From assembly GCA_012520375.1 (NCBI GenBank), contig JAAYOH010000034.1, positions 1 through 33,691 of the forward strand: a DNA stretch of 33,691 nucleotides, given 5' to 3'. The stretch is from Clostridiales bacterium (GTDB lineage Bacteria; Bacillota; Clostridia; Christensenellales; Aristaeellaceae). Made by a program: the position numbers and the translations under genes. Positions 1 to 33,691 of this stretch are shown one piece after another (the stretch's first letter is position 1; every line of letters starts with the position of its first letter). A model generated the notes under the pieces. The model had not been told where the DNA came from. It did no database searches and worked only from the letters and a program-made list of their open reading frames with translations.

Positions 1-718
1 AGTCGTCCAGATATGGGCCATACAGCCAGCAGATGTCTTTGGGGATGGAAAGAGGTTGCTTTTTATACTTCTTTTCCAGTTTTTTCAGCACTTTTTGGAT
101 TTCCGATCGCCTGCCCTGCTCCTTGTAGGTGCGGACGATCTCCTCTTGTTGCCTGAAAAAATCCTCTTTTCCCATATGAAGGTCGATGGCCAGCCGCTGA
201 TAGAGTTCTGCCACCTGCTTGCCGAGGTTGCGGCTGCCGGAATGGATCACGAGATAATGGGTTCCATCGGAAGCCCGGCCGATTTCGATAAAGTGGTTTC
301 CGCCGCCCAGGGTGCCCAGGGAGCGCTCAAGCCGCTTGGTATTCTTCAGGTCGCGGAAACAGTGAAGGGTCGTCAGGTCAAACTGCTCGACCCGCCTCTC
401 CCATGTATTCATCCCGGAGGGGATGAAGTGGGCTGCCTTGTCGATGGCTTTCAAGGGCAAATCCGCGTCGTTCAGCTTCATCGTATACATCCCGCAGCCG
501 ATGTCCACGCCTACGATGTTCGGGCAGACTTTGTCCAAAACCGTCATGGTGGTGCCGATGGTGCAGCCTTTGCCGACATGGACGTCAGGCATGATGCGCA
601 CCCGGCATCCCTCCGTCAGTTCATGGTCGCACATCCCACGGATCTGTTCGATCGCCTCTTCTTCGACCGTTTTCGCGTAACAAATTGCTGTGGCGTATTT
701 ACCCTTTATTTCAAACAT
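1..718 (-). CDS. rtcB: RNA-splicing ligase RtcB family protein, N-terminal part
   Basis: Joins RNA 3'-phosphate (or 2',3'-cyclic phosphate) ends to 5'-OH ends using GTP and Mn2+; in bacteria it is linked to RNA repair. Reading from the ATG at 718 gives 239 codons open to the window edge, so the C-terminal part, including the histidine that is guanylylated in this family, is not visible. Visible family motifs are VGVDIGCGM (metal-binding Asp and Cys), LGGGNHFIE and HSGSRNLG (metal-binding His residues). A purine-rich AAAGGATGGG lies just upstream of the ATG. The spacing of the motifs suggests the shorter RtcB form. No rtcA or archease gene is visible; the gene is divergent from thiN. The family call is secure; the exact RNA substrate is unknown. 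Confidence 0.93.
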   Translation of the reverse strand, partial: MFEIKGKYATAICYAKTVEEEAIEQIRGMCDHELTEGCRVRIMPDVHVGKGCTIGTTMTVLDKVCPNIVGVDIGCGMYTMKLNDADLPLKAIDKAAHFIPSGMNTWERRVEQFDLTTLHCFRDLKNTKRLERSLGTLGGGNHFIEIGRASDGTHYLVIHSGSRNLGKQVAELYQRLAIDLHMGKEDFFRQQEEIVRTYKEQGRRSEIQKVLKKLEKKYKKQPLSIPKDICWLYGPYLDD

Positions 719-789
719 GCGTCCCATCCTTTCAAAACGGGGAATTTAACGGGCAAACCATTGGAAGATTTCCGTTTCTTTACATATCT

Positions 790-818
790 ATTATACCTGT
801 ATGGGCGGTTTTGGTCAA
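790..818 (-). promoter_or_regulatory. Promoter of rtcB
   Basis: On the minus strand TTGACC (818–813) and TATAAT (795–790) are separated by exactly 17 bases, a near-consensus vegetative promoter pointing into rtcB about 70 bases downstream. Confidence 0.75.
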
Positions 819-946
819 GGGCAAGCTGCCCATATCTTGCGCTTTGGGCGGCGCCGTTATCCAGGGTCCCCCCGGCGCACAGATGATCCGGTGGGAAGAG
901 AGAGAATATATCATTTTTGCAGGACTACCCATTATCCCGAAATTCA

Positions 947-955
947 TGGTATACT
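947..955 (+). promoter_or_regulatory. Extended -10 promoter upstream of thiN
   Basis: TGG followed by TATACT (950–955) forms an extended -10 element without a good -35 hexamer. It would give a leader of about 120 nt before thiN. Confidence 0.5.
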
Positions 956-961
956 GTCGGC

Positions 962-1075
962 ATGAAAAATGGGCAGCGTGCTGAGCAGGGGAAAAAGGGC
1001 AGCGGGAACGCCGCAAAGGGATCCTCCCCAGGCATGGCAACGGTTCGTGCCGCAGATTATTTGAAATCAGTGTGA
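962..1075 (+). CDS. Possible 37-residue small ORF in the thiN leader
   Basis: An ATG at 962 opens a 37-codon frame ending in TGA at 1073–1075, ten bases before the thiN start. The peptide would be rich in Gly, Lys and Ala and resembles nothing I know. The ATG falls almost at the expected transcription start and has no ribosome binding site, so it would have to be translated leaderless. It may simply be chance in an untranslated leader. Confidence 0.12.
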   Translation: MKNGQRAEQGKKGSGNAAKGSSPGMATVRAADYLKSV

Positions 1076-1085
1076 GGGCAAACGG

Positions 1086-1730
1086 ATGGCCGAAAAAAAA
1101 TCGAGGCGTTGCGTCATTGTTGGCGGCGCAGATATCAGGGATGCCGCGGCTGTGCGGCCGTATCTCGCAAAAGATGATTATTTCATCTTCTGCGACAGCG
1201 GCTTGCGGCATATGGACAGCCTGCGGAGCAAGCCGGACCTCATCGTAGGGGATTTTGATTCCCACGAAAATCCGCGTCTGGATATTGAAACCATCATCCT
1301 GCCGCGGGAAAAGGACGATACGGATACTGTGTTTGCCGTGAAGGAAGCAATCAAAAGAGGGTTTGACGACTTCCTGCTCATCGGCGTCGTCGGCGGTCGA
1401 CTGGACCATACCCTCGGCAATCTTTCGATATTGCTGTATCTCGACTCGATGGGGAAAAAGGGGCAGATTGTGGATGATTACGCTGAAATGGTAATCGTGT
1501 CGGACGCACCCGCCTACATTGACGATACCTATCCCTGCTTTTCACTCCTGAACATTTCGGGGACAGCGAAGGGCATTGGGATTTACCATGCAAAATATCC
1601 GCTGGAGAACGCGGAAATACCATGCGAATATCAATATGGCATCAGCAATGAGGTTATTGCTGGAAAAAGGGCAATGGTCGTCGTGGGGGAGGGGAAATTG
1701 CTGTTGATCAAAAACAGGCGGCTCTCATAG
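1086..1730 (+). CDS. thiN: Thiamine pyrophosphokinase
   Basis: Transfers pyrophosphate from ATP to thiamine to make thiamine pyrophosphate, in the cytoplasm. At 214 aa it has the usual length. Family motifs are in order: CDSG (36–39), PDLIVGDFDS (about 50–59, acidic catalytic region), EKDDTDT (75–81) and GGRLDHTLGN (103–112). GAGGG at about 1074–1078 precedes the ATG at good distance. No TPP-riboswitch core is seen in the 120-nt leader. In many Firmicutes thiN sits near rsgA and rpe; here it stands alone between rtcB and the alkaline phosphatase. A weak hairpin at 1736–1753 (GAAGCA/TGCTTC) follows the stop but has no T-run. Confidence 0.93.
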   Translation: MAEKKSRRCVIVGGADIRDAAAVRPYLAKDDYFIFCDSGLRHMDSLRSKPDLIVGDFDSHENPRLDIETIILPREKDDTDTVFAVKEAIKRGFDDFLLIGVVGGRLDHTLGNLSILLYLDSMGKKGQIVDDYAEMVIVSDAPAYIDDTYPCFSLLNISGTAKGIGIYHAKYPLENAEIPCEYQYGISNEVIAGKRAMVVVGEGKLLLIKNRRLS

Positions 1731-1945
1731 CTCGAGAAGCAAACAGGTGCTTCAAGGAAGGGCATATCAAAGGGGATGCGGAGGGACAAAAAACGTGCCG
1801 CCGCATCTTTTCCATTGGCGTTGGCTGTATTTGCACACGTTACACTCAAGAGACCCCATACTTACAACTTGAAACGGGTGAAGCCGAGGTGCCCGTTGGG
1901 TACAGCGGGCGCATCTGATTCGGATCACACCAGCCTTTTCCGTGT

Positions 1946-1986
1946 TTTACAACGAATTAAACCGGCTCGTACACGGTTCGAATATA
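1946..1986 (+). promoter_or_regulatory. PhoP-box-like repeats and -10 region upstream of the alkaline phosphatase
   Basis: Hexamers TTTACA (1946–1951), TTAAAC (1957–1962) and CGTACA (1968–1973) recur every 11 bases, the layout of PhoP binding sites in Firmicutes (consensus near TTAACA, 5-base spacers). An AT-rich -10-like stretch (1981–1988) follows. The same layout, with a shared CTCGTAC, is found upstream of pstS. The rest of the 1731–2029 gap shows no gene or other clear element. Confidence 0.5.
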
Positions 1987-2029
1987 TCTCCGTTATATTC
2001 CAATTACACCAAGAAAAGGAGTGAAGACC

Positions 2030-3526
2030 ATGAAGAAGTATCTCTCGATCCTCTTGATTTGCTGTCTGGTATTGACGGCGGTACCGGTGCTGGGGACAGG
2101 CGATGCCGCAGTTGCGCCCAAGTACGTGTTTATGTTCATCGGCGACGGTATGGGCAACCCGCAGGTGACCGCGACACAGTATTACATCGGTTCACTGGAA
2201 AACCCGGATGCGCCCATGCCCACGCCCGAACAGCTTTCCTTTACCGATTTCAGCAACTTGGGCATGGTAACGACCTATGACGCCACTTCCTTCTGCCCGG
2301 ATTCCGCTTCTACCGCCACCTCCATGGCATCCGGCGAGAAGACGCTCTCCGGCGTCATCAACTACGACGTGGACAAGACCAAAGCGTTCAAGCCCATCAC
2401 GGAGTACGCCAAGGAAGCCGGCATGGAGGTCGGCATTATTACCAGCGTGTCTCTCGACCACGCAACACCTGCCGCATACTATGCCAAGGTGGAAAGTCGC
2501 AAACAGTATTATGATATTGCCGTGCAGGGCCTCACCAATGATACACTGGATTTCTTCGGCGGCGGCGGGTTCCTCAATCCCGACGGCAAATCGACCAACA
2601 AAGATACCGGCGAAACCACGATGCAGGAAAACCTGTTCGATATCGCTGCAGCGAACGGCTGGACGTTTGTGAACAGCAATGAAGAGATCCGCAGTCTGAA
2701 TGCCGAATCCGATCGCGTGCTGGCCATCAGCCCGATCCTGCAGGATTCCCAGTCCCTGACGTATGAAATCGACCGCGTCCGCATGGAAAGCGAAGGAGCG
2801 GACGTATTGTCTCTGGCCGATTTTGTCACCGCAGGCATCAACGTACTGGACAACGACAACGGCTTCTTTATGATGTGCGAAGGCGGAAAGATCGACTGGT
2901 CGTGCCACGCCAATGACGCGGCGACCAGCATTCTTGAGACCATCGCCTTTTCCGACGCCGTTCAGGTGGCGGTGGACTTTGCCGCCGAGCATCCGGAGGA
3001 AACGCTGATTATCGTCACCGCCGATCACGAAACGGGCGGCATGACCATCGGTTTCGCCACGACCGCATACGATACCCACTTTGCCTACCTGGCAAACCAG
3101 ACGATCTCCTACACGGAATTCGACAAAGTGATTTCCACCCTTCGGGATAACGGCGCCTCTTTTGAGGACGCGCTTGTGGAGATCGAAAAGTACTACGGCT
3201 TGACCACGAAAGAAGAGCAGGACCTGACCCTGACCGAGGACGAACTGGCAAAGATTCAGGCGGCTTACGAACTGAGCATGCAGAACAAGGATGAGCGCGT
3301 GCTGGGCGAAAAAGAGGAGTTCCTCTACGGCGGTTATGAACCGCTGTCCATGGCCGTATCCCACATCATCAACAACAAAGCCGGACTGTCCTACACCTCG
3401 TACTCTCATACGGGTCTACAGATCCCTGTGTACGCTACCGGGGTCGGCTCGGAAGTTTTCGGTGGTCTGTATGACAATACCGACATCTTCTTCCGCACCA
3501 TGCAGGCCATGGGGCTCAGCCAGTAA
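2030..3526 (+). CDS. phoA: Secreted alkaline phosphatase
   Basis: Hydrolyses phosphate monoesters outside the membrane, releasing phosphate for uptake. From the ATG at 2030 the protein is 498 aa. I prefer this start over GTG 2021 because AAGGAG at 2016–2021 is well spaced for 2030 and overlaps the GTG. Residues 1–25 are a signal peptide (MKK, then a hydrophobic run). Metal and active-site motifs include FIGDGMGN (Asp39), CPDSASTAT with the nucleophile Ser92, SLDHATPAAYYA, GGKIDWSCHANDA, VTADHETGG and YSHTG. Upstream PhoP-box-like repeats suggest induction by phosphate starvation together with the pst cluster at 21.8–28.3 kb. The symbol is by family; subtype within the alkaline phosphatase superfamily is not resolved. 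Confidence 0.92.
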   Translation: MKKYLSILLICCLVLTAVPVLGTGDAAVAPKYVFMFIGDGMGNPQVTATQYYIGSLENPDAPMPTPEQLSFTDFSNLGMVTTYDATSFCPDSASTATSMASGEKTLSGVINYDVDKTKAFKPITEYAKEAGMEVGIITSVSLDHATPAAYYAKVESRKQYYDIAVQGLTNDTLDFFGGGGFLNPDGKSTNKDTGETTMQENLFDIAAANGWTFVNSNEEIRSLNAESDRVLAISPILQDSQSLTYEIDRVRMESEGADVLSLADFVTAGINVLDNDNGFFMMCEGGKIDWSCHANDAATSILETIAFSDAVQVAVDFAAEHPEETLIIVTADHETGGMTIGFATTAYDTHFAYLANQTISYTEFDKVISTLRDNGASFEDALVEIEKYYGLTTKEEQDLTLTEDELAKIQAAYELSMQNKDERVLGEKEEFLYGGYEPLSMAVSHIINNKAGLSYTSYSHTGLQIPVYATGVGSEVFGGLYDNTDIFFRTMQAMGLSQ

Positions 3527-3546
3527 CCAATTACGAAGACAGGCTG

Positions 3547-3575
3547 CAAGGCCGTCACGGTGCGTGGCGGCCTTG
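3547..3575 (+). terminator. Intrinsic terminator after the alkaline phosphatase gene
   Basis: CAAGGCCG (3547–3554) pairs with CGGCCTTG (3568–3575); inside, CACG pairs with CGTG, leaving a GTG loop. A short T-rich stretch (GTTTAT) follows, so termination may be incomplete and some transcripts may run into the next gene. Confidence 0.7.
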
Positions 3576-3589
3576 TTTATGAGGTGCAT

Positions 3590-4732
3590 ATGAAAAAGCG
3601 TAGGAGCCATAGGAGCAACTGGATTTTTTGTCTGGTCATGCTTGTGATTTGCGGTTTATTGTGCCTGCTGCCGGATGCCGCCACCAACCCGACATCTTCC
3701 ATTCCCCGGGAAAAAGTGCGCGTGGAGCATGTGGACAACGACCATCTATACCCGATCGGCATCGTATATTCCGGAACACAAAACTGCATCGTGACGATTT
3801 TGACCGGCGCGCATAAGGGAGAAACCGTACCGGCGACGAATTATCTCAATTCCGCGCTGGACAAGGATAAGCTCTATCGCCCTGGCGATATCGTACGCGC
3901 CATGGTACAGACAGCAGCCCAGGGGCTGTCGGTCACGCTGATCGATCACCAACGCACGGGATTGGAATTGGGCGTGTTCGCCGTGATGGCGCTGGCGCTC
4001 ATCCTGTTCGGGGGTGTGATCGGCTGCGGCACGTTGATTTCCCTGGCGGGGACGGCGATCATTGTCTGGAAAGTATTGATCCCTCTGTTGCTTCGGGGTG
4101 TGGATCCCATGTGGGCATCCCTGATCACCGTTGTACTGCTGACGGCTATGATCGATTTGCTGGTCGCCGGTTGGACCCGGCGCTGCGCCGTGGCGCTGCT
4201 GGGCTCCCTTTCGGGCACGGTCGTTACATGCATTGCGGCCGTTGTGCTCACGGACCTGTTCAAGCTCGACGGCGGCGATGCGCCGTATCTTGTGCCGCTT
4301 CTGTCGCAAACGTCTCTTACCTTGAACATAAAACACCTGTATATCGGCATGGTCTATCTGGCAAATTCCGGAGCGCTCATGGATTTGAGCATTGATATCG
4401 CGGTGTCCTGTGAAGAGATCTGCTATCACCGGCCCGACATCTCCCGTTCCGCGCTGCTGCGAAGCGGGATGCTGATCGGCCGCGGCGTGCTGGGCACGAT
4501 GACCACAACGCTGATGCTTGCCTATTCGGGCAACTATCTGTCCATGCTGATGTATTTCGCGGGGCAGGGGACGCCCATTCTCGACATATTGAACCTGAAA
4601 TATGTGGCAGGTCCCTTGATCAATACGATGGTCGGCAGCTTTGGCCTGGTCGTGGTTGCGCCGTTGACTGCGATATATGCGGCGTTTATCTTCCGCGGGA
4701 AAAAGAGCGGCGCAAACGCGGTATCGCGATAG
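3590..4732 (+). CDS. YibE/F family membrane protein
   Basis: Polytopic membrane protein of the YibE/F family, whose biochemical role is not established. From the ATG at 3590 (GAGGTG just upstream) it has 380 aa; an in-frame ATG at 3560 lies inside the preceding terminator and is rejected. A basic N-terminus leads into one membrane segment (about 8–28), then an extracytoplasmic part of about 90 residues with the family-like run VTILTGAHKGE, then about seven hydrophobic segments. The motif GALMDLSIDIA is typical of the family. It ends with a basic tail (RGKKSGANAVSR). It follows the phosphatase across a terminator, so a functional link to phosphate is possible but unproven. Confidence 0.82.
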   Translation: MKKRRSHRSNWIFCLVMLVICGLLCLLPDAATNPTSSIPREKVRVEHVDNDHLYPIGIVYSGTQNCIVTILTGAHKGETVPATNYLNSALDKDKLYRPGDIVRAMVQTAAQGLSVTLIDHQRTGLELGVFAVMALALILFGGVIGCGTLISLAGTAIIVWKVLIPLLLRGVDPMWASLITVVLLTAMIDLLVAGWTRRCAVALLGSLSGTVVTCIAAVVLTDLFKLDGGDAPYLVPLLSQTSLTLNIKHLYIGMVYLANSGALMDLSIDIAVSCEEICYHRPDISRSALLRSGMLIGRGVLGTMTTTLMLAYSGNYLSMLMYFAGQGTPILDILNLKYVAGPLINTMVGSFGLVVVAPLTAIYAAFIFRGKKSGANAVSR

Positions 4733-4917
4733 AGCACTGGCGTTTCTCCCTATATCTTTTTTGGCGGACAGATTCCCTGCCGATCGGGTGGTATGGGGTC
4801 GTCCGCTCCGGTGTGTAAAAAGGGAAAGCCGCGGCGCTCGATTTCGGGGATCCTGGAATCGATACCATCTCCGCCCGACGGGCAGATGCAAATAAGTTAC
4901 GCAAATCATCCAATTAA

Positions 4918-4953
4918 AAGCCGTCCTCCGCACCATGTGGCAGAGGACGGCTT
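4918..4953. terminator. Intrinsic terminator downstream of the YibE/F gene
   Basis: Perfect 11-bp inverted repeat AAGCCGTCCTC / GAGGACGGCTT with a 14-base loop, followed by TATT on the plus strand and by TTAATT on the minus strand. It lies 186 bases after the YibE/F stop. The remaining gap (4733–5157) shows no convincing gene; an open frame at 4793–5116 has no ribosome binding site and runs through this hairpin. Confidence 0.7.
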
Positions 4954-5055
4954 ATTCGTCAGGCATGCTGATTTGTTTCACGACGGCTACTTCCAGGCAA
5001 ATTGCATTGGGACACCGCGAAAAACCCAAGCGAAGTGGTATTATCAAGGCAAATG

Positions 5056-5064
5056 TGGTATACT
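5056..5064 (+). promoter_or_regulatory. Extended -10 promoter for the HTH gene
   Basis: TGG-TATACT with no good -35, about 95 bases before the start codon at 5158. Same TGGTATA form as at thiN and the P-type ATPase gene. Confidence 0.45.
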
Positions 5065-5157
5065 AAGCAAGAGCAAAGAGAGATACCGCGAGTGGGCGTA
5101 TTGGATGAAACTCTGATCAAGGCAGATGGGTTAGAATCGCGAAGGGAGTACACGCAC

Positions 5158-6054
5158 ATGGACATCGAGAACCTGCAAAAGCACTTTGATGAATTCTGGT
5201 ATCAGAAACCGGCTTCCATCAAAATCAGGAATGAAAGCCGCACGCTGAAGAATTTTCAAAAGAGGCTGTCCGGTTACGCCTGCACGGAAGAGATCGACGA
5301 CTATATCTTTGGAACGAGGAGCCGAAAAGAGACGCTGCGCAGGATCGCCGTCGCCTTTTATGATTTTCTCCGGCGGGAAAAAGGAATGGCGGTGGAGTCT
5401 GAGCTTGAGAACACCCGGTTTTACGATTATCCCTTTGAACGGCAGTTTGAGATCGCCAAATTCCTCCATGAGCCGCATACCAATCGGGAAATCATGGAGG
5501 AGCTCAACATCGGAAGCGAGCGGACCTTGCGGGAAGACCTTGAAGCGCTCCGGGACGGGATCGAGGTTATGGGCACGACGGTCCAGATAACGGAAGAAAA
5601 GAGGGGCAGAACAAGGTATTACAGGTCTACGTTGCACCCCGTTTTCCTGCCCCTCAATCTGACGGAGGTTTATACGCTGACGGTGTATATGCCGCGGGTC
5701 ATGAAGGACGGAAGCGCGAATGCCCAAATCATCCAATGGATAGGCGACCGGGTAAAGGCCCAGCTGTCCGATCACGCCTTGAAGAGGCTTTTCCCCGATG
5801 GAAGGGGATATCGGACGGAACCTGAGCACCTGCGCTATAACGACGACGAGGAGTTGGCAAAGTCTCGTAAGGGGATCCTCATGTATCTCATGAAGAGCGG
5901 CGAAAGCTGCAGTTTCTTCCTGGAGGGTAAAAAGCTGAAAGGCCGCATCCGGTATGAAAATGGCGCCTATCGCCTCGTCTGCGATGACGGTAGGGAACTG
6001 GATATCGATCCGGAGGCGGTTGAATTTATCATCGAAGACCTGGACTACCGATAA
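5158..6054 (+). CDS. HTH-containing protein, possible transcriptional regulator (WYL-like layout)
   Basis: 298 aa from the ATG at 5158, set by AAGGGAG at 5142–5148; longer in-frame starts lie upstream of the promoter. The protein is soluble, with no signal peptide or membrane segment. The middle (NREIMEELNIGSERTLREDL) looks like a helix-turn-helix of the DeoR/HTH_11 type. It is followed by a segment (LPLNLTEVYTLTVYMPRVM) that resembles the start of the core of WYL-domain regulators. The C-terminal 50 residues look like a small beta-rich domain (FFLEGKKLKGRIRYENGAYR). No WYL triplet is present. I do not recognise a specific family. It may regulate the next gene 77 bases downstream, but that gene seems to have its own -10 box. 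Confidence 0.6.
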   Translation: MDIENLQKHFDEFWYQKPASIKIRNESRTLKNFQKRLSGYACTEEIDDYIFGTRSRKETLRRIAVAFYDFLRREKGMAVESELENTRFYDYPFERQFEIAKFLHEPHTNREIMEELNIGSERTLREDLEALRDGIEVMGTTVQITEEKRGRTRYYRSTLHPVFLPLNLTEVYTLTVYMPRVMKDGSANAQIIQWIGDRVKAQLSDHALKRLFPDGRGYRTEPEHLRYNDDEELAKSRKGILMYLMKSGESCSFFLEGKKLKGRIRYENGAYRLVCDDGRELDIDPEAVEFIIEDLDYR

Positions 6055-6094
6055 ACGGCGCACCCGTTGTATGTTTTCAGATGTCATGTTCCCT

Positions 6095-6100
6095 TATAAT
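6095..6100 (+). promoter_or_regulatory. Probable -10 box upstream of the cyclotransferase-like gene
   Basis: A perfect TATAAT lies 31 bases before the start codon. No good -35 is seen at 17 bases; TTTTCA sits 15 bases upstream. Confidence 0.4.
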
Positions 6101-6131
6101 AAGGTTATCAAACAAAGGGAGCTGTGATAGC

Positions 6132-7589
6132 ATGAACAGGTATCAACTGACCAGACAGGACCACAACGCGCCGGATTTCAGCCTTCTGTACAGGGACCGG
6201 GATTTCCTGAATGCCTTCCTCGACAGGGAACCGGACGCGGCGGACCCCGGATGGCGAAACGCATTTGCCGACATCGTTGCCTTTCAGGACAGGGACGGGA
6301 GCTTTAAGCTGTTGGACACCTACAAAATCGAATCGGATGCCAGGGTAGACTTCTGCCATATGCCCACGTACCTGGCCACGGCGATCATCATGAAGGCCTT
6401 TCTCGCCGACAGGGATTTGCTGGAAAGGAGGGAAGAGAGCATCCTGGCGCCCGCGCTGGAGAGGTGCTGCGCAAGGGAGCTGAGCGGGCACGGGTATGAA
6501 GACCTGAGCGGGCAGATCGAGGCCATGAGAGTTTTTCTCCGGGCGGGGGTCCAGGCTTTTGTGCATCGGTATCCAAAGCTATGCCCCAAGTTCACCCTGA
6601 TGATTTACTCCATCGTTGACACGTACAGACGGTACATTGAGGAGGAGCGTTTCGTGTTCGACTGGGGCGAAAACCATGAAACGGATTTCCGGGAGATCGT
6701 GGGCTTTTTTCCGGAAGGGTACCTTATCTTTGTCTATGGTACCCTGATGAAGGGACAACGGTACCACGGCCGGTATCTTTCCCCCCTGGAACCCCTGGGC
6801 GTTGGCGTACTTAGCGGGTACAGGATGTTTGACATCGGCAGCTTTCCGGGGATCGTACCCGGAAAAGGGAAGGTGAAGGGGGAGATATACCGGGTCAACG
6901 CGAGGCAGCTCGCCGCGATCGACCATCTGGAGGACGAAGGCGATCTCTACGTCAGGACGACAGTGAAGGTAAGGACTGCGCCGCTGTGTTGTGTGGATGC
7001 ATATACGTACGTCTACAACCAGGCGCTCAATGGGAAGGAGGAGATCCCCATCGACAAGCAACCTTATAGTGAAAGCCCGCTCGTATGGTATGTGGCGTAC
7101 GGCTCCAATCTGTTGGAGGAACGCCTCATGTACTACATTGCCGGGGGATGGTGCGAGAAGAACGACAAAGAATATCCTTCCTGCAGGGATACCACGCCGC
7201 CCAGGAGGTCCAGGCCCGTGGTCATACCCCACCCTATGTACTACGGCAACTACGGCCTGGGTTCATGGAAAGACAGCGCGGTGTGTTTCCTTGACGATAC
7301 GAAGGCCGGCAAGGCCTACGGCCGGGCATACCTCATTACAAAGGAGCAACTCGAGGAGATCCAAGAAAAGGAAGGGAAGACTCCAAAATGGTATGGGAAG
7401 CTCGTATCCCTCGAGCCAATCGAAGGCATCCCGGCCTATACGTTCACCAGCGAGGCGCCCAGGAGACGCGAGAGCTTCAAATGCGTTTCTTGTAACTACG
7501 GAAAGGTCCTCAGGCAAGGGATGAAGGAAACGTACCCTGAAATGAGCGATACGGAAATCGATGGCTATTTGAAGGGCTGCGGGGAATAA
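6132..7589 (+). CDS. Three-part protein with two gamma-glutamylcyclotransferase-like domains
   Basis: 485 aa from the ATG at 6132 (GGGAG 11–15 bases upstream). Residues 1–195 are an N-terminal region I do not recognise; one stretch (AFADIVAFQDRDGSF, about 45–58) is reminiscent of a single alpha/alpha-toroid repeat. Residues 198–310 form a YtfP/GGACT-like domain: VYGTLMKG (201–208) and the acidic residue in IDHLEDEG (Glu267 by analogy), then YVRT. Residues 318–485 form a second, differently diverged cyclotransferase-like domain: AYGSNL (322–327), GRAYLIT and Glu414 in EKEG. Such folds release 5-oxoproline from gamma-glutamyl compounds, but the substrate cannot be read from sequence. No signal peptide or membrane segment is seen; it is probably cytoplasmic. 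Confidence 0.78.
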   Translation: MNRYQLTRQDHNAPDFSLLYRDRDFLNAFLDREPDAADPGWRNAFADIVAFQDRDGSFKLLDTYKIESDARVDFCHMPTYLATAIIMKAFLADRDLLERREESILAPALERCCARELSGHGYEDLSGQIEAMRVFLRAGVQAFVHRYPKLCPKFTLMIYSIVDTYRRYIEEERFVFDWGENHETDFREIVGFFPEGYLIFVYGTLMKGQRYHGRYLSPLEPLGVGVLSGYRMFDIGSFPGIVPGKGKVKGEIYRVNARQLAAIDHLEDEGDLYVRTTVKVRTAPLCCVDAYTYVYNQALNGKEEIPIDKQPYSESPLVWYVAYGSNLLEERLMYYIAGGWCEKNDKEYPSCRDTTPPRRSRPVVIPHPMYYGNYGLGSWKDSAVCFLDDTKAGKAYGRAYLITKEQLEEIQEKEGKTPKWYGKLVSLEPIEGIPAYTFTSEAPRRRESFKCVSCNYGKVLRQGMKETYPEMSDTEIDGYLKGCGE

Positions 7590-7797
7590 CCCGTTGGCAC
7601 ATGCCTTCAGGGACCTGCTTTGTTCCGGCGGTCAATGCTTCGTCGCTCACATCCGCCGAGAGATGTTCACGGGATACACGATCGCTGGCTGAGGCATTGG
7701 CGAGGCGCAAAGGGTCCCACGGGTAGGAGCAAGGGAGAGGGTCGGAGAACAGGGCATGAAGGTGGCCTTGGGCCCCGGGCATGCAGCCGATCCATGC

Positions 7798-7853
7798 GGC
7801 CCCTGTGGATATGATAGACAACGCTGTGCGCTGTTCACATATCCACAGGGGCC
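7798..7853. repeat. Perfect 16-bp inverted repeat between convergent genes
   Basis: GGCCCCTGTGGATATG (7798–7813) and its exact reverse complement (7838–7853) flank a 24-base spacer that can itself fold (ACA-CGC/GCG-TGT). It lies between the cyclotransferase-like gene and larC, whose 3' ends face each other, so a bidirectional terminator is possible, although no T-run follows. The rest of 7590–7949 shows no gene. Confidence 0.75.
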
Positions 7854-7949
7854 ACGGTTAAGATGACAAGATGACGGCTGCGTTACGGCTGTGGCCACGA
7901 TGTCAGGCCACTACCCTCAATGAACGAACGATTACTCAAAACGTCCCGG

Positions 7950-9200
7950 TTATTCTCCGTTTTCCGCGCCGATTTGCCGATATGCTGCGTTCAAAACCGT
8001 TTCCAGGGGCACATCGCTTGCCCGCGCGGCCTGCGCCGCGTCCTCGTACTCGCACTTGCGTTTGAACACGTCGGCCCCATGCGCTTCCTTGATGCGGACA
8101 GGCCCGTAGGGGGTCTCCACCCTGCGCATATTCCGGGCGAGCGCAAAGCGGCGACATGCCGTTTGTCGTACGCCCAGCGTGGTCGTATGCCGGAACAGAA
8201 GCTGCGTGAGGCGATTTGCGTCGCCCGGCAAGCTGATGCAGGTCAGCAACACGCCGGGACGAGACTTCTTCATCCCGATGGGGGCGGTGTAGACGTCCCG
8301 GGCGCCGGCGGCTAAAAGGGCCTCCATGGCAAAGCCGATGGCCTCCGGCGTCATATCGTCCAGGCTGCACGAGAGTTCGACGATTTCTTCCGGGGCGATC
8401 TCCGCTTCACCCAGGTAGGTCCGCACACAGTTGGCCGCCTCGAAATCCTTCTTCCCCATGCCGTAGCCGATCCTCTCCACGCGCATGAGGGGCATAGGGC
8501 CGAAATCGTCCGCGAAATGCCGGAGCAGCGCCGCGCCCGTGGGCGTGCACAGTTCCCCGCGCACCGCGCCGCCATAGACAGGCACGCCTTGCAGGATATG
8601 CGCCGTGGCGGGCGCGGGCACCGGCAGGATGCCATGGGCACAGCGAACCTGCCCGCTGCCCACGTGTATGGGGGAAACGATGACGCGATCCGGCGCGATT
8701 TTTTCCATCAGAAGGCATACGCCCACAATGTCAGCCACGGCATCGAGGGTCCCGACCTCGTGAAAGTGAACCTCCTCCACGGGACGCCCATGCACCCGGC
8801 TCTCCGCTTCCGCGATGAGCCCGTAGACGGAAAGCGCGTCCGATTTGACCTTGTCGCTTATGGGCATGGAAGCGATCAAGGCGCGGATGTCTTCAAAACC
8901 GGCATGGTGGTGCGTATGGCCGTGCTCATGGTCGTGCTCATGGTTATGTTCGTGGCTGTGTCCATGGCCATGCTCGTGTGCGTCGACGGATCCTTCCTCC
9001 CGGCCGTGGATGCGAACCGACACATACGTTCCCGTAATGCCGCATTTGACCGAGGGGATCGCCTCAACGTGGACGCCCGACAACCCCAGGGCGTTTATCT
9101 TGTGGAGAAAGTCCCCCTTATCCTCACACAATTCCAGCAGCGCCGCCGTCAGCATGTCGCCGGCTGCGCCCATGTTGCATTCGATATACAGCGTTTTCAT
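7950..9200 (-). CDS. larC: Nickel insertion protein LarC (NPN cofactor biosynthesis)
   Basis: LarC inserts nickel, in a CTP-dependent reaction, into the pincer nucleotide made by LarB and LarE. The protein is 416 aa in one uninterrupted frame; in Lactiplantibacillus plantarum the gene is split into larC1/larC2 and needs a frameshift, which is not the case here. The N-terminus MKTLYIECNMGAAGDM is the LarC/DUF111 signature. Residues 75–99 form a striking tract with 14 histidines at nearly every second position, likely metal binding. Further conserved pieces are VHFHEVGTLDAVADIVG, HGILPVPAPAT, CTPTGAALL and the C-terminal EEIVELSCSLDDMTPE. It overlaps larB by 4 bases and is the last gene of the block. 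Confidence 0.95.
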   Translation of the reverse strand: MKTLYIECNMGAAGDMLTAALLELCEDKGDFLHKINALGLSGVHVEAIPSVKCGITGTYVSVRIHGREEGSVDAHEHGHGHSHEHNHEHDHEHGHTHHHAGFEDIRALIASMPISDKVKSDALSVYGLIAEAESRVHGRPVEEVHFHEVGTLDAVADIVGVCLLMEKIAPDRVIVSPIHVGSGQVRCAHGILPVPAPATAHILQGVPVYGGAVRGELCTPTGAALLRHFADDFGPMPLMRVERIGYGMGKKDFEAANCVRTYLGEAEIAPEEIVELSCSLDDMTPEAIGFAMEALLAAGARDVYTAPIGMKKSRPGVLLTCISLPGDANRLTQLLFRHTTTLGVRQTACRRFALARNMRRVETPYGPVRIKEAHGADVFKRKCEYEDAAQAARASDVPLETVLNAAYRQIGAENGE

Positions 9201-9952
9201 GTTTCCGTTCCTCCGATCTGGTTGATCATGTGGGCCAGGTATCCCGCGCCAAATCCATTGTCGATGTTGACCACGCTGACGCCGCTGGCACAGGAGTTGA
9301 GCATGGACAAGAGCGCGGACAATCCGCCGAAATTTCCTCCGTAGCCGACGCTGGTGGGCACGGCGATCACAGGGCTTTCCACAAGTCCGCCCACCACGCT
9401 TGCCAGAGCCCCCTCCATGCCCGCGATGGCCACGATCGCTTTCGCGCCCACCAGCAGATCCAACCGTGCCAACAACCGGTGCAGACCGGATACGCCCACG
9501 TCGTATAGCCGTTCCACGCGGCTGCCCAGCGCCTCGGCGGTGAGCGCCGCTTCTTCGGCCACCGGGATGTCGCTGGTCCCGCCGGTGACAACGGCGACGT
9601 AACTCTTCCCTCGCGGCGCGGGAGGGCTGCCTGCTATGCCTATACGCGAGCGTCCGTCGTAGATAATGGGCAATCCATTATCGCGCAGGTATGCGGCGGA
9701 TCCCGGCTCCATGCGCGTGATCAGCACCCGTTCTGCACCCTTTTCCAGGATGGCCCGCGCGATGCCCAGGATCTCTTCCGGCATCTTGCCCGCGCCGTAA
9801 ATCACTTCCGTGGCGCCCTGACGGATCGAGCGGTGATGATCCACCTTTGCGTAGCCCAAATCCTCGAAAGGCTGCGTTTTGAGCGCGGCGAGGGCCGCCT
9901 CAGGCGACATTTCGCCGCTCGCTACGCGGCGTAAAATCTCCCGTGTATCCAT
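9197..9952 (-). CDS. larB: Nicotinic acid adenine dinucleotide carboxylase/hydrolase LarB
   Basis: LarB carboxylates the pyridinium ring of nicotinic acid adenine dinucleotide and releases AMP, giving the dicarboxylated mononucleotide that LarE sulfurates. The C-terminal half is PurE-like: VVTGGTSDIPVAEEA, YDVGVSGLHRLL, AIVAIAGMEGALASVVGGL and PVIAVPTSVGYG. The N-terminal part has the expected FEDLGYAKVDHHRSIRQG. I use ATG 9952 (251 aa), because the AGGAA upstream is better spaced for it than for GTG 9955. The start overlaps the larE stop (TGATG) and the end overlaps larC (ATGA), so translation is probably coupled. Confidence 0.95.
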   Translation of the reverse strand: MDTREILRRVASGEMSPEAALAALKTQPFEDLGYAKVDHHRSIRQGATEVIYGAGKMPEEILGIARAILEKGAERVLITRMEPGSAAYLRDNGLPIIYDGRSRIGIAGSPPAPRGKSYVAVVTGGTSDIPVAEEAALTAEALGSRVERLYDVGVSGLHRLLARLDLLVGAKAIVAIAGMEGALASVVGGLVESPVIAVPTSVGYGGNFGGLSALLSMLNSCASGVSVVNIDNGFGAGYLAHMINQIGGTET

Positions 9953-10716
9953 CACGCATTCCTCGCCTTCAAATCCAGGAATACCGCCTCGTAGTCGCCC
10001 AGCGCACGGCAGACTTCATCACGATGCGCAAGCAACTTTGGCATCTGCTCCCGAGATACCTGTAGGCGCGCGGCGTTGCCATAGAGCCGTACGCGAAAAT
10101 CCCGAAATCCCATCTGCGCCAGCGCGTCCTCGGCCAGTTCCGTAAGCGACAGATTTTTGGAAGTGATCTCTATGCCCGTCGGAATGCGCGTCGCCAGACA
10201 GGCGTAAGCGGGCTTATCCCAAGTGAAAAGCCCTGCCTCTTTTGAAAGGCGACGGATTTCATGCTTGGTCAACCCAGCCTCCCGCAGCGGCGAGCAAACG
10301 CCCATTTCGCGCAGCGCACGCATACCGGGGCGGTCGCCCACGTCGTCCGAGGCGTTGCTGCCATCGGCGACGAATGCATGGCCGTCCTCTTTGGCCGCCT
10401 CGAGAACACAGGACAAGAGCGCGCGTTTGCAGTGATAGCAGCGATCCTCCGGGTTTTTGCGCACCCTCTCCACGCCCAGTATATCGAAGGGGATCTCCTT
10501 CAGTTCTACGCCCAGCTCCTGCGCCAGACGGCGCGCGTCGCGCAACTCGAATCCAGGCTGGAAAGCCGTCTTGACGAAATAGGGCGTTACCACACAGCCG
10601 GAGCGCAGCGCCGCATAGAGCAGGTATGCCGAATCCACACCACCGGAAAAGGCCAGCCCCATGCGGGGCAGGTCCTTTAATCTTTCATACAGGCGCGCAT
10701 CGGATGATTTTTCCAT
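9952..10716 (-). CDS. larE: ATP-dependent sulfur transferase LarE
   Basis: LarE adenylates a carboxylate of the LarB product and donates sulfur to it, twice per cofactor. The protein is 254 aa. A PP-loop SGGVDSA (24–30) binds ATP. CYHC (93–96) lies in the usual position. Cys173 in YACLATRIPTG corresponds to the region holding the sacrificial cysteine (Cys176) of L. plantarum LarE. No further cysteine follows it, which fits the sacrificial type rather than the iron-sulfur type, though this is inference. A GGGAG sits upstream of the ATG. The gene follows the second permease gene after 67 bases, which contain a possible extended -10 promoter. Confidence 0.95.
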   Translation of the reverse strand: MEKSSDARLYERLKDLPRMGLAFSGGVDSAYLLYAALRSGCVVTPYFVKTAFQPGFELRDARRLAQELGVELKEIPFDILGVERVRKNPEDRCYHCKRALLSCVLEAAKEDGHAFVADGSNASDDVGDRPGMRALREMGVCSPLREAGLTKHEIRRLSKEAGLFTWDKPAYACLATRIPTGIEITSKNLSLTELAEDALAQMGFRDFRVRLYGNAARLQVSREQMPKLLAHRDEVCRALGDYEAVFLDLKARNA

Positions 10717-10743
10717 TTTCTTGGTCTCCCAACATTTTTATGC

Positions 10744-10752
10744 AATATACCA
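10744..10752 (-). promoter_or_regulatory. Possible internal promoter for larEBC
   Basis: TGG-TATATT on the minus strand is an extended -10 element 27 bases before larE; no good -35 is seen. It could allow larEBC expression apart from the transporter genes. Confidence 0.35.
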
Positions 10753-10783
10753 CATAAAAACTGGTTTAGCTACCCCTTCACGG

Positions 10784-11818
10784 TCAAACCACTTTTTTTC
10801 GCAGCATCCATAAAAAGGCAGGGCCGCCCACCAGCGCCGTGACGATGCCCACCGACAGTTCCTCCGGTGCGAAAAGCATGCGGGCTGCCACATCGCACCA
10901 GAGAACGAACACGCCGCCCATCAGCGCGGCTACGGGAAACACGCGCCGGTGGTCGCTTCCTACCAGCATCCGCGCGACGTGCGGTGCGATCAGCCCGACA
11001 AAGCCGATGCCGCCGCTGACCGAAACCGTGACGCCGATGATGCCTGAAGTCGCCAACATGACCCCTTTTTGCATCCGCGAAACCGATACGCCCAGCGTCA
11101 GCGCGGTCTCATCTCCGCATACAAGCGCGTTGAGTGAGCGAAACCGTAGGGCTAAAAGCAGGGCGCAAACGATCATCAGCAGGATCGGCCAGCCCATATA
11201 CGCCCAGCGGGAGCCTGCCAGTCCGCCCTGCGTCCAAAAACCAGACGTGCTGTGCAAAAAGACCTGTGGGTTGGTCAGTGCCACCACCTTCACCACCGCT
11301 TTGGTGAACAGGGATAGGGCGATCCCCCCCAGCAGCAACTGGTCGATGTTCATGCGTCCGCGATGCAAGGAATAGAAATAGACACACAGCATGGACAGCG
11401 CAGCGCCGATGCAGCCGTTGACCGCGTTTTGGTATACGCCCATAAAGGAAAAGAGGCCGGTAATAATGCCCACCGATGCAAAGGCCGCTGCGCCGTAGGA
11501 CACGCCCAGTATATACGGATCCGCCAATTCGTTGCGCACGAGCGTCTGCATCGATACACCGCTGAAGGCCAACGCACAGCCCACGCAAAATCCAAGCAGA
11601 ACGCGGGGCAGCCTGGTGAGCATGACGATGGCATATTCTGTCTGCGTCCAGTCCGTTTGAAACCTTTCACTGAAGCCCGGCAGATTGCTCAGGATGATAC
11701 GCGCCACCGTCCCGGGGTTGATGAACACCGGACCGATGCCTACGCACAGGACCAGGCTGGTTACCGAGGCCACGCTCAACGCGAGAACCAGTGCGGCGGC
11801 GCGGCGTTTGCGTTGCAT
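10784..11818 (-). CDS. FecCD-family ABC transporter permease (second permease)
   Basis: Membrane subunit of an importer for a metal chelate, cobalamin or similar ligand. The protein has 344 aa with about nine to ten hydrophobic segments, as usual for BtuC/FecCD. Typical runs are FINPGTVARI, LPRVLLGFCVGCALAFSGVSMQ, NELADPYILGVSYGAA, GGIGFVGLIAPHVARMLVGSDHR and PEELSVGIVTALVGGPAFLWML; these match the ATPase-contacting loop and C-terminus of the family. AGGAGG precedes the ATG. It is paired with a different permease encoded at 13594–14646, so the channel is probably a heterodimer. It ends 67 bases before larE in the same direction. The substrate cannot be told from sequence alone. Confidence 0.9.
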   Translation of the reverse strand: MQRKRRAAALVLALSVASVTSLVLCVGIGPVFINPGTVARIILSNLPGFSERFQTDWTQTEYAIVMLTRLPRVLLGFCVGCALAFSGVSMQTLVRNELADPYILGVSYGAAAFASVGIITGLFSFMGVYQNAVNGCIGAALSMLCVYFYSLHRGRMNIDQLLLGGIALSLFTKAVVKVVALTNPQVFLHSTSGFWTQGGLAGSRWAYMGWPILLMIVCALLLALRFRSLNALVCGDETALTLGVSVSRMQKGVMLATSGIIGVTVSVSGGIGFVGLIAPHVARMLVGSDHRRVFPVAALMGGVFVLWCDVAARMLFAPEELSVGIVTALVGGPAFLWMLRKKVV

Positions 11819-11834
11819 TGCATCCTCCTATGGC

Positions 11835-11866
11835 CGTCGGACCGGCGGCAGCGCGCCGGCCCGACG
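11835..11866 (-). other. Strong hairpin between binding-protein and second permease genes
   Basis: 13-bp stem (CGTCGGGCCGGCG / CGCCGGTCCGACG, one G·T pair) with a 6-base loop, no T-run after it. It lies in the 68-base gap after the binding-protein gene and could protect the upstream mRNA from 3' decay and so raise binding-protein levels over the second permease. Confidence 0.55.
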
Positions 11867-11886
11867 ACGTGATGATGGGAAAATGG

Positions 11887-12810
11887 TCAGAAGAGTTCCG
11901 GATACAGGCCGCGGGCGACGACCTCCACACAGTCAGCCGTGCGTGAACCGGGGAACGCGTTCTCCAGGGGCAACACGACGATGCGGTCCTTCTGCACGCA
12001 ATCCAGCTGGGAGAGGATCGGGTCGCCTTTGATGGCGGCGATCTTCTCTTCGGCGGTTGGTTTGTCGTAGTCATGCACGACGATCACATCCGGTTGCTGA
12101 TGGAGGATTTCTTCCAGTGAGACGCCGATCCACGCTTTTTCCAGGTTGGCGAAAACGTTCACGCCGCCTGCGAGGGCGATCAGCTCGGTTTCGATGTTGG
12201 GACCGCCTGCCGTGTACACGCCGCTGCCGGTATCCGAGTCATAACAGAACACCTTCAAGGGTTCCTTGCCTTCGACGGCGGCGGTCACCGCGTCGATGCG
12301 CGCCTGTTGGTCGGCGATAAAACGCTCCGCCTCCTCAGAAACGCCGAATATGCGGCCGATGTCGCGGATCTCTGCGAATATGGCCTCGACGCTGGCGGCA
12401 GAGTTGGCGTATGTGACAACGCCGTATTCTTCAAGCGCTTCGGCGGTGAAATCGCCCTCGAATACCCAGTCGATTGCATAGAGGAAATCCGCGCCGCTGC
12501 CCACGACTGCTTCAAGGGTGGGATAGCCGAAGGTCAGTTCGGGGATCTTGTCGTAGGCGTCCTTGTACACGTCCAGGGGGGCTTGTGCGTGATTGTCGCA
12601 GGAATTGCCGATGACGTAGTCCGCAAGGCCCAGTGCGATGAACAACTCGGTACAGTTGGGGCCCGCGGTGATCACCTTCTCCGGGCGCTTGGTCAACACA
12701 ATTTCGCGGCCGTAGTTGTCATAGGTCTGTGGGAAATCCCCTTGCGCCAGCGCGGCGCAGTTGCCCAGCAGGGCGCCGACGAGGAATAGGGCGAGAATGA
12801 TCTTCTTCAT
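11887..12810 (-). CDS. Substrate-binding protein of the FecCD-type ABC importer
   Basis: Extracytoplasmic binding protein of the BtuF/FhuD/TroA-like fold, 307 aa. Residues 1–23 are a signal peptide ending in ALAQ; a cysteine lies at 18 (LGNC), but this is a poor lipobox, so it is unclear whether the protein is lipidated. Family features are RPEKVITAGPNCTELFIALGL, GYPTLEAVVGSGADFL, the long linking helix at about 145–175, and GGPNIETELIALAGGVNVF followed by ISLEEIL-type and PDVIVVHDY segments. It overlaps the ATPase gene by 4 bases. It determines the ligand; nickel or a nickel complex is inferred from the larEBC neighbours, while cobalamin, haem or siderophores cannot be excluded. Confidence 0.88.
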   Translation of the reverse strand: MKKIILALFLVGALLGNCAALAQGDFPQTYDNYGREIVLTKRPEKVITAGPNCTELFIALGLADYVIGNSCDNHAQAPLDVYKDAYDKIPELTFGYPTLEAVVGSGADFLYAIDWVFEGDFTAEALEEYGVVTYANSAASVEAIFAEIRDIGRIFGVSEEAERFIADQQARIDAVTAAVEGKEPLKVFCYDSDTGSGVYTAGGPNIETELIALAGGVNVFANLEKAWIGVSLEEILHQQPDVIVVHDYDKPTAEEKIAAIKGDPILSQLDCVQKDRIVVLPLENAFPGSRTADCVEVVARGLYPELF

Positions 12811-13601
12811 GGTGACGTTCCCTCCGTTTGTATGGTATTTGGTCTATAGAGAATGCTTGTTTTCCCCGTGAAAGGAGAAATCGAAACATTGCACACCACA
12901 TGAAATACGGCACGAATGCGCTCGCTCGTGAGCATATCCTCCGGGGGCCCGTGAGCCAATATGCTTTGATCGTCCAGCACGTAGATTTCGGTGCAAAACA
13001 GCGCTGCCAGATTCAAGTCGTGAATGGCTGCGAGCACGGTTTTCCCCGAAGCGGCCAACGCCTCGAATATCTGCAATTGGAAGCTGATGTCCAGGTGGTT
13101 GGTGGGCTCATCGAGAATCAGCAGATCCGTCTGCTGGGCAAAAGCCCGCGCGATCAGTACGCGCTGCTTTTCGCCGCCGGAGAGTTGCGAAAAGTCCCGT
13201 TGCGCCAGTTCTGCGACGCCCAGCGCTTCCATGGCCTCGTCTACCGCCCTCGCGTCTTCGGGGGTATCCGGCTCGAGGAGCCGCTTATACGGCGTGCGCC
13301 CCATGGAGACGATTTCCCGGACGGTGAATCGGAATGGGACCGTGTTTTCCTGGCCGACGACAGCCATTTTTTGCGCGACGGTTCTGCGCCGCAAAGTGCG
13401 GATATCGTCGCCGTCGAGGAGTATTTTTCCTCGGCCGGGGGTAAGGGCTCCGTAGATATTTTTGAGGATGGTGGACTTCCCGCTGCCATTGGGGCCGATG
13501 ATCCCCACAAACGCGCCCGCCCGGACCCGAAGGCTTATATCCTCCAAAACGCGCCGCGCACCGTAGGAATAGGACAGCCGTTCCACGACGATTCTATCCA
13601 T
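12807..13601 (-). CDS. ABC transporter ATP-binding protein (FepC/BtuD type)
   Basis: Cytoplasmic ATPase that powers the importer; 264 aa. Walker A GPNGSGKST (36–44), Q-loop around VVGQENTVPF, signature LSGGEKQR (140–147), Walker B LLILDEPTNHLD (D164, E165) and the switch His in AAIHDLNLA are all intact. It overlaps the upstream permease gene by 8 bases and the downstream binding-protein gene by 4, so the products are translated in a coupled way. The C-terminal extension after about residue 225 is less typical and not assigned. Confidence 0.93.
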   Translation of the reverse strand: MDRIVVERLSYSYGARRVLEDISLRVRAGAFVGIIGPNGSGKSTILKNIYGALTPGRGKILLDGDDIRTLRRRTVAQKMAVVGQENTVPFRFTVREIVSMGRTPYKRLLEPDTPEDARAVDEAMEALGVAELAQRDFSQLSGGEKQRVLIARAFAQQTDLLILDEPTNHLDISFQLQIFEALAASGKTVLAAIHDLNLAALFCTEIYVLDDQSILAHGPPEDMLTSERIRAVFHVVCNVSISPFTGKTSILYRPNTIQTEGTSP

Positions 13602-14646
13602 TCAAACACGTCCTCTCTCCGGGGCGCTTTTTCAAGATCACCAGGAAAAACGGAGCGCCGATCAGCGCGGTCAACAGGCCCACGGGGATTTCTTCCGGCG
13701 CTGCGATCATACGCGCCGCCACGTCGGCCCATACGACCAATATGCCGCCCAGAAGCGCGCTCAGGGGCAATACCCGCTTATGGCTTGACCCCGCCAGGAT
13801 GCGGCTTAGATGGGGGACGATCATGCCGATAAAGCCGACAGACCCGCTGACGGAAATCGCTACTCCTGCCAGCAGCGAGGACAGAAGCATCAGGGCCTGC
13901 TGCGTCGAACGCACCGAAACGCCCAACGAGCCGGCCGCCTCCTCGCCCATAACCAGTACGTCCAGGGCGCGGTGCTGCGCCATAAGGCAGGTCCCGCACA
14001 GGAGCATGACGGCGCCGGGCAGCGCCAGCGTTTCCCATTTGGCCCCTGCGAGGCTGCCGGAGAGCCAGAAACTCACGTTGTAGACGGAGAAGGCGTTGGG
14101 TGCTGAGACGGCGACAAAGCTGGTGACCGCGTCCATGATCATCGCCACGGCGACGCCCGAGAGCAGCATGCGCGTGATGCTGATGCGGCCGTTGACATGC
14201 GCCATGGCGAAGACGAATACGATGGAGAAAAGCGCGCCGAGAAAGGCGCTCAAAGAAAGGGCGTACCTTCCGAAAAAGGAGAACACGCCAAATACCATGA
14301 ACAGCGAGGCGGTTGCCGACGCCCCGGAGGAAACGCCCAGGATAAACGGATCAGCCAGCTTGTTGCGCACCAATGCCTGCATGGCAACACCACATATGCC
14401 AAGCGCGGACCCAATGATCAGCCCCAGGAGTACGCGGGGGATCCGCAGTTTCCAGATCATGTTGAATTCAAGTCGGCTGGGTTCCTGGGCGAGTTCGCGC
14501 GCAAACGGGATCCGGCTGAACACAACGCGCAGCACCGTGCCGGGCGAGAAGGACATCGCGCCCAACCCGGTGGCGAAAAATGCGCCGATCAGCGCCAGAA
14601 GCGCCCCCGCCAGCATCCATTTTTTATAGGACATCGGTTGTTTCAC
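13594..14646 (-). CDS. FecCD-family ABC transporter permease (first permease)
   Basis: First gene of the importer–lar block. I place the start at GTG 14646: AGGAGGAGG at 14660–14652 is correctly spaced for it, whereas in-frame ATGs at 14673 and 14664 lie upstream of that ribosome binding site. ATG 14634 is an alternative. The protein is about 350 aa with nine to ten hydrophobic segments. Family runs include LRIPRVLLGLIIGSALGICG, NKLADPFILGVSSGASA, GSVGFIGMIVPHLSRILAGS and PEEIPVGLLTALIGAPFFL. It differs clearly from the second permease, so the two are likely partners rather than a recent duplication. Confidence 0.9.
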   Translation of the reverse strand: MKQPMSYKKWMLAGALLALIGAFFATGLGAMSFSPGTVLRVVFSRIPFARELAQEPSRLEFNMIWKLRIPRVLLGLIIGSALGICGVAMQALVRNKLADPFILGVSSGASATASLFMVFGVFSFFGRYALSLSAFLGALFSIVFVFAMAHVNGRISITRMLLSGVAVAMIMDAVTSFVAVSAPNAFSVYNVSFWLSGSLAGAKWETLALPGAVMLLCGTCLMAQHRALDVLVMGEEAAGSLGVSVRSTQQALMLLSSLLAGVAISVSGSVGFIGMIVPHLSRILAGSSHKRVLPLSALLGGILVVWADVAARMIAAPEEIPVGLLTALIGAPFFLVILKKRPGERTCLNG

Positions 14647-14800
14647 ATCCGCCTCCTCCTGCATGGATCCCATCTACAAAAAAACGCCATGAATGCGCGC
14701 ACCCTGAGTGCGAAGACGCCTTCATGACGATTGAATAAAACCTCTATGGTACTTCCTTGTCCGGCTTCTGCCGGGCAGTAACCGCTTCTTGCGGCTCCCA
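14647..14800 (-). promoter_or_regulatory. Structured leader of the importer–lar operon, candidate riboswitch or attenuator
   Basis: The transcript should start near 14800 and run about 150 nt to the first start codon. Its first 50 nt contain two neighbouring hairpins, CCGC-AAGAA-GCGG and CCGGC-AGAA-GCCGG; GGTTACT and AGTACC can enclose the second one. About 25 nt later comes a strong intrinsic terminator (14678–14729), then the ribosome binding site. This layout fits ligand-controlled termination. I do not recognise any known riboswitch class; the GGA/ACTG pieces recall cobalamin riboswitches, but the core of that class is missing. Confidence 0.45.
14678..14729 (-). terminator. Intrinsic terminator inside the operon leader
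   Basis: CGTCATGAA (14729–14721) pairs with TTCATGGCG (14693–14685; one G·T pair). Inside, GCG pairs with CGC and CGCAC with GTGCG. Seven T residues follow at once (14684–14678). It sits between promoter and first gene, where it must be bypassed for expression. Confidence 0.85.
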
Positions 14801-14805
14801 ATAAA

Positions 14806-14834
14806 ACTGTATCATCGCGCCACCCGTATGTCAA
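14806..14834 (-). promoter_or_regulatory. Promoter of the importer–lar operon
   Basis: TTGACA (14834–14829), 17 bases, then TACAGT (14811–14806), pointing to the permease gene about 160 bases downstream. Confidence 0.75.
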
Positions 14835-14898
14835 GTTAAATCTCTTACGGACTGTTCCCGGCGCTGCATGTTTTCGTTTGGCGGAACAGGTCCCACAC

Positions 14899-14949
14899 GG
14901 ATCCTTTTGATCCTTGCCTGATGGGATATGGCAAGGTCCAAAAGGATCC
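14899..14949. repeat. 20-base imperfect inverted repeat in the operon–cysS gap
   Basis: Left arm GGATCCTTTTGATCCTTGCC (14899–14918) and right arm 14930–14949 pair as 11 + 7 bp around a 2×2 mismatch, with an 11-base loop. It lies between the importer promoter and the cysS terminator. Neither side has a T-run of the usual terminator kind. Confidence 0.65.
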
Positions 14950-14981
14950 AGGGGCAGGAACAGGGGAGAAGGGCGAAGAAA

Positions 14982-15011
14982 AGCCGCTGCGGCTATCGTA
15001 CCACAGCAGCT
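14982..15011 (-). terminator. Intrinsic terminator after cysS
   Basis: On the minus strand AGCTGCTGTGG pairs with CCGCAGCGGCT (11 pairs, two G·T) around an 8-base loop, followed by TTTTC. It lies 24 bases after the cysS stop. Confidence 0.75.
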
Positions 15012-15034
15012 TTTTTCGTTCCATGCCGTTACGA

Positions 15035-16435
15035 TCAGGCTTTTTTGACCTTGGGGCCCTTGGGCGTGTCCTCGATCAGGTAGCCCATGTCCATCACCTG
15101 GGCGCGGAGGCGGTCGGCTTCTGCAAAGTCCTTGGCTTTCTTGGCTTCGACCCGGGCCTGCACCAGGGCCATGACCTCGTCGGGAGCTATATTGGGCTCT
15201 TTCCGGAGGATCCCCAGCACGTCGGTCATGACGGCCAGTTTTTCCAGGGCGTAGGTGAGGACGGCTTTGCAGGGGGCGTTTTTGTCGGTCAGGGCAATAT
15301 TCATGTCCCGTGCGTATTCGAAGATGACCCCCAGGGCGTCAGCGGTATTGAGGTCGTCGTTCATGGCTTCGTCGAAATCCAGCACGGCCTTCTCCGCCCT
15401 GGCGCAAAAGGCGGTTTCGGCCTCGCTCATTTCCCGCTCCGGGGCGCTGTCCAGCAGGAACAGGGCGTTGTCGCGGGCGGTGTACAGCCGGGTCAGGGAA
15501 GCGTCGGCCTGTTCGATGAGCTCCCGGGAGAAGTTGATGGGGCTGCGGTAGTGGGCGGAAAGCATGAACATGCGCACCGCTTCCAGGTCGAACTCCGCGG
15601 CGATGTCCCGCACGGTGAAAAAGTTGCCCAGGGACTTGCTCATCTTCTCGCCGCCCACGTTGATGTGGCCGTTGTGCATCCAGTATTTTGCGAAGGGCTT
15701 GCCGGTGGCGTTCTCGGACTGGGCGATCTCGTTTTCGTGATGGGGGAAGATCAGGTCCACGCCGCCGCAGTGGATGTCGAAGGACTCGCCCAGGTATTTC
15801 ATGGACATAGCGGAGCACTCGATGTGCCAGCCGGGCCTGCCCATGCCCCAGGGGCTGTTCCAGGCGGGTTCCCCGGGTTTTTGGGCCTTCCACAGGGCGA
15901 AGTCCATGGGGTTTTTCTTGACCTCGTCCACCTCGATGCGGGCGCCGGCCTCCCGGTCTTCCAGGTTCTGCCCGGAGAGCTTTCCGTAGGATTTGTCGGA
16001 AGAGGTGTCGAAATAGACGTCCCCGTTCACCGCGTAGGCGTGGCCCTTTTGTTCCAGGGCCTTGATCAGGCGGATGATCTCCCCGATATGCTTGGTGGCC
16101 CGGGGATGCACGTCCGCCTTCGCCACGCCCAGACCCTCGGCGTCCACGAAGTACTCGGCGATGTATTTTTCCGCCACCTCGGGCACGGTGGTATTCTCCT
16201 CCCGGGCGCGGTTGATGAGCTTGTCGTCGATATCGGTGAAGTTCTGGACGAAGGTGACTTTATATCCCGCATGCTCCAGGAAACGGCGCAGGGTGTCGAA
16301 GATGATGAAGGGGCGGGCGTTGCCGATGTGGAAGTAGTTGTACACGGTGGGCCCGCAGGCATAGATGCCCACTTCCCCCTCCCGGATGGGCACCAGCTCT
16401 TCCTTGCGCCGGGTCATGGTGTTATAAATCTTCAT
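15035..16435 (-). CDS. cysS: Cysteinyl-tRNA synthetase
   Basis: Class I aminoacyl-tRNA synthetase that charges tRNA-Cys; cytoplasmic, 466 aa, normal length. The HIGH-type motif reads HIGN (36–39), as usual for CysRS, and KMSKS is at 264–268. Zinc ligands match the E. coli enzyme in position: Cys28, Cys207, His232, Glu236. The region [17 protein letters not shown] is highly typical. The C-terminal helical anticodon-binding part is present up to KGPKVKK. The start overlaps the end of cysE by 14 bases, so the two are co-transcribed from the cysE promoter. No T-box leader is present, since the upstream leader is only about 30 nt. Confidence 0.97.
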
Positions 16436-17111
16436 GTTGGGTATCCTCCTTGGACGGTTCGGTACGATCGTAATAGGCGCCGCCCGTGAGCTGATGGATA
16501 CAGGATTCCAGCTGGGCGATGCGGTGCGTCAGGCTGTTGATGCGCTCCTTTACCGGGTCGGGGAGGTGCACCTGGTCCAGGTCGGCGTACCTGCGGCCTT
16601 CCTGCTTGACGATGCGGCCGGGATTCCCCACCACCGTGGAGTAGGGGGGGACCTCTTTGAGCACCACGGCGCTGGCGCCGATCTTGACCCCGTCCCCTAC
16701 CGTGAAGGGACCCAGCACCCGGGCGCCGGCGCCCACCACCACCCCGTCCCCCAGGGTGGGATGGCGCTTGCCCACCTCCTTGCCCGTACCCCCCAGGGTG
16801 ACCCCCTGGTACAGGGTGACGTCCCGGCCGATGACGGTGGTCTCTCCGATGACCACCCCGGAGCCATGGTCGATGAACAGCCCAGGCCCGATCGAGGCGC
16901 CCGGGTGGATCTCGATACCGGTGAGCTTGCGGGTGCGCTGGGAAACCAGCCGGGCGAGCAGTTTAAAACCGTGGAGCCATAGCCAGTGGGCGCGCCTATG
17001 CCTTCGCACTGCCCGGAAGCTTGGGTAACACAGGATGACCTCCAGTGCGTTTCGGGCGGCCGGGTCCCGACTGAGTACGGCTTGTATGTCGCTGCGCAGG
17101 GTGTCGAACAT
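16422..17111 (-). CDS. cysE: Serine O-acetyltransferase
   Basis: Makes O-acetylserine from serine and acetyl-CoA, the committed step of cysteine synthesis. At 229 aa it is the short (EpsC-like) form common in Firmicutes. The left-handed beta-helix hexapeptide repeats run from about residue 67 to 165: IEIHPGASIGPGLFIDHGSGVVIGE, with the catalytic His in FIDHG, then LYQGVTLGGTG, KRHPTLGDGVVVGAGA and VVGNPGRIV. AGGAGG precedes the ATG. It is coupled to cysS by a 14-base overlap, a common clostridial pairing. The C-terminal 50 residues (RINSLTHRIAQLESCIHQL) look like a short coiled coil. Confidence 0.95.
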   Translation of the reverse strand: MFDTLRSDIQAVLSRDPAARNALEVILCYPSFRAVRRHRRAHWLWLHGFKLLARLVSQRTRKLTGIEIHPGASIGPGLFIDHGSGVVIGETTVIGRDVTLYQGVTLGGTGKEVGKRHPTLGDGVVVGAGARVLGPFTVGDGVKIGASAVVLKEVPPYSTVVGNPGRIVKQEGRRYADLDQVHLPDPVKERINSLTHRIAQLESCIHQLTGGAYYDRTEPSKEDTQHEDL

Positions 17112-17146
17112 AGCGCCTCCTGATAGGGCAACAGGATATCCAAATT

Positions 17147-17175
17147 ATTTTACCCGTAAAATGGGTTATCGTCAA
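17147..17175 (-). promoter_or_regulatory. Promoter of cysE–cysS
   Basis: TTGACG (17175–17170), 17 bases, TAAAAT (17152–17147). It leaves a leader of about 30 nt, too short for a T-box. Confidence 0.75.
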
Positions 17176-17277
17176 GACGTATTAGGTTGAATTTGGATGT
17201 TTCGTGGCGCCGGATGGGAGAAGCGCAAGGCGCCCGGAAATTTCCACATGCATTCAACATTTCTCCCCCCAATTCCA

Positions 17278-17286
17278 TGGTATAAT
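17278..17286 (+). promoter_or_regulatory. Extended -10 promoter of the P-type ATPase gene
   Basis: TG-G-TATAAT (TATAAT at 17281–17286), 34 bases before the start codon at 17321; no good -35. It is divergent from the cysE promoter. Confidence 0.6.
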
Positions 17287-17320
17287 TGGGTACATACTTT
17301 TGATGCAGAAGGATCCACCA

Positions 17321-19684
17321 ATGCAAAATGCTTCGAAGATTCCCGGAACGCTCCCCGCGGACTATCGCCCCACCGGGGCGGAGGGCCTGTCGGAGGCTCA
17401 GGTGGCGGAACGGCGGGCAATAGGATACGTCAATAAGGAGACCAAAACGGCGGGGCGATCCCCGTGGCAGATCGTGGCGGCCAACCTGTTCACCCTGTTC
17501 AACCTGCTGAACGTGGCCCTGGCCCTGTGCCTGGCCCAGGTGGGCAGTTACCGCAACATGCTGTTTATGGGGGTGGTGGTGTCCAATACCCTGATCGGCA
17601 CGGTGCAGGAGCTGCGGGCTCACCGGGTCATCAGCAGCCTGAAACTGCTGAACGCGGCCCGGGTCCGGGTAATCCGGGAGGGGGAGGAACGGAGTTGTCC
17701 CCCGGAGGAACTGGTACGGGACGAACTGATCATCCTGGAGCGGGGGGATCAGGTGCCCGGGGACGCCGTGGTGCGCTTTGGGGTGGGGGCGGCCAACGAG
17801 GCGCTGCTCACCGGGGAGAGCGAGTCGGTGGGCAAGGCGCCGGGGGACTGGCTGCTGTCCGGCAGCTACGTATCCGAGGGGCGCATCATTGCCCAGCTGG
17901 TGTACGTGGGGGAGGAAAGCTATGCCGCAAAGCTGACCAGGGCCGCCCGGAAAATCAAGCGCCCAAAGTCTATGCTGATGCAGGATCTGAACAAGCTGAT
18001 CCGTTTCGTGGCGGTCATCATCGTGCCCATCGGCGCGGCCCTGTTTGCCAAACAGTACGTCGTCGAGGGAGCGGACCTGGCGGAGGCGGTGACGGGCTCG
18101 GTGGCCGCCATGATCGGCATGATCCCCGAGGGGCTGGCCCTGCTCACCAGCGTGGCCATGGCGGTGGGGGTGGTACGGCTGGGGCGTCACAACACCCTCA
18201 CCCAGGAGCTGTACGGCATCGAGACCCTGGCCCGCATCGACGTCCTGTGCCTGGACAAGACCGGTACCATCACCACCGGGGAGATGGAGCTGGAAGAATT
18301 GATCCCCCTGGATCTGGAACCCGGGGCGCTGCGGGAGGCACTGTCCCGCTTCCTGGGCGCGTTCCCGGAGGATACCCCTACCCTGAACGCCCTGCGCAGG
18401 GCGGTACCCGTGGGCGTCGAGGAGCCGGTTTCCCTGCAGCCCTTCTCCTCGGAACGCAAGCATTCCTGGGCCCGCTTCGGGGACGGAAACACCATCGTGC
18501 TGGGCGCCCCGGGCTTTCTTCCGGAGGGGATAGACGGGGAACGGGTGCGGCAGGCCGCCCTGCAGAACACTGCAAAGGGCAGGCGGGTAATGGTTTTGGG
18601 GATCATCGACGCCCAGGGTATCGCCGGGGCCGCGGGGCTCATTGTGCTCAGCGAGGAGGTTCGGGAGAACGCGGCGGACACCATCGCCTACTTTGCAAGG
18701 CAGGGCGTGCAGGTTAAGGTCATCAGCGGGGACGACCCGGTATCCGTATCCGCCATCGCCCGAAAAGTGGGGGTGCGGGACGGGGACCGCTGGGTGGACG
18801 CCTCTACCCTGAGCGAGGAAGATATGGACGAGGCCTGCCGGCGTTATACCGTGTTCGGACGGGTCACACCCCTGCAGAAAAAGCAATTGGTCAATGCCCT
18901 GAAGCGGGCGGGACACAGCGTGGGCATGACGGGGGACGGGGTGAACGACATCCCCGCCCTGAAGGCTGCGGATTGCTCCATCGCCATGGCGGGAGGCTCC
19001 GACGCCGCCGCCCATGCCGCCCAGCTGATCCTACTGGACTCGGACTTCGCCCATATGCCCGTGATCGTAGCGGAGGGGAGAAGGGTGATCAACAACATCA
19101 CCCGATCCGCCTGCCTTTTCCTGATGAAGACCCTGTATTCCTTTGCCCTGTCCCTTATCCTGTTGCTGCTGCCGGCAGCGTATCCCTTTCAGCCCATCCA
19201 GCTCACCCTGATCAGCACCCTTACCATCGGGCTGCCCGGTTTTTTCCTGTCCCTGGAGCGCAACGAGGAGCGGGTGAAGGGGAACTTCCTGCGCACCGTG
19301 CTGTATCACGCCCTGCCTGGCGCCGTGGCGGTCACCTTTTGCGCCTCGGCGGCCATGATCCTGGAGCGCTACGGCCTGAGCCAGGAGTTGTGTTCCACCC
19401 TGGCTACCCTGTCGGCGGCGATCCTGGGCCTGGTGCAACTGGCGGGGGTATGTCTGCCCCTGACGCCCCTGCGGCTCAGCGTGTTGCTGGGGTCGCTCAT
19501 CGGGCTGGTGTGCGCCGTGCTCCTGGTGCCGGAGTTGTTTTACCTGGTCCCGGTGGGACCCAGGGAAGCGATCCCCCTGGCGCTGCTCGTAGCCGGGGGC
19601 GTGGCCCTGCGCTTTGCGGTGCGCCGGCTGTTGCGGTGGATGGCCCATCTGCAGCAAAGCCGTGGCGCCCGAAAGGATGCTTAA
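17321..19684 (+). CDS. CtpE-like cation-transporting P-type ATPase
   Basis: Membrane pump of 787 aa; start at ATG 17321 set by AGAAGGA (17307–17313). Actuator motif LLTGESE (162–168), transmembrane motif MIPEGLALLTS (267–277), phosphorylation site DKTGT (Asp312), and hinge TGDGVND (537–543) are intact. The run LLTSVAMAVGVVRLGRHNTLTQELYGIETLARIDVLCLDKTG-type context (given here only in part as VAMAVGVVRLG and IETLARIDVLC) resembles mycobacterial CtpE and streptococcal relatives, which are linked to calcium uptake. There is no CPC motif or N-terminal metal-binding domain, so a heavy-metal pump is unlikely. About ten membrane segments are present. It is followed directly, without a gap, by the serine hydrolase gene. 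The ion is inferred, not shown. Confidence 0.88.
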   Translation: MQNASKIPGTLPADYRPTGAEGLSEAQVAERRAIGYVNKETKTAGRSPWQIVAANLFTLFNLLNVALALCLAQVGSYRNMLFMGVVVSNTLIGTVQELRAHRVISSLKLLNAARVRVIREGEERSCPPEELVRDELIILERGDQVPGDAVVRFGVGAANEALLTGESESVGKAPGDWLLSGSYVSEGRIIAQLVYVGEESYAAKLTRAARKIKRPKSMLMQDLNKLIRFVAVIIVPIGAALFAKQYVVEGADLAEAVTGSVAAMIGMIPEGLALLTSVAMAVGVVRLGRHNTLTQELYGIETLARIDVLCLDKTGTITTGEMELEELIPLDLEPGALREALSRFLGAFPEDTPTLNALRRAVPVGVEEPVSLQPFSSERKHSWARFGDGNTIVLGAPGFLPEGIDGERVRQAALQNTAKGRRVMVLGIIDAQGIAGAAGLIVLSEEVRENAADTIAYFARQGVQVKVISGDDPVSVSAIARKVGVRDGDRWVDASTLSEEDMDEACRRYTVFGRVTPLQKKQLVNALKRAGHSVGMTGDGVNDIPALKAADCSIAMAGGSDAAAHAAQLILLDSDFAHMPVIVAEGRRVINNITRSACLFLMKTLYSFALSLILLLLPAAYPFQPIQLTLISTLTIGLPGFFLSLERNEERVKGNFLRTVLYHALPGAVAVTFCASAAMILERYGLSQELCSTLATLSAAILGLVQLAGVCLPLTPLRLSVLLGSLIGLVCAVLLVPELFYLVPVGPREAIPLALLVAGGVALRFAVRRLLRWMAHLQQSRGARKDA

Positions 19685-20452
19685 ATGGACATGATCGAAA
19701 AACTGAAGGCGCTCCCGGGGAAGATCAGCCTGTGGTATGAGGACTTGGTGACGGGGGAGAGGATGGCCCTGAACGAGGACGTCCCCATGATGGCGGCCAG
19801 CGTGATCAAGCTCTTCGTGCTGGTGGAGGCGCAGCGGCGCATCCATGGGGGGAACCTTGCCAGGGACCAGGAAGTGGTCATCCGGAGGGAGAAGTGCGTG
19901 CCCTCCTGCGGCGCCCTCAGCTATATGCACGACGGGCTCAAGGTGACGGTGGAAGACCTCTATACCCTGATGACGGTGCTCAGCGACAATACTGCCACCA
20001 ATTACCTCATTGACATCCTGGGGCTGGAGGCGATCCGGGACTGCATCCGGGACCTGGGCTTCCGGGGCACCCAACTGAACCGGAAAATGTTCGATGCCCG
20101 GTTGGACGCCCTGGGCGTCCAGAATTACATCACAGCCCGGGAGGTGGGAGAACTGCTGGCCCGCCTGTACCGTGGTACTGTGATCAGCCCGGAGGCCTCC
20201 CGGGATATGCTGCGCATCCTGAAGCTGCAGCAGATCAACCACAAGATCCCCTTCTACCTGGGCGGCTTGGCGGAGGTCGCCCACAAGACCGGGGAGGATA
20301 CGGGAATTACCCACGACGCTGCCATCGTGTTCGCCCGGCGGCCCTTTGTGCTGGTGGTGTGCGGCAACGGGACCGACGTGCCCTCCTGTGAAAGGCTGAT
20401 GGGGGAGATGGGGCGAGCGCTCTATCTGGCTTCGGAGGGATGCCCGAAATAG
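19685..20452 (+). CDS. Class A beta-lactamase-fold serine hydrolase, apparently cytoplasmic
   Basis: 255 aa; ATG directly after the ATPase stop, with AAAGGA 7 bases before it. Motifs of penicillin-recognising enzymes are in order: SVIK (Ser39, Lys42), SDN (100–102) and KTG (201–203). I see no ExxLN deacylation motif in the expected stretch around 130–145, where true class A beta-lactamases have Glu166, so efficient hydrolysis of beta-lactams is doubtful. There is no signal peptide or membrane anchor, which is odd for this fold because its usual substrates are outside the membrane. The substrate is unknown; a peptidase or esterase role is possible. It shares a transcript with the P-type ATPase. 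Its last 31 bases overlap the 3' end of the convergent riboflavin kinase gene. Confidence 0.8.
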   Translation: MDMIEKLKALPGKISLWYEDLVTGERMALNEDVPMMAASVIKLFVLVEAQRRIHGGNLARDQEVVIRREKCVPSCGALSYMHDGLKVTVEDLYTLMTVLSDNTATNYLIDILGLEAIRDCIRDLGFRGTQLNRKMFDARLDALGVQNYITAREVGELLARLYRGTVISPEASRDMLRILKLQQINHKIPFYLGGLAEVAHKTGEDTGITHDAAIVFARRPFVLVVCGNGTDVPSCERLMGEMGRALYLASEGCPK

Positions 20453-20835
20453 GCCCGGGCGGCATCGCCGTCCCTTTTGATCTGTTCTGCCAGGCTGGGC
20501 AAATCGGGGAACTTCTTTGGGGGCCGGATCCGGGCGTACAGCAAAACCCGGATGAACTCGCCGTAGATGTCCCGGTCAAAGTCCAGGATGTGGGTCTCGA
20601 AGGAGGGCTCCCTGCGCCGGTCCACGGTGGGGCGCGCCCCGATGTGGGTGACGCCACAGAAGGTCTCGCCCTTGATGATCACCTGGGAGATGTACACCCC
20701 GGGCTCCGGCAGGTCGGGCGCCTCGTCTATCGACAGGTTGGCCGTGGGGACTCCCGCCGGTTTTCCGATGCCCCGGCCGTGGATCACGACGCCTCCGGCG
20801 GTATAGAAGGGGCGCCTTTCTTCGACTTGCTCCAT
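20422..20835 (-). CDS. Stand-alone riboflavin kinase
   Basis: Phosphorylates riboflavin to FMN. The 137-aa protein corresponds to the C-terminal flavokinase half of bifunctional RibF, without the N-terminal FAD synthetase part. Motifs: VVIHGRGIGKPAGVPTANL (with the PTAN nucleotide/metal motif), PEPGVYISQV, GVTHIGARPTV, and FETHILDFDRDIYGE with the catalytic Glu, then the helix SLAEQIKRDGDAAR. It starts 7 bases after ribU and should share its FMN riboswitch, so uptake and trapping of riboflavin are controlled together. The ribosome binding site is weak, suggesting translational coupling. It could be truncated ribF, but both ends match the domain well. No standard symbol is used for the separate domain here. 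Confidence 0.92.
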   Translation of the reverse strand: MEQVEERRPFYTAGGVVIHGRGIGKPAGVPTANLSIDEAPDLPEPGVYISQVIIKGETFCGVTHIGARPTVDRRREPSFETHILDFDRDIYGEFIRVLLYARIRPPKKFPDLPSLAEQIKRDGDAARAYFGHPSEAR

Positions 20836-20842
20836 GGTATCG

Positions 20843-21499
20843 CTATATGACCTTGTTCATCACCAGGATAAACAGAATGCAGGTGACGATGACGGCTACT
20901 GCCAGCAGGATCAAACCCGTGGGCTTTTGCCGGGGGCCGCTGCTGTCGGAAAGGGCGATGAAGCCGCTGCGCCGCAGGGCGGAGATCACTGGCTTATACA
21001 GGAGGAAGGTGATCGCCCCGTTCAGGCCCGACTTCAGGGCGTTGAAGGGCAGGAAGGCGGGGAGCAGAAGCTTGACCACCTCTTCCCTGGGAACCTTCAT
21101 ATAAAGGGGCGTGATCAGGTAGTTCCACAGCAGCATGACCCCGATCATCATCAGGCTCCCGGCGGCCAGGCCAATCACCGCGCCGGACAGGCTGCGCCGT
21201 TTTTTGTAAATTACGGAGGCCGTGCAGGCGAAGGAACAAGTGGAGATGATGTTCATGATGCAGCCGATGATACCCGTATCGCTCACCGTGAACATCTCGA
21301 TGAAAGAGACGATGACGGAGACCAGGCAAGCGGTGAGGGGCCCCCAGATCAGCCCGCCCAGGGTGATGATCACATCCTTGGGATCGTACTTCAAAAACAG
21401 CACCACCGGGACCCGGCCGATCGCCATGACCACGTAGGCGACGGCGCAGAGCATGGCGATCCTTGTGAGATCCTTGACCGTGATGTTCTTTGCATTCAT
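20843..21499 (-). CDS. ribU: Riboflavin ECF transporter S component RibU
   Basis: Membrane-embedded riboflavin-binding subunit that works with a shared energising module (EcfA, EcfA', EcfT), which is not encoded in the window. Start at ATG 21499, with AGGAGGG at 21514–21508; a longer frame back to 21580 would cross the riboswitch terminator and is rejected. It has 218 aa with about six membrane segments. Typical RibU runs are FLKYDPKDVIITLGGLIWGP, SFIEMFTVSDTGIIGCIMN and LLPAFLPFNALKSGLNG. Regulation by the FMN riboswitch at 21581–21708 supports the substrate assignment. Confidence 0.95.
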   Translation of the reverse strand: MNAKNITVKDLTRIAMLCAVAYVVMAIGRVPVVLFLKYDPKDVIITLGGLIWGPLTACLVSVIVSFIEMFTVSDTGIIGCIMNIISTCSFACTASVIYKKRRSLSGAVIGLAAGSLMMIGVMLLWNYLITPLYMKVPREEVVKLLLPAFLPFNALKSGLNGAITFLLYKPVISALRRSGFIALSDSSGPRQKPTGLILLAVAVIVTCILFILVMNKVI

Positions 21500-21526
21500 T
21501 TGCGATACCCTCCTGCAATAAGAAAA

Positions 21527-21560
21527 TTCGCACCTGAAAGCGCTGTCGTTCAGGTGCGAA
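21527..21560 (-). terminator. Terminator of the FMN riboswitch expression platform
   Basis: TTCGCACCTGAA and TTCAGGTGCGAA (12 bp, perfect) flank a 10-base loop, followed by TTTTC. The 5' arm can instead pair upstream in a competing palindrome at 21555–21574 (TGCGAAAA/TTTTCGCA), which would serve as antiterminator. Confidence 0.88.
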
Positions 21561-21580
21561 AAAAGCTTTTCGCAAATCAT

Positions 21581-21708
21581 CTTCTTTCATCCAGACTATA
21601 CTGTTGGTTTTGGAATTGCACCAAATCCTGCGTTGCCGCTCGCGGACTGTCACCGCCAATCGGGAATTCCCCCATGGACCCGCCACGGGAGTCACCCTGC
21701 CCTGAAGA
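21581..21708 (-). ncRNA. FMN riboswitch (RFN element)
   Basis: Minus-strand sequence carries the conserved RFN pieces in order: TCTTCAGGGCAGGGTGA, ATTCCCGATTGGCGGT, AGTCCGCGAGC, GGATTTGGTGCAATTCC and CAGTATAGTCTGGATGAAAG. FMN binding should favour the terminator at 21527–21560 and switch off ribU and the riboflavin kinase gene. Confidence 0.96.
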
Positions 21709-21827
21709 CACCGATATTCAGTTGCCCGAGGTAGTACACCCTATGTACTGCGTACAGTATACACCGCTCCCCGGAAGAATACAAGGGAAAAATGGATAAT
21801 AATCATCTTTTCTATGATTTTCCTGAT

Positions 21828-22466
21828 TTACCGCTCGCCGATCAGCCGGTACAGCGCCCATTCGGCTACGTTGGTGGCATGGTCGGCCACGCGCTCCAGA
21901 TACTTGGCGACATAGGCCAACTTGATGACCTGCCGCGGCTCGGCACCGCTCTTGAGCAGATCGCACAGGTAGCCGGTCATTTGCTCAAACCAATCGTCCA
22001 TGCGCTCGTCTCGTTCAATGACGCCCCGCGCCTGCTCCTCATCCTGCTGCAGATAGGCGTGCACGGCGTCGTGCACCATACCTGCTGCGTAGTTGCCCAT
22101 CTCCAGGATTGTACTGGGAATGGTGATGGTGAGGTTGGGCAGCTCGGATATCATCAGCTCGCAGATGTCAGCGGCTTGGTCCGCGACCCGCTCAATGTCG
22201 GTTATCATTTTCAGCACCGCGGTCACAAGCCTCAGATCCTTGGCGATGGGCTGCTGCAGTGCGATCAACGATACGCACTCATGCTCGATGCGGTTTTCCA
22301 GCAGATCCACCCGCTCGTCGTTTTTGATGACTTCCTGGGCAAGCACCGCGTCGCGGTTTTTTAGCGCGATCATGGCGCTGCGCAATTGGTCCTCGGTCAG
22401 CGTGGCCATGTCTGCCACGCGCACATGCAGCTCAATCAGGCTTCGCTCAAAATGGGTACGGCTCAT
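21828..22466 (-). CDS. phoU: Phosphate transport system regulator PhoU
   Basis: Cytoplasmic protein linking the Pst transporter to the sensor kinase PhoR, keeping the Pho response off when phosphate is plentiful. The 212 aa form the usual two three-helix bundles; the metal-binding repeats are seen as RVADQAADICE (first half) and YLERVADHATNVAEW (second half). It starts 15 bases after phoR and is the last gene of the cluster. Its position after phoB–phoR, rather than directly after pstB, is somewhat unusual. No strong GC-rich terminator is seen after it, only a weak AT-rich repeat near 21795–21815. Confidence 0.96.
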   Translation of the reverse strand: MSRTHFERSLIELHVRVADMATLTEDQLRSAMIALKNRDAVLAQEVIKNDERVDLLENRIEHECVSLIALQQPIAKDLRLVTAVLKMITDIERVADQAADICELMISELPNLTITIPSTILEMGNYAAGMVHDAVHAYLQQDEEQARGVIERDERMDDWFEQMTGYLCDLLKSGAEPRQVIKLAYVAKYLERVADHATNVAEWALYRLIGER

Positions 22467-22481
22467 TGTTTGTTTCCCCTC

Positions 22482-24170
22482 CTATTCTTTTTCCACGATG
22501 GGAAGATGCAGCTTGAATTCGGTTGAACCAGGGCTCGAAGTGAGCTCTACTGTGCCGTTGTACAGCCGCACGATATGCTTGACGATGGAAAGGCCCAGGC
22601 CGGTGCCTTGCGTGGTGCGGGAATGGCTGTCGTCCGCCCGGTAAAACCGTTCAAAAACCCGCACTTGCTTGTCCTTTGGGATGCCGATGCCACTGTCCCA
22701 GACCGATACATGCAGCATACCCTCTTGAGCCCAGGCGCGCACGACTACGCTTCCGCCGGGTACATTGTATTTGACGGCGTTGTCCACCAGGTTCGAGATC
22801 AGCTGCCTGAGGCGGGCATAGTTGGCAGACACGTTGATGTCCGCGATATCCCGGACATCGATAGTGACACCCCTGTTCTCGGCGATCTTGCCGGATACGC
22901 GCACCACATCTTGCATCACATCCTTGAGGGACAGCTTTTCGCGCTCGAAGTCTTTATACATACTTTCCACGCGGCTGAGGGTGAGCAGGTCACGCATCAG
23001 GTCAGAGAGCCAGTTCACCTCGTGCTCGATCATGTCCAACAGCCGCTGGCGCTCTTCGGGCAGGGTGTCCGGCGCCCGCAACGAATCCGTTGCCCCCTGA
23101 ATCGCTGCGAGGGGCGTCCGCATCTCATGAGAAACATTGGATACGAACTCGCGGCGCATGATCTCACTGCCCAGCTTTTCGGTCACATCCTCCAGCCAAA
23201 TCAGTCCCCACAACTCGTTTCCTTCGTCAACCGGCATCCAGCGCGCTGCAATGCTTTGACCTCGAAGGTTTAGCTGAACTTCGCCTTGGCCGATCAACAG
23301 CTGACTGAGCGCACTTTGCTGGGTCAGCACCAGAAGGTCGGTGCCCGGCTGAAACTGCGTCACGTTGAACCACTTTCTGGCCTGCCGGTTCATCAGCAAT
23401 ACGCCGCGCTGCTGTGAGAGCGCGATCAGCCCGGAATTCATGCCGCTCAGGATGGTCTCCAATTTGTCCGTCTGGTGGCTCGTCTCCATCAAAGCTCCGC
23501 AGAGCCGCTCTACCAACCGTCGGATGGACTCGGCGAACCGGGACCTGGCGTGCGCGGGTGCCGGCGGCGGATTCATCGGATTTTCAATCACCTGCTCTGC
23601 CCAGATGGCCCATGCGCTGAGCGGCTTCAGCATTTCGCGGGTGTACAGGAAGATGCACAGCACACTCAGAAGCAAAGCAAAGACGGCAGAAGAGAGAATC
23701 ACCATCAGCACTCCACGGGTGTAACCTGCCAACAGGTTTATCGGTATGGACACCCGCAGAACCATGCCGTTCCACTGGCGCGCAAAGTAGCGCATCTGCT
23801 GGCGCTCGGTCACAGAGAATCGCTGCGCTACGCCGTCCCCACCCTTGAGTGCCCTTTGCACCTCTTCACGATGCAGGTGGTTTTCCGGGACAGTGGCATT
23901 CTCGCTGGCTGAATCGGCAAGCACCACGCCGTCAGCTTTGATCAGCGTAACCCGAAGACTTGCCGGCTCGCCCAGCCGACGCACCAGCGCCGGATACTGC
24001 TCCTCATTCGCTTCGGATAACGCGCCTTTCACCAGCTCCCAGCAGGTGTTTAGCTGCGCGTCCACCTGGCGCACGGACGTTTCTTGTGCGGCATAAAACG
24101 TGACCAGCCCCATCAAAGCGATCACCAGCGCCAACGAAAGCGCCATGAAAAAAAACAATCGCCTTTGCAT
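22482..24170 (-). CDS. phoR: Sensor histidine kinase PhoR
   Basis: Membrane sensor kinase for phosphate limitation, 562 aa. Membrane segments at about 6–28 and 150–175 enclose an extracytoplasmic part of about 120 residues. A linker or HAMP-like part follows, then a PAS-like region (about 230–330). The phospho-acceptor is His348 in FVSNVSHEMRTPL. The ATPase domain has the N box NLVDNAVKYN (Asn464), G1 DSGIGIP (492–498), the F box VFERFYRAD and G2 TGLGLSIVKH (523–532). Partner is the response regulator encoded 4 bases upstream. The Pho assignment rests on the pst/phoU neighbours. Confidence 0.93.
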   Translation of the reverse strand: MQRRLFFFMALSLALVIALMGLVTFYAAQETSVRQVDAQLNTCWELVKGALSEANEEQYPALVRRLGEPASLRVTLIKADGVVLADSASENATVPENHLHREEVQRALKGGDGVAQRFSVTERQQMRYFARQWNGMVLRVSIPINLLAGYTRGVLMVILSSAVFALLLSVLCIFLYTREMLKPLSAWAIWAEQVIENPMNPPPAPAHARSRFAESIRRLVERLCGALMETSHQTDKLETILSGMNSGLIALSQQRGVLLMNRQARKWFNVTQFQPGTDLLVLTQQSALSQLLIGQGEVQLNLRGQSIAARWMPVDEGNELWGLIWLEDVTEKLGSEIMRREFVSNVSHEMRTPLAAIQGATDSLRAPDTLPEERQRLLDMIEHEVNWLSDLMRDLLTLSRVESMYKDFEREKLSLKDVMQDVVRVSGKIAENRGVTIDVRDIADINVSANYARLRQLISNLVDNAVKYNVPGGSVVVRAWAQEGMLHVSVWDSGIGIPKDKQVRVFERFYRADDSHSRTTQGTGLGLSIVKHIVRLYNGTVELTSSPGSTEFKLHLPIVEKE

Positions 24171-24174
24171 GGTG

Positions 24175-24867
24175 TCACACCGCCCCGCTCATACGGTACC
24201 CTACGCCGCGCACGGTTTCGATGTATCGTTCTGCCGCGCCCAACCTCTTCCTCAGCTGCATGATGTGTACGTCTACCGTGCGTGTTCCGCCGTTGTAGTC
24301 GTAGCCCCACACGGTTTCCAGCAGCAGATCCCGCGTCAGCACCATACCCTTCGAACTTAGCAGCATCTTGAGCAGCTCGAATTCTTTCAGCGTCAGGGTG
24401 ATCGGCTCTCCGTCCACCGTCACGCGGCGCGCACCCGGCTCCATATAGATCTCGCCCAGCCTTAGCATCGCGCCTCCGCTGGCATTTTCCAGCCGATGCA
24501 CGCGCCGGAAGATGGCCTTGATGCGGGTGGTCAACTCGCGCATGGAGAAGGGCTTGCTGATATAGTCGTCAGCCCCCATCTCGATGCCTAAGATCATGTC
24601 GACCTCCTGATCTTTGGCGGTCAGCATGATGATGGGGATACTTTGCGTATTCTCCATCTGCCGAAGCGTGCGGCACAGCTCCAGCCCATCCATCCCCGGC
24701 AGCATCCAATCCAGCAGGAACAGGTCGGGCAGCTGATCCCTGAGCGCCAGAAGCAGTCCGTCAGCGTCGGAAAACGCGCGCACGCGAAATCCTTCCCGCT
24801 TCAGGTTTGCCTCCAACAGCTCGCGGATGGGGGCGTCGTCGTCCACACAGTAAATGAGATGATTCAT
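24175..24867 (-). CDS. phoB: OmpR-type response regulator PhoB/PhoP
   Basis: DNA-binding response regulator, 230 aa. Receiver domain: acidic pocket CVDDD, phospho-acceptor Asp53 in LLDWMLPGMD, Thr83 and Lys105 (YISKPFS). C-terminal winged helix: EFELLKMLLSSKGMVLTRDLLLETVWGYDY and TVDVHIMQLRKRLG. It probably binds the 11-bp-spaced repeats upstream of pstS and the alkaline phosphatase gene. GAGGAG precedes the ATG. The 117 bases before it contain the pst terminator but no obvious promoter, so it may depend on read-through. Named phoB by context; Firmicute literature often calls it phoP. Confidence 0.93.
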   Translation of the reverse strand: MNHLIYCVDDDAPIRELLEANLKREGFRVRAFSDADGLLLALRDQLPDLFLLDWMLPGMDGLELCRTLRQMENTQSIPIIMLTAKDQEVDMILGIEMGADDYISKPFSMRELTTRIKAIFRRVHRLENASGGAMLRLGEIYMEPGARRVTVDGEPITLTLKEFELLKMLLSSKGMVLTRDLLLETVWGYDYNGGTRTVDVHIMQLRKRLGAAERYIETVRGVGYRMSGAV

Positions 24868-24944
24868 TTGCAGCTCCTCTTCTTAGCTTGAACCGGTGTG
24901 ATCTGATATGAAATCCGCACCTGCGGCAAAAAACACCGGAACAC

Positions 24945-24980
24945 AGGCTTTGGGGATGGATTCTGTATCCCCAACAGCCT
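24945..24980 (-). terminator. Hairpin after pstB, partial terminator
   Basis: TTGGGGAT/ATCCCCAA extended by AGGCT/AGCCT with one bulged base, loop 9. It starts 5 bases past the pstB stop; a T6 run follows only after about 10 more bases, so it may reduce rather than stop transcription into phoB. Confidence 0.6.
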
Positions 24981-24984
24981 TTCC

Positions 24985-25737
24985 TTACCCAAATCGTCCG
25001 GTGATGTAGTCCTGGGTGCGCGGATCCTTGGGAAGATGGAACATCTGCTCCGTCGATTCATATTCTATCACTTCGCCGTGCAAAAAGAAAGCAGTTTGGT
25101 CGGCAATGCGCGCTGCCTGCTGCATGTTGTGGGTCACGATGATCACGCTCAGGTCTTGTTTCAGCTCCATCACCAGATCCTCGATGCGCAAGGTAGAAAT
25201 CGGGTCCAGCGCCGAGGTAGGTTCGTCCATCAGCAGCACCTCGGGCTCGGCCGCCAGCGCCCGGGCAATGCACAGCCGCTGTTGCTGACCGCCGGAGAGG
25301 GATAGCGCCGACTTGTTCAGTCGGTCTTTCACCTCATCCCAAATTGCAGCCTTTTTGAGGGAATGCTCCACAATACCCTGCAGCTTGCTCTTGTTTCGGA
25401 TGCCATAGGTGCGCGGGCCATAGGCGATGTTGTCAAACACGCTGAGGGGGAATGGATTGGGGTTCTGGAACACCATGCCTACCCGTTTCCTCAACTTGCT
25501 CACATCCATACCCTGATAGATGTCGCTTCCCCGAAGCAGCACCTGCCCGGTGATTTTTACGCCTTCGATGGCGTCGTTCATGCGGTTGAGCGTCTTGAGC
25601 AACGTGCTCTTGCCGCAACCCGAAGGCCCGATGAACGCGGTCACCTGGCGCTCGGGTACGTCCATATTGACTTTTTTGAGCGCCTGAAAGTTGCCGTAAA
25701 ACAAATCCAAATCAGAAATCTCGAACACATTTGACAT
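24985..25737 (-). CDS. pstB: Phosphate ABC transporter ATP-binding protein PstB
   Basis: ATPase of the high-affinity phosphate importer, 250 aa. Walker [10 protein letters not shown] (37–45), the PstB-typical Q-loop region [20 protein letters not shown], signature LSGGQQQR (147–154), Walker [14 protein letters not shown] (Asp171, Glu172) and switch His in [10 protein letters not shown]. It ends in DYITGRFG, the standard PstB tail. It follows pstA after 7 bases. Confidence 0.97.
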
Positions 25738-25744
25738 CGTTTCT

Positions 25745-26542
25745 TTACCCCTTCTTCCACCTCGTCGTCAGTCTGACCAGCAGATTGATGCCCAGCACCA
25801 CGAAAATCAGTAGCGTGGCAGTGGCGTAGGCTTCGGAGAACGCATCGGGCGTGATGGCCTCTTTTGCAAGCAAATACAGGTGTACGGACAGCGTCCTGCC
25901 CGAACTGAGCAGGTTCGTCGGCACCTTCAGCGACGTGCCAACGGTGAGATACACTGCCGCTGTCTCGCCCACGATGCGCCCGATGCTGAGGATTGCGGCG
26001 GTGATTACGCCCGGAAGCGCAGTGGGAAGCACGATACGCATCGTGGTTCGAAGCCGCCCTGCGCCCAACGCCCAGCTGCCTTCCCGATAGGCCTGAGGTA
26101 CAGACATGAGCGCCTCCTCGGTCGTCGAAATCAGGATGGGCAAAACCATGACCGCCAGTGTGAACATACCGGTCACCAGAGAGAAACCGAATTTGAGCAT
26201 CGTGCCCATCAGCACATATCCGAACAGTCCGTAGATGATCGAAGGAATGCTGGACAGGCACTGGATGGCGAAGCGCACCGAGGAGAGCAGCTTTCCCGGT
26301 TTGGCATATTCGCTCAGATAGATCGCCGTGCCGACGCCGATGGGCAACGCTACGACGAGGGTTCCTGCGATGAGATACACCGTGGTTATAAGCTGCGGCA
26401 CCAGCGACGACAGAAAGTCCTTCGTTATGTGGCTAAGACCGTTTGCCATGATGAACGACAAGATCCAAACCAGCACCGCACAAGCGGCGGCGGTGGAAAG
26501 CACCATCAAGGCCTTGACAACAGCGTCCCGTCTTTTGTTCAT
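25745..26542 (-). CDS. pstA: Phosphate ABC transporter permease PstA
   Basis: Membrane subunit, 265 aa from ATG 26542, which overlaps the pstC stop (ATGA); a longer frame to 26575 lies inside pstC and is rejected. Six hydrophobic segments. The ATPase-contact loop reads [19 protein letters not shown], followed by [20 protein letters not shown], both typical of Pst[21 protein letters not shown] is also characteristic. Confidence 0.95.
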
Positions 26543-27420
26543 TGTACCGACCCCGCCTTCTTCTGAATCCACCATAGGGTCAGATTGATTATCACGATGA
26601 ATACCAGCAGCACCGTGGCGGTGGCAAACAACGCGCCTTCGTGCAGCCCGGTAGCGTAGCCCATCTCGATGGCGATGTTGCCGGTCAGCGTGCGGGTCGG
26701 CTGGAACAGCGCCGCAAGTCCCTTGTTGAAAAAATCGGGCATGCGGGGCGTGTTGCCCATTACCAGGATCACCGCCATAGTCTCGCCCACGGCGCGCCCG
26801 ATGCCCAGCACGATCGCGGTGAAAACGCCCGTCTTGGCTGCCGGCAGCATGACGCGATACGATGTACCGGTTATGCTTTCGCCCAGTGCGAGGGACGCGT
26901 CCTTATACGCCTCCGGCACGGCTTTCAGCGAGGTTGCCGATACGGAAATGATCGTGGGTAGAATCATCATCGCCAGGATGATGATGCCCGCGAACAGGCT
27001 GTTGCCGCCGTAGCCGCCCGACCATTTGTCGATCGTGGGAACGATTAGCGCCAACCCGAAAAAGCCGTACACGACGGACGGGATGGCGGCCAGCAACTCG
27101 ATAACAACCTGAGCCGCATTTGCCAGTTTCTTGGGCGCCAGCTGGGTCAAAAACAGCGCCGCAAGGATCGAGACCGGCGTACCCACTGCCACCGCGCCCA
27201 ATGTCACCAGCAGCGAGCTGACGATCATGGGCAAAATGCCGTAGAGATCAGCCGACGGCATCCATAGGTCGCCCGAGACGAATTCCCAAATTCCGATCTC
27301 GCGCAGGGCAGGTATGCCCTTCATTAAAATGAACCACAGAATCAAACCCAGCGCGATCACAGAAATGATCGCGCTGAGCAGGAACAGTGCTTCAATTGCT
27401 TTTTGTGAAGTACGGTTCAT
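26539..27420 (-). CDS. pstC: Phosphate ABC transporter permease PstC
   Basis: Membrane subunit pairing with PstA, 293 aa with six hydrophobic segments. Characteristic runs: GILPMIVSSLLVTLGAVAVG, PSVVYGFFGL, and the coupling loop SLKAVPEAYKDASLALGES followed by GIGRAVGETMAVILVMGN. AAGAGG precedes the ATG. It begins 15 bases after pstS. Confidence 0.95.
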   Translation of the reverse strand: MNRTSQKAIEALFLLSAIISVIALGLILWFILMKGIPALREIGIWEFVSGDLWMPSADLYGILPMIVSSLLVTLGAVAVGTPVSILAALFLTQLAPKKLANAAQVVIELLAAIPSVVYGFFGLALIVPTIDKWSGGYGGNSLFAGIIILAMMILPTIISVSATSLKAVPEAYKDASLALGESITGTSYRVMLPAAKTGVFTAIVLGIGRAVGETMAVILVMGNTPRMPDFFNKGLAALFQPTRTLTGNIAIEMGYATGLHEGALFATATVLLVFIVIINLTLWWIQKKAGSVQ

Positions 27421-27435
27421 GGTTGCACTTACCTC

Positions 27436-28245
27436 TTACCCCATTGTAATGTAGTGGTTGTCCGCCACGATCTGCTGGCCCTCGGCGCCCAGGATGAAGT
27501 CGATCAGCGCCTGCACGTCGGCCCTCGGGGCCCCCTTGGTGACCACGATGAACGGGCGGGCGATGGCGTAGGTGTTGTTCTTGATGTTCTCCGGGGTGGC
27601 TTCCACGTCGTCGATCTTCGCGGCGACCAGGGTGTCGTCCACGCTGCCCAGGCTCAGGTAACCGATGGCGCCCTTCTTGGTCGCCACGTTCTGCTTGACT
27701 TCGCCGTTGCCGCTCGCGACGATCGGATAGGCAAAATCTACCAGGCTCAGCTTCTTGCCGTCCTTCTCGGTGGTCAGCTCCATCAGTTCTTCAAAGGCGT
27801 CCCGGGTGCCGCTTCCGGCCTCGCGGGAGATCAGTACGATGGGGGCGTCCTCGCCGCCAAGATCCTTCCAGTTGACGATCTCGCCCTTGAATACCTGCGA
27901 CACCTGTTCCTTGGTGAGCGACTTCACGGAGTTTTCCGGGTTCACGACCACGGCGATGCCGTCCATGGCGATGATGATGGGCGTCAGCTCGGCCAGTTCG
28001 GCTTCCTTCAGGTTCCGGGAGGACATGCCCAGGTCCGCGGTGCCCTCGATGGCGGCCTTGATGCCGGCGGAGGAACCCGTGCCCTGCACTTCGCACTCGA
28101 CGGACTTGTCGGGGAACGCGGCGACCAGCTTCTCCATCAGGGGCGTCACCGAGGTAGAACCCTGGATCGAGAGCTTGCCTTCGGCAAACGCTACACCGGA
28201 CAGGAGCATCATTGCTGCAAGAACCATACAAACCAATTTCTTCAT
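27436..28245 (-). CDS. pstS: Phosphate-binding protein PstS
   Basis: Extracytoplasmic phosphate receptor. Start at ATG 28245 (GAGGG upstream), 269 aa; an in-frame extension to 28341 crosses the promoter and is rejected. Signal peptide residues 1–21 end in AFA before EGKLSI; no cysteine stands at the cleavage site, so it lacks a lipobox, unusual for a monoderm Firmicute. Ligand-binding motifs: IQGSTSVTPLME, GTGSSAGIKAA, MSSRNLKEAE and SREAGSGTRDAFEE. First gene of the pst operon. Confidence 0.95.
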   Translation of the reverse strand: MKKLVCMVLAAMMLLSGVAFAEGKLSIQGSTSVTPLMEKLVAAFPDKSVECEVQGTGSSAGIKAAIEGTADLGMSSRNLKEAELAELTPIIIAMDGIAVVVNPENSVKSLTKEQVSQVFKGEIVNWKDLGGEDAPIVLISREAGSGTRDAFEELMELTTEKDGKKLSLVDFAYPIVASGNGEVKQNVATKKGAIGYLSLGSVDDTLVAAKIDDVEATPENIKNNTYAIARPFIVVTKGAPRADVQALIDFILGAEGQQIVADNHYITMG

Positions 28246-28294
28246 ATTGTTTCCCTCACTTTCGTTTTTGGTTCCGATATCAGTGTACAAATCT

Positions 28295-28336
28295 ATTATC
28301 AGGTCTTCGTACGAGGTTTGGGAAAGTTCGGTTAAA
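28295..28336 (-). promoter_or_regulatory. PhoP-box-like repeats and -10 of the pst operon
   Basis: On the minus strand TTTAAC (28336–28331), TTTCCC (28325–28320) and TCGTAC (28314–28309) recur every 11 bases, followed by GATAAT (28300–28295). Aligning on CTCGTAC puts the hexamers and -10 in register with the alkaline phosphatase upstream region. Confidence 0.5.
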
Positions 28337-28412
28337 TACAACCCTTCCCGCCTTTGTACTTTCTCCGTGATTCCTTCGCTCTATCGTCTTTCTTCATTAC
28401 TTATAAAAAAAT

Positions 28413-28445
28413 GAACCCGCTCTTCGTCGCTTGATTTGCGGGTTC
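28413..28445 (-). terminator. Intrinsic terminator downstream of rpmB
   Basis: GAACCCGC/GCGGGTTC stem with a 17-base loop, followed on the minus strand by A and seven T residues. Ends rpmB transcription before the pst promoter. Confidence 0.85.
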
Positions 28446-28456
28446 TTTGACGGCAT

Positions 28457-28480
28457 AAAGCCGCCGGAATCGGCGGCTTT
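28457..28480. terminator. Second hairpin downstream of rpmB
   Basis: AAAGCCGCCG/CGGCGGCTTT, 10 bp perfect, 4-base loop. It lies just before the main terminator in the rpmB direction and has short T-runs on both sides. Confidence 0.65.
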
Positions 28481-28505
28481 CGTAAAAGTTTTTTTAGATT
28501 GCGTA

Positions 28506-28697
28506 CTAAAGTGCACGCTGCACTTTTCCGCTGCGCAGACAACGAGTGCACACATGCATGCGCTTGGGTGCACCGTTCACGATCACACGGACACGCTGGG
28601 TGTTGGGAGCCCAGACACGGCGCGTTTTCCTTTCGGAATGGCTCACCTTATTGCCCGACATCGTGCCTTTCTCGCAGACCTCACAAAACTTGCCCAT
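28506..28697 (-). CDS. rpmB: Ribosomal protein bL28
   Basis: Large-subunit ribosomal protein, 63 aa from the ATG at 28697, set by a strong AGGAGGTG. The sequence GKFCEVCEKGTMSGNKVSHS is the family signature. Two CxxC pairs (CEVC at 5–8 and CTRC near residues 51–54) make it the zinc-binding form, in contrast to zinc-free paralogues used under zinc limitation. An in-frame ATG three codons upstream overlaps the ribosome binding site. Divergent from yloU–fakA–recG, the usual Firmicute layout. Confidence 0.97.
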   Translation of the reverse strand: MGKFCEVCEKGTMSGNKVSHSERKTRRVWAPNTQRVRVIVNGAPKRMHVCTRCLRSGKVQRAL

Positions 28698-28739
28698 TGA
28701 CCACACCTCCTTCGGGCATAGTGGAAATCAAACAGAAAT

Positions 28740-28768
28740 ATTATACCACCCATTCTCCCCGAATGCAA
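28740..28768 (-). promoter_or_regulatory. Promoter of rpmB
   Basis: TTGCAT (28768–28763), 17 bases, TATAAT (28745–28740) preceded by TGG; near-consensus. Confidence 0.8.
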
Positions 28769-28821
28769 GCCCGTTTTCATGTAAAATGATGGGGTAAACC
28801 CGGAGGATTTTGGCTTTTTGC

Positions 28822-28850
28822 TTGCACAAGGGGCGAAAAGCCTGTATACT
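28822..28850 (+). promoter_or_regulatory. Promoter of yloU–fakA–recG
   Basis: TTGCAC (28822–28827), 17 bases, TATACT (28845–28850), about 40 bases before the yloU start. Confidence 0.75.
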
Positions 28851-28891
28851 ATGGGCGGGCGTGACAGTTGCATTCCCAAGGAGGTCTGATT

Positions 28892-29242
28892 ATGGACTGC
28901 AAATTTACGACGGAAATGGGCACTGTGACCGTGGATGAGGAGATTCTGTTGAAGGTTGCCGGCTACAGCGCGCTCGATTGCTACGGGATCGTTGGCATGG
29001 CCTCCAAACGCACCACGGACGGTCTGGTCGAGCTGTTGGGCCGGGAGAACTTAGGGCGCGGCGTGCGCATCCACCCCGGCGGAGACAGTGTGGACGTGGA
29101 CTTGTTCATCATCGTTGAGTACGGCATTTCCATCGGCGCGGTGGCCGAGACCATCATTGAAACGGTGAGGTACAAGATCGAGCACCTGACCGGCATCAAG
29201 GTGGGCAAGGTGAACGTGTCAGTGGAAGACATCCGGGTGTGA
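28892..29242 (+). CDS. yloU: Asp23/Gls24 family protein (YloU-like)
   Basis: Small cytoplasmic protein of the Asp23/DUF322 family, 116 aa from ATG 28892 with AAGGAGG at 28878–28884. Family features: GTVTVDEEILLKVAGYSALDCYGIVGM and YGISIGAVAETIIETVRYKIEHLTG, ending in VNVSVEDIRV. Members are tied to envelope stress or membrane organisation, and this member is nearly always next to fakA, but its exact function is not established. It precedes fakA by 28 bases. Confidence 0.92.
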   Translation: MDCKFTTEMGTVTVDEEILLKVAGYSALDCYGIVGMASKRTTDGLVELLGRENLGRGVRIHPGGDSVDVDLFIIVEYGISIGAVAETIIETVRYKIEHLTGIKVGKVNVSVEDIRV

Positions 29243-29270
29243 GAACCGGATGGGGAGGTCATAGAATAGA

Positions 29271-30902
29271 ATGAAAAAGATAGACGGTATGATGCTCAAG
29301 GACATGTTCCTGGCAGGGGCCACCCTGCTGGAGCGGAACCGGGCGAGCATCGATGCGCTGAATGTTTTTCCCGTACCCGACGGGGACACCGGAACCAACA
29401 TGTCTCAGACCATCAGCATGGCGGTGAAGGACCTGGGGACGCGCACGGCCCCCACGGTGTCCGAGGTGGCCAGCCTTGTGGCCAAGGGCTCATTGCGAGG
29501 CGCCCGGGGCAATTCCGGGGTCATCCTCAGCCAGATCTTCCGGGGTTTTTCCCGGGCTCTAGAGGGCGTGGATGAGATGGATGCCAGGCACATGGCAAAG
29601 GCGCTGCGCAGCGGCGCGGATACCGCCTACAAGGCGGTCATGAAGCCCAAAGAAGGCACCATCCTGACCGTGGCCCGGGTGGTGGCGGAGACTGTGGAAA
29701 AGCCCGAAAACAGGACCGAGGACTGCCTGGAGTTGATGGAGCTGGTGGTAAGCGGGGGGAACGAGATCTTAAAACGCACCCCCGAGATGTTGCCCGCCCT
29801 GAAGCAAGCCGGCGTCGTGGACTCCGGCGGAAAGGGATTGATGATGGTGTTCACCGGATTCCTGGCGGTGATGAAAGGGGAGAGCCTGGGCGATCTGATA
29901 CAGGGCGACGAGGCCCTGCCCATGCCCGGAGAGTACATAGACGACCACGAATCCCTGGACGAGATCACCTTCGGATACTGCACCGAATTCATCGTTAGCC
30001 ACCCAAAGCCCGGCCTGAAGGATTCCCAGGTGGCCAGGCTGCGCCAGCGGCTGGAGCGCATCGGCGACTGTGTGTTGGTCATCGGGGACCTGGAAGTGGT
30101 AAAGGTGCACGTCCATACCAACGAGCCGGGCAAAGTGCTGCAAATGGCCCTGGAATTGGGCGAGTTGGACGCCATCAAGATCGACAACATGTTCGAGGAA
30201 GCGCGGGAACGTCTGGCCAAGCGGGAGGCCGCCCAGAAAGAATTAAAAGAATTTGGCATGGTGGCGGTGGCCCTGGGCGAGGGGCTGGTGAACATCTTCG
30301 ACCAGCTGTTCGTCGACAAGGTGGTGGACGGGGGACAAACCATGAACCCTTCCATCGATGATCTGTACCAGGCCATCGAGTCGGTGCCCGCCCGACAGGT
30401 CTTTGTCCTGCCCAACAACACCAATATTATCCTGGCAGCCCAGCAGGCAGCGGAACTCACCCAGAAAAAGGTCTATGTGTTGCCCACCAAATCGGTGCCC
30501 ATGGGCATTGCTGCGGCGGTGGCCTTCATGCCCGACGTATCCGGGGAAGAGAATGCCAGGTGCATGCAGGAGGCTGCGGAGCGCGTGCATACCGCCTCTA
30601 TCACCTACGCGGTGCGGGACACCACCTTCGAGGACAGGGAGATCCATGAGGGGGACATCATGGCCCTGGTGGACAACCACATCGAGATGCTGGGCAGTGA
30701 CGTGACCCAAATTGCCCAGGATGTGCTGGAAGAGATGGTGAACGAGGAGACCGAACTGATCTCCATCTACTACGGCGAAGAGATCTCCGAGGAGAGCGCT
30801 ACAAAGCTGAGCGATATCATCCAGGAGCAATACCCCATGTGCGACGTGTCCCTGAGCTACGGCGGACAGCCCCTGTACTATTACCTGATCGCCGTGGAAT
30901 AG
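29271..30902 (+). CDS. fakA: Fatty acid kinase catalytic subunit FakA (YloV/DhaL-DegV type)
   Basis: Phosphorylates fatty acids bound to a FakB (DegV) partner, so that exogenous fatty acids can enter phospholipids through PlsX/PlsY. 543 aa, normal length. The N-terminal DhaL domain carries the nucleotide and magnesium motif NVFPVPDGDTGTNM, followed by KGSLRGARGNSGVILSQI and VDSGGKGLMMV. The middle and C-terminal parts fit the FakA family (CTEFIV, KVHVHTNEPGKVL, VLPNNTNIILAAQQAAEL, and the ending PLYYYLIAVE). No fakB is in the window. GGGAGG is 12 bases before the ATG, slightly far. recG begins 2 bases after its stop. Confidence 0.94.
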   Translation: MKKIDGMMLKDMFLAGATLLERNRASIDALNVFPVPDGDTGTNMSQTISMAVKDLGTRTAPTVSEVASLVAKGSLRGARGNSGVILSQIFRGFSRALEGVDEMDARHMAKALRSGADTAYKAVMKPKEGTILTVARVVAETVEKPENRTEDCLELMELVVSGGNEILKRTPEMLPALKQAGVVDSGGKGLMMVFTGFLAVMKGESLGDLIQGDEALPMPGEYIDDHESLDEITFGYCTEFIVSHPKPGLKDSQVARLRQRLERIGDCVLVIGDLEVVKVHVHTNEPGKVLQMALELGELDAIKIDNMFEEARERLAKREAAQKELKEFGMVAVALGEGLVNIFDQLFVDKVVDGGQTMNPSIDDLYQAIESVPARQVFVLPNNTNIILAAQQAAELTQKKVYVLPTKSVPMGIAAAVAFMPDVSGEENARCMQEAAERVHTASITYAVRDTTFEDREIHEGDIMALVDNHIEMLGSDVTQIAQDVLEEMVNEETELISIYYGEEISEESATKLSDIIQEQYPMCDVSLSYGGQPLYYYLIAVE

Positions 30903-30904
30903 CC

Positions 30905-32899
30905 GTGGCACAGGAACTAAAAGATCTGCACAAGATGGGGCCCAAAAGGCTCGAATGTTTGCGGGCGGCCGGTATTCATACCGTCCGCCATCTTTTGTTG
31001 CGCCTGCCCGTCGACTACCGGGACCTGAGCGCCGCAAAGCCCCTGGCCGCCCTTCGGCCCGGGGAGCAGGCGCTGGTGGAAGTGCATCGGAAGGGAGGTA
31101 TCCAGGCGGGCTATTTCAAGGGGCTGCACATGACAAAATGCCGGGTGGGGGACGAGAGCGGCTACATGACCGCTGTATGGTTCAATCAGCCCTGGGTGAA
31201 AAAAAGGCTGGGACAGGAGGGCCCCCTGCGCCTGTACGGCAGGGTGGACGCCAAACACAGCGGCCTGCAGCTCACCTGTCCCAGCTTTGAGAGCGCCCGG
31301 GGCATCCTTCCGGTGTATGCCCCCGTCCCGGGGATCCCGGCGGCGGTGTACCGGGGCTTTGTGGAGCAGGCGCTGGACGGGGTGGAAAAAGAACCGGAAC
31401 GGTTGCCCGGATCCCTGCGCCTGCGACGCGGCCTGGTGGAAAGGGCGTGGGCTCTGCGGCAGGCCCATGCCCCCCGGTCCATGGAGGACCTGACCGCTGC
31501 CCGGCGAAGGCTGGCTTTTGAGGAACTGTTGCTGTACCAGGTGGCGTTGCGGTTGTTGCGGGGCAGGACGAAGAAAGGTGTCCCCATCCCCGTTCCCGAA
31601 GGGGCGGTGGAGGCCTACTTTTCGCATCTGTCCTTTGCCCCCACCGGGGCCCAGGCCCGCGTGCTCCGGGAAATCGCGGAGGATCTGCAGGGGCAAGGGG
31701 CAATGGCCCGGATGGTGCAGGGGGATGTGGGATGCGGCAAGACTGCCGTGGCCTTTGGAGCCCTGGTGCTGTGTGCACAGGCGGGATACCAGGGCGCCAT
31801 GATGGCCCCTACCGAGGTGCTGGCAAGGCAGCATTATGAGGAAGCACAGCGCCTGATGGAACCCCTGGGCATCCGGGCAGGGCTGCTGACGGGGAGCCTG
31901 GGGATCAAAGAAAAACGACTGGCCCATGAGGCGATTGCCTGCGGCGCATGGCAAGTGGTCATTGGCACCCATGCCCTGATTTCGGAAGCCGTATCCTATA
32001 AAGACCTGGGTCTGGTGGTCACCGACGAGCAGCACCGCTTCGGAGTGCGGCAACGCACCCTGTTGTCCCGGAAGGGTACGGCACCGAACGTGCTGGTCAT
32101 GTCCGCTACCCCCATCCCCAGAACCCTGTCTCTCATCCTGTATGGAGACCTGGACATATCCATCATCGACGAACTGCCCCCGGGACGCGTTCCGGTGAAG
32201 ACGCACATCGTGCCCGAGGAAAAGCGCGGGGGGATGTACGGCTTTATACGGGATCAAGTGGCGGAGGGGCGGCAGGCGTATATCGTGTGCCCACTGGTGG
32301 AGGAGTCCGAGGCCATAGAGGCCCGGCCGGCCGAAATGGTCTACGAGGAACTTCGGGAGGGCCCCCTGAAGGGACTTAGGCTGGGACTTGCCCATGGCAA
32401 GATGAAGAGCGCCGAATTGGCGGAGGCGCTGGAGCGCTTCGCGGCGGGGGAGACGGACGTACTGGTGGCTACCACGGTCATCGAGGTGGGCGTCAATGTG
32501 CCCAACGCTACGGTGATGGTGATTGAGAATGCGGAGCGCTTCGGCCTGGCCCAGTTGCACCAGCTGCGGGGACGGGTGGGGCGCGCCGACCACACATCCT
32601 GGTGTTTCCTGATGGCTCAGTCCAATGAAAGACTGGACCTGTTGACCCGTACGGGGGACGGCTTTGTCATTGCCCAAAGGGATATGGAACTGCGGGGGGT
32701 AGGGGAGATCCTGGGTACCCGACAGTCCGGGGCCATGCTGCAGGGGATCGGGATGTCCGGGATGGATACCCGACTGCTGAAGGAGGCTCACGATGAGGCG
32801 AGGGAACTGATGAGCCAAAATACGGAAGAAGCGCTTCTGATGGAAGCGCTTGCAAAGGAAAGGTTCGGGGACGAGATCCTGGATGCAGCGCTGAATTAG
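30905..32899 (+). CDS. recG: ATP-dependent DNA helicase RecG
   Basis: Branch migration helicase acting on stalled forks and recombination intermediates. I start it at GTG 30905, 2 bases past the fakA stop, giving 664 aa; upstream in-frame codons lie within fakA. The N-terminal wedge part begins LHKMGPKRLECLRAAGIHTV. Helicase motifs: Walker A GDVGCGKT (about 273–280), APTEVLARQH, GTHAL, DEQH in TDEQHRFGVRQR (about 374–377), MSATPIPRTL, TTVIEVGVNVPNA and QLRGRVGR. The C-terminal RecG hairpin region GEILGTRQSG is present. The ribosome binding site is weak, so translation is likely coupled to fakA. Its stop shares bases with the stop of the convergent thioesterase gene. Confidence 0.96.
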   Translation: MAQELKDLHKMGPKRLECLRAAGIHTVRHLLLRLPVDYRDLSAAKPLAALRPGEQALVEVHRKGGIQAGYFKGLHMTKCRVGDESGYMTAVWFNQPWVKKRLGQEGPLRLYGRVDAKHSGLQLTCPSFESARGILPVYAPVPGIPAAVYRGFVEQALDGVEKEPERLPGSLRLRRGLVERAWALRQAHAPRSMEDLTAARRRLAFEELLLYQVALRLLRGRTKKGVPIPVPEGAVEAYFSHLSFAPTGAQARVLREIAEDLQGQGAMARMVQGDVGCGKTAVAFGALVLCAQAGYQGAMMAPTEVLARQHYEEAQRLMEPLGIRAGLLTGSLGIKEKRLAHEAIACGAWQVVIGTHALISEAVSYKDLGLVVTDEQHRFGVRQRTLLSRKGTAPNVLVMSATPIPRTLSLILYGDLDISIIDELPPGRVPVKTHIVPEEKRGGMYGFIRDQVAEGRQAYIVCPLVEESEAIEARPAEMVYEELREGPLKGLRLGLAHGKMKSAELAEALERFAAGETDVLVATTVIEVGVNVPNATVMVIENAERFGLAQLHQLRGRVGRADHTSWCFLMAQSNERLDLLTRTGDGFVIAQRDMELRGVGEILGTRQSGAMLQGIGMSGMDTRLLKEAHDEARELMSQNTEEALLMEALAKERFGDEILDAALN

Positions 32900-33282
32900 T
32901 CCTCCAATTTGGCCCTTGCCCGGGCTTCGAAGGACTGCTGCCTGACGATGAAGCGCTCGTGGGTACCGGCGCCGATCCGGCCCTTTTCATCAAAGGCTTC
33001 CACCCGGAAGGTGAGCTTTCTCCCGGAGATTTCCAGGAGCACGCTGTTGCACCAGACCTTCATGCCCATGGGGGTGGCGGCTTCGTGGCTCACGTTCAAG
33101 GCTGTCCCTACGGTGCAGAAGCCTTCTTCCAGATGGGGAGCGACGCTTTGGGCCGCGGTCTGCTCCATCAGGGCGATCATGGCGGGGGTGGCGTACACAT
33201 CTACGGCGCCGCTGCCCAGCGCCCGGGCGGAAAGGGAAGGGGTCACCAACTGCTCACAGCGGCCTTCAAGTCCGATTTGCAT
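32896..33282 (-). CDS. FlK-like hot-dog thioesterase
   Basis: 128 aa, single hot-dog domain related to fluoroacetyl-CoA thioesterase FlK. Candidate catalytic residues Thr32, Glu40 and His66 have the same spacing (8 and 26) as Thr42, Glu50 and His76 of FlK. Family runs are ATPAMIALMEQTAAQSV, GFCTVGTALNVSHEAATPMG and GRIGAGTHERFIV. Most such bacterial homologues have no known link to fluoroacetate, so the acyl-CoA substrate is open. AAGGAGAG precedes the ATG. Tail-to-tail with recG, overlapping by 4 bases (TTAG supplies both stops). Confidence 0.85.
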   Translation of the reverse strand: MQIGLEGRCEQLVTPSLSARALGSGAVDVYATPAMIALMEQTAAQSVAPHLEEGFCTVGTALNVSHEAATPMGMKVWCNSVLLEISGRKLTFRVEAFDEKGRIGAGTHERFIVRQQSFEARARAKLED

Positions 33283-33335
33283 GGCGTTCTCTCCTTAAAC
33301 AATATGTGGTTATAATAAAGGTTTATCCTTCGTGC

Positions 33336-33364
33336 AGTATATCCGATTTTTCCCAGGATTGCAA
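33336..33364 (-). promoter_or_regulatory. Promoter of the thioesterase gene
   Basis: TTGCAA (33364–33359), 17 bases, TATACT (33341–33336) on the minus strand, about 55 bases before the start codon. Confidence 0.7.
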
Positions 33365-33499
33365 GGGATCCCGAATGTGGCAAAAGCCCTGAAAGCGGGA
33401 AAAAGACTGTGATCATCATGTCTTGGCAAAAATCGCCGGCAAGATCGGGGCATTACGACTTGTTAACTGAAAAAGGGGAGATTTCCGGGGAAAAAGGGG

Positions 33500-33528
33500 T
33501 TGACAATGGAGGGGAAAAGTGGTACAAT
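33500..33528 (+). promoter_or_regulatory. Strong promoter, probably of an rRNA operon
   Basis: TTGACA (33500–33505), 17 bases, TACAAT (33523–33528) preceded by TGG; the best promoter in the window. No open reading frame with a ribosome binding site follows before the window ends. Confidence 0.7.
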
Positions 33529-33529
33529 T

Positions 33530-33691
33530 ACTAGGCGCTCGAGGGAAGTCCCCCTGACGGGGGCGGACCTGGGGCGCGTCGAATCTTGAAAACGGTACAG
33601 CGAGAGCGAAGAGAGAAAGAAGAAGTCAGATTCTGAAGAGTCAACGACGTCTTTCGCGGACACACTTTGGCGAGTGTAGAAGCGGGAGGCG
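33530..33691 (+). other. Probable leader of an rRNA operon, cut by the window edge
   Basis: Untranslated, structured sequence after the strong promoter: a CCCCC/GGGGG hairpin near 33550–33565, then AATCTTGAAAAC (33582–33593), which resembles the boxA-type element in front of 16S rRNA in Firmicutes, and an ACACT/AGTGT hairpin near 33663–33680. No 16S sequence is reached. Another stable RNA cannot be excluded. The stretch 33365–33499 shows nothing else that I can support. Confidence 0.5.

Follow-up and report, generated by a model that had tools for sequence, protein, structure and literature searches.

Several described RNA leaders bear comparison with the one reported here. The guanidine-II riboswitch consists of two ACGR tetraloop hairpins, its aptamers using two tiny and similar elements of this kind, while RAT, the target of Bgl/Sac antitermination, is one longer element that overlaps a terminator. 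According to the sections of the literature available to us, the targets of ANTAR-domain antiterminators carry six-nucleotide loops in which the first position is A and the fourth is G, and antitermination requires both the loop sequence and the stem structure (PMC8934654, PMC3369931). In the eut system of E. faecalis the linker measures 5-12 nt, and induction suffered when it was set to 3 or 14 nt, as described in the available part of that report (PMC3369931). In the Bgl/Sac systems, as far as the accessible text goes, a protein stabilises a hairpin that is mutually exclusive with the terminator (PMC4347634).

The stretch of DNA analysed here, referred to as the window, comprises 33,691 nucleotides of a Clostridiales bacterium (contig JAAYOH010000034.1). 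On its minus strand a leader at 14647-14811 precedes genes for a FecCD-type importer and for Lar proteins, which by their NCBIfam names are makers of the nickel-pincer cofactor; the whole is predicted to form a nickel importer and nickel-cofactor operon (Table 1).

Table 1. Features of the leader and the operon in the window, in order of transcription.
Feature	Position	Strand	Sequence, basis or remark
Promoter	14834-14806	minus	TTGACA-17-TACAGT, TG ahead of the second hexamer; 10/12 matches
H1 hairpin	14796-14780	minus	AGCCGC[AAGAA]GCGGTT; folding, loop scan; covariation in homologues
H2 hairpin	14774-14761	minus	CCGGC[AGAA]GCCGG; folding, loop scan; covariation in homologues
H3 hairpin, proposed antiterminator	14729-14717	minus	CGTC[ATGAA]GGCG; loop scan, energy comparison; covariation
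Intrinsic terminator hairpin	14729-14685	minus	CGTCATGAA...TTCATGGCG; 5' arm holds the H3 loop and arms
Seven-T tract of terminator	14684-14678	minus	sequence
AGGAGG ribosome-binding site	14660-14655	minus	sequence
FecCD-type ABC permease 1, first operon gene	13594..14646	minus	
ABC ATPase	12807..13601	minus	
Substrate-binding protein	11887..12810	minus	
FecCD-type ABC permease 2	10784..11818	minus	
larE	9952..10716	minus	TIGR00268 above cut-off
larB	9197..9955	minus	NF033503 above cut-off
larC	7950..9200	minus	TIGR00299 (larC1 part) and NF052512 (larC2 part), both above cut-off

The first-pass annotation of this DNA had described a clean promoter, two neighbouring hairpins with AAGAA and AGAA loops, a very strong terminator with seven T residues and an AGGAGG site, all of which are present; it was correct but incomplete, as it overlooked the third hairpin, H3. 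The promoter is the only promoter-like site between 14000 and 15500 (shuffle mean 0.4), and H1 begins 15 nt past the start of its -10 hexamer. The AGGAGG site is followed by an in-frame GTG (14646-14644), the likely start of permease 1, the frame of which is also open from an ATG at 14673, just behind the T tract. The 66-nt stretch containing the terminator folds at -23.0 kcal/mol (z -3.29; 1 of 200 shuffles equally good), and the 159-nt leader as a whole has a z of -3.32, equalled by none of 200 shuffles. A simple terminator scan did not list the 14729-14685 terminator, in our view because the rules of the scan accommodate neither the outer stem nor the long inner part of this hairpin. H3 has a loop of the same kind as H1 and sits within the 5' arm of the terminator, and the two structures are therefore mutually exclusive. 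The 80 nt holding H1, H2 and the linker on their own show a modest fold (z -1.92; 7 of 200 shuffles equally good); the window alone would therefore not settle the case, and it is the comparison of homologues that does so. Farther upstream, between cysS and the leader promoter, lies a long inverted repeat (14891-14955) without a T tract (-37.6 kcal/mol and z -5.41 for 14890-14962), which may be a repeat element or belong to the 3' end of cysS.

The first-pass annotation had also reported that cobalamin and NiCo riboswitch elements were absent, and had proposed a covariance-model search and a comparison of homologous leaders. In the window the only Rfam family above its cut-offs is RF00050, an FMN riboswitch elsewhere on the minus strand (21575-21713, 88.4 bits). 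With E-values up to 10 allowed around the leader, nothing overlaps 14647-14811, cobalamin and NiCo models included; the few permissive matches around leaders are far below their cut-offs, and the homologous leaders likewise gave no relevant match at permissive E-values. A cobalamin riboswitch (RF00174, 115.9 bits) was recognised at L087:2731-2921, ahead of a more distant FecCD permease, and the search therefore works on this kind of locus. That same riboswitch is the one observation in favour of reading the leader as a diverged representative of an established Rfam class, whether cobalamin, NiCo or some other, an interpretation that is almost certainly wrong given that neither the window leader nor its homologues match any such family at permissive E-values.

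The importer is rare among the genomes searched. Counting the genome of the window each time, permease matches were found in 3 of 200 genomes of the family (E <= 1e-70), 4 of 396 of the order (E <= 1e-75), 4 of 391 of the class (E <= 1e-90) and 8 of 398 of the phylum (E <= 1e-100). Searches around single genomes gave 3 of 32 (G885), 2 of 70 (G837) and 1 of 6 (G778), and a repeat around G885 on the order gave 3 of 33 and nothing new. Once genomes with more distant permeases only were left out (G085, G289, G1195, G1307 and G1340), there remained 14 orthologues of permease 1 across the phylum, namely that of the window and those of G103, G433, G285, G837, G778, G885, G935, G934, G976, G1046, G1207, G1099 and G1280, the latter 13 being 52-64% identical to the permease of the window. 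Two cyanobacterial plasmid permeases of about 50% identity were also noted.

The leader is present before the importer in 12 of these 14 orthologues. Reading by eye of the upstream side in G976 showed no leader, and G1280 was left out of judgement, as its contig starts inside the upstream gene. In G1099 the leader sits ahead of a methyltransferase gene that precedes the permease, and G885 holds a second copy ahead of a separate, divergent larC gene, bringing the total to 13 leaders, all recognised by eye. TTGACA also stands ahead of the leaders of G103, G433, G285, G1046 and G1207. No such leader was seen upstream of the distant permeases L023, L031, L087, L088 and L089, a weak control, since four of the five directly follow another gene; L025, which lies inside the operon of the window, and L024, which ends 61 nt upstream of the match, were unusable as controls.

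What remains constant among these leaders is the loops, whereas linkers and stems differ almost completely. ANGAA pentaloop hairpins of at least four pairs number 19 in the 13 leaders (13 ATGAA, three AAGAA and three ACGAA), against a mean of 0.29 and a maximum of 3 in 1000 dinucleotide shuffles. Hairpins with AGAA or TGAA tetraloops number 10 where 0.63 are expected, a count reached in none of 400 shuffles; six are H2, two are H1 (G103 and G778) and two are terminator tips. The strict H1 pentaloop occurs in 11 of the 13 leaders, G103 and G778 having instead AGAA with a U-A or A-U closing pair; a strict ANGAA H3 occurs in eight, those without it being the leaders of G103, G433, G285, G837 and G1207. 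H2 was not recognised in G1207 and G1099. Since the first leaders served to define the motif, those read later (G935, G934, G1046, G1207 and G1099) provide the fairer tests.

The covarying pairs that the first-pass annotation had suggested looking for are found in the stems. When H1 and H2 are aligned across nine leaders (alignment A2), all 10 pairs have changed on both sides and 82.2% of cells are paired, compared with 51.4% in shuffles, with two rows, L022 and L034, misregistered in H1 and counted as they stand; neither the pairing nor the covariation score was reached by any of 500 shuffles. H1 in the 11 leaders with the strict pentaloop (A7) is 98.2% paired (0 of 500 shuffles), and H3 in six distinct rows (A8) is 100% paired (3 of 500), values favoured by the choice of rows for having the hairpin, whereas the shuffles behind the loop counts cover all 13 leaders. 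A8 draws on the eight leaders with a strict H3, which give seven rows, six of them distinct, as G934 and G1046 share one. The number of pairs with two-sided changes is within chance in these two alignments, counts as high being obtained in 177 of 500 shuffles for H1 and 99 of 500 for H3. MAFFT alignments of the short hairpins (A3 and A4) were dropped because gaps were misplaced. Where H1 and H3 are both strict ANGAA hairpins, as in seven leaders, H1 starts 14-23 nt past the start of the -10 hexamer, which was chosen by eye, and H1 is therefore near the 5' end of the RNA. The distance from H1 to H3 in the same seven varies from 42 to 111 nt; H2 follows H1 closely, yet it lies clear of the terminator.

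A small hairpin at the position of H3 overlaps the 5' arm of the terminator in all 13 leaders, five of these competing hairpins having been chosen by eye without the strict loop. Their loop is different in G433 and G285 and related in G837, G103 and G1207, and it is these five that fit a uniform model least well. The terminator region is predicted to be the more stable in every leader, at -13.9 to -32.6 kcal/mol against -2.1 to -7.6 for the competing hairpin (-22.9 against -2.2 in the window), in a comparison that weighs a short hairpin on its own against a more extended region and takes no account of folding during transcription. With the terminator so much the stabler, termination is the expected default, and something must hold H3 for read-through to occur. 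The exclusive hairpin and terminator, kept in homologues, are what characterises an antitermination leader acting at an intrinsic terminator, and we conclude that this is a real, conserved and uncatalogued member of that kind. The first-pass annotation had called it a terminator-type riboswitch; the evidence supports a terminator leader that is regulated and belongs to none of the Rfam families searched, and the word riboswitch, with the direct ligand sensing that it implies, is a possible label for it. Of the three outcomes named there as refuting its reading, two were put to the test, a confident Rfam match and a lack of covariation among homologues, and neither came about.

On balance, we favour a default-off antitermination switch, read by an RNA-binding protein that is not of the ANTAR type and that answers nickel or cobalt or the Lar pathway. 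What this model infers is that a factor exists and that it is a protein, together with the signal and the way in which the operon responds to it. Transcription would start just before H1 and, judging from predicted stability, the terminator hairpin would by default stop RNA polymerase ahead of the importer genes. A factor recognising ANGAA hairpins, together with the related AGAA/TGAA loop of H2, would bind H1 as it emerges and next capture H3, the bearer of the same loop; with H3 held shut, the terminator would lose its 5' arm and the operon would be transcribed. The factor would most likely be an RNA-binding protein outside the ANTAR family, and its binding to RNA would be governed by nickel or cobalt status or by the Lar cofactor pathway. 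No candidate was identified, and no regulator was seen to recur beside the importers in the stretches read, a reading that was not systematic.

The nature of the signal is suggested by the genes around the leader. Within stretches of 5-15 kb, lar genes adjoin the leader-bearing importer in four of the 12 genomes: in the window, in G837 (larE, larB and larC all beside it) and in G885 and G935 (larC). In G103, larB and larC occur with permease 2 on another contig. With lar genes adjoining so few of the importers, it is the importer, not lar, that is the constant partner of the leader. In G1046, CbiM and CbiQ, cobalt transport parts by Pfam, lie upstream on the same strand. The leaderless orthologue in G976 has beside it a divergent gene of the metal-sensitive repressor family PF02583 (L097:4822-5175), the Pfam family containing CsoR and RcnR, and its protein has a histidine-rich N-terminus; here one metal control has apparently been substituted for another. 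These metal-linked neighbours make nickel or cobalt status the best guess for the signal. Two further recurrences were observed. A pair of ABC transporter genes lies downstream of the importer in G1046 and G778 (L095:4251-7741 and L040:7308-10833; Pfam was run on one gene per pair), a shared neighbourhood that may hint at which compound is imported. In G1099 (L094:5904-6452) and G1280 (L098) the importer is preceded by a methyltransferase-like gene, Pfam having been run on the G1099 copy.

The strongest competitor of the protein-read switch is a true riboswitch, in which the ANGAA loops themselves bind the ligand, be it Ni2+, Co2+ or an intermediate of the Lar cofactor. Purine N7 atoms can coordinate nickel, and through such atoms the loops might bind Ni2+ or Co2+, the H1 and H3 loops perhaps coming together. 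Invariant purine-rich loops carried on variable stems would suit this interpretation, as would the metal-linked gene context and the metal-sensitive repressor gene of the genome that has no leader. However, the leaders show no larger conserved fold, junction or linker, the wide range of H1-H3 distances is difficult to accommodate, and resemblance to guanidine-II does not extend to the loops, ACGR loops being not enriched (a single one against a shuffle mean of 0.20, a count reached in 71 of 400 shuffles). A riboswitch of this kind is a doubtful, though serious, alternative, and its boldest form, a new RNA class in which two or three tiny ANGAA hairpins directly bind nickel, cobalt or a nickel-pincer intermediate and switch the terminator free of protein, we consider unlikely. 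A protein factor seems likelier than direct sensing by the RNA because short repeated hairpins at loose spacing suit the reading of single hairpins.

If the reader is a protein, an ordinary ANTAR target must be considered, made up of two or three hairpins of which the last overlaps the terminator. The layout is that of the eut leaders, a free hairpin followed by one overlapping the terminator (PMC8934654, PMC3369931, in the parts available), and an ANTAR domain (PF03861, E <= 0.001) is encoded by six of the nine leader-bearing genomes tested, a set from which G1046, G1207 and G1099 were left out. Against this, hexaloops with A1 and G4 are not enriched (two seen, mean 2.58; 285 of 400 shuffles as high), and both such hairpins among the 13 leaders lie in G934. 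H1 and H3 lie 42-111 nt apart, compared with the 5-12 nt eut linker of E. faecalis given in the accessible text (PMC3369931). No domain at E <= 0.001 was found in G000, the genome of the window (95% complete), in G837 (93%) or in G934 (81%). On the grounds of loops, spacing and a protein not found in three of nine leader genomes, an ANTAR target was rejected as very improbable.

Attenuation without a dedicated sensor, either constitutive or through a leader peptide, fares no better in our estimation and is highly unlikely. An ATG falls within the H1 loop of seven of the 13 leaders and is missing from H1 in the remaining six. In G885 it opens a frame of 34 codons with its end in the H3 loop; across the seven leaders the frames vary from 4 to 34 codons and differ in sequence. 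As the frames are not conserved, the leader peptide was rejected, while constitutive attenuation leaves invariant loops on covarying stems unexplained.

How specific the motif is was examined with several descriptors. By DNA similarity, 39 of 60 genomes matched the leader at E <= 1, that of the window included; the recurrent short matches around H2, inspected at five loci, were set aside as apparently unrelated sequence. A tandem-hairpin descriptor applied to both strands of 50 loci and the window matched only leaders (11 rows from six distinct leaders) and missed four in the same loci, those of G103, G778 and G934 and the larC copy of G885. A stricter descriptor, an ANGAA hairpin overlapping a terminator with another ANGAA hairpin upstream, matched five distinct places in 468,301 bases (overlaps included), all of them leaders; it is specific but sees only five of the 13, and it assigns the window a spurious terminator arm. 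A covariance model of H1-H2 (R1), built from an alignment of six leaders (A5), scores these training leaders at 36.6-38.7 bits. Among the seven others it gives weak matches in two (18.3 bits for the G885 larC copy, 17.0 bits for L022) and misses L034, L045, L082, L083 and L084; the model is over-fitted. In nine whole genomes R1 found the six training sites strongly and at least 17 further matches (E 0.17-4.5); the leaders of G103, G778 and G934 and the G885 larC copy were not among the matches listed. The 17 further matches were read by eye, and none is followed by a leader-like H3 and terminator. One R1 match, L066 (G934:C156), lies outside any leader and resembles a terminator, consisting of one hairpin with 11 pairs, an ATGAA loop and T's behind it. 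A wider regulon of the leader is possible.

Within the open-licence PMC literature, as far as its available text extends, no RNA-based control of lar operons was found, and the accessible portions of PMC8632094, PMC11109978, PMC7583248, PMC5640608, PMC6311696, PMC9331361 and PMC11796402 make no mention of the leader element. If a protein reads the ANGAA loops, metal import would be under the control of an antiterminator that works on repeated hairpins, in parallel to the ANTAR proteins, and perhaps belongs to an undescribed family. If the RNA senses alone, the sensor would be very small, and nickel or the nickel-pincer pathway might be what it senses; such protein-free reading would amount to a minimal repeated-loop aptamer governing a nickel importer. 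In either case, the ANGAA loop motif offers a compact descriptor with which to find the rest of the family.

Compared with the systems described at the outset, the leader resembles the dual-hairpin antiterminators recognised by ANTAR proteins (the targets of EutV, NasR and AmiR), in which small hairpins with conserved loops likewise lie upstream of a terminator, the last hairpin overlaps it, as in all 13 leaders here, and stems matter as structure and loops as sequence. It differs from them in having ANGAA pentaloops or AGAA/TGAA tetraloops in place of hexaloops with A1 and G4, in having up to three hairpins, and in being present in three genomes where an ANTAR domain was not found. With guanidine-II (mini-ykkC) it has in common tiny tandem hairpins with near-identical loops and a variable linker, but it shows neither ACGR enrichment nor an Rfam match, is associated with metal-linked genes, and has a separate antiterminator hairpin bearing the same loop. 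Its resemblance to Bgl/Sac (RAT) antitermination lies in a hairpin that is exclusive with the terminator and, in the proposed model, would be held by a protein; unlike RAT, it has several short hairpins with near-identical loops. Finally, like the cobalamin riboswitches found before FecCD importers, it occupies the 5' leader position of a transporter of the same superfamily, but no cobalamin aptamer was found in the leaders.
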